DNA from: Paracoccaceae bacterium
GTDB taxonomy: Bacteria > Pseudomonadota > Alphaproteobacteria > Rhodobacterales > Rhodobacteraceae
Direction of reading: 5' to 3'
Assembly (NCBI GenBank): GCA_026709265.1
Contig: JAPOTI010000047.1
Coordinates: 1-64,000 of the forward strand
DNA: 64,000 nucleotides
The stretch's first letter is position 1; every line of letters starts with the position of its first letter. Shown here one piece after another: positions 1 through 64,000 of the stretch. A model generated the notes under the pieces. That model had not been told where the DNA came from and made no database searches. It saw nothing but the letters and a program-made list of their open reading frames with translations. The position numbers and the translations under genes are program-made.

Positions 1-438
1 AAAAGTCGTCGAATACACGATCTGGGGAATAAAACAGGGAGACACGATCAGGTCACCAAAATCCTCGGTGGGCAAGGTCCCATCCGGGGCCGGGGCCAAC
101 ACGGCATTGTGATCAATCTCCTCGGCCAAACCCTCATCACAGAGGCGGATCGCATCGGACGGCACCGCATCCACCACATCCCACGTCAAATTATTGGCCT
201 CGTCCATGGCACGCAGCCGCGCCACCGCTTCGGGAGCACTCTCTTCCCAGATAAATTCAACGCCATGCCTCTCGGCATACGGATTGGCATACGCCTTGAT
301 CTGACTGGCCTGATACGCCCCACCCCAGGAGACAACGGTAAGGGAATCGGCCAAATGCCCGTCCGCAGACACCCCGATCGGCACCATAAGACAGGCAAGA
401 CCGGCACTGGCCATCGCGAACCTCGTTTTCAACATCAT
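1..438 (-). CDS. ABC transporter periplasmic substrate-binding protein, PotD-like (truncated by window edge)
   Basis: Minus-strand reading from ATG at 438/435 gives M(M)LKTRFAMASAGLACLMVPIGVSADGHLADSLTVVSWGGAYQASQIKAYANPYAERHGVEFIWEES..., i.e. a signal peptide plus the typical SBP start; open at the left edge. The listed ORF 186..407 is a different, spurious frame. Confidence 0.85.
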   Translation of the reverse strand, partial: MMLKTRFAMASAGLACLMVPIGVSADGHLADSLTVVSWGGAYQASQIKAYANPYAERHGVEFIWEESAPEAVARLRAMDEANNLTWDVVDAVPSDAIRLCDEGLAEEIDHNAVLAPAPDGTLPTEDFGDLIVSPCFIPQIVYSTTF

Positions 439-499
439 CAACTCCTTTTCTCTGTCTGTTGTTGATTTCTGGATTGTTCTAAAGAATTGTGGGCCGATC

Positions 500-1606
500 T
501 CACGGCGACTCCGGGATAAAGGCCCGACAGTCTTCTGCGCGCCATCCGATTTCAATCACGTCGCCAGGTTTTTGTCGGCTTTGGTCGGGCGCGTTTCTTG
601 TCTTGATGACAAAATCGTCGTTATCAGCGACTTTAATTCGGGTCCGGTAGATATCACCCATATAAATGAATTCCTGCACTTCCGCTTTCAGCGTATGTGC
701 ATCCTCAGTCAGGCGATTTCTATCGAGTTCAACACGCTCAGGGCGAATGGACACGACTGTCGGTTGGCCTGGTTGATCGATATCGACGGGAATCGTATCG
801 ATCAAATCTCCGTTACTGAGCCGAACCACCGCCACATCTTCAGAAATGCTATGAACAACGCCTTCCAGCGTGTTGTTTTCTCCAATAAATTGAGCAACAA
901 AGCTGTTTTGCGGGGATTCATACAGTGTATCGGGTTCATCAACCTGCTGAATGACGCCGTCTTCAAAGACGGCGACTCGATCAGACATGGTCAACGCTTC
1001 GGTCTGGTCATGAGTCACATAGACCGTGCAGATCCCGAGATCCTTCGCAAGTTTCGTAATTTCAAACTGCAGTGACTCACGCAACTGCTTGTCAAGCGCG
1101 CCGAGCGGTTCATCCATCAGCACCAATTCGGGCTCAAACACCAGGGCTCGTGCCAAGGCAATTCTTTGCTGCTGACCTCCCGACAATTGTGCGGGTCGAC
1201 GCCCACCAAATTCTGCCATCTGCACCATGTCAAGCGCGCGGGTAATCTTTGTTTCCCTTTCGGCTTTGCTGATGCCACGGACTTCAAGCGGAAAGGCCAG
1301 ATTCTCGGCAACTGTCATATGCGGAAACAGCGCGTAGTTCTGAAAGACCATGCCGATTCCCCGCTTGTGGGGTGGGATATGGTTAATCGGTTTGCCGTTG
1401 AGGGTGATTTCGCCATGGGTTGCCGTCTCAAGGCCAGCCAGCATCATCAGGCAGGTTGTCTTTCCTGACCCTGACGCGCCCAACATGGTAAAAAACTCAC
1501 CCCTGGCGATCTGAAGATTCAAGTCTTTGACCACAAGTGTCTCGCCGTCGTATGACTTTTGAACTCTGTCGAAAGCCACAAATGCAGTGGCTTCACTCGC
1601 AGTCAA
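500..1606 (-). CDS. Spermidine/putrescine-type ABC transporter ATP-binding protein (PotA-like)
   Basis: Walker A GASGSGKTT, signature LSGGQQQRIALARAL, Walker B LVLMDEP, C-terminal TOBE-like region. A TTG start at 1606 has an AAGGAG SD; the ORF extends to 1645. Confidence 0.92.
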   Translation of the reverse strand: MTASEATAFVAFDRVQKSYDGETLVVKDLNLQIARGEFFTMLGASGSGKTTCLMMLAGLETATHGEITLNGKPINHIPPHKRGIGMVFQNYALFPHMTVAENLAFPLEVRGISKAERETKITRALDMVQMAEFGGRRPAQLSGGQQQRIALARALVFEPELVLMDEPLGALDKQLRESLQFEITKLAKDLGICTVYVTHDQTEALTMSDRVAVFEDGVIQQVDEPDTLYESPQNSFVAQFIGENNTLEGVVHSISEDVAVVRLSNGDLIDTIPVDIDQPGQPTVVSIRPERVELDRNRLTEDAHTLKAEVQEFIYMGDIYRTRIKVADNDDFVIKTRNAPDQSRQKPGDVIEIGWRAEDCRAFIPESP

Positions 1607-1937
1607 ACTTAACTCCTTCTTTGAATGTCCGCATCCGCGGCGCATGACAGTACGGTAGCAGAGTCCTTCGGGGAGTGCAAGCCCGTGAACAACACGCAGA
1701 ATCCGTGAACGATTTCGGGCAAGGACCTGAATCTTTTCGTATGTTTCGTCGGGTCCTGCAAGGTGGGCGGTGATTGGGACTTGTCAAAAGATCTTGAGCT
1801 GTCGCACCAAGGCAGAGACCCCACCGATGTCACGAATTTCAGGAATTCCTGTCGGGCAATCAACGCAAGAACAAGACAGGCGGCAGGATCGGCAATGACG
1901 AAAAAGCAATCATAATCCTGCCAGCACGATCAATTCA

Positions 1938-2025
1938 TGGTGCGGTCGAGAAGACTCGAACTTCCACGGGATATTATCCCACAGCGACCTCAACGCTGCG
2001 CGTCTACCAATTCCGCCACGACCGC
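1938..2025 (-). tRNA. tRNA-Leu (anticodon GAG), CCA encoded
   Basis: Revcomp GCGGTCGTGGCGGAATTGGTAGACGCG CAGCG-TTGAGGT-CGCTG ... GTTCGAGTC ... CGACCGCACCA; 7-bp acceptor stem, long variable arm, anticodon loop TTGAGGT. Confidence 0.95.
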
Positions 2026-2514
2026 AATTGCAGAGCCGACGATGCCATATACGACCGAAGTTTCAACTTGTGAAGGCATCACGTTCTGTTTTGGGCGAAT
2101 CCTTCAATTCGTTGTCTCATAGTCTGACTCGAAACCCGGTTTTGAGTCCCATAGGTTGCGTACAGCACGGTCATGATCCCGAATGATGCTGAGCGGCAGC
2201 GCTATAGAGCGCACATCTCAATGGGTTTTGCCGAAAATCCCATCAACACCGTCATTGGCAAGCGTTTCGACAAGCACCAGCAGATACACCCGTCAAAACG
2301 GGGCACTGACCTCGTGCCTCAGATCCGCGCCCACGGCGAAACTTGGTGAAGCCCATGCGCACAATGTTACCTCCCCATGAATCAGACATTCGGAAACCAG
2401 AATGGCTACCTCAACTCCCCGTATTTTGTGCGACCTGCATACAGCACAACAAAACCGCAAAATACAGTCGCTCCAACCCAAATGCTGTGAGGCCTCTATC
2501 TTCTGACCGAAAAA

Positions 2515-3600
2515 TTATGCGCCTGCATTCTTGCCCGATCTATGTGCATAAGCGGCGTTCAACCGGCGGCGAAGATCTGAAATGAATCCCTTTGAAATCG
2601 TTGTATCATGGGCGATTGAATGCCATAATCCAACCTCATTGACGTAACGGCGCATCATTCTGAGCCCCTCCTCGAAATGATCCCAGGCCAACCCCATGGC
2701 TTCCGGCCTGATATCCAGCCCGATACTGGAGATCGTATCAAGCATCTCATCGGCACCATCTTCATGCAGCATGGAACCGACCAGAATTCCCAGACCAACA
2801 GGCTGCCCGTGCAGGAATTTCTTTCCGGTCATTGTCTCCAGCGTATAGAAGAGGAAGTGATCGGTCCCTTCGATATGCCGCGGGCACCAACCCGCACCGT
2901 GATAGGTTGTTCCCCATTGCAACCCATCAACCAATGTTGCAATTCCACGATCATCCATGGCACGAATATGATCGACATTGTCGATAATGGCTCTTACCTT
3001 GGCGAGTGATTGCTGCGCGAGCCCCTCATCAAACTGCCACTTTTCCTCAACTCGCCCCTCTCTTTCGGCGTAACGCCAATCGAGAACACCGGTATGGAAA
3101 CACAGAATATCTCCAATGCCCGACCAATTGAGCACAGGAGGACAGTTGGCAAGAACATCATAGTCGATATAAATCGCTTCCGGGACCGCCCAACCGCGAT
3201 AGACAACCTTCCCATCACTCCTGACACCAGATCGCTGTCCATAGACAGCATTCACGGAAAGTGCTGTTGGTGCCTGAAAGAGTGGAAGGTTCAAACGCCA
3301 TGAAAAATACTTGGCAACGTCCAGAGCCTGTCCGCCACCAAGGCCAACAATGGCGCGAACTTCACCCAATCCAGCAACCTCCCGTTCAAGGACAGTTTGC
3401 TCAATTGACTGACAAAAATAAGGTCGGCAGTCCGTATCTTCAAAATGATAACCGAAGAGCGGCCAAAGATCCTCCATCGTCACTACGAGGAATGGAGGAT
3501 TGACGAAGTGACGAAATTCACCCAGCAGCCCACGTCCAAACACGGTGGGGAAGCCATAGCCCAGCGCATCAAAAGCATGAGAACAATGTTGCCCAGGCAT
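2515..3600 (-). CDS. Iron-containing alcohol dehydrogenase / glycerol-1-phosphate dehydrogenase-like (AraM/EgsA-type) protein
   Basis: IVGLGGGQALDVAKYFSWRLNLPLFQAPTALSVNA nucleotide-binding/metal region and SGIGDILC; paralogous to 7364..8407. Confidence 0.8.
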   Translation of the reverse strand: MPGQHCSHAFDALGYGFPTVFGRGLLGEFRHFVNPPFLVVTMEDLWPLFGYHFEDTDCRPYFCQSIEQTVLEREVAGLGEVRAIVGLGGGQALDVAKYFSWRLNLPLFQAPTALSVNAVYGQRSGVRSDGKVVYRGWAVPEAIYIDYDVLANCPPVLNWSGIGDILCFHTGVLDWRYAEREGRVEEKWQFDEGLAQQSLAKVRAIIDNVDHIRAMDDRGIATLVDGLQWGTTYHGAGWCPRHIEGTDHFLFYTLETMTGKKFLHGQPVGLGILVGSMLHEDGADEMLDTISSIGLDIRPEAMGLAWDHFEEGLRMMRRYVNEVGLWHSIAHDTTISKGFISDLRRRLNAAYAHRSGKNAGA

Positions 3601-3781
3601 ATGCTACCCTATCCGCAGATTGCCAGTCTCACCACAGGGCGCAACAGAACGGCAATTATGTGTCGACAAGAGGTTTGCCGTTGCCCAATATTGCGATAGG
3701 AAACAGACATATAAAACAATCCTGCCAACAAATCGAAAGATATTTTCCCGGTAGACTGGGATTTATTGGAAACCCGCGTCA

Positions 3782-4552
3782 TCAGTAAGTGGCGCTCAGG
3801 CCGCCATCGACACAAATCACTTGTCCAGTCACATATTGAGCACGGTCAGACAACAGATAAACAAAGGCCCCGGCGCAATCCTCAACGGTCCCTGGACGAC
3901 GCAACGGAATTCGGCCAGCAGCAATATAGTGAGTCTTGAAATCCTCCATCTCGTGCTCATGCAATCCGTCTTTGGTCAATGCCATGCGCGTATCAATGAA
4001 TCCGGGTGCCACCGCGTTCACACGTATATTGTCTGCACCAAAATCGACTGCCATGGACCGTGTCAACATCAGCATCCCTCCCTTGGCTGTCGCATAGGCA
4101 GCTGAACCCGGCACACCAAAAAACGCCTGCGTTGACAATGTATTGACGATTCCCGGAGCGCTGGACTGTTCCAACATTGGCAGCACTGCGCGGGTGACGC
4201 GCAATGCTCCGGTCAGATTGGTGTCAAGAACTTCAGCAAACCGTTCGTCGGTCAGCGAACGGGCATCGTTGATATCGAGGATGGCGGCATTATTGACCAG
4301 GCCATCCAGCATCGGCCAATCTCGGATTTCTGACAAGGAGTCTTCAAGACTGGCAGGATCGCTGACATCCAGACGATTGTGGCGTAAGCGATCTGCATAT
4401 TTCTTCAACCCCAAAACGGCCTGATCCAGAACCTCACCATCCCTATCGGTCGCCAGGACATACGCGCCTTCGGCCAGACAGGCACGAACCACAGCGAGGC
4501 CGATCCCACGCGCCGCGCCCGTGACCAGAATTCGGCGGCCTTCAAGAATCAT
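3782..4552 (-). CDS. SDR family oxidoreductase
   Basis: ILVTGAARGIGLAVV (TGxxxGxG), NNAAI, YATAKGG (YxxxK), C-terminal YVTGQVICVDGG. Start ATG at 4552 overlaps the SelA-like stop by about 11 nt. Confidence 0.92.
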   Translation of the reverse strand: MILEGRRILVTGAARGIGLAVVRACLAEGAYVLATDRDGEVLDQAVLGLKKYADRLRHNRLDVSDPASLEDSLSEIRDWPMLDGLVNNAAILDINDARSLTDERFAEVLDTNLTGALRVTRAVLPMLEQSSAPGIVNTLSTQAFFGVPGSAAYATAKGGMLMLTRSMAVDFGADNIRVNAVAPGFIDTRMALTKDGLHEHEMEDFKTHYIAAGRIPLRRPGTVEDCAGAFVYLLSDRAQYVTGQVICVDGGLSATY

Positions 4553-5750
4553 CCCAATTGCCTCTCCACGCCAATATCTGGGCTTCCCGTGCATGTTTGA
4601 TGTCACTCCAGCTCAATTGCAGCCCATCACCATCTGCACGAAAACGCGCAACTTCCTCGCGGATGGCAACCACGACATGTTCCGCTTCGTCATCGGTCAG
4701 GTTGCATGGATCGAGATAGATTTCCTGATGCTCAATCAGATCGTCACGCACGATAATCTGCGGAGAACGTGCCGCCAGCCGCGCCGTCAATTCCCAAGCA
4801 TTCAGGCCTGCGACAACTGGATCAACCGTCATACATAACCGGGTAATCGGATTGCCCGTCCAGTCTGCATGACGGGCCAGCGTCATTCCCGGGATATCGG
4901 AAAGAGACCGCGACCAGAGTGCAACCCGCTTCTCCTCTGCGACCTGCACCGCCTGATGATCGCGCGTCTCCCAAAGCTCCAGCGCCGCGATTGCACCGAC
5001 GATACTTTCCTTGCCAGCCTTCATCGTGCGCCCAATGCCGCGATGCTGCAGGTAGGTCGCGCGAACCAGATCCGTTTGTCCAGCGACAATCCCGCTGGTA
5101 ACACCGCCCAGACATTTATGGCCCGAATAAATCACAGCCGATGCACCCATAGCGAGCGGTCCCGTCAGATCATATTCCGATGCCATATCAACAATGGCAG
5201 GAACTTCATATTCCTGACAACAGGCAATGAATAGATCCATCGGCAATTCGTTTTCGCGCACAGTATGATGCGACACGACATACATCGCCGCCGCCGCCCC
5301 TCGCTCCAGTGCTGCGCGCAGATGCCATTCCTCACAGGTGGCTGCAGTACCCACTGGCACGACATGCGCACCTGCGAGGCGAATGGCCTGATCCACCGGT
5401 GCACCGTAATTGACCATATGGCTCATTGGCAGCAGAACGCGCCGCTCTTTGTCTGTCTGCGGAAGCATCTCAATTCGCGCCAGATCGGCACCGGTCAGGC
5501 AGGCCGCCACGGTTTGAGTCATGGCGGCGGCCGAGCAAGCCGTTATACATCCGGCCTCGGCACCCGTTATCCGCGCGATGACCGCACCCGCGCGTGTCTG
5601 CAACTCATCCATATCGACAAAGGATGACATAATCTGATCCACCAGAGCACGGGTCTCAGCGGCAACACGCGAGGCGCCGATACCTGTCTTCGTTCCCGTC
5701 ACATTGATGACAGGTGTCAGACGCCACCGTTCAAATGGATCATCCATCAT
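4542..5750 (-). CDS. SelA-like PLP-dependent lyase/aminotransferase-fold protein (L-seryl-tRNA(Sec) selenium transferase-like; DgaE-like)
   Basis: PVINVTGTKTGIGASRV N-terminus and VIYSGHKCLGGVTSGIVAG PLP-lysine motif; paralogue of 14087..15280. Confidence 0.8.
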   Translation of the reverse strand: MMDDPFERWRLTPVINVTGTKTGIGASRVAAETRALVDQIMSSFVDMDELQTRAGAVIARITGAEAGCITACSAAAMTQTVAACLTGADLARIEMLPQTDKERRVLLPMSHMVNYGAPVDQAIRLAGAHVVPVGTAATCEEWHLRAALERGAAAAMYVVSHHTVRENELPMDLFIACCQEYEVPAIVDMASEYDLTGPLAMGASAVIYSGHKCLGGVTSGIVAGQTDLVRATYLQHRGIGRTMKAGKESIVGAIAALELWETRDHQAVQVAEEKRVALWSRSLSDIPGMTLARHADWTGNPITRLCMTVDPVVAGLNAWELTARLAARSPQIIVRDDLIEHQEIYLDPCNLTDDEAEHVVVAIREEVARFRADGDGLQLSWSDIKHAREAQILAWRGNWDDS

Positions 5751-5805
5751 ATCAGACGCTCCTCATCTATTCTCTGCGAGTCATGACAAGTGGCGGCGCA
5801 GTAAC

Positions 5806-6855
5806 TCATTGCAGTCGCTCCCCATCAGCTTCTCGAAAGACATACAGATTGTCTGGGCAAATACTCAACGTCACCGTCTGTTTCGGTATAAATTTCCTTC
5901 GTTGATCTCTGCTGGTCCGCGCGGTCAGGACAGTCCCATTGTCGGTGACAAGATGAACAAGTGTCTCGTGGCCAAGATCCTCCATTCGTTGGACACAGGC
6001 AGGTCCGATCCCAAAACCATCACGTGTATCGATAAAGACATGTTCGGGGCGAATTCCAATCAATGCTCCGGGAGGTGGCGCCACCCTGCGATCTTCCGAT
6101 ACTGCTCTGTTGAGAATTCTCCTGGCCGCCACAAGATTCATGCGCGGACTGCCAATAAAACCTGCAACAAAACTGTTGGCCGGATCGTCATAGAGTTCAA
6201 GCGGCGCGCCAACCTGCATGATTTCACCACAATTCATCACCGCAATCCGGTCTCCCATCGTCATTGCCTCGACTTGATCATGCGTGACATAGACGGTCGT
6301 GGTTCCAAGTTGCTTTTGCATCTGAGATATCTCTCCGCGCATTTGCACCCTGAGTTCGGCATCTAGATTGGACAGGGGTTCATCAAACAAAAATGCAGAA
6401 GGTCTGCGTATCATGGCGCGTCCGAGTGCCACCCGCTGGGCCTGCCCTCCCGATAATTGACGCGGTTTCCGGTCAAGACAGGTATCAAGGCCCAGCATAT
6501 CAGCCACGCGACTCACTTCATCTGCAACAGTGGCCTGCGCAATCTTACGGAGTTTAAGGCCGAATGAGAGATTATCCCTGACCGACATGTTGGGAAATAA
6601 GGCATAAGATTGAAAAACCATCGAAATATTGCGTGCGGCAGGCGACAGGTCATTTGCACGTTCTTTTCCGATCATCAGGTCACCCGAGGAAATTGTCTCT
6701 AACCCCGCGATCATCCTGAGAGTGGTCGATTTTGCACATCCTGATGGACCGACCAGCACCATGAATTCACCCGCAAAAACATGCAGGTTCAGATTGCGTA
6801 TGACCTCCACATCACCGTATCGTTGCGATGCATTAATGAATTCTATTTCACTCAC
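5806..6855 (-). CDS. Sugar-type ABC transporter ATP-binding protein (UgpC/MsmX-like)
   Basis: GPSGCAKSTTLRMIAG, LSGGQAQRVALGRAM, FLFDEPLSNLDAELR, TVYVTHDQVEAMTMGDRIAVM. GTG start at 6855 overlaps the upstream stop (GTGA). Confidence 0.92.
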   Translation of the reverse strand: MSEIEFINASQRYGDVEVIRNLNLHVFAGEFMVLVGPSGCAKSTTLRMIAGLETISSGDLMIGKERANDLSPAARNISMVFQSYALFPNMSVRDNLSFGLKLRKIAQATVADEVSRVADMLGLDTCLDRKPRQLSGGQAQRVALGRAMIRRPSAFLFDEPLSNLDAELRVQMRGEISQMQKQLGTTTVYVTHDQVEAMTMGDRIAVMNCGEIMQVGAPLELYDDPANSFVAGFIGSPRMNLVAARRILNRAVSEDRRVAPPPGALIGIRPEHVFIDTRDGFGIGPACVQRMEDLGHETLVHLVTDNGTVLTARTSRDQRRKFIPKQTVTLSICPDNLYVFREADGERLQ

Positions 6856-7367
6856 GACGGCAAATTCCACTCAGGTGAAATCGAAACAATGGCTTCAATT
6901 TCAACTGAAATATTGCCGGGAAGGGAACACATCCCAACCGCCGCGCGCGCATGCCGCCCGCAGACTCCAAAAATATCGCAAAAAAGATCAGAGCAACCAT
7001 TGATCACTTCTGGATGCTCGGTGAAATCGGGAACGGCGTTGACCATACCAAACAGTTTGTGAATTTGGTGCACATATTCAAGAGAGCCAAGAATTTCCTT
7101 CATGGCGCTGATCAACACAAGGCCGGTTCGCATGGCATGGTATCTGGCATCCTTCACGGAGACATCGCGGCCAACTTTGCCGCGGGCGAGGTTCCCGTCT
7201 TCCAGCAACGGCCCCTGACCGGAAAGATACAGGGTTGTCCCGTCGATTGAACCGAGATCAAAATTTCCTGCTGCTGCTGGAACCTGAGGAAGGCGCAGGC
7301 CGCGCGCTACTAACCGATGCTCGGGAGATAATGAATGACGGATTTCTGTTTCTGTTTTTGCTCTCAT
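6852..7367 (-). CDS. RidA family protein (YjgF/UK114-like)
   Basis: LYLSGQGPL ... RHARAAVGMCSLPGNISVEIEAIVSI matches the YjgF C-terminal motif region. Confidence 0.85.
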   Translation of the reverse strand: MRAKTETEIRHSLSPEHRLVARGLRLPQVPAAAGNFDLGSIDGTTLYLSGQGPLLEDGNLARGKVGRDVSVKDARYHAMRTGLVLISAMKEILGSLEYVHQIHKLFGMVNAVPDFTEHPEVINGCSDLFCDIFGVCGRHARAAVGMCSLPGNISVEIEAIVSISPEWNLPS

Positions 7368-8407
7368 CCTGAAAATGCTCCCTCAATCCTGTTCCGGATA
7401 TCCATCAGGAATAACTCCGTCACTTTAAAATCATTGGCAATGCCGTAAGCCAAATTTTCGTGCGTGACGAATTTCATGAGGCCGTACATTACGTCAAAAA
7501 CATCATTCCAAGTGATATCGAGTGCTGCGGGACGAATATCGATACCGAGTTCGACGATCGCACTCAAAACCTCTTCGCATCGGCTGGCATGCATCATCAA
7601 ACCAATGACAAGCCCAAGGCAGACCGCTTGGCCATGCAGGAATTTTTTCCCGGTGCCCGCTTCCAGTGCATAAAAGATATAATGTTCAACACCTTCGATA
7701 TGGCGCGGATTCCAGCCCGTACCATGATATGATGCACCTCCCCATTTCAGTGCATCGACCATGATTTCAATCCCACGCTGACTGAGAACCTTGATCTCAT
7801 CAAGCGCAGCCAAAGCCGCTTCAGCCTTCGACAGCGAAATTTGCGCCAAGCTCTCATCGAAAGGCCAGCGTGTTTCACACTTTCCCCGTCTTGCAGCATA
7901 GCGCCAATCCATAACACCGGTGATGAAACAAAAGATGTCCCCGACACCGGCAATATTCAATGCACGAGGTGCCGCTTCAATGATGTCGAGGTCAACATAA
8001 ACCGTTTCAGGGACTGCCCAGCCCACATATTTCACCAGACTGTTCTCGCGTACCCCGGCACGGTGGCCGAATACAGCGTCAACTGACAGCGAGGTTGGAA
8101 ACTGAAAAAGTGGAAGATTCAAACGCCAGGCCACATATTTTGCGGCGTCAATCGCCTGTCCACCACCGAGTCCGATGATCGAGGATATATCAGAAAACAA
8201 GGAAAGATCGGTTTCGAGTCGGGAACGCTCCATAGACTCGACAAAATAAGTCTCAGCACAAGCTGGCAGGTGTGCACCGAAGATGGGCCACAGATCTTCC
8301 ATCGTGACAATTAACATTTTCGGGCAGACAAAATGCGGGATCTCCGCCAACAGGTTCCGCCCGAAAACGGTGGAAAACTGCACGATATCGGATTCCTTGA
8401 ACGACAT
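7364..8407 (-). CDS. Iron-containing alcohol dehydrogenase / glycerol-1-phosphate dehydrogenase-like protein, second paralogue
   Basis: IIGLGGGQAIDAAKYVAWRLNLPLFQFPTSLSVDAVFGHRAGV; collinear with 2515..3600. Confidence 0.8.
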   Translation of the reverse strand: MSFKESDIVQFSTVFGRNLLAEIPHFVCPKMLIVTMEDLWPIFGAHLPACAETYFVESMERSRLETDLSLFSDISSIIGLGGGQAIDAAKYVAWRLNLPLFQFPTSLSVDAVFGHRAGVRENSLVKYVGWAVPETVYVDLDIIEAAPRALNIAGVGDIFCFITGVMDWRYAARRGKCETRWPFDESLAQISLSKAEAALAALDEIKVLSQRGIEIMVDALKWGGASYHGTGWNPRHIEGVEHYIFYALEAGTGKKFLHGQAVCLGLVIGLMMHASRCEEVLSAIVELGIDIRPAALDITWNDVFDVMYGLMKFVTHENLAYGIANDFKVTELFLMDIRNRIEGAFSG

Positions 8408-8409
8408 CC

Positions 8410-9273
8410 TTACCCCTTAACTGCGCCGAGGGTGAGCCCTTTGACGATATGTCTTTGGGCAATGACAGCAAAAACCAGCATGGGAAAAATCGCGACAATC
8501 GATGCCGCCGTCATCGCCCCCCAATCGAGTGCTGCATAACCACGAAAACTGGTAACTCCCAGAGTGACCGTTTGCGCTTTTGAAAATGTCAATCCGAGTG
8601 CGATGGCCAATTCGTTCCATATCCAGATTGCGTTCAAAATCACAGTTGCCATCAGTCCCGGCAATGTGCAGGGAATATAAATCTTCATCAAAACCTGAAG
8701 GTGGCTGGCACCTTCCATCCGGGCCGCTTCGTCGATCGCTGGATTGATCTCGCGGAAAAAGGAACTCAGAAGCCAGATCGAAAGTGGCAACACATGGACC
8801 TGATACATCAGCGCCAACCCGACATGCGTGTCATATAACCCGGTCCATTGGTAGAACGAAAACATCGGCAGCACGAACAGAAACTCGGGTAACATGTAGG
8901 CCAGAATCAACCAGGCACCCACAAGGTTTTGCCCCCTCACCTTCATCCGAACAATCGCATAGGCTGTGGGGATCGCAATCGCCAGCGACAATGCAATGCC
9001 GATCACGGTCACAATGACGGAATTTATGAAGGTGGATTTAAATGTCTCATGTGTCCACAGTTTGAGATAATTCGCCGTCGTCGGATCAAAAATCCAAAGC
9101 GGCGGATTTGCCAGTCCGTCGCGCTTGGTCTTGAGCGATGTCGCCAGAACCCAATAAACTGGGAACAGACTGAACAGCAGCATTATGCCGGTGAATATAT
9201 ACGCCCATCCTGTCGCGAGGACGGTGCCCGGCCGGGTGGGTCCTGTCATCAGGGAAGCAGGAATGAACGTCAC
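8410..9273 (-). CDS. Carbohydrate ABC transporter permease (MalG-like)
   Basis: EAARMEGASHLQVLMKIYIPCTLPGLMATVILNAIWIWNEL EAA-loop motif; about 6 TM segments. Confidence 0.92.
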   Translation of the reverse strand: MTFIPASLMTGPTRPGTVLATGWAYIFTGIMLLFSLFPVYWVLATSLKTKRDGLANPPLWIFDPTTANYLKLWTHETFKSTFINSVIVTVIGIALSLAIAIPTAYAIVRMKVRGQNLVGAWLILAYMLPEFLFVLPMFSFYQWTGLYDTHVGLALMYQVHVLPLSIWLLSSFFREINPAIDEAARMEGASHLQVLMKIYIPCTLPGLMATVILNAIWIWNELAIALGLTFSKAQTVTLGVTSFRGYAALDWGAMTAASIVAIFPMLVFAVIAQRHIVKGLTLGAVKG

Positions 9274-10148
9274 TTCTCCTCCATCCGCTGTTGCAGCATT
9301 TGAAGGGCCAGCGCAACAATCAGTATCAACAACGAGAACAGGATAATCGTGGCCATCGCTTTGCCGATCTGCTGATAGCTATAAGCCGTCCGGTAGACAA
9401 AGGTCTGGACGACCTCAGTGGCAATTTGTGGGCCACCCCCCGTAGTCCCGAATACGATATCGAAAACTTTCAGCGTGTCGATAGCGCGAATGATGATCAC
9501 GGTGACAAGAAGCGAGCGCAACATCGGCATTTTGATGCGCCAAAAGATGATGAATTCGCTTGCGCCTTCTACCCTGGCGGCTTCAATTGGACTGCGTGGC
9601 AAGCCATGCAGTCCTGCCAGCAGGATAATGAAAACAAAAGCAGTCTGCCACCAGACATCCACTGCAATGATCGAGGGCATGGCGGTCGCAACGGCACCGT
9701 AAAAGGCCGAGGGGCCAAGACCAAACACTCCCAGCAGTTGGTTGACGATCCCGAGAAACGGATCGAACATCACTTTGGACATCAAGGCAACCACAATTCC
9801 CGACACCATGAGTGGTAGCATGATGAGCGCACGTATGAGGTCGGTCCGGATCGAGAGTTTGTCCACCTGTGTTGCCAGATAAAAGCCAAGCGCAACTTCA
9901 ATGATTGTTGCGGACGTCGCGAAGACCAGAGTGTTTTTCAGGACCGTCCAGAATTCCCCGTCACCAAGAAGTGTCGTGAAATTGGAAAGCCCTACATAGT
10001 CGAACTGATTGCCCCAGTTCCAGTTTGTTAACGAGACCACCACCCCGAATCCAATCGGGTAAAGCGAGGTCAAGGCAAGGACCAGAAGACACGGCAGGAT
10101 AAACCAGAATGCTGATGCATTGTTGAGCGATTTGAGCATAGCACTCAT
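9270..10148 (-). CDS. Sugar ABC transporter permease (MalF/UgpA-like)
   Basis: EAARVEGASEFIIFWRIKMPMLRSLLVTVIIIRAIDTLKVFD EAA loop; multiple TM segments. Confidence 0.92.
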   Translation of the reverse strand: MSAMLKSLNNASAFWFILPCLLVLALTSLYPIGFGVVVSLTNWNWGNQFDYVGLSNFTTLLGDGEFWTVLKNTLVFATSATIIEVALGFYLATQVDKLSIRTDLIRALIMLPLMVSGIVVALMSKVMFDPFLGIVNQLLGVFGLGPSAFYGAVATAMPSIIAVDVWWQTAFVFIILLAGLHGLPRSPIEAARVEGASEFIIFWRIKMPMLRSLLVTVIIIRAIDTLKVFDIVFGTTGGGPQIATEVVQTFVYRTAYSYQQIGKAMATIILFSLLILIVALALQMLQQRMEEK

Positions 10149-10366
10149 CTCATCTCACGCAGTTGCAAAGAACTGAAAAGATAGTTGATCGGAAACTCGA
10201 TTATGAACAACGCCATTGTGACCAATTGCTCACCACAGACGCGTTCAATGACCCGGGAGGTTTGTCAACAGCGTATCTGTTGTCTTTTCACGGGGGAGGA
10301 TATGTTTCCATCCTGACCCGATAAACTCTGGGCCACATGGATTTGTAGCCCAGAGTTCCCGATGAC

Positions 10367-11734
10367 TTAGTTTGCCATCATCGTCTTGAAATCGGCTTGG
10401 GCGGCGGCACCGGCTGTCGCTGGATCGGCACCTCCATAAATCGCCTGAATGACATCAACGATTCGCAGTGCAAATTCACTCCAGCCAGCCCGCTGGACCA
10501 CAGATGTCTGCGAGTTTGGCATGGCTGCAGCCACCGCATCGACATAACCTTGCGGGAAGCTGGAGGCATAATCAGCATCATTCCATGTCGACAGGCGTGG
10601 GGCTCCCCCATGCAACTTCCCGATGGCCGTCGCATTATCGGGATGTGACATATATTGAATAAACAGCCATCCGGCCTCCGGATTGGCTGCATTTTGGGGA
10701 ATTCCATAACCCCATTGCCAATGTGCGGTATAGGGTTCACCCTGTTCATTATCGACGGGAATGACCGAATAGCCGATCTGACCTGCGATCGGGCTTTCAT
10801 CTGGAGCCTCGAAGCCCGGGGCAAACAGACTGGCATCAATGAAGAAAGCGGCACCTCCTGCCTGGAAGAATTGCGAGGCATCGGGCCAGTCCATGGCCTG
10901 AATATTGACAGGCCCGGCCTTCATCAGCTCTGCATAATTGGCAAGCCCGCGAACGATATCGGGATGGTCCATCTGAGGTTTGTCCCAACCCCCGGCAAAC
11001 CAGATATTATAAGGAGCAGAGCGGTCAGCAGGACCAACCGAATTATTGACAAAACCGGTGATTGTGTCGATCAATGTATCAGATCGAATGCCACGCAACA
11101 CCGCACCTGCGACCGCGCCATTGCTGTCTTCCTTGATTTTGTGGGCAGCCGTTATCAACTCTTCCATCGAGGCTGGCATCTTGCCGCCAAGATATGTGTT
11201 CACATGATCCATGTTGGCAAACAGGATATAAGTTTCAAACGAAGCCGGAATGCCGTGATACTCCCAATTGCCTTCAAGATTGTATTTGGTTGAGTCCAGA
11301 AAACCCGCCGGCATATCGGCCAAATTATAGTCCGGCGCAGTCAGGTCAGGATTATCGATGAAAGCCTGCAGGGAATGGACAAGCCCGTTGGTATGCTGGG
11401 TGTATGCCGTCGAATCCATCGGCAAGAAATAGACATCCATTTGCGAATTGCCGCCTGAACCTCTCAGCGCGACTTCCATCCGATCAAAATAAAGATCTTC
11501 AGCCATGGTCTGCAAATTGACTGCAATACCGGTATCGGTTTCGAACTGATCCAACACAGCACGCACTCCATCGGTCACAGGATGTTCCGGCATCATCACC
11601 GTGACGGACTGACCGGAAAGCTGATCCCATGAAAATTCTGCCTGTGCATCCGGGGCAGAAAAACCGACCGCCAGAGCTGAAACAGCGCTCAGGAGTGTTG
11701 TATGAAATAGAAAGTTGCTTCGTTTGCTGTTCAT
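10367..11734 (-). CDS. Sugar ABC transporter substrate-binding protein
   Basis: MNSKRSNFLFHTTLLSAVSALAVGFSAPDAQAEFSW signal peptide and SBP family body. Real start is ATG at 11734, not 11839. Confidence 0.9.
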   Translation of the reverse strand: MNSKRSNFLFHTTLLSAVSALAVGFSAPDAQAEFSWDQLSGQSVTVMMPEHPVTDGVRAVLDQFETDTGIAVNLQTMAEDLYFDRMEVALRGSGGNSQMDVYFLPMDSTAYTQHTNGLVHSLQAFIDNPDLTAPDYNLADMPAGFLDSTKYNLEGNWEYHGIPASFETYILFANMDHVNTYLGGKMPASMEELITAAHKIKEDSNGAVAGAVLRGIRSDTLIDTITGFVNNSVGPADRSAPYNIWFAGGWDKPQMDHPDIVRGLANYAELMKAGPVNIQAMDWPDASQFFQAGGAAFFIDASLFAPGFEAPDESPIAGQIGYSVIPVDNEQGEPYTAHWQWGYGIPQNAANPEAGWLFIQYMSHPDNATAIGKLHGGAPRLSTWNDADYASSFPQGYVDAVAAAMPNSQTSVVQRAGWSEFALRIVDVIQAIYGGADPATAGAAAQADFKTMMAN

Positions 11735-11736
11735 TG

Positions 11737-11865
11737 TCAATTCCTTTTGCGAACAACCCAAAATGGGTATTGTACACATGCGATGGCTTTGCAACCAGCG
11801 TGGCAACTGAAATGCCCCACAGTTTGCGGCACTTTCCATGCGTTTCGGTGTGGATAGAAAAACAT
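11737..11865 (-). other. 42-codon upstream ORF; apparent remnant of the 5' end of the operon-2 SBP gene fused to an R2/IS end
   Basis: ATG(11865)...TGA(11737): MFFYPHRNAWKVPQTVGHFSCHAGCKAIACVQYPFWVVRKRN*. SD and first codons align at nucleotide level with the start of the 22200 SBP gene; stop lies 2 nt before the SBP ATG. Confidence 0.55.
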
Positions 11866-11907
11866 AACCAACCTCCCTAATTATAGAATAGGCTGCTTAA
11901 ATGTGGT

Positions 11908-11937
11908 ATATTATTCCTGCACAAGCCTTGATGTCAA
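11908..11937 (-). promoter_or_regulatory. Predicted sigma70-type promoter of operon 1 (TTGACA-18-TAATAT)
   Basis: Minus strand TTGACA (11937-11932), 18-nt spacer, TAATAT (11913-11908); conserved in sequence and spacing with 22243..22272. Confidence 0.6.
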
Positions 11938-12073
11938 GTCGAATATTTTCTGCACTTGACCTGACTTCAGGGCTCTATTGAATTGCGAAAACCCTTATCT
12001 CTTATAGCCAAGGTCGTTGCATTGTTGATAAGCACATATAACTTGTGAGGATGACCCAAAATCGCTAGCATAG

Positions 12074-12094
12074 GCCACCCCACCGAAGGGTGGC
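12074..12094. other. Perfect 7-bp stem hairpin (GCCACCC-CACCGAA-GGGTGGC)
   Basis: Read directly; sits just upstream of the PRTase ORF. Confidence 0.6.
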
Positions 12095-12102
12095 TACTTT
12101 GC

Positions 12103-12799
12103 GTGAGATTCAGCAAGCGTATGCATACATGGAAACAATTCCACGGATGGATGGAGTTGTACAACCTTGATCAAGGGCATGGACTCACTCAAGCTTACAC
12201 GATCGGCTATCGATTTATTGATCGCCATGATGACATGTGGACCAAACGGTTCAATGATTTCAAGAAAAAGCATCGTCCTGCGTTGCGCGGTGGTGCCGGT
12301 CTGATGAGAAGCACTGTTCCTGAGCTTGTGCGGAAATTGGGAATCAACACGACAAAGATTGCTTTTGTTCCGGGACTATCTTCGAATGAAAACATCGCAT
12401 CTTCTAGCGGCGTACTCTCAAGACTTACACATTTTTGTGCAGAAAAAACAAATGTAAAATTCATCCGGAATGCAATTACAAAAAAAACCCCACGAGCCAC
12501 TGCACACGGGTAATAAAGACAGAATTCAACGTCGTGAGATATTGGATGGTGCCGAATTCAGTTCACATGGTTTAAGTGGGTTGGACAATGTATTTGTTTT
12601 CGATGACGTAATCACAACTGGAGCTACACTTTCGCATATCGCAAGGGCAATCCGTGAAGAAAACCCATTTGCCGAGGTCTACGGAATCGCTCTCTGCAAG
12701 TCGGATAGCCAAAACTATAACCGCGAGAATTTTGACAGAGAACTCACAAATGACCATATTCCGAAGCAATGGAACAAGATATGGAAGGAGAGTGAGTAA
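12103..12799 (+). CDS. ComF-like phosphoribosyltransferase, split by a frameshift (ORFs 12103..12513 and 12470..12799)
   Basis: PRPP-binding-loop motif VFVFDDVITTGATLSHIARAI in the second ORF. First ORF supplies the N-terminal half (IAFVPGLSSNENIASS...). Frames join at A8 (12480-12487). Confidence 0.7.
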
Positions 12800-12834
12800 T
12801 GAACGGGCTAAATGCAGGATAGGATTATAGGCTC

Positions 12835-13800
12835 ATGTCAGACTATGTGTCATTATCTGCCATCCCCCTACTTGCTTTGACGAAGCTCAATAAAATTGGA
12901 TCCGCAACAGCATTGAATATTATTGATCGACCTGTCACCGAGAAGAGTTCTAAAGGCTGCCGTGAGTACCTCATTAGCCGACTGGCGGCAGTAAAAAATC
13001 TGCCTTGCGTCACATCCATCGATATTGACCACGCGTGGAGTGCCAGTGAGGATGAAATTGAATCAAGCATACAGATGGGAATGAAAGTCATAACTTTCCA
13101 TGATGATGCTTATCCTGCTCGCCTGAAAAACATCCCAAATCCGCCAGCATTGCTATTTATAAAAGGGAGCGAACAAGCGATGCATGCTAATTTGAGCTTA
13201 GCGGTAGTTGGTACACGCGAACCGACTTCTTTCGGGATGGAAGTGGCACGCAGAACAGGAAAGACGGCAGCTGAGGGGGGTTATGTAATTGTGAGCGGTC
13301 TTGCAAGTGGGTGCGATACGTATGCACATTTAGGGTGTCTTGAGGCAACCGGCACCGGTTTGGCAGTGTTGGCGCATGGATTAGACAGAGTCTATCCTGA
13401 GTCGAATCGGGGACTTGCGGACCAGCTTCTCGACCATGGGGGCTGCCTGGCGAGTGAGTACCCCGTCGGAAAGGAGCCCGCACGATACACTTTTGCCGCA
13501 CGTGACCGATTACAAAGTGGTCTTTCAGATGGTGTTTTGGTGATCGAAACCGATGTTCGTGGGGGAACAATGAATACCGTTCACTTTGCGAGTAAGCAGA
13601 AAAGAAGAATCGCCTGTATTGAGCACCCAAAGCAATATCAAGATGATAAGAAAACGAGAGGCAATCGGAAATTGATCAATGAGAGAAATGCCTTTTCTAT
13701 ACCAAACGGAAAGGCACTGATTGAATTTTTGGATTGCATAAAACCAACAAATACAACCGCTTCTGAAGTTCGATGTTCAGTCCGGAGAGAACACCGGTAA
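12835..13800 (+). CDS. Stand-alone DprA/Smf-like DNA-processing protein
   Basis: GMKVITFHDDAYPARLKNIPNPPALLFIKG, AVVGTREPTSFG, VIVSGLASGCDTYAHLG, LAHGLDRVYPESNRGL, FAARDRLQSGLSDGVLVIETDVRGGTMNTVHFA: DprA Rossmann motifs. No obvious C-terminal winged-helix domain. Confidence 0.85.
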   Translation: MSDYVSLSAIPLLALTKLNKIGSATALNIIDRPVTEKSSKGCREYLISRLAAVKNLPCVTSIDIDHAWSASEDEIESSIQMGMKVITFHDDAYPARLKNIPNPPALLFIKGSEQAMHANLSLAVVGTREPTSFGMEVARRTGKTAAEGGYVIVSGLASGCDTYAHLGCLEATGTGLAVLAHGLDRVYPESNRGLADQLLDHGGCLASEYPVGKEPARYTFAARDRLQSGLSDGVLVIETDVRGGTMNTVHFASKQKRRIACIEHPKQYQDDKKTRGNRKLINERNAFSIPNGKALIEFLDCIKPTNTTASEVRCSVRREHR

Positions 13801-14086
13801 CGAATTGGGTTATGCTCGAATCTGGGTGACGGCAGGGAATACAAAACCTCACCGACAGCATCCGCGCAATCCTGGCATAAAACGAAATGAACGCGAGAGA
13901 TACAATGTCGATTCTGTGACATTGATGGCGTCAGGACACCCGTTGCGCGGCCATCTCCCACACAAAAACGGCTTGCATTTTTTGCAACAAATCCGGCCAG
14001 AACGGCCAATTGGTCGTCTCAAGGAAATCAGTGAGACACCTCGTCAAGTGCCTGACATTGATCGCATGGCAGGAAAACCGCTCCTG

Positions 14087-15280
14087 TCAGGTCTCACGGC
14101 CCCATTGAAGATAACCGTCGATCGCACTGTTTCGCGCCATCGAAAGGTCTGACGCGACACCCGCCAATTGACTTCTGTCGGTGAGCAAAGTTCTGAGTGA
14201 ATCAGCAACAATTTCTGCATCTCCCTCCTTGAGATTGCAGGGATCAAGCTGGAAGTATCCCAGTTCGATTTCGTGGTCGCGGACAATTATTGGAGGTGTT
14301 TGGCGCGCCAAAGCAGATGCCAAGCCGGACGCATCGACACCAAGTTGTTTGGCATCGATCTGAACCTCCAATCGGTCAAGTGGATTCCCGGTCGGATCGG
14401 CCACAATCCTTGGTGTCACACCATCGATTCCGGACAGTGTGCGCATCCAGATATTGAGCACCGCAGTTTCGTGTTCCCTGATGCCTTTGTGATCGCGGGT
14501 CGCCCAGACCTCGAGAGCTGCGATTGCACCGGCAATGCTCTCTTTGCCGACCTTCATTCCGCGCCCAATCCCCGTATTCTGCAAATAAGCGGCACGCACG
14601 AGATCCCGGCGTCCGGCAACGACACCAGAGGTGGGGCCACCAAGAAATTTATGCCCGGAATAAATGACCAGGTCAGCACCATCTGATAAGAATCCACGAA
14701 GATCATATTCGGAAGCAGCATCTACGATGACAGGAATATCTGCCGCATGCGCAAGTTCGGCAAATCGTTTGAGAGGAACCTGTCCATAATGCACGACATG
14801 GTGCGATATGACATAAAGTGCAGCAGCAACTTCCGATGTCAGGGAAGCGCGTAGCGAATGGTCAGTGCACAGGGTCGACTGCCCTACGGGACGCACCGTA
14901 GCACCCGTGAGTTCGATAGATTGTGAAATCGGCGCACCGTAATGGCAGAGATGACCAAGTTGCACGACAATTTTTGACTTGGGTCCGGGATCCTGCGGCA
15001 AAGCCTCAACCCTTCCCGGGTCCATGCCGGTCATGCAGCCAGCAATCGACAGGGAAATTCCAGCCGAAGCGGATGCGGTCATGAACCCTGCCTCGGCCCC
15101 GGTCAGACGCACAATGCTCTCGCTCGCACGAGACTGCAATGCATGCATATTCACAAAATGCCCCATGATTGCAGCGGTCGCGTCACGAATCTTCGGTGCC
15201 GCAATTGATGCACCAAGTCCGGTCATGGTTCCAGAGGCATTGATGATTGGTGTGAGCCCAAGTGGTGGTGTGTCAGCCAT
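14087..15280 (-). CDS. SelA-like PLP-dependent lyase, second paralogue
   Basis: PIINASGTMTGLGASIAAPKI ... VIYSGHKFLGGPTSGVVAGRRDLV; start MADTPPLGL at 15280. Confidence 0.8.
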   Translation of the reverse strand: MADTPPLGLTPIINASGTMTGLGASIAAPKIRDATAAIMGHFVNMHALQSRASESIVRLTGAEAGFMTASASAGISLSIAGCMTGMDPGRVEALPQDPGPKSKIVVQLGHLCHYGAPISQSIELTGATVRPVGQSTLCTDHSLRASLTSEVAAALYVISHHVVHYGQVPLKRFAELAHAADIPVIVDAASEYDLRGFLSDGADLVIYSGHKFLGGPTSGVVAGRRDLVRAAYLQNTGIGRGMKVGKESIAGAIAALEVWATRDHKGIREHETAVLNIWMRTLSGIDGVTPRIVADPTGNPLDRLEVQIDAKQLGVDASGLASALARQTPPIIVRDHEIELGYFQLDPCNLKEGDAEIVADSLRTLLTDRSQLAGVASDLSMARNSAIDGYLQWGRET

Positions 15281-15764
15281 CGCAGACCTCCAATGAAAAG
15301 ATTCCTTCAATTTCAACCGTAATCTGATTGGGAAGCGATCCGACACCAAAGGATGAACGCGCATGGACTCCCCGGATGCCAAAGATTTCTGCCAGAAGGG
15401 TTGAGGCTCCATCGATCACATAGGGGTGACGTTCAAAGTCTGCCGTTGCATTGACAAGGCCGAGTAACTTGATCACGCCAGTGACCTTATCCAGAGAGCC
15501 AAGTTCAGCGCGAAGTGATGCAAGCATATTGACTGCAACAAGTTTGGCATGCACGCGGGCGGTGTCCGCATCAACATCGGCACCAACCTTACCACACAGA
15601 AGTTTGCCGTCCGAAGTGACTGCTCCCTGCCCTGACACGTAAGCCAGGTCATTGTGTATGCGGACATTACAAAAGGCACCGATTGGTTCAGGTGGCAGGT
15701 CAGGTAATTGCAAACCCAGTTGGGCAAGTCGTGTTTCCGGTAATTGCAAATCAGTTTTGAACAT
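15273..15764 (-). CDS. RidA family protein, second paralogue
   Basis: AYVSGQGAVTSDGKLLCGKVGADV ... VHARSSFGVGSLPNQITVEIEGIFSL; start MFKTDLQLPE at 15764. Confidence 0.85.
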   Translation of the reverse strand: MFKTDLQLPETRLAQLGLQLPDLPPEPIGAFCNVRIHNDLAYVSGQGAVTSDGKLLCGKVGADVDADTARVHAKLVAVNMLASLRAELGSLDKVTGVIKLLGLVNATADFERHPYVIDGASTLLAEIFGIRGVHARSSFGVGSLPNQITVEIEGIFSLEVCDG

Positions 15765-16722
15765 TCGGTTTCCTGCAATAAAGTTGATGCGCGGGCCCAG
15801 CCTTGACAGGCGCGGGAATGTTGGTGGCACAAGCGGCGTCGGCAATGGGGCACCGGGTCCGAAAGACGCATCCCGAGGGTGGATCCAGCGGGCTCGGGAT
15901 ATCACCAGTCAATATTGTTCGGTCACGCGCGGCCTGAGGATCGGGAACCGGCACGGCAGTCAAGAGCGCTTGCGTGTAAGGGTGGCCAGGCGAGGAATAA
16001 ACGTGCTGTGCAAGGCCGATCTCGGCCACGCGACCGAGATACATCACAACAATCTGATCACACAGATATTCCACAACTGACAAATCGTGTGCAATGAAAA
16101 GCATTGTGAGATTGTGGCGCTCACGCAGCTCCAAGAGCAAGTTCAAGACCTGGGCCTGGATAGACACGTCCAGAGCCGAAACACTCTCGTCTGCCACGAT
16201 GAATTCGGGTTCAAGCGCCAGCGCCCGGGCGATGCCGATCCGTTGGCGCTGACCACCGGAGAATTCGTGGGGAAATCGGGATATGGCGTCCGAGGAAAGA
16301 CCGACCTCGTCAAGCAATGTGGCGACTCTGTCTTTGCGTTCAGAAATTGTCCCAATACCGTGGGCGCGCAATCCTTCGGCGACAATCTGACCCACTTTGA
16401 AACGGGGATTCAATGACGATATGGGATCCTGAAAAATGATCTGCATGCGCCTGCGTGTTGCGCGCAGGGCCCTGCCATCGAGTTTGTTGATATCTGTCCC
16501 ATCGAAAATCGTCTCTCCTTCGCTCGGTTCGATGAGGCGCAATAATGTCCGGCCAAGTGTCGTCTTGCCAGAACCACTCTCTCCAACAAGTCCGGTGATC
16601 GATCCACGCGGAATATCAAAACTGACGTCACTGACAGCATGCACAATTCCACGAGAGGTGTGAAACCTCTTGGAGAGATTACGAATGTGCAGAAGCGGGT
16701 CTTGCGCAGCATGGTCAAACAT
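15751..16722 (-). CDS. Oligo/dipeptide ABC transporter ATP-binding protein (DppF/OppF-like)
   Basis: GLVGESGSGKTTLGRTLLRL, FSGGQRQRIGIARALALEPEFIVADESVSALDVSIQAQVLNLL, C-terminal SGCVFRTRCP oligopeptide motif. Confidence 0.93.
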   Translation of the reverse strand: MFDHAAQDPLLHIRNLSKRFHTSRGIVHAVSDVSFDIPRGSITGLVGESGSGKTTLGRTLLRLIEPSEGETIFDGTDINKLDGRALRATRRRMQIIFQDPISSLNPRFKVGQIVAEGLRAHGIGTISERKDRVATLLDEVGLSSDAISRFPHEFSGGQRQRIGIARALALEPEFIVADESVSALDVSIQAQVLNLLLELRERHNLTMLFIAHDLSVVEYLCDQIVVMYLGRVAEIGLAQHVYSSPGHPYTQALLTAVPVPDPQAARDRTILTGDIPSPLDPPSGCVFRTRCPIADAACATNIPAPVKAGPAHQLYCRKPNVQN

Positions 16723-17710
16723 GGACGGACTCGATCGGATTCACGCAGGCGACATGATGGTTGCTGACTGCTGCACGGAGACTCACGGGCTGATGACAAC
16801 CCGCGACAACGCGCCCGCAACGCGGTGCAAACGCACAGCCGGGTGGCATCGCATAAAGCGACGGAACTGTGCCGGGAATTGGAAGAAGTCGTTCGGTCTT
16901 GGTCCGGCCGGGTGTCGGGATCGAGGTCAGAAGCCCCGCCGTGTAGGGGTGACGGGTCTCCGCAAACAGTTTGGAAACATCCGCCTGTTCGACAATGGAT
17001 CCCGCATACATGACAGCAACATCGTCAGCCATTTCAGCAACAACACCCATGTCATGCGTAACAAATAGGATTGACATGCCCAAGTCTTTCTGAAGACGGC
17101 GCATCAGGTCCAAGATCTGCGCCTGGATGGTGACATCCAGTGCCGTCGTCGGCTCGTCTGCGATCAATAGCGCCGGATGACAGACCAGAGCCTGCGCAAT
17201 CATGACACGCTGGCGCATGCCACCAGACAATTCATGCGGATAGGTGGTCAACCGCGACGCTGCGGCGGGAATTTCAACGAGCTCCAGGATTTCAAGAACG
17301 CGTTGGCGTCGCGCTGCTGCATCAAGGTCCGTATGCAAAAACAGCATCTCGCCAATCTGGTCACCAATGGTGAATAACGGATTCAGCGAGGACATCGGTT
17401 CCTGAAAGATCATTGCAATCTCAGCACCGCGTAGCGCACGCATCTGCTGCGGCCTGGCAGTATCAATTCGTGTCTCCTGACCGTCGCGCGATATATAATG
17501 AATCGTACCACCAGCGATCGAACCATTGCTTGGCAACAGTCGCATAATTGCCAGCGAGGAGACGGACTTTCCTGAGCCACTTTCTCCCACGATCGCCAAG
17601 GTGCGCCCCTTCTGCAACGAGAAGCTGACATTGCGGAGTGCCGCGACCGACGACCCACGCACACGGAATTCAACGCGTAAATTCTGGACATTGAGGATAG
17701 TGTCGCTCAT
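16715..17710 (-). CDS. Oligo/dipeptide ABC transporter ATP-binding protein (DppD/OppD-like)
   Basis: AIVGESGSGKSVSSLAIMRLL, LSGGMRQRVMIAQALVCHPALLIADEPTTALDVTIQAQILDLM, PPGCAFAPRC. Confidence 0.93.
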   Translation of the reverse strand: MSDTILNVQNLRVEFRVRGSSVAALRNVSFSLQKGRTLAIVGESGSGKSVSSLAIMRLLPSNGSIAGGTIHYISRDGQETRIDTARPQQMRALRGAEIAMIFQEPMSSLNPLFTIGDQIGEMLFLHTDLDAAARRQRVLEILELVEIPAAASRLTTYPHELSGGMRQRVMIAQALVCHPALLIADEPTTALDVTIQAQILDLMRRLQKDLGMSILFVTHDMGVVAEMADDVAVMYAGSIVEQADVSKLFAETRHPYTAGLLTSIPTPGRTKTERLLPIPGTVPSLYAMPPGCAFAPRCGRVVAGCHQPVSLRAAVSNHHVACVNPIESVHV

Positions 17711-18822
17711 GCCGTCCTCCGCTTGGCGGGCCTGACCGACGTACCCAGCACCGTCATTCGTGGCTCAAACGACTGGTCGAGTTTAAGTGTGGCTCCCTGA
17801 CTGTCGGTCGCAATCATATTGCTGTCGATCAGCTCAAACACAGTCAAATCGGCATGTTCGCCCTGTGTCAGGCCGGTGCGTGCGTTCAACCCCAGAATCG
17901 AACGTGGGCGGCTGGTTACAGAAGCAACGACTTCGTCAAAAGGCAATCCTACGGCGAGCAGCTTGGTCATTGTTGTGGCCAAATCATACACAGGGCCATC
18001 AATGTTACGCTTATGCAGATCGGTGGAGATTGAAAACGGCATGAGCTCGTTGTCGATTGCCCGGCGCGCAGTCTCAAAACAGAATGAGGCCTGCCCGTGG
18101 CCGATGTCCATCCGCACGCCCTCCTTGGCCAACCGTTTGGCCTGCGCGAAAAGTGCGGGTGTATCGGTTATCGATCCGGCATGTTTGCCGTTAAAGCAAT
18201 GGGTTACGATGTCACCAGTGCTAAGAATATCAAAAACTTCATCGATCAACGGTAGCGGCTCGCCCACATGCACCATCAAGGGTTTACCGATGATTTCGGC
18301 GACACGTTTAGCAATCTTCGCAGGGGCAATTCCCCAGGCGCCGGTGATAACACCTGATGCACGAACTTTGATTCCACAGATCACATCGGCATGAGTCTCG
18401 GCAACCTTCAGCGTTCGCTCGACATCGATAAATCGAAGATCAACAAGTTCTGGCACACGGTTACAGGCCACAAGCCCAATGGACCCTATATTGAGAAAGG
18501 CCTTGATGGTCTCAACCTCTTTGTCGATGACATATTCGCGCAACCCATGGAAAGTCGCCTCACCCGCCGAACCCGCGTCAGCCATGGCGGTGACACCGGT
18601 TGAGCGTCCGGCTTGTGAGGCCTGCACAGAAATGTCCGTTCCACCATGCCAAATATGGACATGAAGATCGCACCATCCCGGCGACACGAAGGCGCCTTTT
18701 GCGTCGATAACCTTGGCGCTTGGTCGAGCGCTTGCTGCCACCCGACCCTCATCGTCAATAAAAATCTCGTTCGGTGATCTGTCGAACCCAATGGCACGAA
18801 AATTTTTCAAGGTGAGGGCCAT
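17707..18822 (-). CDS. Amidohydrolase/deacetylase-family metallohydrolase (dihydroorotase-like, EF_0837-type)
   Basis: VSPGWCDLHVHIWHGGTD metal motif, MVHVGEPLP, DIVTHCFNGK, DIGHGQASF, STDLH; start MALTLKNF at 18822. Confidence 0.82.
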   Translation of the reverse strand: MALTLKNFRAIGFDRSPNEIFIDDEGRVAASARPSAKVIDAKGAFVSPGWCDLHVHIWHGGTDISVQASQAGRSTGVTAMADAGSAGEATFHGLREYVIDKEVETIKAFLNIGSIGLVACNRVPELVDLRFIDVERTLKVAETHADVICGIKVRASGVITGAWGIAPAKIAKRVAEIIGKPLMVHVGEPLPLIDEVFDILSTGDIVTHCFNGKHAGSITDTPALFAQAKRLAKEGVRMDIGHGQASFCFETARRAIDNELMPFSISTDLHKRNIDGPVYDLATTMTKLLAVGLPFDEVVASVTSRPRSILGLNARTGLTQGEHADLTVFELIDSNMIATDSQGATLKLDQSFEPRMTVLGTSVRPAKRRTA

Positions 18823-18823
18823 A

Positions 18824-19687
18824 TCACAAGTCCTTTGCCAACCGTGGGTCAAGGGCATCTCGCAACCCATCCCCGATCAATTGTAACACCAGAACCGAGA
18901 TCGAGATGGCGACACCCGGATAGAGTATCAGGAATGCCGCTTGGTCAATATATTGCCGGCCTTCGTTGATCATCGTACCCCAAGTGGGCGTTGAAGGATC
19001 AATACCAACACCAAGAAAGCTCAACCCCGCTTCGGCCAGCATGGCGTAGGCAAATATGAAAGTTGCCTGAACGATAATCGGGGACAGAATGTTGGGAAGC
19101 ACATGGCGAACCATGATCGCCGGGGTCGAGACACCGAGTGCCATCGCGGCCTCGACAAAAGGCAGCTCTCGGATTACCAATGTTGAGGCGCGGACAATGC
19201 GGGCAATCCGTGGTGCGTACACGATTGCAAGTGCCAGGATAACATTGACAGCCGAACCGCCCAGGATCGAAACCAATGCAATCGCCAATAAAATATCCGG
19301 AAAGGCCATCATGGCATCGACCAGACGTGAAAGTGGGGCATCGAGTTGCCGGAAGAAGCCAGCGCAGAGGCCAAGCACAACGCCGACCAGTGACGACAAA
19401 GCCGCAACACCAAGCCCGACACTGAGCGACACACGACCCGCGAAAAGAAGACGCGAAGCAACGTCCCGTCCAAAAGCATCTGCTCCCAGAATAAAGTCGG
19501 CCCCGGGAGCCGTGAGGCGGTCACGAACACTCATCTTGGCAGGATCGCTTGGTGCAACGACAGAGGCAAAGGCACACAACAATGCGATGATTGCAAAGAC
19601 GATGAGCGCGAATAAAACCGCCCGACGCGCAAATAACAGCTCAAGAAACTTGGCTTCGAATGCGGCGGGCGATGGGTGCGTCGCCAT
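18824..19687 (-). CDS. Dipeptide ABC transporter permease (DppC-like)
   Basis: DRLTAPGADFILGADAFGRDVASRLLFAGRVSLSVGL; EAAMALGVSTPAIMVRHVLPNILSPIIVQATF. Confidence 0.93.
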   Translation of the reverse strand: MATHPSPAAFEAKFLELLFARRAVLFALIVFAIIALLCAFASVVAPSDPAKMSVRDRLTAPGADFILGADAFGRDVASRLLFAGRVSLSVGLGVAALSSLVGVVLGLCAGFFRQLDAPLSRLVDAMMAFPDILLAIALVSILGGSAVNVILALAIVYAPRIARIVRASTLVIRELPFVEAAMALGVSTPAIMVRHVLPNILSPIIVQATFIFAYAMLAEAGLSFLGVGIDPSTPTWGTMINEGRQYIDQAAFLILYPGVAISISVLVLQLIGDGLRDALDPRLAKDL

Positions 19688-20628
19688 CAGTATTTGACCC
19701 GTTTGTCGACCAGCAGATAGGCGAGATCGGTCAACAGGTTGATAAGAACATAAAATGAGGCAACAACGATGAGGGTGCCTTGAATGACGGGATAGTCCCG
19801 ACGCAAAACCGCACTGACCACGAGGTTACCCATGCCGGGTATGTTAAATACGCGTTCAGTTACAACTGCACCCGAGACGAGCAACGCAAAAGTCAGGCCG
19901 ATGACGGTAATGATTGGAATCGCGGCATTCTTGAGGGCATGGAGCAAGATAACGCGGCCCTCGCCCATACCCTTGGAACGTGCTGTGCGGATATAATCCT
20001 CACCCAGAATGTCCAACATTGAAGCACGGGTGAAGCGTAAAATGAGCGCCGAATTGACAATTCCCAGGACAATTGACGGCAACAAGAGATGACGCATGCG
20101 CTCCCAAAACATCGCGTCGGGACCGCCATATCCGGAAGCCGGGAACCAACCGAGGTCGGTGGCGAGATACCGTTGCAGCATCAGACCTGTCCAAAAGCTG
20201 GGCACCGATGCCGCGAGCATGGCGGTGCTGATGGTTGTCTGGTCGAGCAACGAGCCGCGCCGGTATGCCGTGTATATTCCAATCGGCACGGCGATCAACA
20301 ATGCAATGAGCAACGAAAACAGCGAGAGAAAAACGGTGGGTTCCGCCCGACCTAAAAGTACGTCTGTGACGGGCTGCTTGAAGAAAATCGATGTTCCCAA
20401 ATCACCGCGTAGAGCGTTAGAAACGAAGGCAAGGTACTGAACAATGATTGGGCGATCGAGACCCAGTTGGGCTCTCAATTCAGCAGCGTCTTCGGCAGTC
20501 GACTCAGGCCCAAGCATGACAGCGGCCGGATCTCCTGGTGCCAGGCGAACAATGATGAAGGCAATGGTCAAAACGAGAAAAATGACCACGACCATCCCCA
20601 AACACCGCCGCAGGAGATAATTTCGCAT
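19687..20628 (-). CDS. Dipeptide ABC transporter permease (DppB-like)
   Basis: MRNYLLRRCLGMVVVIFLVLTIAFIIVRLAPGDPAAVM; IRTARSKGMGEGRVILLHALKNAAIPIITVIG. Confidence 0.93.
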   Translation of the reverse strand: MRNYLLRRCLGMVVVIFLVLTIAFIIVRLAPGDPAAVMLGPESTAEDAAELRAQLGLDRPIIVQYLAFVSNALRGDLGTSIFFKQPVTDVLLGRAEPTVFLSLFSLLIALLIAVPIGIYTAYRRGSLLDQTTISTAMLAASVPSFWTGLMLQRYLATDLGWFPASGYGGPDAMFWERMRHLLLPSIVLGIVNSALILRFTRASMLDILGEDYIRTARSKGMGEGRVILLHALKNAAIPIITVIGLTFALLVSGAVVTERVFNIPGMGNLVVSAVLRRDYPVIQGTLIVVASFYVLINLLTDLAYLLVDKRVKY

Positions 20629-20676
20629 TGTGGCGTACCATGTGGGGGCCGCGCGTGGCGACCCCCAGGCTTACCG

Positions 20677-22200
20677 TTAGTTTACTTTAGCATTCCAGAA
20701 AAACGGCCACGGTGTGGCGGTGATCCCTTCAAAACCCTTCGCTGAACCCATCAACGCGTTGAATGCACCGATCTTGATGAAACCGACATCCTCAAACACC
20801 TGGTTCTGGAGTTGAGCAAATAATTCGCGACGTGTCGTTGGATCAGTCTCTGTCGTGAACGATGCCAGAATTGTATCCTTTTCAGGATTCGACCAACCCA
20901 GACGCGAAGACTTGGAATACAGGCTCGTCAGTGCCGGCTCCGGCAGAAACGGTGAATGTGTGATGTAGATGTCCCACAGCGCCGGGTCGTTGCGTCGCTG
21001 GCCCAGTGTCGCCCAATCGACGACATCCATTTGCACCGTGAACCCTGCCGCTTCGAGTACCACCTTGGCGACTTCGGCCATCTTGAAATGGAATTCGTAC
21101 TGCCGCGAAGTCAGGATCCGGAGCGGCGTACCATCATAATTTGCGCTTTCGAGAAGCTGTGCTGCTCTGGATTGGTCGTTTTGGTTGAACAATTCAACAC
21201 CTGCGTCAGAACGCCATACCCAACCTTCGGGATACATGGGTCCATCGACAATAAAGAAATTGTCGTCACCGAATGCTGCAAAAAGCATATCATCGATAGG
21301 TAGCGCCGCTTGCAACGCTTGACGCATCGTCTTGTCTGTCAGAAGTCCGGCCTTGTGATTGATTGCCCAAATTGGCCACCCGAATGGTTTCAGAAGGATT
21401 GGATCCGCTGCTTCCGATGCTTCCAGCCTTGCAAAACTTTCTGCTGGCAGGCCATCGGCGAATACGACTTCCCCGGCAAGAAGACTTTCAACTCGAGTAC
21501 TCGCATCCGGAATGGGGACAAAGCGAATCTCGTCCGGGATCTGGTTGCGTGCTCCTGAAGCGCCATTGGATGGCTCGCTACGGGACGAATAGCCATCAAA
21601 TCGAACCAATTGCAGATATTGATCAGGAACATGCTCTGCGATCATGTAGGGACCGGTACCAACAATGGTGTCGATCGTCTCCCCGATGATCTCCTCGGGA
21701 TAGACAACTGCAGCAGAATTCGAGAATGCCAGCAACGACAGAAGCGGGGAATATGGCTCGTTCATGGTGATCGTGATCTCATAGTCACCCGTTGCGTCAA
21801 TGGATGCAACTCTGTCTGCCACGCCCTTGCCACGCGGTGAAATTGTCAGCCAGCGATTGAGTGAGGCAGCGACATCTGCTGAATCCATCGACGAGCCATC
21901 ATGGAAACTGATGCCCTGGCGGATCCCGATAACATAGGTTTTGCCATCATCTGAAATCGTCGGCAGATCGGTTGCGAGGAGCGGGGCAATGTTCCATCCG
22001 GAATCAAACGTATAGAGCGTCTCAACAAAATGCTGTGTCACAATCGAGACTACATCTTTGGTTGAAATCATCGGATCAAATGTATCCGCCTCACCGATGA
22101 TACCGACGTCGATCTTGGCCGCATATACCGGCGCAAAAGATGTCGCACCTGCAAGCATTGCACCGAAAAGTATGTGTTTCGGTTTGGATAGACAAAACAT
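20677..22200 (-). CDS. Dipeptide/oligopeptide ABC transporter substrate-binding protein (DppA-like)
   Basis: Signal peptide; EADTFDPMISTKDVVSIVTQHFVETLYTFD; ATDLPTISDDGKTYVIGIRQGISFHDGSSMDSADVAASL SBP_bac_5 signature. Confidence 0.92.
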   Translation of the reverse strand: MFCLSKPKHILFGAMLAGATSFAPVYAAKIDVGIIGEADTFDPMISTKDVVSIVTQHFVETLYTFDSGWNIAPLLATDLPTISDDGKTYVIGIRQGISFHDGSSMDSADVAASLNRWLTISPRGKGVADRVASIDATGDYEITITMNEPYSPLLSLLAFSNSAAVVYPEEIIGETIDTIVGTGPYMIAEHVPDQYLQLVRFDGYSSRSEPSNGASGARNQIPDEIRFVPIPDASTRVESLLAGEVVFADGLPAESFARLEASEAADPILLKPFGWPIWAINHKAGLLTDKTMRQALQAALPIDDMLFAAFGDDNFFIVDGPMYPEGWVWRSDAGVELFNQNDQSRAAQLLESANYDGTPLRILTSRQYEFHFKMAEVAKVVLEAAGFTVQMDVVDWATLGQRRNDPALWDIYITHSPFLPEPALTSLYSKSSRLGWSNPEKDTILASFTTETDPTTRRELFAQLQNQVFEDVGFIKIGAFNALMGSAKGFEGITATPWPFFWNAKVN

Positions 22201-22242
22201 AACTAACCTCCCTAATTATAGAATAGACTTCTTAAATATGGT

Positions 22243-22272
22243 ATATTATGCGTACACAAATCTTGATGTCAA
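22243..22272 (-). promoter_or_regulatory. Predicted sigma70-type promoter of operon 2 (TTGACA-18-TAATAT)
   Basis: Minus strand TTGACA (22272-22267), 18-nt spacer, TAATAT (22248-22243); inside the block duplicated at 11836..12030. Confidence 0.6.
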
Positions 22273-22410
22273 GTTGAATGTTTTCCGCATTTGCCCTTGC
22301 TTTGGGATTCGACAGAATTGGGAAAACCCTTGCCTTCATAGAAAGATTGTTGCATAGTTATGGAAATTAGAACTAAAGTCAGCGAATTGGCTTTGAGGAC
22401 GTGATCACGA

Positions 22411-23259
22411 TTGAAAGATAGAGACGAACCCGGACAGTATGGTGATACGTTGAGCCTGGACGAGCATGGACCGTGGACAACAGTTACCCGACAATCCAAA
22501 AAACGTATTGGTGCGATTCACCGTGCCTTGCAGATTCTTGACCTTCTCACCGAGCGTGCGGTGCCGATGAGCACGTATGAATTGGCGCGCACGTTGGGTG
22601 CGCCCGCCTCGACAATCTACAAGATCACAGATGAACTGGTCAACTGTGCGATGCTGACCCGGGATAAGGAAGGTCGCATCTGGCTCGGGCCACGACTGAT
22701 GCGCTACGGACTGACCTATCGTGCCCGCATGGATGCATTTGTCACCGCAAAACGTGTCATGGAAAGGCTTTGCACCGAGATTGGTGAAACCGTGCAAATC
22801 TGCGCACGTGATGAAGATATGATGAGCGTGATCGGAATGGCCCGTGGCAAGGGGCATTTTAATGTCGCCTCCGATGTCGGGACACGCGTTCCGCTGAACT
22901 GGACGGCTTCGGGACGCCTGCTGCTCGGCCATCTCCCCCACGAAGAACGACGGGACATTTTTGAGCGAACGGCTCGTCCATCCGAAACCGGATTGGCAGA
23001 CACTGATCCCGACCTGCTGGCACGGATATCCGGGGATGAGTTCAAGGCGCGGGTGGCCGTTCAGATGGGGGCATCGGAATATGCAGTCGCCTGCATTGCT
23101 TCGCCGATCCGTGATACCTTCGGAGCTTGTCAGGCCACGATCTCCATTGTCCTGCCCGAATCACGCGCCCAGGCCGAACTGCCTCAATTTATTGCCGCCG
23201 TAACTCAGGCGGCGCAAAGCGTCGAACGTGCCATCATTCTCGATGGAAACCTCGAATAA
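22411..23259 (+). CDS. IclR family transcriptional regulator
   Basis: IGAIHRALQILDLLTERAVPMSTYELARTLGAPASTIYKITDELVNCAML HTH and IclR effector domain (GTRVPLNWTASGRLLLGHL...). Confidence 0.93.
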   Translation: MKDRDEPGQYGDTLSLDEHGPWTTVTRQSKKRIGAIHRALQILDLLTERAVPMSTYELARTLGAPASTIYKITDELVNCAMLTRDKEGRIWLGPRLMRYGLTYRARMDAFVTAKRVMERLCTEIGETVQICARDEDMMSVIGMARGKGHFNVASDVGTRVPLNWTASGRLLLGHLPHEERRDIFERTARPSETGLADTDPDLLARISGDEFKARVAVQMGASEYAVACIASPIRDTFGACQATISIVLPESRAQAELPQFIAAVTQAAQSVERAIILDGNLE

Positions 23260-23767
23260 ATTGATCTTGACCCATCTTAACGTTGCGTTGAATTGAATTC
23301 ACACCTGTTTCGCAGCACCCCTCGGGCAACAGGTCTTTGGCAGTTTCACACCTGTGGCAAGAACTTCTGGCTCAATATATATCAGCAGATAGGGTTCGAC
23401 CCCAGAACGTCCAAAGACATAGAGATTGATATCAGAATCCAGGCAAGCGTCATGTTCGCCCGTCTGCACAAGTAGATCTGAATTGAACCTTTCGTGAAAT
23501 TGAGCTTTTATAATGTGATCTCCAAAAACAATTTCATACACTGATCACAAGCTCCCTCTTGTGTCCCTGAACCGGCGGAGCGCCGCAAAGATTCCAGTCT
23601 TATTCAATCCAAACAGAAAAACCATCGACAGCAATAAAGCCGGACAGCAAACGCCACTCATTCGGAAGGACGATAGCACCGGGTTCACGCGTCGTGAACG
23701 ACACCAGAGAAGCAAAGAGCCGGTTCCCCGGCCCGGGAAGACCCCAAGGTCAAGCCACAAATAGGGA

Positions 23768-23971
23768 TCAAAGCCGCATGGCCAATTGCAGTGCAAGAAC
23801 CAGGCAGGTGATAACGAGGGTAAGGATGATGATGTGAACCAGTGAATGGCGTGTTCCAGCAAACAGCATCGTCTTGTGACGCGACAATTCACTTCCAATC
23901 ACAATTGACGTTACACTCACTGCAACTGTGAGAGCCGTCATCAACCGCCCCCGCATGATTTGTATTTCCAT
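23768..23971 (-). CDS. Small membrane protein of unknown function
   Basis: MEIQIMRGRLMTALTVAVSVTSIVIGSELSRHKTMLFAGTRHSLVHIIILTLVITCLVLALQLAMRL: two hydrophobic segments. Unconfirmed. Confidence 0.35.
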   Translation of the reverse strand: MEIQIMRGRLMTALTVAVSVTSIVIGSELSRHKTMLFAGTRHSLVHIIILTLVITCLVLALQLAMRL

Positions 23972-24156
23972 GGTTGGCTCCTTGGAACTCAACCAAAAAG
24001 GCTCCCCGCAAGCCTTGCATTCTGGGCTTTGGTCGAAATGCGCCTTTGGCCGCGGATGTTCGCGCGATCAAACCGCATCTCTCTGAAACGGACGCATATT
24101 GCACCGCTGGCATCGATATATCGAATGTTGGCTTGTATATTGGCAGGAAAGCATGA

Positions 24157-24858
24157 ATGGTTGATTGTACAATTGTGGCGGAGTCAGCATTGGTTGAATG
24201 GATCATTTCACGGGGTCTGACAGATTATGCCGACGCCATCTCGAGGATGGAGGGACGTGCTGAATCCATCGCTTGTCATCAAGCCGATGAAATGATCTGG
24301 CTCCTCGAACACCCCTCGCTCTTTACGACCGGAACAGCGACGTGCGAAGACGATTTTGCCGAAGATCCACCATTTCCCGTTTTTCAGACCGGACGTGGTG
24401 GGCGCGTGACTTATCACGGACCCGGACAGCGGATTATCTATACCATGCTGGACTTGAGGCAACGCGGTCGTGATGTACGCCACTTCGTACGACAATGCGA
24501 ACAATGGGTAATCGAATCACTTTCACAGCTCGGGGTCGTTTCGGGCCGAAATCCGCCCCACACCGGTGTCTGGACCTGGCACCAAGGACACCAGGTCAAG
24601 CTGGCTGCAATGGGGTTTCGTATCAGGCGATGGGTGACCTTTCATGGGATTTCGATCAATGTGAATCCTGACCTCAACCATTATCGGTCAATCGTTCCCT
24701 GTGGAATCCGTAGCCATGGTGTCACCAGCCTGACTGATGTCGGCTACAAGATTGATATGGCAGATCTTGATACGGCATTGCAGATGGCTTTTGACTCATG
24801 CTTTGAAACCACGCCATCAAGGCGCTTGTTCGACCCGGACAGTCTTTTCGAAGGTTGA
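24157..24858 (+). CDS. lipB: Octanoyltransferase
   Basis: QTGRGGRVTYHGPGQRIIYTMLDL, KLAAMGFRIRRWVTFHGISINVN, IVPCGI...GVTSL. Confidence 0.96.
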   Translation: MVDCTIVAESALVEWIISRGLTDYADAISRMEGRAESIACHQADEMIWLLEHPSLFTTGTATCEDDFAEDPPFPVFQTGRGGRVTYHGPGQRIIYTMLDLRQRGRDVRHFVRQCEQWVIESLSQLGVVSGRNPPHTGVWTWHQGHQVKLAAMGFRIRRWVTFHGISINVNPDLNHYRSIVPCGIRSHGVTSLTDVGYKIDMADLDTALQMAFDSCFETTPSRRLFDPDSLFEG

Positions 24859-24943
24859 GAACGGAAGTGGCTTCGCTTAAAAACCTATGTGGGGCGACGG
24901 AACCCGATGGATTCGCCGAGCAGAATTGAGCTGGAGTATTGGA

Positions 24944-26623
24944 ATGGCTGACATAACTGCGCATGCAGCAGAACAACATGACGGAAAAGAATCCGGATTC
25001 TTTACGCGATGGTTCATGTCCACGAACCATAAGGATATCGGTATTCTTTACCTCGTCACTGCCGCACTTGTCGGTTTTATATCGGTTGCATTTACCGTCT
25101 ATATGCGGATGGAACTGATGGACCCGGGCGTCCAGTATATGTGTGCAGAAGGTGCCAGTCTCATTGCGGCAACTGTTGAGAATTGCACACCAAACGGCCA
25201 TCTGTGGAATGTCCTGGTCACCGGTCATGGCATCCTGATGATGTTTTTTGTGGTGATCCCTGCCCTCTTCGGTGGGTTCGGCAACTACTTCATGCCATTG
25301 ATGATCGGCGCTCCTGACATGGCATTCCCCCGCCTCAACAATCTCAGCTACTGGATGTTCGTCGCTGGTACGGCGCTTGCCGTCGCATCGGTCTTGGCCC
25401 CGGGTGGCAATGGCCAATCGGGTTCCGGTGTTGGCTGGGTGTTATATGCACCACTCTCCACACGCGAAGCCGGCATGTCGATGGATCTGGCAATTTTTGC
25501 AGTGCACCTGTCGGGTGCATCGTCAATTCTTGGCGCAATCAACATGATTACGACTTTTTTGAACATGCGGACGCCGGGTATGACTTTGCATAAGACCCCA
25601 TTATTCGCGTGGTCGATTTTTGTGACCGCATGGCTGATTCTGCTGGCACTGCCAGTACTCGCGGGGGCGATTACAATGCTCCTCACTGACCGCAATTTCG
25701 GCACAACATTCTTTGATCCCGCGGGTGGTGGTGACCCTGTCCTGTATCAGCATCTCCTGTGGTTCTTTGGACATCCAGAGGTCTACATTATCATCGTGCC
25801 GGGGTTCGGAATTATCTCCCACGTCATCTCGACCTTCTCCAAAAAGCCCATTTTTGGCTATCTTCCAATGGTCTATGCGATGGTGGCCATTGGTGCGCTT
25901 GGATTCATCGTTTGGGCCCATCATATGTATACGGTGGGAATGAGCCTCACTCAGCAATCCTATTTCATGCTGGCAACCATGGTCATCGCGGTGCCGACTG
26001 GCATCAAGATCTTCTCCTGGATTGCAACGATGTGGGGCGGTTCGCTGGAATTCAAAACCCCGATGCTCTGGGCGCTGGGATTTCTTTTCTTGTTTACCGT
26101 GGGCGGCGTGACCGGAATCGTTCTGGCGCAGGCGGGCATCGACCGCGCCTATCACGACACTTACTATGTGGTGGCGCATTTCCATTATGTGATGTCACTG
26201 GGTGCCGTTTTCTGCATATTTGCCGGGATCTATTACTGGATCGGAAAAATGACGGGGCGGCAATATCCGGAATGGGCCGGCAAGCTTCATTTCTGGATGA
26301 TGTTTATCGGGTCCAACATCACCTTCTTTCCGCAGCATTTTCTGGGGAGGCAGGGAATGCCAAGGCGCTATATCGATTATCCTGAAGCCTACGCTTACTG
26401 GAATGAAATCTCGTCTTACGGGGCTTACCTGTCTTTTGCCTCTTTCATTCTTTTCATTGGTATCGTTGCCTATACCCTGTTGGCGGGCAAACGTGTTGAT
26501 GAACCGGCCTATTGGGGTGAACATGCTGACACTCTGGAATGGGTGCATTCCAATCCACCGCCGCACCATACGTATGAAACCTTGCCACAACCCGAGATGT
26601 GGCAGCGAAGGGTGCATGGTTAG
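24944..26623 (+). CDS. ctaD: Cytochrome c oxidase subunit I
   Basis: [76 protein letters not shown]. Start MADITAH at 24944. Confidence 0.97.
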
Positions 26624-27084
26624 GGCCTGCAGACATTTGATCGTGAAATTTACCGGATTGGTAGCCACGAAACTTTCAGGATCGTCAAGTCCAGGGGCGG
26701 TGTCGGCAATTGAGGTGTAATCGTATGAGTCAATATAGAACAATCTTGTCGGAAAAATGAGCAAGTAGATGACACCTTTCTGTCCTGGCAACAGGACCGA
26801 TCCCGGAAGAAACGCAGATAACCGACTATGCGACAAGGCCGTTCTTTGACCATTTCGGGCAGGATCCCCTAACGCGATGAACGGCAACGGATCAAGAATT
26901 TCTTTTCCAAAACCAAAGAATCTCGCAGTAGGAAAAGGATTATGACCAAACCGTATCAAGCGCGGCACGATAATTGTCAACCGGCCTTAAACCTCTGAAA
27001 TCAAGCCAGACAATAAATGAGCAGGAATTGCTGTCTTCCATATGCAGGAGAGTCCTACACAGCGCGGAACCCTGGCGTTGTGTG

Positions 27085-28380
27085 TCATGATGCCTGGGGT
27101 GAAGGCAACTGGTCCGGATCCAAACCGCCCCTTGTGATGATATAGCGCTGAAAACTGGGGATCGGACAGGTCAGCTGGCCCGTGTCGGGATCGTCCTGCA
27201 ACGCCCCGCAATGGATGAGATGCGTGACATACGACTCCGCATCATGGCCTTTGGGAATGCGCCATTCACGTGAAGCCCCGCTGTCGGCATAGGCGTCAAC
27301 CCAATCAATCACCTGTCCGATGGTTGTGTGTTGACCTTCCATCCGGGACTTCCCCAGCTCAAACATCACGCGTCCCACCAGTTTGCGCGAGACGGCCATG
27401 TCCTGGCTGAACTGGGTGGCATAATAGCCATGCCGCAGCGCATCGCTGCGCGCCTGCACCCGGTCCCAGTCGGTGATCCTGTCGAGATTCCCGTTGATGC
27501 CCGGCTCCAGCGCCGCCTCGGCGAGGGCCTGCTGCGCCCAGTGCACATGCCGGGGCCAGCCGTCGGTGGTGTCCATCACCGCCAGTGCCCGCCCACGGCA
27601 CTTCTCCATCGTCACCCCGAAATGGGCGCAAAACCGATCCAGGAGTTCGCTACATTCCGCCCGGGTCAAACTCCCGAGGGAATGGGCGCGGATCCCATGG
27701 GTCAATCCCAGATCGCGTAACCGCGATTGGGTATCGCCAAGGCCTGCACAGACCAGGGTGAGGGGTAATTTTGTCCGGGCTTCATGGATCGCCTGCAAAA
27801 ACCGGGAATATGTTGAATCGCGGCTGGGCGAGAGGTTCTGAGCTTCATCCACCGCCACGATCACTGGTGAATCCCATTGTGATGCGGGAAAAACCTGATG
27901 CAGAGACCCAATGGTTTCAATGTTGTGGGATTGAAACAGCGTGGCTAGGTTCAGGGACAGGTCTGCGCGCCCCAGAACATCCAAAAGTGCCAGATTCCCC
28001 AGCGTACGGGCCACCGTTTGGGCCAGTTTTCTCAACTGTGACTTTGGCGTGATCCCCAGGGCCCCAATCGCCCGTAAAACGTCCGGGAATTGATCACAGA
28101 GTTCAACACTGGAAATTTCCAGTGTTTTCGGCACATGTGGCTGTATATTCTGTGTTGCCAGTTCACTCAGGACCGAACTCTTGCCCGCACCCGGCGCGCC
28201 CTGGATAATGATGGCGTTCCCCGGCACCGCCTGTTGTCCGGACCGGACCCGCACCAAGGTGCGGTGCGCCTTGGTAAGAATCTCCCCGAGCAGATCCTCA
28301 CGCCCCACAAAAACCGGGGGATGATCCTTGGCCCCGTCATCAACAAAATCCTGCAGCGCGTCCCGTTGAAACGCGGTCAT
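27085..28380 (-). CDS. Orphan AAA+ ATPase (AAA_16/22, Orc1/Cdc6-like fold)
   Basis: VGREDLLGEIL, IIIQGAPGAGKSSVLSEL (Walker A), VIVAVDEAQNL (Walker B). Confidence 0.75.
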   Translation of the reverse strand: MTAFQRDALQDFVDDGAKDHPPVFVGREDLLGEILTKAHRTLVRVRSGQQAVPGNAIIIQGAPGAGKSSVLSELATQNIQPHVPKTLEISSVELCDQFPDVLRAIGALGITPKSQLRKLAQTVARTLGNLALLDVLGRADLSLNLATLFQSHNIETIGSLHQVFPASQWDSPVIVAVDEAQNLSPSRDSTYSRFLQAIHEARTKLPLTLVCAGLGDTQSRLRDLGLTHGIRAHSLGSLTRAECSELLDRFCAHFGVTMEKCRGRALAVMDTTDGWPRHVHWAQQALAEAALEPGINGNLDRITDWDRVQARSDALRHGYYATQFSQDMAVSRKLVGRVMFELGKSRMEGQHTTIGQVIDWVDAYADSGASREWRIPKGHDAESYVTHLIHCGALQDDPDTGQLTCPIPSFQRYIITRGGLDPDQLPSPQAS

Positions 28381-28503
28381 CCTGTCACCTCTTCAACAGC
28401 CAGATGGATGATGGATGTGCCTTTTGAGAGACCCATTTCAATACAGTCTGCCAGCCGTTCGTACGAACGGATCAGATTTTTGCGCTCCACACTCTCAAAA
28501 AGC
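28381..28503 (-). pseudogene. C-terminal remnant of an upstream gene overlapping the AAA ATPase start
   Basis: Minus-strand reading ...LFESVERKNLIRSYERLADCIEMGLSKGTSIIHLAVEEVTG* ends in GTGACAGGATGA, overlapping the ATPase ATG; the ORF is open upstream but not recognisable. Confidence 0.4.
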
Positions 28504-28856
28504 TGAAGATTTTCTTTCTGAAGCACGAACATTCGAGGTCTCTATTCGGGGATCAAGCGCAGCCGCCCGACGGCATGGTGCGTCGATTTTTTTGCGAATG
28601 TGGATCTGAGTGGGCATTTCCGTAAGTCCAGATGGCCGCCTGCTCCCGCAGATCTTCATCGGATATCTTGTGTTTCTTGGCGGCTTCATACATTGCCGTC
28701 AGATCGGGGCAAGGCGGAGTGCGTTTGATTGCTGATTTTCTGTCTGCCATCTGTCCTTTTCCTCTCTTGTTAACATTTTAATTGCCGCGGCGGACAAAGC
28801 AAGACATCTGTCGCTGGATTCAGACCTACAGTTTATCAGAAACCGCTCCAGACCGC

Positions 28857-28906
28857 GGATTCTCAACTTGTTTGTCGCCAGTTTTCAGGTTGATTGACGC
28901 GCTATA
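28857..28906 (+). repeat. Dispersed repeat R1, copy a
   Basis: GGATTCTCAACTTGTTTGTCGCCAGTTTTCAGGTTGATTGACGCGCTATA; matches 61117..61168 and, inverted, 62965..63016. Confidence 0.75.
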
Positions 28907-29110
28907 GTTGCGCCATGACACCGCAGGCGGCCTCACGCCAGCCCGGTTCAGCGGCCTGTCCATCAAGCTCTTCATCATGCATCCGCAGCCGGGTGCCATC
29001 CAACGAGACCCGTAGGGCCACCACATCATCATGCAGGTTCTCATCGCCCCGTACTTCTGTGCGGAGATCATCGTCCTGATCCTCAAACTCCTGACCCGGC
29101 AAGCCTCCAC
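28902..29110 (-). pseudogene. Fragment of ISKra4-like transposase (central region)
   Basis: EVRGDENLHDDVVALRVSLDGTRLRMHDEELDGQAAEPGWREAACGVMAQL resembles the VSLDG...GWREA(S)CG region of ISKra4 transposases (from memory). Confidence 0.5.
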
Positions 29111-29610
29111 CTGGCGATCGCTCTTCCCAGCAATCTACACCCGGTCCCTGCGATCATCCACGAGGCCCGTGTCCGGCAACTGCGCCGCGGCGGGCCTGCA
29201 TGGTGTCAGCGATCCACTGTCGCGCTTGAGCCATATCCAGATCAGTCTTGGCAACAGAGGGGTCAGATTGTCAATGGTTCATCAGAGTGTTCTGTCTCAT
29301 CGGTCTCCAATGATTGAGAGAGTTCAATCTCGGAACACTCTCCTGTTCCCAGCCACCATAGCCAGCAATTCCACCCCTATCAGGTCAGATTCCGCCATGT
29401 TTCCAGAAATTCCGCGAAATCACTGTGACATACGCCATCAGAATTCAGAAAACCGAACGTTTTCAACGATCTGAAAATTCATGAGTCCGCCATATGAGAA
29501 CCACTTCTCTGCAAATTGGAAACTCGCTTTCCCTGCTCAAGGTGGCTTCCGGGCCAAAACCAGGAACAAGAAGATCCCGCCAATGGACCCAGAATTGAAT
29601 GGTTGTTGTC

Positions 29611-30111
29611 TTATCTTTCCGGGGAATGTTCCGGATGCTGTTGAAAGCAACCCGACGCGTTGTGAAACCGGGCTTCGATATATTTTCCTACCTGTTGAAA
29701 ATCCATTTGCCCGGGATAGAGTTTTCTGAGTTCTCGCATCACCCGCCCCTTATGGCGGATCTCAGTCGCTCCGGTGGATTTCATGGCAGCCTTGACGGCC
29801 GCGGTCACTTCTTCATCGCTGAGTTGCGGCGGCAACAGTTCGGTCAGGATGGCGATTTCCTGTTTTTCGCCATCGAAGAGGTCAAGCCTTCCATGCTCTT
29901 CATAACCCTGTGCACTTTTCTCACGTTGCCTGATCATCGTCTTGATGATGTCGCGGATATTGTCATCAGGAACCCATTCTGCCTGACCAGTGGCACGCAG
30001 CGCATTGTCCTGATCGGCAATCGCGGTTTTGATGAGGCGTAGCATCCTCAACCGCAATATACTGCCTTCTGACTCAGCCAACTTGAGCTGATCATTGATA
30101 AGATTACGCAT
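29611..30111 (-). CDS. GatB/YqeY domain-containing protein
   Basis: LRMLRLIKTAIADQD, IRDIIKTMIRQREKSAQGYEEHGR, EKQEIAILTELLPPQLSDEEV, MRELRKLYPGQMDFQQVGKYIEARF. Confidence 0.93.
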   Translation of the reverse strand: MRNLINDQLKLAESEGSILRLRMLRLIKTAIADQDNALRATGQAEWVPDDNIRDIIKTMIRQREKSAQGYEEHGRLDLFDGEKQEIAILTELLPPQLSDEEVTAAVKAAMKSTGATEIRHKGRVMRELRKLYPGQMDFQQVGKYIEARFHNASGCFQQHPEHSPER

Positions 30112-30404
30112 GGATGCGCATTCGCTCCGGAAACTTCAATCGCACAAATATAGGGAGATGTCGTTTCTCACGCAATTGCCGTCGCAACTTCAGTTGCAGC
30201 TGCAAGGCGACTCACATCCGCATGCGAATCACCATGTCTTCACGCTGCTCACAGCACGTATCTCAAGAATCTTCCCGTCACCGTGCATGCCATTGACCAT
30301 CCCGATCTGACCAACAATCATTAGGTCATTGAATGGGGGTATAAAAGAAAGATCGCACGATATATGACGGCTCTGATCGATACCAAGACTGGGGCTCTGC
30401 CGTG

Positions 30405-32737
<2,333 letters not shown>

Positions 32738-32744
32738 TCACTCT

Positions 32745-34034
32745 TCATCGACCAGGGACCTGACCATAGCAGCCTCGGTAATCCGGGTTCGATGATTGCC
32801 AATGATCACCCGACTGCAGATCCATCGTTTGTTTCATATATCCCCAGACATCCTGATTCATGCCCATGCGCATCAATGGGTCTCGCAAGGATGCCGTTGA
32901 AACAATTCTGGACAAGCCCCATCGACGCAATTGACGCAGTTGGGACGATTCGACAGACGAGATGCAGTCAAGAGCCATGACGCAAAAAAGCCGTGCTGCA
33001 ATCGGCGCATAACGGTGCCTGTGATAACGATCCAACATCTTTTGGGCACCCAGTGTCAGGCGACCCTCACATGCACATCGTCGTAGGGCACAGATATCGG
33101 CCAATGTCATGTTCAGGCCCTGCGCACCAATGGGTGGTGCGACATGAGCAGCTTCACCAATCAAGATCAGGCGCTCCTCTGCAAACCGGGTCGCGATCTG
33201 GCAATAGGCAGGCCAGATCCGCCGTCGGCCGGCGAGCGAGAGTTGCCCACGCAAACCCAGAGAACGTTCATTCGCCTCGATTTCAAATCCCTGGGAATCC
33301 AAACGGTAAAGACGTTCGGCTTCCTTTCCAAATTCCATCCAAACTGCCGCAGATGCCGGACACCCCTCGATATCGTCAATCGGAACGAGCGTGAATGGTC
33401 CGCCAGATGCCAAAATCTCAATGGTCTCATTGTCGTGGGGGCGTTCATGCGTGAGATTAAAGCTGAGAGATTTCTGGCCAAATCCATAGTGTCTGACGGC
33501 AATTCCCGCCGCCGTGCGCAGTGTGGAATTGCGCCCGTCGGCAGCAACGACCAGTTGGGTGCGAATACGACCTTCTCCCTTGAGTTTGACAGTCGCTTCT
33601 GACAACCGGGAGGACATTCCAGATACCACGGCACCGAAAAGGATTTCAGCATGTCTCAGGATCGATATCCGTCGGACGAGCGCATCCGAGACGATCTGAT
33701 TCGGTAGTGCATAACCAAAACAATCGAGGCCAATCATATCCGCGCGAAATTCGCGGACGAACGGGTTGTGCGCGGCATCCCGAGGATCTTCGGCAATACG
33801 CATGACGGTCAGTGGTCGTGCATATTCTTTGACCTCGTTCCAATCGAGAGCGACCTGCAAAAGCTCTACAGAGTCCCCGATATATGCGGTCACACGATTG
33901 TCTTGCGGACTCTGACCAGTCTCCTGTGCCGCACAACAAACGGTTTGAAAACCATCATTCGCCAGGACTGAGGTTGCAATGAGGCCCGCCAGCCCCCCGC
34001 CAACGACCGCAATCTCGCATTCATGCATGGCCAA
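32745..34034 (-). CDS. FAD-dependent UbiH/UbiF/Coq6-family monooxygenase
   Basis: EIAVVGGGLAGLIATSVLA; VVAADGRNSTLR; LILIGEAAHVAPPIGAQGLNMTLADICAL. Confidence 0.9.
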   Translation of the reverse strand: MAMHECEIAVVGGGLAGLIATSVLANDGFQTVCCAAQETGQSPQDNRVTAYIGDSVELLQVALDWNEVKEYARPLTVMRIAEDPRDAAHNPFVREFRADMIGLDCFGYALPNQIVSDALVRRISILRHAEILFGAVVSGMSSRLSEATVKLKGEGRIRTQLVVAADGRNSTLRTAAGIAVRHYGFGQKSLSFNLTHERPHDNETIEILASGGPFTLVPIDDIEGCPASAAVWMEFGKEAERLYRLDSQGFEIEANERSLGLRGQLSLAGRRRIWPAYCQIATRFAEERLILIGEAAHVAPPIGAQGLNMTLADICALRRCACEGRLTLGAQKMLDRYHRHRYAPIAARLFCVMALDCISSVESSQLRQLRRWGLSRIVSTASLRDPLMRMGMNQDVWGYMKQTMDLQSGDHWQSSNPDYRGCYGQVPGR

Positions 34035-34066
34035 GTTCGTCGCGCCGGGACTTGCAGTTTCGATTC

Positions 34067-35419
34067 TCAGGCTGCGTCGGCAATCGCCGCCGCAAGCTCA
34101 TTGGCAGCAAGACGCATCTTACTTTCATCATTGCTTTCGACCATGATTCGCACGACCGGTTCAGTCCCCGATTCCCGGACGACAAGGCGGCCGTTTCCTT
34201 TGAGGCGGGATTCACCTTCACGCATGGCAGCACGCACTTGGCGATCCCTGAGTGGCCGTTTTCCCTTGCGAAATGGGACATTGATCAATGTTTGTGGAAG
34301 GGGATCAAAAATCCGGGTCATTTCGTGCGCTGAAACCTCGGACTCCACCATCGTCGCCAAAAACTGCAAGGCGGCGATCAGACCATCGCCAGTCGTCGTA
34401 TAGTCAGACATGACAATATGTCCGGACGGCTCACCCCCCAGTTTAAATCCGCCGCGACGCATGGCCTCCGTGACGAATCGATCCCCGACGGCCGTACGTT
34501 CAACCTTGATCCCAACACCATTGAGATACTGTTCCATTCCATAATTTGACATGATGGTTGTCACCAGCGTGTTCTTTTTCAACCGCTTTTTGACAAGCCA
34601 ACGCTCTGCCAACAGTGCCAGCAGCTGATCGCCATCAACAACTGATCCCGTCTGATCGATGACAACGAGCCGATCAGCATCCCCATCAAGGCAAATTCCA
34701 ACGTCAGCGCGTGTCTCCAGAACTTTAGCGACTGCCTGGTGCGGATCGGTTGTCCCACAGCCGAAATTAATGTTGTGCCCGTCCGGATCGACTGCAACCG
34801 GCAACACTTCACCTCCAAGTTCCCACAAGACTTCGGGGGCTGCACGGTAAGCCGCACCGTTGGCGCAATCAACCACCACACGCAGACCATTGAGGCGCAA
34901 TGTCTTGGGAAAGGTTGTCTTGGCGAATTCCACATAACGTCCAAGACCATCGTCAATCCGTTTTGCCCGCCCGATATGTTCCGGGTCAATCGACGCGACA
35001 TTGCCATTGCAGATACTCTCGATCTTCTTTTCAGTCATCTCTGAGAGTTTATAACCGTCTGGCCCGAACAGTTTGATTCCATTATCAAAATACGGGTTGT
35101 GGGATGCGGAGATCATGATCCCGAGATCGGCGCGCATCGAACGCGTCAACAAACCCACCGCCGGCGTCGGAACAGGTCCAAGCAACAACACGTTCATCCC
35201 TGTCGCGGTCAATCCCGCAGTCAAGGCATTTTCCAACATATAACCGGAGCGACGCGTATCCTTGCCAATCACGACACGATGTTTATCTGAATGATTGCGG
35301 CGGAAATGGAGGCCTGCTGCCATACCGACACGCAGCGCCGCCTCGGCCGTCATTGGTGGCGTATTGGCCCGTCCACGAATCCCATCCGTACCAAAACTGA
35401 TCCTGTCTTTACCGTCCAT
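34067..35419 (-). CDS. glmM: Phosphoglucosamine mutase
   Basis: SFGTDGIRGRANTPPMTAEAALRVGMAAG; GIMISASHNPYFDNGIKLFGPDGYKL; CLDGDADR; RESGTEPVVRIMVE. Confidence 0.97.
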   Translation of the reverse strand: MDGKDRISFGTDGIRGRANTPPMTAEAALRVGMAAGLHFRRNHSDKHRVVIGKDTRRSGYMLENALTAGLTATGMNVLLLGPVPTPAVGLLTRSMRADLGIMISASHNPYFDNGIKLFGPDGYKLSEMTEKKIESICNGNVASIDPEHIGRAKRIDDGLGRYVEFAKTTFPKTLRLNGLRVVVDCANGAAYRAAPEVLWELGGEVLPVAVDPDGHNINFGCGTTDPHQAVAKVLETRADVGICLDGDADRLVVIDQTGSVVDGDQLLALLAERWLVKKRLKKNTLVTTIMSNYGMEQYLNGVGIKVERTAVGDRFVTEAMRRGGFKLGGEPSGHIVMSDYTTTGDGLIAALQFLATMVESEVSAHEMTRIFDPLPQTLINVPFRKGKRPLRDRQVRAAMREGESRLKGNGRLVVRESGTEPVVRIMVESNDESKMRLAANELAAAIADAA

Positions 35420-35557
35420 CTTCGGTCCTGTTCTTCATTGAGGCCCCGCACCATCTTATAATAGCCCCTCGTGTTACCAGACCCCTCCTTGGTCATCAAA
35501 TATAGACCCGCACGACACATGCCGCGCAGACAAAGCCATTTCGACAAAATGATGTCT

Positions 35558-36508
35558 CTACTGAGGACCGCGATAAAACAAGTGCCGCCCGATACTCGCA
35601 GTCATGACCAATTCCGATGCCCAATAGGGACTGACATCAATGGTATGGAAATGTGTAGCACCATCGGTCACTCTGCTACTGTAACCAGATAGCATTTTCA
35701 CCGCCAGTTTCTGAATGTCGATATAGACATCCAATTCATCAATATTCTCCTTGAGCCCATCGCAATGGTAGGAAAATTGACATTGGTTGAGAAGGCCGGT
35801 TCCCTGTCGTACCACCTTGCAGACCGTGTCGGGATATCGTTCGGATTTGACTCGATTCAAGATTGTTTCCGCGACGGCAATACGTCCCTCTAAAGCTTCA
35901 CCGCGCGATTCAAAGTAAATCGCTTGCGACAAACAGGCTATTTCTTGCAACGATGGCGGGCGTCGTAGCGGGCGTTTCAGCAATTGTGGCGAACTCAGGA
36001 AATTGTGTAATGTTTCGTCACGAACCCATTGAAGCCCGGGAACATAACCGGCCCGATTAGCCACGGCCAGATTCCCGGCTTGTGCGATCGGTGGGAAATT
36101 ATCAGGCCGCAACAAAGGAGGTTTCAGTACGCTGTATCGGGCTTGTTCTGTCATCTCAATGACTTGGCTGTCCGGAACTGGGATATCGGGCAGTTGCTGC
36201 ATTGGACTCGTACGAGAAGGTTGGGCCTCAACAGTTCTGGCACCGGGCCTGAGAACCGGCCTTCTGAAAGTCGATGATGCCAACTCTGGAACATCGTCGC
36301 TGAGGCTGGCCACATTATCACCCGTCTTACTGCTCGTATTGGCGAGCAGTGCAATCGGATGAAAGCACATAACAGTTACAACAACGGCGATGTTACATCG
36401 CTTGAGCAATCGCCACCTCACCGTTGGGAAATGCCTTTGGGATGGGAGTTTACCCCAAATAAAATTCTCTACGCGATCATTATTAATCGCGGTCAAAGCC
36501 TGTGTCAC
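35558..36508 (-). CDS. SleB-like cell wall hydrolase
   Basis: CLSQAIYFESRGEALEGRIAVAETILNRVKSERYPDTVCKVVRQG...QCQFSYHCDG. Confidence 0.88.
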   Translation of the reverse strand: MTQALTAINNDRVENFIWGKLPSQRHFPTVRWRLLKRCNIAVVVTVMCFHPIALLANTSSKTGDNVASLSDDVPELASSTFRRPVLRPGARTVEAQPSRTSPMQQLPDIPVPDSQVIEMTEQARYSVLKPPLLRPDNFPPIAQAGNLAVANRAGYVPGLQWVRDETLHNFLSSPQLLKRPLRRPPSLQEIACLSQAIYFESRGEALEGRIAVAETILNRVKSERYPDTVCKVVRQGTGLLNQCQFSYHCDGLKENIDELDVYIDIQKLAVKMLSGYSSRVTDGATHFHTIDVSPYWASELVMTASIGRHLFYRGPQ

Positions 36509-36795
36509 GCTTAACGACTCCTGCTCGAATCCGTACGCCTAAACGATGCCGAATGTTTCTTCATTCGTTGTCAACCGTTCATTCGTCTCATTTAATCGGC
36601 AAATGGTGCGTTTAGACCGAGCCGCAAAGCTCTCCGGTCTCCATTCGCCGATAAATCCTCTCCTCCTTTTGATTGATGGTACAGTCAGGCCACATCACCT
36701 GTCGAAAACACCATCATTGGGCATACAATTCCGTCTCAGTCGGAGGCAGAACGGATTAGGCGGGTATCAATTCCCAGGCGAATTGTCAAATGAAC

Positions 36796-39453
36796 TTATT
36801 GATTATCCGAGTCTTTTGCTTTGTCAGTGGCAACAATGACCGCCTGTGCCGCTGCTAAACGGGCAATCGGAACACGGTATGGCGAACAGGAAACCGAGTC
36901 AAAACCGAGTTCGCGGCAGAGGGAGATACTTTGTGGGTCGCCACCATGTTCTCCACAAATGGAAAGGGGAAGATTGTGCCCACTTGCCTGCGCCCGCTGC
37001 ACCGCGATTTGCAAAAGCTCACCAACACCCTCTCTATCGAGCGTGCCAAACGGGTCGTTTGGATAAACACCCTGAGCAATGTAAGTTTCCATGAATTTCT
37101 GGGAATCGTCTCGGCTCAAGCCATAGGTCATCTGTGTCAAGTCGTTCGTGCCAAAACTGAGGAAATCAGAATTGATCGCCAAATCACCGCTGCGCAGGGC
37201 TGCTCTCGGGGTTTCCACCATGACCCCCAGTCGATAGCAGAAGTGAATCCCGGTCTCTTCCATAACAGATTTCGCTTCGTGATCGACGTAATTGCGGACC
37301 AGTTCGACTTCGCGGTTAGCAGATACGAGCGGGATCATGATTTCGGGAACCATTTCGAGTCCCTCGCTGTGCACTTCCACTGCCGCTTCAAAGATGGCCC
37401 TGGCCTGCATTTGATAGATCTCCGGCATAACGATGCCGACACGAACACCTCGCATCCCCAGCATGGGATTGAATTCTTTAAGTTCGTCGGCACGCTGAAT
37501 GACATATTTGACATCACAATTCAGTTCTTCTGCCATGCGCTCAAACTCCTGAACGGCACGTGGAACAAACTCATGCAACGGGGGGTCGAACAGCCGGATG
37601 CAAACCGCACGCCCGGACATCTCGCGGAATATCTCGATAAAATCGCATTTTTGCATCTCAATGAGCTGGCGCAGCACGATCCGGCGCTCTTCGGGCGTTT
37701 CTGAAAATAACATCTGCCGCATAATCGTCAGTTGCGACTTCTCGAAATACATATGCTCAGTTCGACACAGCCCGATACCGTCGGCCCTGAACGTCTTTGC
37801 AACACGCACTTCGTCGATAATATCTGCATTGGCGCGCACGCCCATGTCGCGAATATCGTCAGCCCATGATAGAAAGGTCTCAAAATAATTGTTCAATGTT
37901 GGCTCGACAAGGCAGGCACGCCCTTCCAGGACGGCACCCTGGGTTCCATCAAGCGTAATGCTGTCACCTTCGCGAAGTTCTGCTCCCATTCCCGCCTTCA
38001 AAACGGGGGGACCTGTCGTTGAATTGTCTGGATGAACTATTTGTATATCTGTGGCACCAACGACGCAGGGCACCCCGAGACCGCGTGCAACCACCGCCGC
38101 ATGGCTAGTGAGTCCTCCACGACCGGTCAATACGGCCTGCGCCGTATGAATACCCCGAAAATCATCAGGACCTGTTTCAGCACGTACCAGAATGCACGCA
38201 TTTCCGGCGGCGGCAAATTGTTCGGCGGCGCGTGACGAAAACGCGATCATGCCGGTGGCGGCACCGGGGCTTGCCGGGATGCCTCGGGCGATCACCGCGT
38301 TGTCTGATCCAGATGCAATCTGCGGGTGAAGCACGGTGTTCAAACTTGTCGGTGCGACTCGGGACAACGCTTCCTGTCGTGAAATCACACCGTCATTGGC
38401 TAAATCAACAACCACACGAATCGCCGCCGAAACATTGCGCTCTGCTGGAACCGAGTCGAGAAGCCAGAGTTTTATGCCATCATATGCAAACTCAATCTCC
38501 TGTACGTCACGAAAATGAAGACGCAGGGAGTTCAGCATTTTTGTCACCTGAGGTGCCCGTTCAGGCAAGTGGGTATGAATCAAGTTGCACCCGCCTTGAT
38601 AATACCATTTCTGCCGACGCATCATTCTGAGCTGTCCGGATTCTTGCGACTCACCGGTTTCACGGGCAATTGAGGATATGGTGCCAAACACCGTTCCCTC
38701 CTGCCCCGCACCATCGATCATGGATTGCACGATCAATCCAAGTCTGTTTTCTCCCCCATTGGCCATGTCGGCATCGCGTAACGCAGCGCGTTCAGGCGAT
38801 TTCCATGCGCCGAATGCAGCGATGAAGACCGCTTCAAGTTGCCGGAGAGGGCATTGCGGAAACGGATTGCCGGTCTCCTGCTCATAGAGATCAAGCAATG
38901 CCGACACACGATCCATTTGTGATGCAGAATTCCGCTCCTCGACCTCCGTCACGACTTGTGGTGAGATCACTCCAATATCCACAGCAAATGAATGGATAAA
39001 GTCTGCGTATCGCGATGTCGCACACTCATCACCAACCTGTCGTGCAAGACTTGCCTGCGTTGCCGGCGACATTCCGATATTGAATCGTGCCTTGATACTT
39101 CCCCAGCCTGAGCAATTGGGGCTCGGGCGCACCGCGAGAAGCTGGCTTGACGAAAAATGGGCAAGCACGATCTCGAGGCCTTGGGGTGAGCCTGAAACGA
39201 TCCGTTCAACTTCCGCAGCCGCGACAGCAACAGTTGGCGGTACAGGAAATTTCCATTTCGCCAACTGGTTCAATCGTTGTGCACGTTGTCCAAAGTCTGT
39301 ACCGAGATCTAAATCACCGCTTCCAATGACGACAATCCCTGTTTCGTCTGCCAATCCCGACCTCGCAGATTCATTATTCTGCACCGCAGCATAATCCTTT
39401 TGCACCAGCAAAGCAAAGGAGTTGTGCAGCACCAGAATGGTCTCAGCCTCCAA
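36796..39453 (-). CDS. ppdK: Pyruvate phosphate dikinase-like protein with divergent N-terminal domain
   Basis: LTGRGGLTSHAAVVARGLGVPCVVG phospho-His domain; RADGIGLCRTEHMYF; MLGMRGVRVGIVMPEIYQMQARAIFEAA; LSICGEHGGDPQSI. Confidence 0.85.
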   Translation of the reverse strand: MEAETILVLHNSFALLVQKDYAAVQNNESARSGLADETGIVVIGSGDLDLGTDFGQRAQRLNQLAKWKFPVPPTVAVAAAEVERIVSGSPQGLEIVLAHFSSSQLLAVRPSPNCSGWGSIKARFNIGMSPATQASLARQVGDECATSRYADFIHSFAVDIGVISPQVVTEVEERNSASQMDRVSALLDLYEQETGNPFPQCPLRQLEAVFIAAFGAWKSPERAALRDADMANGGENRLGLIVQSMIDGAGQEGTVFGTISSIARETGESQESGQLRMMRRQKWYYQGGCNLIHTHLPERAPQVTKMLNSLRLHFRDVQEIEFAYDGIKLWLLDSVPAERNVSAAIRVVVDLANDGVISRQEALSRVAPTSLNTVLHPQIASGSDNAVIARGIPASPGAATGMIAFSSRAAEQFAAAGNACILVRAETGPDDFRGIHTAQAVLTGRGGLTSHAAVVARGLGVPCVVGATDIQIVHPDNSTTGPPVLKAGMGAELREGDSITLDGTQGAVLEGRACLVEPTLNNYFETFLSWADDIRDMGVRANADIIDEVRVAKTFRADGIGLCRTEHMYFEKSQLTIMRQMLFSETPEERRIVLRQLIEMQKCDFIEIFREMSGRAVCIRLFDPPLHEFVPRAVQEFERMAEELNCDVKYVIQRADELKEFNPMLGMRGVRVGIVMPEIYQMQARAIFEAAVEVHSEGLEMVPEIMIPLVSANREVELVRNYVDHEAKSVMEETGIHFCYRLGVMVETPRAALRSGDLAINSDFLSFGTNDLTQMTYGLSRDDSQKFMETYIAQGVYPNDPFGTLDREGVGELLQIAVQRAQASGHNLPLSICGEHGGDPQSISLCRELGFDSVSCSPYRVPIARLAAAQAVIVATDKAKDSDNQ

Positions 39454-39589
39454 GATACTGTCAATGTCCGCATTCCAGCGTCATGATCCTGCCTTGTGGA
39501 TATCATGAGGATTTCGTATCTTGTCATTGGGATCGTACGCGATACCCGACCAACGATCACGTTCTCAGTGTACCTGTTGCCAGCAGATA

Positions 39590-41698
39590 TCAGATCTCAA
39601 TGCGAGTCAGGTCAGCAATGGCGTTGGTTGAATGACAAATGGCGGCGAGAAGTCGAAGGCGATTTTCCCGTAAATCCGCATCATCTGTATTGACCCGAAC
39701 CTGTTCAAAGAAGTGGTCGATAGGCTCTGACAGGGCTGCCATCGCCTTCATCGCTCCGGCATAATTCTCCTCGCCCAAATCCATCGTGATCGCATGATTT
39801 GTATCCTTGAGTGCCGCAAACAGCGCAACTTCACTTGACTCAGTGGCGCGTTTGGCCGTGGGTTCAGGCGGTATCTTTGCGACGCGGCCTTCGGATTGCA
39901 GAATGTTGTAGGCGCGCCGAAACCCGTGCAGCAGTCTTTCCCCATCCGCAGTTGTGAGGAACATGCTCAGGGCGCGTGCACGAACTGTCAAAAGTGTCAG
40001 ATCATCTGAATCTTCTTTTGCCGCGCAAGCCCTGATGATGTCATGGCGGAGACCTTGCGTCCGCAAAAACACGGCCAGTCGATCCATGATGAATGTCATG
40101 ACTGAATCGACCACAACATGCCAATTCGGCTTGGATTTTGTAAGGCCGGCCAATCCTTGTTCAGCATATCCATCCAGCGCGACATCAAAGATATCTGCCA
40201 GCCGCAAACGCAAGTCATTGGCGAGGACGACCCGGACGATTGCCAGTGCAGCACGGCGCAGGGCAAACGGGTCTTTTGATCCGGTCGGGATCTCTCCAAT
40301 TGCAAAAAAACCGGCAAGTTGATCGATTCGGTCTGCCAGCCCTACAGCTATGGAAACTTCCCCCTTAGGCATCTTGTCTTCAGCGAGCGCCGGCAGATAA
40401 TGTCCCTCACATGCCGCCGCGATGGCTGAATCCATAAACAAAATCTCTGCCCACTGTCTTCCCACCATACCTTGAAGTTCGGGGAACTCGCCAACTGTTT
40501 GAGAGACAAGATCGACCTTGGCAAATGCCGCTGCGCGCTCGGCCATCTCCCCGTCATAACCGAGATCGCTCGCAATGCGTCCCGCCAGCGCCCGAAGCCG
40601 CTGGCTCTTGCATGCCATATCGCCGAGTTTTTCATGATAACTGATCGTTGCAAGTTTTTCCCGCAACATGTCGATGCCACAATCACCAGTGATTTGACGA
40701 AGATCATTGCTCCATACAAACTCAGCATCGGCAAGACGGGCATTCAATACAAGCTGATTTCCCTTGAGGATTGTGGCTCCGTCATCCGGGGTTTGCCGGT
40801 CAGCAACCACAATAAAATGCGTGACCGCAGCGGTCTCTCGGTCACACACCGACAGAAATTTCTGATGCGAACGCATCGTGGTGACAAGAATCTCACGCGG
40901 CAGACATCGATATTTTTGATCAATTTCTCCGATCATTGGGACCGGCCATTCGACCAACCCCGTGATTTCCTCAAGAAGTTCGGCGTCTTCAACCAGTTCC
41001 AATCCACGATCATTCGCCAGGCGGCGGGCGTCCTCGCGAATGCGCTGGAGGCGCAACTGTGAGTCAAGGATGACGAATCGCTCCTCGAGGAGCGACATAT
41101 ATTCATCAAAAGATGTAAAGCTGAAACGCGTGGGCGACATGACGGCATGTCCGCTTGTTGTGCTGCTGGCGGTCATTCCACTGATACCAAAATCGAGACG
41201 TTCAACTCTGTTGTCGATACATAACACGGCCGTGACCGTACGAATTGGGCGTACCCAGCGGAAAGACCCTGTTCCCCACCGCATCGATTTTGGCCAGCGA
41301 AACGCTAAGATGGTCTCAGGTAGAACCCGGTTGAGAATTTCTGCCAGTTCCTGCCCGGGTTGCGCGATGACCGCGAAATAGAATGCGCCTTTTTTCTCCT
41401 CACGAATCTCAAGTTGATCGGGGTCAATACGCGCGCTCCTGGCGAAACCCTGGATTGCTGCCGATGGAGAACCCACCCTGGGGCCTCTCTTGGTTTCTGT
41501 CGTTGCCGGACTTGAATCAGGCAAATTTCGTAGATCAACTGCCAGGCGGCGGGGCGTCACATAGGCAGTATGGGATTCTGGCGTGATTCCCTGTGCATTG
41601 AGTTGCCCGATCAGTTGCTCGAGAAAAGCTGCGGCCCCGGCACGTTGCAGACGTGCCGGAATCTCATCCGACTGAATTTCAAATATGAGATCTGCCAT
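39590..41698 (-). CDS. glyS: Glycyl-tRNA synthetase beta subunit
   Basis: ADLIFEIQSDEIPARL; KSMRWGTGSFRWVRPIR; FPELQGMVGRQWAE; DPFALRRAALAIVRV. Confidence 0.95.
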   Translation of the reverse strand: MADLIFEIQSDEIPARLQRAGAAAFLEQLIGQLNAQGITPESHTAYVTPRRLAVDLRNLPDSSPATTETKRGPRVGSPSAAIQGFARSARIDPDQLEIREEKKGAFYFAVIAQPGQELAEILNRVLPETILAFRWPKSMRWGTGSFRWVRPIRTVTAVLCIDNRVERLDFGISGMTASSTTSGHAVMSPTRFSFTSFDEYMSLLEERFVILDSQLRLQRIREDARRLANDRGLELVEDAELLEEITGLVEWPVPMIGEIDQKYRCLPREILVTTMRSHQKFLSVCDRETAAVTHFIVVADRQTPDDGATILKGNQLVLNARLADAEFVWSNDLRQITGDCGIDMLREKLATISYHEKLGDMACKSQRLRALAGRIASDLGYDGEMAERAAAFAKVDLVSQTVGEFPELQGMVGRQWAEILFMDSAIAAACEGHYLPALAEDKMPKGEVSIAVGLADRIDQLAGFFAIGEIPTGSKDPFALRRAALAIVRVVLANDLRLRLADIFDVALDGYAEQGLAGLTKSKPNWHVVVDSVMTFIMDRLAVFLRTQGLRHDIIRACAAKEDSDDLTLLTVRARALSMFLTTADGERLLHGFRRAYNILQSEGRVAKIPPEPTAKRATESSEVALFAALKDTNHAITMDLGEENYAGAMKAMAALSEPIDHFFEQVRVNTDDADLRENRLRLLAAICHSTNAIADLTRIEI

Positions 41699-41709
41699 GC
41701 CCGAATCAC

Positions 41710-42174
41710 TCAACGCGTTCTGAATTGCCGCCAGGCATATCCACGCCCGTCGGGATAAAGGGCAGCCACCAGGTCGACGCCTTCCGCAACCTCAGATTCG
41801 ACCAGGAATGCCTGTGCATGCCCTGTTTCCAGATCGCCACCGATCTCCCTTGCGTCAAAACAATCGAACCAACTCGGAGCGGTCAAAGGTATCGGATCGT
41901 GATATGTGACATCATCATCCACATGATCGAGACTCCTGATGTCCGCCTGAAAACAGGCCCGAAATTTCAACGGACTTGACGACCCGCGAATTCCGTTGAT
42001 GGAACTCAGCATGATCGGGCGTCCGGGATCACCTTCGAGTTTCAAAATTGCCCCAAATCCCTCAACCGGTCCTTCAAAGCGGGAATATTCGGTAAAGGTT
42101 TGCGCATACCAAAGCCAGGCACCGGCAATTACGGCGATCCCCAGCAATCCGATGGCCGTCATACGGCCACTCAT
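41710..42174 (-). CDS. DUF6446-like hypothetical protein located between glyS and glyQ
   Basis: [40 protein letters not shown]...; ATGA overlap with glyQ; position matches my memory of Rhodobacterales. Confidence 0.75.
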
Positions 42175-43121
42175 TCCGTCGATTCCTGTGTCAGATGACC
42201 GCCACCATCCTCTGTGTTCAAATAGGCGGCAGCGCACAGCTTCGCGAGATTACGTATTCGCGTGATCAGCGCCTGTCTCTCGTTGACCGAGAGCAATCCG
42301 CGTGCATCCATCAGATTGAAAAGATGGGAGGCCTTCACGCATTGATCATATGCCGGTTGCACCATGATGATATGTTGACCGGTTTTGGGGTCAATGGGCG
42401 GCTGGTCCAGAATGTCACGGCAAGCTGTTTCGGCATCGGCAAAATGACGGCGGGCGACCTCACCGTCACAAATATCAAAGTTCCAGCGAGAATATTCTCG
42501 CTCCGGTTGGGCAAACACATCCCCATAGGTCAGTGGCAGACCTGACCCAGGATCATTGAAGGGCATGTCCATGACATGTCTGACGCCAATGACATACATG
42601 GCCAGTCGTTCCAATCCATAGGTGATCTCAACGGGAATTATTTGGCATTCTTGTCCGCCAACCTGTTGAAAATATGTAAATTGTGAGACTTCCATACCAT
42701 CACACCAGACTTCCCAACCCAAACCCGAAGCACCGAGTGTGGGGCTTTCCCAATCATCTTCGACAAAGCGAATGTCATGAAGCTTGGCATTGATCCCCGC
42801 CGCGACCAAAGACCCAAGATACAAATCACGAATATCTTGCGGCGCGGGTTTGATAATCACCTGAAACTGAAAGTAATGTTGCAGACGGTTCGGATTCTCA
42901 CCATAGCGCCCGTCAACCGGGCGGCGTGACGCCTGAACATACGCTGCGGCCCAGGGTCTGGAACCCAGTGCGCGCAAAGTGGTTGCCGGATGGAATGTAC
43001 CTGCACCTACCTCCATATCATATGGTTGCAGTAAAGCGCATCCGTTTTGCGACCAATAATGCTGCAACCGAAGAATAATGTCCTGGAAACAGCGTGGCCT
43101 TTCAGCGGATTCGATGGTCAT
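42171..43121 (-). CDS. glyQ: Glycyl-tRNA synthetase alpha subunit
   Basis: [56 protein letters not shown]. Confidence 0.97.
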
Positions 43122-43306
43122 TCTGTCGTTTTCGCTGTCCGATACACGCGCGTCATGAAAAGCCCGGGATGATTAGTCTTTGCCGCAGGATACGGCATCT
43201 CTGTCTTGAAACTATCCCGCGTAATATTTAGCATCAACTGATTATTTTGTATCAACGGCTTTTCTCAGTTCTCAACCGGAAGCCAATATTCCAAAGCCAG
43301 TATTTC

Positions 43307-44962
43307 ATGCGTCGAATTCTCATTATCATCCTATTGTTGCCCTGTTGTCTGTTGGCCAGCCCCGGCGTGCAGGCACAGGATCGCAACTGGTGGCTGCAGC
43401 TCCAGTCCTTCAGGGGCTATAACGAGGCCAATCATCTTGTCGGCCAGATCTCTGGGCGCGTGTCTGGACTGCGCATTTTCCGTTCTCTCAACAATCGCTA
43501 TCTCGTTGTGTCCGGACGTTATACCAAGGGACAGGCTGCACAACTGCGTGGCCAACTCATCACTGGCGGGCTCATCAAGGATACCAGCAGCATCACGACG
43601 GGCAAACATTTCCGGGAACAGGTCTGGCCAACAGCGAACCGGCCAGAGGCGGTTGAAACACAGCAAGCTAATACGATTCGTCGTGGTTCTGAAGACGCAT
43701 TTGCGGCGCAAACCGCTCTGCAATGGTTTGGAGACTATAGAGGTGCGATTGATGGAATTTTTGGCGCTGGCACGGTGGCGGCGATACGAAACTATCAGGG
43801 GCGTACCGAAACACCCGTCACGGGCCAGCTGACACGCAGTCAGTTCAATCAGTTGACTGCGTCATATGAGCAGGAACTTGAGTATTTCGGACTCCAACCC
43901 GTTATCCGCACCGCGGCAGGAATCGCAGTGGACATTCCGGGAAACATACTCCGCTTCTCTCGGGTTGAAGAGCCGTTCATCTATTTCGAGCCAGTCGGCA
44001 ACAACCGGTTGCAGTTGTTCCTGATCAGTTTGACGGGGAGTTCTGCCACTTTCGAATCGCTGTTCGAATCAATGCAACTGATTGATTTCATTCCCGATGA
44101 CGGTGAAACACAATTCAGTCGAGACCGTTTTGAAATCCGTGCAGCCGATGATTCGATCAGCGCCTATGCCGATGTGCGACTCTTTGATGAGCGAATCAAG
44201 GGCTATCTGCTGATCTGGGACCCTGTCAACGAAACTCAAATGGGACGTGTGACGAGAGCGATGTCGAACAGCCTGCAGGAATCGAGTGCGTTGACATTGA
44301 CAATGCCGACTGTAGATGGCGACCGATCTTCATCGCCTCCACTGGTCAGACTCGACATACCCCAACCACGATTTCGCCAATCTGGTTTCTTCATCGACCC
44401 CCAAGGAATTGTTGTGACAAGTAGTGTCGTTGCTGATTCATGTGAGCAGATTTTTCTTTTTCCCAATCATGAAATGATGCTTGGACCCGTCGACAGGGGG
44501 GCAGACATCGCACTGATACTACCTGTTGACCGGCAAACCCCCCTCTCCTACGCAAGGTTGCGCCGTGGCGACCCCGCCAAGGGTGAAGAAATCACACTGT
44601 CCGGTTTTTCCTTCGGTGGCGAACTCGGTTCTCCGTCGCAAACTCCTGCCATTTGGAATGGCAATGACCCGCGCAATGCGTCAATGGCGCATGGTCTCGT
44701 CGCCGTCGATGCCTATCGTGGTGATATCGGTGGTCCGGTCCTTGATCGATCCGGCCTCGTCGTTGGTGCCCTTGTCGCGGATATTGAGGCCGGAAGAAGA
44801 TTACCGTCAGGCATGCATAGTGTCGCCAAAAACAAGGCCATCTCAAGACTCGCAAGTCAGGCCGGGATTGATCTTGACCACGCCGATACCGCGGCAGAAT
44901 TACAGTTTGCTGATCTTGCAAGGGACGCCAAGGACATCACCGTACTCGTCGAGTGTTTCTAA
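43307..44962 (+). CDS. Secreted trypsin-like serine protease with peptidoglycan-binding domain
   Basis: Signal peptide MRRILIIILLLPCCLLASPGVQAQ; PG-binding ALQWFGDYRGAIDGIFGAGTVAAIRNYQ; C-terminal GDIGGPVLDRSGLVVGALV resembles a GDSGGPV catalytic motif. Confidence 0.8.
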   Translation: MRRILIIILLLPCCLLASPGVQAQDRNWWLQLQSFRGYNEANHLVGQISGRVSGLRIFRSLNNRYLVVSGRYTKGQAAQLRGQLITGGLIKDTSSITTGKHFREQVWPTANRPEAVETQQANTIRRGSEDAFAAQTALQWFGDYRGAIDGIFGAGTVAAIRNYQGRTETPVTGQLTRSQFNQLTASYEQELEYFGLQPVIRTAAGIAVDIPGNILRFSRVEEPFIYFEPVGNNRLQLFLISLTGSSATFESLFESMQLIDFIPDDGETQFSRDRFEIRAADDSISAYADVRLFDERIKGYLLIWDPVNETQMGRVTRAMSNSLQESSALTLTMPTVDGDRSSSPPLVRLDIPQPRFRQSGFFIDPQGIVVTSSVVADSCEQIFLFPNHEMMLGPVDRGADIALILPVDRQTPLSYARLRRGDPAKGEEITLSGFSFGGELGSPSQTPAIWNGNDPRNASMAHGLVAVDAYRGDIGGPVLDRSGLVVGALVADIEAGRRLPSGMHSVAKNKAISRLASQAGIDLDHADTAAELQFADLARDAKDITVLVECF

Positions 44963-44974
44963 CCGTTCCCTGGG

Positions 44975-45751
44975 TCAGATTGTCTCGACATTGGCGTCGA
45001 TGGCAATCGACTGGCCAGAAACATTCTGACCAAGATCTGAAATCAGGAAAGCCGTCATCGCCGCGACATCCTCAGCGCTGACCATGCGCCGCAACGAGAC
45101 AGATGAAACAAGTTCATTCTCAATTTGTTGCGATGTTGCTGACAACAGTTCCGCCCGCGCATCGATGACATTTTGTATGCGTTGCCCTGCGACGATACCA
45201 GGCAACAGGGCATTGACCCTGACATTGTATGGACCCAGTTCCTTGGCGAGACACTGGGTCAAACCCACCACCCCGAATTTAACGGCGGAGTAAGGTGCAC
45301 GATACGCGAATCCAAGCTTTCCCACCACCGATGACATATTGACGATGGAACCACCGCCAGCCTCTTTGATATGGGGAACAGCTGCACGGGTGCAAAGGAA
45401 ATGTCCGGTTAAACCGACATCCAGACAGCGTTGCCAATCGGTCGTGGATATTTTCTCAACCGACTCGGTGGGCCCGGCGATCCCGGCATTGTTGACAAGT
45501 GCATCAAGCCCTCCAAATAAAGATATGGCATCGCTCATGAACTTCTCGACGCTTTCTTCATGCGCGACGTCGGTTGCCGAGGCCATGACCTGCGGCAACT
45601 GCAGGGCCGCTGCCTGAAGTGCGTCCTTGTCAATGTCACATATCGCGACGTGGCAACCCGCCGCGTCAAGGGTTCGGGCTATGGCAAAACCAATTCCAGA
45701 AGCGGCAGCAGTGACCACTACCCGCTTGCCAGAAAGGCCGGGGATTTGCAT
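44975..45751 (-). CDS. SDR family oxidoreductase
   Basis: RVVVTAAASGIGFAIARTL; NNAGIAGP; YSAVKFGVVG; start MQIPGLSG at 45751. Confidence 0.92.
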   Translation of the reverse strand: MQIPGLSGKRVVVTAAASGIGFAIARTLDAAGCHVAICDIDKDALQAAALQLPQVMASATDVAHEESVEKFMSDAISLFGGLDALVNNAGIAGPTESVEKISTTDWQRCLDVGLTGHFLCTRAAVPHIKEAGGGSIVNMSSVVGKLGFAYRAPYSAVKFGVVGLTQCLAKELGPYNVRVNALLPGIVAGQRIQNVIDARAELLSATSQQIENELVSSVSLRRMVSAEDVAAMTAFLISDLGQNVSGQSIAIDANVETI

Positions 45752-46401
45752 GCATTTGTCCTTATCAATTTCCAAAAGTGAGCGTATTTCCAAGACAACA
45801 TAACCGACAAAAATATCCGTGGAGCGAGTCACATACGCGAACACATACAAATGTTGCAATCGGGTTATCAAAAGTCAGCGGTGACAAATCAAGTTTTCAT
45901 CAGGGGTCTTCGCATTCCGATACCAATTCTTGATTCAACTTGACGCTATTATGGCCACACGGGCTTGCGCGTTAATGATTCTGCATTCAACTTGCCGCAT
46001 TTTCTGCAGTTGCAGTTCAGGCGCGTCTTGATTTCAACAGTGGCCACAGATTGGTGTTTCGCACGACTTGACCGCAATTCGGTAACTGGACACCCATCCC
46101 TGTCAAGACACATAGTTCAACCCCGTAAAACAATCCTTCGGGTTTAAAGATTATTTTTGTATTTTATTTGTTCTTCCATTGTTTTACATGAAACAGCTTT
46201 CAATCCACATGAACATTCATCCGATTTTCTGATCATATCGCCCTGGCTTCATGAAAATATGACATTGCATTTCACAGCAGGGTCGGTGTTAAGTATCTGT
46301 CAATCTGACCCACAGAATTGCACCGAGGACATGGCCTCATGCTGCGTCCGGATGTCGGTTCCGATGGTCTCGCCATAGTCTTTAGTCATGCGGAGGAGAA
46401 A

Positions 46402-47322
46402 ATGGGCGGTATCGTCAATCTCGGCGTATTTGTGGCAGATGTTGCGTTTCGTGCGACTCGCCAACCACGAATCGGTGAAACACTGATAGGTAGCGGATTT
46501 GCCCTTGGACCCGGTGGGAAAGGTTCCAACCAGGCAGTCGCGGCAGCCCGACTTGGAGCTTCGGTCTCGTTTGTCTCCAGCTTGGGCGACGACTCCTTTG
46601 GCAAGATGGCACTGGAACTGTGGGAGCGCGAATCCATTCGATTCATCGGCAATATTGACCCGGAGAGTTTCACCGGTGCTGCTTATATTTTCGTGAATGA
46701 AGTGACCGGCGACAATGCCATCATTGTGGTTCCCGGTGCCGGTGACAATGTTTCTCCCGAACATGTCGAATCGGTTCAATCAGAAATTAAAGCTGCGGAC
46801 CTCTTTATGACACAGTTGGAGACGCCTGTTGAGACAGCGCGCCGCGGTCTGCAAATTGCAAAAGACGCGGGCATCAGGACCTTCCTGAATCCAGCGCCTG
46901 CCGCACCTCTTGATGATGGCATTATTTCACTTTGCGACTATTTGACCCCCAATGAGGCGGAAGCAGCTGATCTCACTGGTCAATCCGTCAGTACAGTGGA
47001 GGATGCTGCCCACGCCGCTTCACTCCTGCGAAAGCGAGGTGCCGGGACTGTCATCATTACACTGGGCGAAAAAGGTGCATACTTTGATGACGGGACCGAG
47101 AGATGTCACATTGAACCCTTCAGTTTTGCCCCCGTCGTTGAAACAACGGGTGCTGGGGATAGCTTTTGCGGTGCTTTTGCCCATGCAATCATTACTGGCA
47201 TGGATCCACTCCAATCCGTCCGTTATGCCTGCGCCGCGGCCGGTATTTCAGTGACCCGAAAAGGAACGGCACCCTCAATGCCCACATTTGACGAGGTCGA
47301 GAATCTTTTGTCACGCCGATAG
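46402..47322 (+). CDS. Ribokinase / PfkB-family sugar kinase
   Basis: GPGGKGSNQAVAAARLGA and ETTGAGDSFCGAFAHAI PfkB signatures. Confidence 0.93.
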   Translation: MGGIVNLGVFVADVAFRATRQPRIGETLIGSGFALGPGGKGSNQAVAAARLGASVSFVSSLGDDSFGKMALELWERESIRFIGNIDPESFTGAAYIFVNEVTGDNAIIVVPGAGDNVSPEHVESVQSEIKAADLFMTQLETPVETARRGLQIAKDAGIRTFLNPAPAAPLDDGIISLCDYLTPNEAEAADLTGQSVSTVEDAAHAASLLRKRGAGTVIITLGEKGAYFDDGTERCHIEPFSFAPVVETTGAGDSFCGAFAHAIITGMDPLQSVRYACAAAGISVTRKGTAPSMPTFDEVENLLSRR

Positions 47323-47478
47323 ATTCAAGCTCATAACTCCGGAACACGAATCGTACTTCGTATCCGGGACAACTGGACACAGATTATCTGATCGAAGTCC
47401 GCCCTGCTGAAAATACGTACGGCGACCGGTCATTACAGTCCTGACGACAAGCGGCGTGCGACCGATTCTATACCGGGG

Positions 47479-47568
47479 TGGCGGAGAGACAGGGATTCGA
47501 ACCCTGGAGACGGGTTACCGCCTACACGCGTTCCAGGCGTGCGCCTTCGACCACTCGGCCACCTCTCC
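47479..47568 (-). tRNA. tRNA-Ser (anticodon GGA), CCA encoded
   Basis: Revcomp GGAGAGGTGGCCGAGTGGTCGAAGGCGCACGCCTGGAACGCGTG...GGGTTCGAATCCCTGTCTCTCCGCCA; anticodon loop CTGGAAC. Confidence 0.96.
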
Positions 47569-47897
47569 ATTCTGTCTGCCATACATTCCTGTACCTGCCC
47601 TGTGCAACTTGAGAAAAAACATGAGCAGGGACGCCAAGCCCATCGACTGATCAGTCAATCCATCGCAAAATGACGACTGCATGACCTGTCTGTCTTGCGG
47701 TGAATCCTGTTCATGTTACAAAATGTCCTGGAGTCAGACATTCAGTATCAAGACCTTGTCCACCCTTATTCGTCGTGAATCAGATTCATGAGATCAGCGA
47801 ACCGCTCCCGCCTGAATCTCGGTGAAGAATGAGTGATCCAGAGTTTAACTCGTTCCAGGTCATTGCGTCGACTTCACTGCACAGTTATTTCTTCCCC

Positions 47898-48842
47898 ATG
47901 CGGATCTTTTCGAACTACAATTTGCTGCTTGATCGTGATCGTGGTGCAGCGGTGGCCATCGGCAATTTCGATGGAATCCATATTGGACATCAGTCAGTCA
48001 TCGAACGTGCGCGGCAATTCGCAGACGCCCGACAAATCCCCCTAGGTGTCATGACATTCGAACCGCATCCCCGAGAGTTCTTTGGTCCGGAAACCCAACC
48101 CTTCCGGCTCATGAGCCGTAAAGCCAAGGAACGTCAGTTGAGAATTCTTGGTGTTGACATTCTCTATGAGCTGCAATTTGACGCAGAACTGGCTGGAATG
48201 AGTCCCGTGCGTTTTGTTGATGAGATTCTCAGGCGCAGTCTCGCAGCAAAAGCCGCAATTGTCGGGAGTGACTTTCGCTTTGGCAAGGATCGATCAGGAA
48301 ATGCTGACAGCCTCGCAACCTTGAGTCATCACGCTGGTTTTGAACTGATCAAAGTGCCGATTCGTACCCAATCAGATGTCGAGATTTCATCAACGGCTGT
48401 GCGCGCTGCACTCTCTGCCGGCAACCCAGATGAAGCCGCTTCTCTACTCGGGCGCTGGCATCAAATTGACGGGGTGGTAGTCAAGGGAGCACAACGTGGC
48501 CGCCAGCTTGGATTCCCGACCGTCAATCTTGAAATGCATGGTCTCCATGCACCACGGTATGGAATTTATGCCGCGATTATTGATATTCTGTCAGGTCCCC
48601 ACAAAGGTCAGTATAGTGGAGTCGCGTCAATTGGTGTGCGGCCCACATTTGGTTCTCATCCGGTCAATCTTGAGGTGTATCTCTTTGATTTTGGGAGTAA
48701 CATCTATGATGAAGAGATTTCCGTCTCTTTGGTGGCCTTCCAGCGGGCTGAAATGGAATTCGAAAACCAGACATTGCTTGTCCGACAAATGAAAGAGGAC
48801 TGCAGCACGGCGCAGAAGATTCTTGGCCAGCTGGCGCGATAG
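47898..48842 (+). CDS. ribF: Bifunctional riboflavin kinase/FAD synthetase
   Basis: AVAIGNFDGIHIGHQSVI; ISSTAVRAALSAGN; VVKGAQRGRQLGFPTVNL; VASIGVRPTFG. Confidence 0.96.
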   Translation: MRIFSNYNLLLDRDRGAAVAIGNFDGIHIGHQSVIERARQFADARQIPLGVMTFEPHPREFFGPETQPFRLMSRKAKERQLRILGVDILYELQFDAELAGMSPVRFVDEILRRSLAAKAAIVGSDFRFGKDRSGNADSLATLSHHAGFELIKVPIRTQSDVEISSTAVRAALSAGNPDEAASLLGRWHQIDGVVVKGAQRGRQLGFPTVNLEMHGLHAPRYGIYAAIIDILSGPHKGQYSGVASIGVRPTFGSHPVNLEVYLFDFGSNIYDEEISVSLVAFQRAEMEFENQTLLVRQMKEDCSTAQKILGQLAR

Positions 48843-49359
48843 ATGGAGCCGACTGTCTGCTGTCCGCTGGTGGCAGCGCGCACGGACGCGCGCCGATACG
48901 GGCACGATCCGCCCGCGATTCTGGGAGCGATTTACCCTCTGTGATCTCAACAACCGTGAGTGGGAAGCCCTGTGTGACCGGTGCGGCCGATGTTGTCTGC
49001 TGAAATTTCATACCACTGACGACAGCCAGGTCACCTTTACCAATCTCAGCTGTCGTCTTTTGAATACTCATACCTGTCGTTGCAAACATTATGCGAGTCG
49101 CAACAGGATTGTATCTGACTGTGTCACGCTGCGCCCCGATGATATTGAACAGGTCATCACCTGGATGCCCCCGACCTGCGCGTATCGACTTGTTCATGAG
49201 AAACGTCCGCTTTTTGATTGGCATCACCTGATTTCCGGTGATGCCAACTCCGTCCATGAAGCCGGAATTTCAGTCAGGAATCGCTGCATTCCGGAATATG
49301 AAGGTGACTCCGATAATCTGGAACGCCATGCCGTTGAATGGCCACAACACATGGCTTGA
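48823..49359 (+). CDS. YcgN-family cysteine cluster protein (UPF0260-like)
   Basis: CDRCGRCCLLKF...NLSCRLLNTHTCRCKHYASR...CVTLRPDDIEQVITWMPPTCAYRL. Confidence 0.9.
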   Translation: MASWRDRWSRLSAVRWWQRARTRADTGTIRPRFWERFTLCDLNNREWEALCDRCGRCCLLKFHTTDDSQVTFTNLSCRLLNTHTCRCKHYASRNRIVSDCVTLRPDDIEQVITWMPPTCAYRLVHEKRPLFDWHHLISGDANSVHEAGISVRNRCIPEYEGDSDNLERHAVEWPQHMA

Positions 49360-49672
49360 TATATCGATCAGGCCAGTTGAAATTTTTACCATGGAAAATT
49401 CAGGGAGTGACGTTGTCAGACTGATCGGTCCAACGCCAATTGCCCCCTGAACGATTATCGCCCCATGCATATTTCAAGAGTCAACCGGCGTGACGAAACC
49501 TCGCTACGGAAAATGTGCCAACAGTCATTGCGGGTTGCCTTGGTCTGCAAGCACCTGTCCGTCTGCGCAGTCGCAAAATGATGCCCGCAGGGCCCGGATT
49601 TGTTGCTTTCGGGTGCGTTCCTGCCTAACCTGATTCTGGTGATTCCTGAAACTCTTGGCCGAGGAGCGTAAC

Positions 49673-50680
49673 ATGCCCCAGCAGATCGAGCCCAAACTCC
49701 TGACCGGTAATGCCAATATTCAACTATCCAAGGATATCGTTGAGTATATGTCGGGTCAAAGCGGGAGGGAAATTGGTCTGGTGGATGCCAAGATCGAAAG
49801 ATTCAATGATCAGGAAGTTTATGTCGAAGTTTATGAAAATGTCCGCGGCGAGGATATGTTCATCATTCAGCCCACTTCCAAACCGGCCAATGACCATTTG
49901 ATGGAAATCCTGATTGCCGCCGATGCCCTCCGCCGCTCATCAGCCGCACGAGTCACAGCTGTCATTCCTTATTTCGGATATGCTCGTCAGGACCGTCGGA
50001 CCAAGGCACGCACCCCCATCTCGGCAAAACTTGTTGCGAATCTGATCACACAGGCCGGGATCTCACGGGTTCTGACAATGGATCTGCATTCGGCCCAGGT
50101 TCAGGGATTTTTCGATATACCCGTGGACAATCTCTACGCATCGCCAATCTTTTCTCTCGATATTGCGAACCAATTCCTGAGGGCCCTGAATGACATTGTC
50201 GTGATTTCACCTGATGTCGGCGGAGTTTCACGTGCCCGTGAATTAGCCAAGCGAATCAATGCCGGACTCGCCGTCGTTGACAAGCGAAGACAAACGGCAG
50301 GCGAAGTGTCAGAAATGACGATTATTGGTGACATCAGTGATCGTATCTGCATCATTGTTGATGATATCTGCGACACCGCCGGGACCTTGTGCGCCGCTGC
50401 TGACATTATTCTGTCTTCGGGCGCACGCGAAGTTCACGCCTATGTGACACATGGCGTGATGTCAGGAGATGCCCTCTCAAAAATTGCGGCATCCAGCCTG
50501 AAAAGCGTGGTCATCACAGACACCATTCTGCCAACCCAAGAAATTCTTGCATCGGAGAAAACGCGGATTATCTCAACCGCACCTCTCTTTGCCCAGGCGA
50601 TACTCAATATCGCCAATGGCACATCAATCTCTTCTCTCTTTCAGACAAAAACTCTGGACTGGCTCTACGGTCGCGGGTAA
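49673..50680 (+). CDS. prs: Ribose-phosphate pyrophosphokinase
   Basis: YFGYARQDRRTKARTPISAKLVANLI; MDLHSAQVQGFFDIPVDNLYA; CIIVDDICDTAGTL. Confidence 0.97.
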   Translation: MPQQIEPKLLTGNANIQLSKDIVEYMSGQSGREIGLVDAKIERFNDQEVYVEVYENVRGEDMFIIQPTSKPANDHLMEILIAADALRRSSAARVTAVIPYFGYARQDRRTKARTPISAKLVANLITQAGISRVLTMDLHSAQVQGFFDIPVDNLYASPIFSLDIANQFLRALNDIVVISPDVGGVSRARELAKRINAGLAVVDKRRQTAGEVSEMTIIGDISDRICIIVDDICDTAGTLCAAADIILSSGAREVHAYVTHGVMSGDALSKIAASSLKSVVITDTILPTQEILASEKTRIISTAPLFAQAILNIANGTSISSLFQTKTLDWLYGRG

Positions 50681-50699
50681 TGCACCCCGAAATTCGCGC

Positions 50700-51098
50700 C
50701 TATAATCCCAACTGAGAGGTCAGATTCCTGAGGCAGGCCAGACGCGTTTCAGCAAGATCACGCTGTGAGCCCGCGCTCCGGGACAATTCATCTTCGGCCT
50801 TCTCAATATGTGTCTTCAGCATTTCTGACGTCAGTTCAGAACGCCGATAGGCCTGCTGTGCCAGGATGGATGTTGATGTGGCATTGACTTCAACGAATCC
50901 CCCCGTCACGACATATTCATCAATCCCGTCTGATCTCTGCGTACGAATAATCCCAGGGTTCAGTGTGGCAATTAAAGCCGCATGACCGGACATCGCCGTC
51001 ATGTCGCCTTCTGCGACCGGCAGGTCAACTGCATCAGCGTCTTCGGAAGCCAGTACACCCTCGGGAGACACCAGTTCCAGACGTATGGAATCTGCCAT
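50700..51098 (-). CDS. atpC: F1Fo ATP synthase epsilon subunit
   Basis: RLELVSPEGVLASEDADAVDLPVAEGDMTAMSGHAALIATLNPGI; last gene of the atp cluster. Confidence 0.95.
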   Translation of the reverse strand: MADSIRLELVSPEGVLASEDADAVDLPVAEGDMTAMSGHAALIATLNPGIIRTQRSDGIDEYVVTGGFVEVNATSTSILAQQAYRRSELTSEMLKTHIEKAEDELSRSAGSQRDLAETRLACLRNLTSQLGL

Positions 51099-51116
51099 TG
51101 TCGATCCGTCCTGTGT

Positions 51117-52556
<1,440 letters not shown>

Positions 52557-52564
52557 TCAAATTT

Positions 52565-53443
52565 TCAGAGTGCTTCTGCACCTGAAATGATTTCAATTAG
52601 TTCCTTGGTGATCGCCGCTTGGCGAGACCGGTTATAGACAATGGTCAAATTGTCGATCATGTCACCCGCGTTACGCGTTGCATTGTCCATCGCGGACATG
52701 CGTGCACCCTGTTCAGAAGCCGCGTTTTCCAGCAAGGCAGTGAAAATCTGGTTGGCAACTGCCTGTGGCAACAATTCTTCCAGAATCTCCGACTCCCCGG
52801 GCTCAAAATTATAAAATTGACTTGCAGTTTCACTCTTCCCGATTGCATCAACAGTGACCGGAATCAGTTGGCGGGCAGTGGGAACCTGCGTAATGACCGA
52901 TTGAAAGCGATTGAAGAAAATGATCGCGACATCAAATTCATCTTTTGTAAACATTGTCTGGATCTGCTGAGCAATCTTCCCGGCAATTGCGCTGTCGATT
53001 TGTCGTTGATCCGTCATATCGACATGACCCACAAACCTGTCCTCGAATTCCCGCCTCAGTTGTTCACGCCCTTTACTGCCGATTGTCATGATCTTCACGG
53101 TCTTACCTGCGGCAACAAGTTCACGCGCCCGGTCGCGTACCATCCTCGCGATTGATGAATTGAATCCGCCACACAGACCGCGTTCAGCTGTTGCTGCAAT
53201 CAGCAAATATGTCGAATCGCGTCCCGTGCCTTTCAACATGCGCGGCCCCGATTCGCTATCCTGGAGCGACACTGCAAGATTTGCCATGACGGCTGCCATT
53301 CGCTCGGCATAAGGACGCGCGCCTTCTGCGGCTTCCTGGGCACGACGCAGTTTTGCCGCAGCGACCATCTGCATGGCCTTGGTGATCTTTCGCGTCGATT
53401 TGACACTTTCGATGCGGATCTTGAGATCTTTTAGGCTCGGCAT
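52565..53443 (-). CDS. atpG: F1Fo ATP synthase gamma subunit
   Basis: [48 protein letters not shown]. Confidence 0.97.
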
Positions 53444-53466
53444 TGACCAGCTCCTGGCCTCACCGA

Positions 53467-55005
53467 CTAAGCGAACCCATCGGCATACTCGCCGATCGCC
53501 TTTTGAATCCGTTCGGCGAGTTCCCCGTCAACCTTGCGGTCATTGTCAGTGATATCGGCAAGAAGCTCCTTATGGTTGGCCCGCAAATATGTCACGAGAC
53601 CTTCCTCAAATCGCACCACATCACCGATCTCGAGATTATCAAGAAACCCTTGCGTTCCCGCGTAAATCACACAAACAATTTCGGCATTAGTGAGCGGAGA
53701 ATACTGTTTCTGCTTCATCAATTCGGTAAGTCGGGCGCCGCGATTGAGCAGTCTCTGCGTGGCGGCATCCAGATCAGATCCAAATTGCGCAAAAGCCGCC
53801 ATTTCACGATATTGTGCCAATTCGAGTTTCACGGTTCCGGCAACGGACTTCATCGCCGAGGTCTGTGCCGACGAGCCAACCCTCGAGACACTGAGGCCGG
53901 TATTGACCGCCGGACGAACTCCTTGATAAAAGAGTTCAGTTTCCAGGAAAATCTGCCCATCGGTAATCGAGATCACGTTGGTTGGAATGTAGGCGGAGAG
54001 ATCACCCGCCTGGGTTTCAATGATCGGCAATGCCGTCAACGATCCTGACCCATTATCCTCATTCAGCTTCGCCGCACGTTCCAGCAGGCGCGAATGAAGA
54101 TAGAAGACATCGCCGGGATAGGCTTCCCGACCCGGCGGGCGGCGAAGCAACAACGACATCTGGCGATAGGCAACCGCCTGTTTTGACAAATCATCAAAAA
54201 TGATCAGTGCATGCCGCCCATTGTCACGAAAATATTCAGCCATCGATGTCGCTGCATAAGGTGCCAGAAACTGCATTGGTGCCGGGTCGGATGCGGTTGC
54301 GGCAACCACAATTGTATAATCCAGCGCCCCGCTTTCATCGAGTTTTTTGACCAATTGGGCGACTGTTGAACGTTTTTGCCCGATCGCGACATAGACACAG
54401 TAAAGTTTGCGGGATTCATCCTCCTTCGCAGCATCGTTGTAGGTTTTCTGGTTGAGGATGGTATCAAGAGCAAGGGCCGTCTTGCCGGTCTGCCTGTCAC
54501 CGATAATTAATTCCCGCTGCCCGCGCCCGATCGGAATCATGGCGTCGACCGATTTGAGCCCGGTCGCCATCGGTTCGTGCACCGAACGTCGCGGAATGAT
54601 CCCGGGTGCCTTGACATCAGCCACCGCACGCGTTGTCGTATCAATCGGCCCCTTATTGTCAATCGGATTGCCCAACGCATCGACAACACGACCGAGCAAT
54701 TCACTGCCTACCGGCACATCAACGATCGACTCCGTTCGTTTGACTTGATCGCCCTCACGAATATTTCGGTCATCGCCAAAAATAACAACACCGACATTAT
54801 CCGATTCCAGATTCAGGGCCATGCCGCGGATACCACCTGGAAATTCAACCATCTCACCGGCCTGAACATTGTCGAGTCCATAAACCCGTGCGATGCCATC
54901 CCCGACACTGAGAACCCGGCCAACTTCTGCGACCTCGGCTTCTTGTCCGAAATTCTTAATTTGATCCTTGAGAATGGCGGAGATTTCCGCTGCTTCGATT
55001 CCCAT
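53467..55005 (-). CDS. atpA: F1Fo ATP synthase alpha subunit
   Basis: [52 protein letters not shown]. Confidence 0.98.
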
Positions 55006-55572
55006 CTATTCGGCCTCTTTCAATGCGTTCTTGAGGTTTTTCAGTTTTGTTTTCACGGTGGAGTCCACGAGACGCGACCCGAGACGCGCCGCGATACCGC
55101 CAATAAGGCTTGTGTCAACCCGGACCTCGAACCGGACATTTTTCCCTGAGACATCGCGCAAGACGTCCTGGAGGTTCGCGAGTTCTTCCGCAGTCAGCTC
55201 CCGGGCCGCCACGATTTCTGCAGTCATGGTTCTGCGATGCGCATCAAGCAGCGATTCAAGGTGATCCACCATTGCCGGAAGCGCAAAGAGTCGACGTTTC
55301 AAAGCCATCAAAGCCACACAATTATGCATGAATTGGCCAAGCCCGATCCGTTTGGAAATTGCCGTGATCGCCGAAGCCATTTCACTCCGCGTATAGACGG
55401 GAGAGGTAATCAACTGCCTGAATCCGCCATCAGCATTCAACAGGCTGCGCACCCCGGAAATATCATTCGGAAGGGATTCTATATCCCCTTCGTCAAGAGC
55501 CAATTCGAACAGTGCGGCGGCATAGCGGCTCGCAATGCCGGACGTTACAGAAACGCTTTCGGTCAAAAGTAG
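55006..55572 (-). CDS. atpH: F1Fo ATP synthase delta subunit
   Basis: SGIASRYAAALFELALDEG; SLIGGIAARLGSRLVDSTVKTKLKNLKNAL. Start assignment uncertain (TTG candidates). Confidence 0.93.
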   Translation of the reverse strand, partial: LLLTESVSVTSGIASRYAAALFELALDEGDIESLPNDISGVRSLLNADGGFRQLITSPVYTRSEMASAITAISKRIGLGQFMHNCVALMALKRRLFALPAMVDHLESLLDAHRRTMTAEIVAARELTAEELANLQDVLRDVSGKNVRFEVRVDTSLIGGIAARLGSRLVDSTVKTKLKNLKNALKEAE

Positions 55573-56119
55573 CAACCTCGAAAAATGACTCTGGCACCCT
55601 GGCTCATGTGCAATGGCAAAACCACGATTGGTCGCAGTTTCTTCGCAATTGCGAAAGCGCACTTAGTCGAGACGGAGACAATTGGCAAGGTGTCCGCCGG
55701 AGCAACAAGCAATTGCCGTACGCCATTAGTCTGTTCTGGCACCTTGGTAAAGAGTTGCCCGGCACGATGCGCCGATTTTTAGCATCATGTACGGGAAATG
55801 ATTTTCCGGATGGCGCGAAGCGCAAGAGCTGAGGGCTGCATGCAGGGGTCGCCAGAGAGTTAGGTTGCCATCGCAACACGATTGCGCATTGTCTCAAGCA
55901 CTACCCGACAATTCAACAATCCCTTGATGATATTGACTTCAACATCCACAATACACCCCAGCCGGGGATCTACAACGCCATTCAAGCGGGGCATAAGCCC
56001 GCCCTGCGCTGGTGTCTGGCTTGCAGAGGTGATTATGGCAAGTGAGACAGCCGAATCAAGAATTGAGTCACTTCTGCCACTGCGCTGACAGGTCAACCTG
56101 TCTATCAAACAGGCAAGTC

Positions 56120-56330
56120 ATTTTTTTGGGGCTTATAAAGATGAAGTGACATGCCGCATTATGTTGCGCCAGTGTTTCAATAAAAACGCATCGTGCATCA
56201 TGTTGTATTCTGTCAAATGGTCTTTATAAGCCCCCATTTTTTGCAATGTACAAAATAAGGAAATATTGGGGATTCAACGAGTTAGCTGGCTCCTGTTCGG
56301 GTAGTTAAGTATATAAGCCCCATTTTTTGG
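56120..56330. repeat. Three copies of a ~20-bp TATAAGCCCC(C)ATTTTTT repeat, the first inverted
   Basis: ATTTTTTTGGGGCTTATAAAGA (56120-56141), TCTTTATAAGCCCCCATTTTTT (56221-56242), TATAAGCCCCATTTTTTGG (56312-56330). Confidence 0.8.
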
Positions 56331-56367
56331 TGACAGGAAGTACCCGATAAGCGAGATATTCGCCAAT

Positions 56368-56640
56368 TTGTATGATCGTGTTTCGCTACGCGATGCGACG
56401 GCATTTGCCGATGCCAGGGGCAGTAAAACGAAAAAACCCAAAACAGCTAAGGGATGGTGGACAATGTTGGCGGCGGATTTGCGTGAATGCGGGCGTTCAG
56501 TCAAGCATGCCCCCGTTTATGACAATGAATATCATGCAGACATCGTGATTCCAGACGGACATTGCGATTTATGGGAAGATGCAGAAGTGTATTTACGCTC
56601 CTTTCTTTCCAATGGAGCATGGCAGGACAGAGGTGCTTAA
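56368..56640 (+). CDS. Small hypothetical protein (possibly 5'-truncated)
   Basis: ...YDRVSLRDATAFADARGSKTKKPKTAKGWWTMLAADLRECGRSVKHAPVYDNEYHADIVIPDGHC...; only a TTG start; frame is open back into the third repeat copy. Confidence 0.45.
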   Translation: MYDRVSLRDATAFADARGSKTKKPKTAKGWWTMLAADLRECGRSVKHAPVYDNEYHADIVIPDGHCDLWEDAEVYLRSFLSNGAWQDRGA

Positions 56641-56689
56641 TTCTGCATAGGGAACGTGTCTGGATAAGCTGTGAAAGATACCACGTAAC

Positions 56690-56842
56690 ACCTACAAGTA
56701 CCATTTCAAGAAGGGTCGTAAGATCGTCCATACCGGTATCACCAATGATCTCGAGCACCGGGAGGCTGAGCATCAGCAAAACTATGGTAGGTCAGGACAT
56801 ATTTTGAAGGTCGACCCCGCGGAAACCCGAATAACCGCCTGA
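56690..56842 (+). pseudogene. Remnant of a small GIY-YIG-like protein, no start codon and truncated by an IS end
   Basis: TYKYHFKKGRKIVHTGITNDLEHREAEHQQNYGRSGHILKVDPAETRITA*; in-frame TGA just upstream with no ATG/GTG/TTG between. Confidence 0.5.
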
Positions 56843-57640
56843 ATTGCCCCACAGTTTGCAGTACTCTCTGCCAAAACCGTTGTGATCGCGGTTTGAAACG
56901 GGTCGTGTCCCTGGTGCAGCCATTCCTTCCAACGCTTTCAGTTTACTGGCGACTGTTTCTGCAAGAGGTGGTCTATGCGGTTGAAAAACGCGTTTATTCA
57001 CCTCAGCCAACAAGACCCCGCCGGCAAAGCGGAACGCATAGCGGCTACCTGTTCTTTCCAATAGCTGCGCCATGCGTATCCAGAATTTGTGTTCACTTGG
57101 TGGGGCGAATAATGCCGCGCGAATCGCGATGACGCCAAATCGTCGGTTGCCCAGCAGTCTGGTGAGTTGACTCGCCGTAAAGGGACGACCTGAGCCAAAG
57201 GGCGTGAGATCACGCCTGGCCCAAATTCCTGCACGGTTGGGAACGATAATCAACGCGCGCCCCTCCGGCGCAAGGACACGCCAGCATTCATCAAGTACAC
57301 TTGCCGCATTCTGGCTGGTTTCCAACCCGTGCATCATCACGATTCTGTCAGCCATTCCCGTGGTCAATGGCCATTCCGATTCGTGCGTCAGCACTGTTGT
57401 AACGGGTCCATCGACCGGCCACGCCAATGCGCCCTGACGCTCCGGCATCAGCGAGATCAAGCGTGCACAGCGCTTGATGACCGGCTTGCAGACAGGTGGT
57501 GTATAGCCGAAACCGACAACAGTCATTCCCTGTAAATCATCCCAGGTCTCCGCCACCCGTCGCGTCAACTGTCGGGTGGCAAAGCGTCCCAGCGCTGCCC
57601 GTCGATAAAAATTCTCGATTTCCAAAACATCTGGATGCAT
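56792..57640 (-). CDS. Class I SAM-dependent methyltransferase with chimeric C-terminus
   Basis: TVVGFGYTPPVCKPVIKRC; ADRIVMMHGLETSQNAASVLDECWRVLAPEGRALIIVPNRAG. C-terminal ...FGREYCKLWGNSGGYSGFRGVD is encoded by repeat R2. Confidence 0.82.
   Translation of the reverse strand: MHPDVLEIENFYRRAALGRFATRQLTRRVAETWDDLQGMTVVGFGYTPPVCKPVIKRCARLISLMPERQGALAWPVDGPVTTVLTHESEWPLTTGMADRIVMMHGLETSQNAASVLDECWRVLAPEGRALIIVPNRAGIWARRDLTPFGSGRPFTASQLTRLLGNRRFGVIAIRAALFAPPSEHKFWIRMAQLLERTGSRYAFRFAGGVLLAEVNKRVFQPHRPPLAETVASKLKALEGMAAPGTRPVSNRDHNGFGREYCKLWGNSGGYSGFRGVDLQNMS
56822..56868 (+). repeat. Dispersed repeat R2 (putative ISKra4-like terminus)
   Basis: GAAACCCGAATAACCGCCTGAATTGCCCCACAGTTTGCAGTACTCTC; matches 61813..61857 and shorter copies at 11813, 61278 (inverted) and 63631. 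Confidence 0.7.
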
Positions 57641-57705
57641 GACAGCATTGTCTACGTTAAATGCTCAATCGACAACAGATCTATTGCAATAATCTAGGCC
57701 CGACC

Positions 57706-58467
57706 ATGCAACCTGAAATTGTGACCATTCCATGTCTCAGCGATAACTACGCCTATTTGATTCACAATCCCGAGAACGGTGAGACTGCGGCCATTGACGT
57801 CCCTGAGGCACGCCCCGTCCGCGACGAACTTCAGCGCCGTAACTGGACCCTCAATGCGATTCTCATTACGCACCATCACAGTGACCATATTGATGGAATC
57901 AGTGAGCTGCGCAAGATTTGCGATGGCCATGTCATTGGCAGCGAAAACGACTCGGCCCGCCTGCCCCCACTCGATAGAGCTATCAGTGATGAAGAGAGTT
58001 TCTGGGTTTGCGGGCTGTCGGTCAAATCTGTGCCGGCATACGGGCACACAATTGGGCATCTCGCCTATCTCTTTGAAAATGCCGCATTCACAGGCGATTC
58101 ACTCATGGTGATGGGATGTGGCCGATTGTTCGAGGGAACCTCTGAAATGATGTGGGATACGCTCTGTCGACTCTCTCAGCTACCGGGGGAAACCCTGATT
58201 TGCTCGGGTCACGAATATACCGAAGCCAACACCAGGTTCGCGCTCACCGTGGATCCCGACAATGACGATCTCGTGGCACGGCAGGACGCGATCCGGCGTG
58301 CGCGACAGGCGGGACGGGCAACTGTCCCGGCGAAATTATCGCTTGAATGTGCGACCAATCCATTTCTGCGCGCCGGAAATCCGTCGATTAAACGTGCCGC
58401 CGGGATGGCAGCGGCTTCGGATCTGGAGATGTTTGCCGAACTGCGCCGACGCAAGGACAACTTTTAG
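57706..58467 (+). CDS. gloB: Hydroxyacylglutathione hydrolase
   Basis: ILITHHHSDHIDGI; FTGDSLMVMGCGRLFEGT; LICSGHEYTEANTRFAL. Confidence 0.96.
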   Translation: MQPEIVTIPCLSDNYAYLIHNPENGETAAIDVPEARPVRDELQRRNWTLNAILITHHHSDHIDGISELRKICDGHVIGSENDSARLPPLDRAISDEESFWVCGLSVKSVPAYGHTIGHLAYLFENAAFTGDSLMVMGCGRLFEGTSEMMWDTLCRLSQLPGETLICSGHEYTEANTRFALTVDPDNDDLVARQDAIRRARQAGRATVPAKLSLECATNPFLRAGNPSIKRAAGMAAASDLEMFAELRRRKDNF

Positions 58468-58489
58468 CGCATCGAACGTGCCGGCGAGA

Positions 58490-58515
58490 GCCTGGTGGTG
58501 CCAAATCCACCAGGC
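58490..58515 (+). terminator. Hairpin downstream of gloB (GCCTGGTGG-TGCCAAAT-CCACCAGGC)
   Basis: Perfect 9-bp stem with an 8-nt loop, followed by TTCCTGTT (no long U-tract). Confidence 0.65.
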
Positions 58516-58685
58516 TTCCTGTTATCCTGACATGATACGGGAAGGCAGGCGGCAATTGAGGATCTGTCGCTCCGCTCGTGGCGGCGCACTTGCGTTTCAA
58601 CCCGTATCACTTTATGGTCGTCCCATATGTGGCGCAGAAGTAACGAGACCCTCCGTGCCGCGCCAAATTTGCTGGAGACGCCACG

Positions 58686-61016
58686 TTGCCACCTGCATTC
58701 TCTCCTGAGTTAGAGAAAGCGATCCATGAGTCAATGAGTCGTGCGCGCGCACAGCGCAGTGAGTATGTTTCACTTGACCATCTGCTCATCGCACTCATTG
58801 ATGAGCCTTCGGCCAATCATGTCATGCAGGCCTGTGGTGTTGATCTTGCCAAACTGAAGGAACGACTCGAGCAACATTTTCGTGACGTTCTCCCCACCGC
58901 CAATCCTTTGGATTCTCATGAATCCGAACCGATGCCGACACCCAGTTTTCACCGTGTTTTGTCGCGTGCCCTTGAACATCTCAAGTCTGCTGGCCGATCA
59001 ACCGTGACGGGGGCGAATGTCCTCGTTGCCATTTTTGGCGAACGCAAGAGCACAGCCGTAAAATATCTCAATGATGCCGGGATGACTCGGTACGATGCGG
59101 TTAACTTCATCTCACATGGAATCGCCAAGAACCCGCGCTACCGAACGGCGCCGACAGTTGTCGGCGCGGACGCGGTCGACAATGATAACGAGAGTGATGA
59201 CAGCGGCGCAAAGGGCAAAGAGAATCAATCAGCGCTTGAGAAATTTTGTGTCAATCTGAACGACAAGGCACGTGAAGGTGAGATTGATCCGTTGGTGGGC
59301 CGCGGCAAGGAAGTTGAGCGATGCTTCAAGGTCTTGCTGCGTCGCACCAAAAATAATCCATTGCTGGTGGGTGATCCCGGAGTCGGTAAAACGGCGATCG
59401 TCGAAGGAATCGCCAGACAGATGAGCGAAGACACATCGCCTCAGGCGATGGCAAATACGGTGATCTATTCACTTGACATGGGAGCCCTGTTGGCAGGTAC
59501 GCGCTATCGTGGAGACTTTGAAGAGCGGATTAAAGGTGTTTTAAAGGAGATTCAGGAAGTTCCACACGCAATTCTCTTCATCGATGAAATCCATACTGTC
59601 GTTGGTGCAGGCGCAACCAGCGGCGGATCAATGGATGCCTCAAATCTTCTCAAGCCCAGTCTGCAGGGAGGTGATTTGCGCTTCATCGGTTCGACAACAC
59701 ACAAGGAATTCAAGAAGTATTTTGAAAAAGATCGCGCACTGTCCCGTCGATTTCAGAAGATTGACGTCAGCGAACCCACGCGGGACGAAACCATCGCCAT
59801 TCTGCGCGGACTCAAGCGACATTATGAAGAACATCATGAAGTACGCTACACCGAGGAAGCTGTGAAATCAGCAGTGGATCTCAGTGGCCGCTATATCGGT
59901 AATCGCCGTTTTCCCGACAAGGCAATCGATGTGATTGATGAGGCCGGCGCAGCGCAGCGCCTGATGCCGCCATCACGACGGCGCAAGACCATCAGTCCCA
60001 ATGAAATCGAAGAAATCGTTGCATTGATGGCGCGTATTCCGTCGCGACGCCTGACCCGTGGTGACAGTGAACTCCTGCGTGACCTCGAAACCAATTTGAA
60101 ACATGTGGTTTTTGGTCAGGATGAGGCGATCTCAGCGCTCTCTGCGGCGATTAAATTGAGTCGTGCCGGTCTACGCGACGCTGAAAAACCTGTCGGTTCC
60201 TACCTGTTCGCTGGCCCGACTGGCGTGGGCAAGACCGAGTCGGCACGGCAACTGGCTGATACGCTGGGCGTCGAATTACTGCGTTTTGATATGTCCGAAT
60301 ATATGGAAAAACACGCTGTCTCTCGTCTTATCGGGGCACCGCCTGGCTATGTCGGATTTGACCAGGGGGGCTTATTGACTGACGGTGTGGATGAAAATCC
60401 GCATTGCGTTTTGCTGCTTGATGAAATCGAAAAGGCCCATATCGACGTGACCAATATTTTGCTGCAGGTGATGGATCACGGCAAATTGACTGATCATTCG
60501 GGTCGGACTGTTGATTTTCGCAATGCGATCTTGATCATGACCACAAATGCCGGAGCTGCCGAACAGGCCAAGGAAGCTGTTGGATTTGCCCGCGAGCGAC
60601 GCGATGGTGAAGATACTGCCGCGATTGAAAAACTCTTCACCCCGGAATTTCGTAACCGCCTGGATGCAATTATCAGCTTCAAGCCGCTGGGCATGGAGAC
60701 TGTGATGCGCGTCGTCGAGAAGTTTGTCGACCGCCTTGAAGCCCAATTGTTTGAACGCAATGTCCAGATTGAATTGACCGAAAATGCCATTCGCTGGCTG
60801 GCAAAACGCGGTTATGATCCCAAGATGGGGGCTCGCCCGTTGGAAAGACTCGTGCAAAACGAGATCAAAAAACAACTCGCTGACGAAATTCTTTTTGGCA
60901 GTTTGCAACAAGGGGGACTGGTCACAGTCAAGCTCGAGGACGACAAACTCGCACTCGAATTTCAGCAACATAAGCCGAAGCGAATCACCGGACAGAAGGT
61001 CCCGTTGATCACCTAA
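58686..61016 (+). CDS. clpA: ATP-dependent Clp protease ATP-binding subunit
   Basis: N-domain SPELEKAIHESMSRARAQRSEYVSLDHLLIALI; two Walker A motifs (GDPGVGKTAIVEG, GPTGVGKTESARQ); C-terminal GARPLERLVQNEIKKQLADEILFG. Confidence 0.97.
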   Translation: MPPAFSPELEKAIHESMSRARAQRSEYVSLDHLLIALIDEPSANHVMQACGVDLAKLKERLEQHFRDVLPTANPLDSHESEPMPTPSFHRVLSRALEHLKSAGRSTVTGANVLVAIFGERKSTAVKYLNDAGMTRYDAVNFISHGIAKNPRYRTAPTVVGADAVDNDNESDDSGAKGKENQSALEKFCVNLNDKAREGEIDPLVGRGKEVERCFKVLLRRTKNNPLLVGDPGVGKTAIVEGIARQMSEDTSPQAMANTVIYSLDMGALLAGTRYRGDFEERIKGVLKEIQEVPHAILFIDEIHTVVGAGATSGGSMDASNLLKPSLQGGDLRFIGSTTHKEFKKYFEKDRALSRRFQKIDVSEPTRDETIAILRGLKRHYEEHHEVRYTEEAVKSAVDLSGRYIGNRRFPDKAIDVIDEAGAAQRLMPPSRRRKTISPNEIEEIVALMARIPSRRLTRGDSELLRDLETNLKHVVFGQDEAISALSAAIKLSRAGLRDAEKPVGSYLFAGPTGVGKTESARQLADTLGVELLRFDMSEYMEKHAVSRLIGAPPGYVGFDQGGLLTDGVDENPHCVLLLDEIEKAHIDVTNILLQVMDHGKLTDHSGRTVDFRNAILIMTTNAGAAEQAKEAVGFARERRDGEDTAAIEKLFTPEFRNRLDAIISFKPLGMETVMRVVEKFVDRLEAQLFERNVQIELTENAIRWLAKRGYDPKMGARPLERLVQNEIKKQLADEILFGSLQQGGLVTVKLEDDKLALEFQQHKPKRITGQKVPLIT

Positions 61017-61076
61017 CCACAGTCGAAGTCAATGATCCGACGATGCGCGGCACGCAATCCGCATATCCGTCGATAC

Positions 61077-61097
61077 ACGTTGGGTCTATCCCAACGT
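61077..61097 (+). terminator. Hairpin downstream of clpA (ACGTTGGG-TCTAT-CCCAACGT)
   Basis: Perfect 8-bp stem, 5-nt loop, 60 nt after the clpA stop; no T-tract. Confidence 0.45.
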
Positions 61098-61116
61098 CGG
61101 TACATAAAGTCCCACA

Positions 61117-61168
61117 GGATTCTCACCCAGATTATCGCAAATTCTCAGGTTGATTGACGCGCCACACC
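61117..61168 (+). repeat. Dispersed repeat R1, copy b
   Basis: GGATTCTCACCCAGATTATCGCAAATTCTCAGGTTGATTGACGCGCCACACC; inverted relative to 62965..63016. Confidence 0.8.
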
Positions 61169-61277
61169 ATGGCAGTGCCGGGGTCAAGTGGACGGTTTTA
61201 ACGAAGGACTCCGCCGAAACCGACCCCGGAAAGGATCATGGTATCTTCGTTGGGATAGACCCCACGTTCCGAGATTG

Positions 61278-61857
61278 CCGCAAGGTGTGGGGCAGTTGTC
61301 ATTTGTCACAAATAACTTCAGTGAGGGTTGTGTCCACCGCTCACGGCGGCGGATTCTTTCCCGCTTTGAGGGCGCGATAGACCGACATGCGTGAGATCCT
61401 GAAAGACCTGGGCTGGCAGGAGAACCAGCCTGTGACCTTCATGACGGATGGCGGGGACACAGTCATCAACATGGCCCCGTTCATGGCCCCGGCATCCGAC
61501 CATATCCGCGACGGGTTCCCGATCACCATGCGGATCACAGTCCGGCGGCAATATGTGAAGGGACTGGCGCATCACCATGACGACGCGGCCAAGGAGCTGG
61601 ACCGGGATCTCCGCCGGATCAAGGGCTTCCTCTGGCACGGCAACCGGCATGAGGGGCAGGCATTCATCGCAGATCTGGTGGATGATCTGGATGACATCAA
61701 GACGACTTATGCCAGCATCAGGTCCCGCGCAAAGCCGCCGGCGAATTCCAGACCGACATCGCAAACAACGTGACACATGCAAACACTGGTATCCCGATCT
61801 GGCAACCCACGCCGAAACCCGAATGGCCGCCTGAATGGCCCCACCACACTCTGCGGG
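61278..61857 (+). mobile_element. Internally deleted ISKra4-like element remnant bounded by inverted R2 ends
   Basis: Left CCGCAAGGTGTGGGGCAGTTG (61278-61298), right ...GAATGGCCCCACCACACTCTGCGGG (61813-61857), flanking a transposase fragment. Confidence 0.6.
61387..61773 (+). pseudogene. ISKra4-like transposase C-terminal fragment
   Basis: GWQENQPVTFMTDGGDTVINMAPFMAPASDHIRDGFPITMRITVRRQYVKGL...LRRIKGFLWHGN...VDDLDDI. Confidence 0.7.
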
Positions 61858-61878
61858 ACCTCCCTATCTCCGGACCCA

Positions 61879-62412
61879 TCAGCTTGCGGCAAGTGCGGCC
61901 TCAATCGCTTTCATGGACAAGAAGAGACGGTTGGGGTGCTGATCGGGATCGATCGGCGCGAACCCCAAGCGTTCATAGAATGCCATGCGTTCAGCATGAT
62001 GCGCATCGTCGAGCACATCCAGAACGACCGCAGTCGCGCCAATGTCGGTTGAGACGGAAAGCGCGCGGGCAAGAGTGTCGGCCATGAGGGCGCTGCCCAG
62101 ACCTTGTCCATGCCAATTTACATCTGTTCCAAGTGCCACAAGGCAGATTGCGGGGATCGGGTGTCGCTCTCGCCGGGAGGTGAGGGCACCTGCCGACGTT
62201 GGATCCACAGAATGAGCCGCCAGTCCGTAAAACCCAACCAACGTGCCGTCGTCGGCCACAGCACACCGAACACGCAACCTGTTGCGTTTGATCTGGTCGG
62301 AGATGCTTGCGCTGAACCACCGGTCCATTGCGGGCACGCCGCAGGAAAAACCAGACCGATCATGCCGGGATGGATCAAAAGACTCGACTGTAATCCGGGT
62401 CTCAGTTGTCAC
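61879..62412 (-). CDS. GNAT-family acetyltransferase, TacT-like type II toxin
   Basis: GTG start at 62412: VTTETRITVESFDPSRHDRSGFSCGVPAMDRWFSASISDQIKRN...; acetyl-CoA motif HGQGLGSALMADTLARA; overlaps the antitoxin stop. Confidence 0.85.
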   Translation of the reverse strand: MTTETRITVESFDPSRHDRSGFSCGVPAMDRWFSASISDQIKRNRLRVRCAVADDGTLVGFYGLAAHSVDPTSAGALTSRRERHPIPAICLVALGTDVNWHGQGLGSALMADTLARALSVSTDIGATAVVLDVLDDAHHAERMAFYERLGFAPIDPDQHPNRLFLSMKAIEAALAAS

Positions 62413-62710
62413 GAAGGAGGTCGGACCGCCGCTTGAAGAGCTGCGCGAGCGCATCATTGAGGGCTCTCGGCTGGTCCAGTGCTGCCGCAAATCGGTCGAA
62501 AGCCTGATCGGAGAGAACGGTCTGGTGCGTGGCGGCCGCGATGGCCTGCGCCTCGCGGTAGGCAACGGATGTGATGAATGTCGAGGTATCCATGCCAACA
62601 GACCGCGCGGCCATTTCGATGACTTCTAAAACGGAAGGCTTCAAACGCAGATCCTTGCGGAAGGATTTGGGTTCGTGGATGCCTGCTGTGCTGTCTGCGC
62701 CGGGTATCAT
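62402..62710 (-). CDS. DUF1778-like (TacA) RHH antitoxin
   Basis: KSFRKDLRLKPSVLEVIEMAARSVGMDTSTFITSVAYREAQAIAAATHQTVLSDQAFDRFAAALDQP; start MIPGADS at 62710. Confidence 0.85.
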   Translation of the reverse strand: MIPGADSTAGIHEPKSFRKDLRLKPSVLEVIEMAARSVGMDTSTFITSVAYREAQAIAAATHQTVLSDQAFDRFAAALDQPRALNDALAQLFKRRSDLLRDN

Positions 62711-62964
62711 GTGGCAACTCCTTTCACCGCAACATATGTACATTGTACGTACAGATCAAGTCACGACGCTCAGTTTTGCATCGTTTCTGATCGCGCTGGT
62801 GGTCTCTGAGGCCCCATAGAATGGTTTCTTCGTAGAACCACGCTGATATGGATGGACCGCTGAGATGTCTCGATGATGTCATCCTGCGATTCCGCGCAAC
62901 ATCATGACCGTGTCGGGATGCCGGCCGTGATTGCGACGGTGGATCAGACTGATATTCGCGGGTT

Positions 62965-63016
62965 GGTGTAGCGCGTCAATCAACCTGAGAATTTGCGACA
63001 AACAGGGTAAGAATCC
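62965..63016 (-). repeat. Dispersed repeat R1, copy c (inverted)
   Basis: Revcomp GGATTCTTACCCTGTTTGTCGCAAATTCTCAGGTTGATTGACGCGCTACACC. Confidence 0.8.
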
Positions 63017-63260
63017 TGGGGAGCGGCGGATGGCGGGATCAGGACGGAGATCACACTACACCCGGACAACGGAGATGACCTCTCCCCGGCGACGCCGAGA
63101 GGCGACGTCCAACGACAATCGGGCCCTGTCAAGACATTTCCGGATCGGCGAAGCCGGGCCTCTGCCGCGATCACCGCACACTGTCGAACATGGCGTTGTG
63201 TATCGGATGGTGACAACAGACGGGCGTCAACGATCCCCCCAACGCCCGAAAGGGGTGCGC

Positions 63261-63530
63261 ATGACCCTGACCCCACAGCATCTCAAGACAGTGAGAGCGA
63301 TTGATGCCCAAGCTGGCAAATTGCTCAAACGCGGCGGCGAGGAAGCGCTTCTGGGCGGCCTGCATGACCTGATGCGGCGATTCAAGCCGGTCCCGGAAGC
63401 CGCGGGTCCGGGCGAGCTGGACCGTCTGAGCGGCGACTATCCCCATTTCGGCCAGTTTGCGGCACTGCTGTCTGATCTGGCCGGTGCGATACAGGCCGGG
63501 GTGTTCGATGCGGAGATTGGACGCAAGTGA
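63261..63530 (+). CDS. Small hypothetical protein in the mobile-element remnant region
   Basis: MTLTPQHLKTVRAIDAQAGKLLKRGGEEALLGGLHDLMRRFKPVPEAAGPGELDRLSGDYPHFGQFAALLSDLAGAIQAGVFDAEIGRK; protein-like composition, continuous with a longer open frame. Confidence 0.5.
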   Translation: MTLTPQHLKTVRAIDAQAGKLLKRGGEEALLGGLHDLMRRFKPVPEAAGPGELDRLSGDYPHFGQFAALLSDLAGAIQAGVFDAEIGRK

Positions 63531-63583
63531 GGCGATCCGGGGGGTGGTCCGTCAAAACAGCCTTGAAACTCTATGAATGCCCC

Positions 63584-63660
63584 TCTCACCCAGATTGACG
63601 CGCTATACTTGGCACCCGCACAGATCACATGCAACTGCCCCACACTTTGCGGTACTCTCC
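63584..63660 (+). repeat. Collapsed R1 (63584-63606) followed by an R2 copy (63631-63660)
   Basis: CTCTCACCCAGATTGACGCGCTATA is R1 with the internal segment missing at an ATT microhomology; then GCAACTGCCCCACACTTTGCGGTACTCTCC. Confidence 0.55.
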
Positions 63661-63787
63661 CACGTTCCGCCAATTGCGAACCCGATGAGACCGACAAAAA
63701 GGAGGCGGGCGCAGCAATTGCACCCGCCTCTGTCTCCGTGCAACTAGGAGGAGAATTGCACGGTGGGAGAAAGACTTAGAAACTCAG

Positions 63788-64000
63788 TTACTTGGCCGCA
63801 CCGAGGACGATTTCAGCTGACTCGATCTGGGTCCGTTTCGCAATCTCGGTGTAGGCTGCGATATGTTCAGCAGCTGATTCAACGGTCGCCGATGTGAGAT
63901 CCTTGGCAGCGCTTGAAAAGCTCTCGGGATCCTGTCCGGCACGAAAAGTCACTTTTGACCGCTCAAGCGATTCCAAAGCCCATTGACCAGTCAATTCGGC
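63788..64000 (-). CDS. Phasin family protein (C-terminal part; truncated by window edge)
   Basis: ...TGQWALESLERSKVTFRAGQDPESFSSAAKDLTSATVESAAEHIAAYTEIAKRTQIESAEIVLGAAK; reads through the right edge. Confidence 0.7.
   Translation of the reverse strand, partial: AELTGQWALESLERSKVTFRAGQDPESFSSAAKDLTSATVESAAEHIAAYTEIAKRTQIESAEIVLGAAK

Follow-up and report, generated by a model that had tools for sequence, protein, structure and literature searches.

A ShosTA-type operon of an alphaproteobacterial branch

The plus-strand cassette found at positions 12103-13800 of the 64-kb stretch of DNA analysed here (hereafter the window) is very likely (probability of about 0.88) a ShosTA toxin-antitoxin and anti-phage operon; it was probably acquired horizontally and belongs to an alphaproteobacterial branch that resembles operons of rhizobial plasmids. 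It contains a phosphoribosyltransferase (PRTase) gene followed, after a gap of 35 nt (12800-12834), by a gene encoding a DprA-domain protein, and is flanked on either side by minus-strand metabolic or transport operons. An earlier note, made from the sequence alone, had described this plus-strand pair, its gap and its position between minus-strand operons, and the ORF coordinates agree with it on all three points. The pair, the gap, the PRPP loop and the DprA domain of that description all stand, but the PRTase gene is split and not intact. The 321-aa ORF of the cassette is longer than the longest open stretches obtained after shuffling the cassette (mean of 105 aa, maximum of 210 aa); this comparison and the profile matches reported below place it beyond chance.

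The DprA-like protein

The second gene, shosA (12835-13800, plus strand), encodes a DprA-like putative antitoxin of 321 aa. As the earlier note had anticipated, it matches the DprA domain of Pfam (PF02481, E = 5.6e-61), which covers residues 81-285. Since only 36 residues follow this domain, there is too little room for the usual C-terminal winged helix, whose absence had been noticed previously. The best PADLOC model for this ORF is ShosA (232.9 bits, E = 1.2e-69), which ranks above the other DprA-type defence models, namely PsyrA (108 bits) and a second ShosA model (97 bits). The score obtained with a curated DprA model is marginally below its cut-off (189.8 versus 191.15).

The nearest ShosA sequences found are carried by plasmids of Rhizobium leguminosarum, Sinorhizobium meliloti and Agrobacterium (50-59% identity), and the window protein joins those of the Rhizobium and Sinorhizobium plasmids with a support of 99/97 (IQ-TREE). 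Thirteen ShosA/RqlI-type sequences split from housekeeping DprA, also with a support of 99/97 (IQ-TREE); the label test applied to the tree groups two non-canonical DprA-like sequences (L030 and L031) with ShosA as well, both being outside these 13. A single-sequence structure prediction of the window ShosA had a pLDDT of 31.5, which is too low for use; a solved structure (9vzo) is labelled 'DprA-like antitoxin protein ShosA'.

The PRTase and its displaced frame

The first gene is split into two overlapping plus-strand ORFs, 12103-12513 and 12470-12799, which match the first and the second half, respectively, of a common set of intact relatives. The 5' part shares 33-38% identity with the PRTases of three plasmid loci (L008 4296-4982, L009 4316-4984 and L011 3921-4610; tblastn/blastp), and the 3' part shares 40-43% identity with the same proteins. 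A profile built from these three intact relatives finds the window twice, in two different frames (E = 7e-22 for the 5' part and 3e-23 for the 3' part). The likely start of the PRTase is the ATG at 12121. Homology of the 5' part extends to about 12487, and the frame shifts by one base at a run of eight A (A8, 12480-12487). No comparable run of A occurs at the same place in the three relatives. Both halves are devoid of any further stop, and the PRPP loop announced in the earlier note is preserved in the second ORF (VFVFDDVITTGATL, 12590-12631). A continuous toxin frame, which is required for function although not for descent, is interrupted at 12480-12487 in this sequence. By descent, the locus is ShosTA, but this copy may not work.

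The 3' piece matches the ShosT model of PADLOC with a low score (31.1 bits, E = 5.1e-8). Since the intact plasmid relatives score no better on this model (34.6, 31.9 and 30.3 bits), this low score is explained by the divergence of the branch rather than by the broken frame. The PRTase adjacent to shosA is therefore a weak but consistent match to ShosT. In Pfam, matches to PRTase_2 and Pribosyltran, the latter (PF00156) being the model suggested by the earlier note, are present but below cut-off. The description of this protein as ComF-like fails as a family assignment: the piece reaches 24.1 bits on TIGR00201 against a cut-off of 233, and the match is limited to positions 153-190 of 190, i.e. 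to the part that includes the PRPP loop. This cut-off is strict, 12 of the 14 control genomes scoring below it; the ComF proteins of other family members obtain 51-83 bits, most of them near full length.

Plasmid relatives and the HAD gene

The order PRTase-DprA-HAD phosphatase is found in all three plasmids that carry this PRTase subtype (L008 4296-6464, L009 4316-6452 and L011 3921 to L040 1099). When used to search the plasmid collection, the PRTase retrieved just three records, which are the same rhizobial plasmids; hence, in the sequences seen, this subtype of PRTase is always accompanied by its ShosA, and vice versa. These operons are the closest relatives of the window locus, with which they share the gene order and 50-59% (ShosA) or 33-43% (PRTase) identity, but they differ from it by their intact PRTase and by the HAD gene located directly after dprA. 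No match to a plasmid-type HAD gene, decayed or intact, was detected between 11700 and 14200 of the window, and the HAD matches found elsewhere in the source genome are distant generic HADs.

The HAD domain, which is encoded by a separate gene on the rhizobial plasmids, is fused to the PRTase in the Pf phage PfAC02a (L035) and in genome G248 (L004). Since it is part of the PRTase in these other ShosT proteins, its absence from the window may matter. However, PRTase/DprA pairs without HAD also exist, in SopEPhi (PRTase of 193 aa) and in Hymenobacter (PRTase of 174 aa). PfAC02a carries the same pair of partners as the window, in a locus that its authors annotated as ShosTA. Both it and G248 encode a DprA-like partner and a PRTase whose PRPP loop is of the same type but, besides the fusion, their PRTase part shows only weak local similarity to that of the window.

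Relationship to known systems and putative function

In shosTA (Kimelman 2012, as cited in PMC9122126), syrTA and rqlHI, DprA homologues act as antitoxins (PMC9122126). Furthermore, a pair made of DprA and PRTase in a P2-like phage hotspot (Rousset 2022) gives E. coli protection from T7 and lambda (PMC9122126). The idea, mentioned in the earlier note, that DprA-PRTase pairs are defence or conflict systems is therefore right and already published (PMC9122126). Since shosTA, syrTA, rqlHI and the P2-hotspot pair have been described, the window locus does not qualify as the new candidate module that had been proposed. The PRTase domain of RqlH is genotoxic in the absence of the DprA-like RqlI, and substitutions in its PRPP-binding pocket remove most of this effect (PMC4670107). 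According to a review citing Pu et al. 2025 (PMC12593503), ShosT acts both as a phosphoribosyltransferase and as a pyrophosphatase and modifies the purine pool, its action leads to DNA duplications and filamentation, ShosA is a DNA-binding protein and T7 Gp0.7 is a trigger.

By analogy with these homologues, whose PRTases diverge strongly from that of the window, the two genes would encode a toxin and its antitoxin. An intact ShosT would be a PRPP-dependent PRTase toxin, perturbing the purine nucleotide pools and causing chromosome damage. ShosA, a DNA-binding DprA-like protein, would counteract this toxin until the balance is upset by phage infection. The earlier note had proposed that the DprA-like protein senses DNA and that the PRTase is the effector, a hypothesis also put forward in the 2022 paper (PMC9122126). 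A role in defence agrees in kind with the known systems, but in the literature the DprA-like protein is an antitoxin that restrains or counteracts the PRTase and not a mere sensor that activates it. The antitoxin role is better supported than the sensor role.

The window locus resembles ShosTA by its adjacent PRTase and DprA-like genes, in this order, and by its profile matches (1e-69 for ShosA and 5e-8 for ShosT). It differs by the displaced frame of its PRTase, by its divergent alphaproteobacterial subtype and by its location between metabolic operons instead of on a recognisable phage or plasmid. RqlHI and PsyrTA (SyrTA) also oppose a DprA-like protein to a genotoxic PRTase domain, but the PRTase of RqlH is fused to a RecQ-like helicase. 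No helicase ORF is located next to the window pair, which therefore does not belong to RqlHI/PsyrTA.

State of this copy

The displaced frame of ShosT and the missing HAD gene suggest an inactivation, unless the A8 run is a sequencing error. We slightly favour a true inactivation of this copy, in which the toxin would be lost and the antitoxin still intact. The frame break does not support the view that this genome harbors a working module. Since the two halves are comparably conserved and contain no other stop, the break would be recent, erroneous or tolerated through slippage; inactivation comes first among these readings, a sequencing error second and slippage last.

A tentative second reading is that the genome carries an intact and functional ShosTA and that the shift results from a sequencing or assembly error in the homopolymer. 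The break falls exactly on the sole homopolymer of at least 8 nt in the 64-kb window. Moreover, the similar conservation of the two halves (33-38% and 40-43%), the lack of other stops and the preservation of the PRPP loop are what would be expected of a gene under selection. However, inactivation of the toxin is one of the outcomes expected for toxin-antitoxin loci, and short-read assemblies rarely miscount a run of eight A, which weighs against an error insofar as this assembly is a short-read one. In addition, the 20 other window ORFs that were scanned mostly show end-to-end domain matches without frame breaks, indicating that the assembly is not generally frame-broken.

It is quite improbable that the toxin is instead controlled by transcriptional or translational slippage on the A8 run, or by phase variation, restoring the frame in some products or some cells. 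Runs of eight A are known slippery sequences, and this one lies inside a coding region of which both halves are conserved. The run would then act as a contingency or slippage site holding an otherwise active ShosT mostly off, making the locus a phase-variable anti-phage toxin-antitoxin system, which we regard as just as doubtful. Indeed, the run is not conserved in L008, L009 or L011, no second genome carrying this cassette is there for comparison, and no positive evidence points to slippage.

Housekeeping dprA and comF

The cassette gene is the sole full-length DprA-domain gene of the source genome, in which contig C102 carries a DprA-like fragment (111-aa ORF, L002 1468-1803, minus strand) and no full-length ComF was found. 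These observations are those expected if the pair were the housekeeping dprA/comF relocated to a new locus, but this is highly unlikely, such an identity being contradicted by the tree, which sets the window protein apart from housekeeping DprA, and by the family scores, the PRTase reaching only 24 bits on comF, restricted to the PRPP loop. Furthermore, none of the four sampled genus members (G000, G298, G299 and G210) has a canonical full-length dprA or comF, and three of them also lack the cassette, whereas both genes are present in nearly all other sampled family members. Of the three members devoid of the cassette, two gave no match of any kind to the DprA family; in G299, the match is the non-canonical L030. 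Since dprA and comF are also lost in congeners devoid of the cassette, their loss is not tied to it, and by descent the cassette is no replacement for the competence genes.

The likeness to the housekeeping DprA and ComF of competence is limited to the DprA Rossmann domain and the PRPP loop; the lack of a winged helix, the separate position in the tree and a PRTase score far under the ComF cut-off set the pair apart. The earlier note had listed, as grounds against its proposal, that the pair be the only dprA/comF of the genome, in a conserved context, and that homologous pairs be absent from the vicinity of defence genes. The search for separate housekeeping genes gave no full-length one and none of the neighbours examined was recognised as a defence gene, but the context is not conserved and the protein does not group with housekeeping DprA.

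Distribution and acquisition

The locus was probably acquired horizontally. The GC content of the cassette is 0.46 versus 0.52-0.53 for its surroundings, its GC3 is lower too, and its neighbourhood is not conserved. Its distribution is sporadic: no other ShosA was detected at E <1e-48 in 385 genomes of the class and 399 of the phylum. Among the 298 genomes of the family, one more distant ShosA was found, in G248, where a HAD-PRTase fusion lies beside DprA. When genome contigs were scanned with the ShosA sequence, the only matches were three distant loci from Bacteroidota, and two scans of viral contigs using alignments of close relatives revealed no viral carrier.

No convincing flanking repeat or tRNA marking an insertion was found. 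G210, the sole genus member that has the right-hand operon, contains different genes at the position of the cassette, including a putative IclR-like ORF, and does not show a clean empty site. The cassette is flanked by paralogous SelA-like/RidA/transport operons (4542-5750 and 14087-15412), whose SelA-like proteins are 48% identical. PADLOC recognised no defence system when ten additional window ORFs were tested, so that no defence island is visible around the cassette; its sole match among them is a weak one to a homing endonuclease, for a gene that encodes cytochrome oxidase subunit I according to Pfam. Elsewhere in the window, 27085-28380 (minus strand) encodes a 431-aa AAA/nSTAND1-type ATPase that matches no defence model.

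Significance

The locus belongs to the known ShosTA systems as a divergent member that may be inactivated, and is not a discovery. The main value of its analysis is a correct annotation, without which the pair would be entered as housekeeping dprA/comF. Furthermore, the locus adds a divergent alphaproteobacterial branch to ShosTA, in which HAD is encoded by a third gene of its own on the related plasmids and is missing here. Hence, this branch could help to test the contribution of HAD to the toxicity of ShosT.
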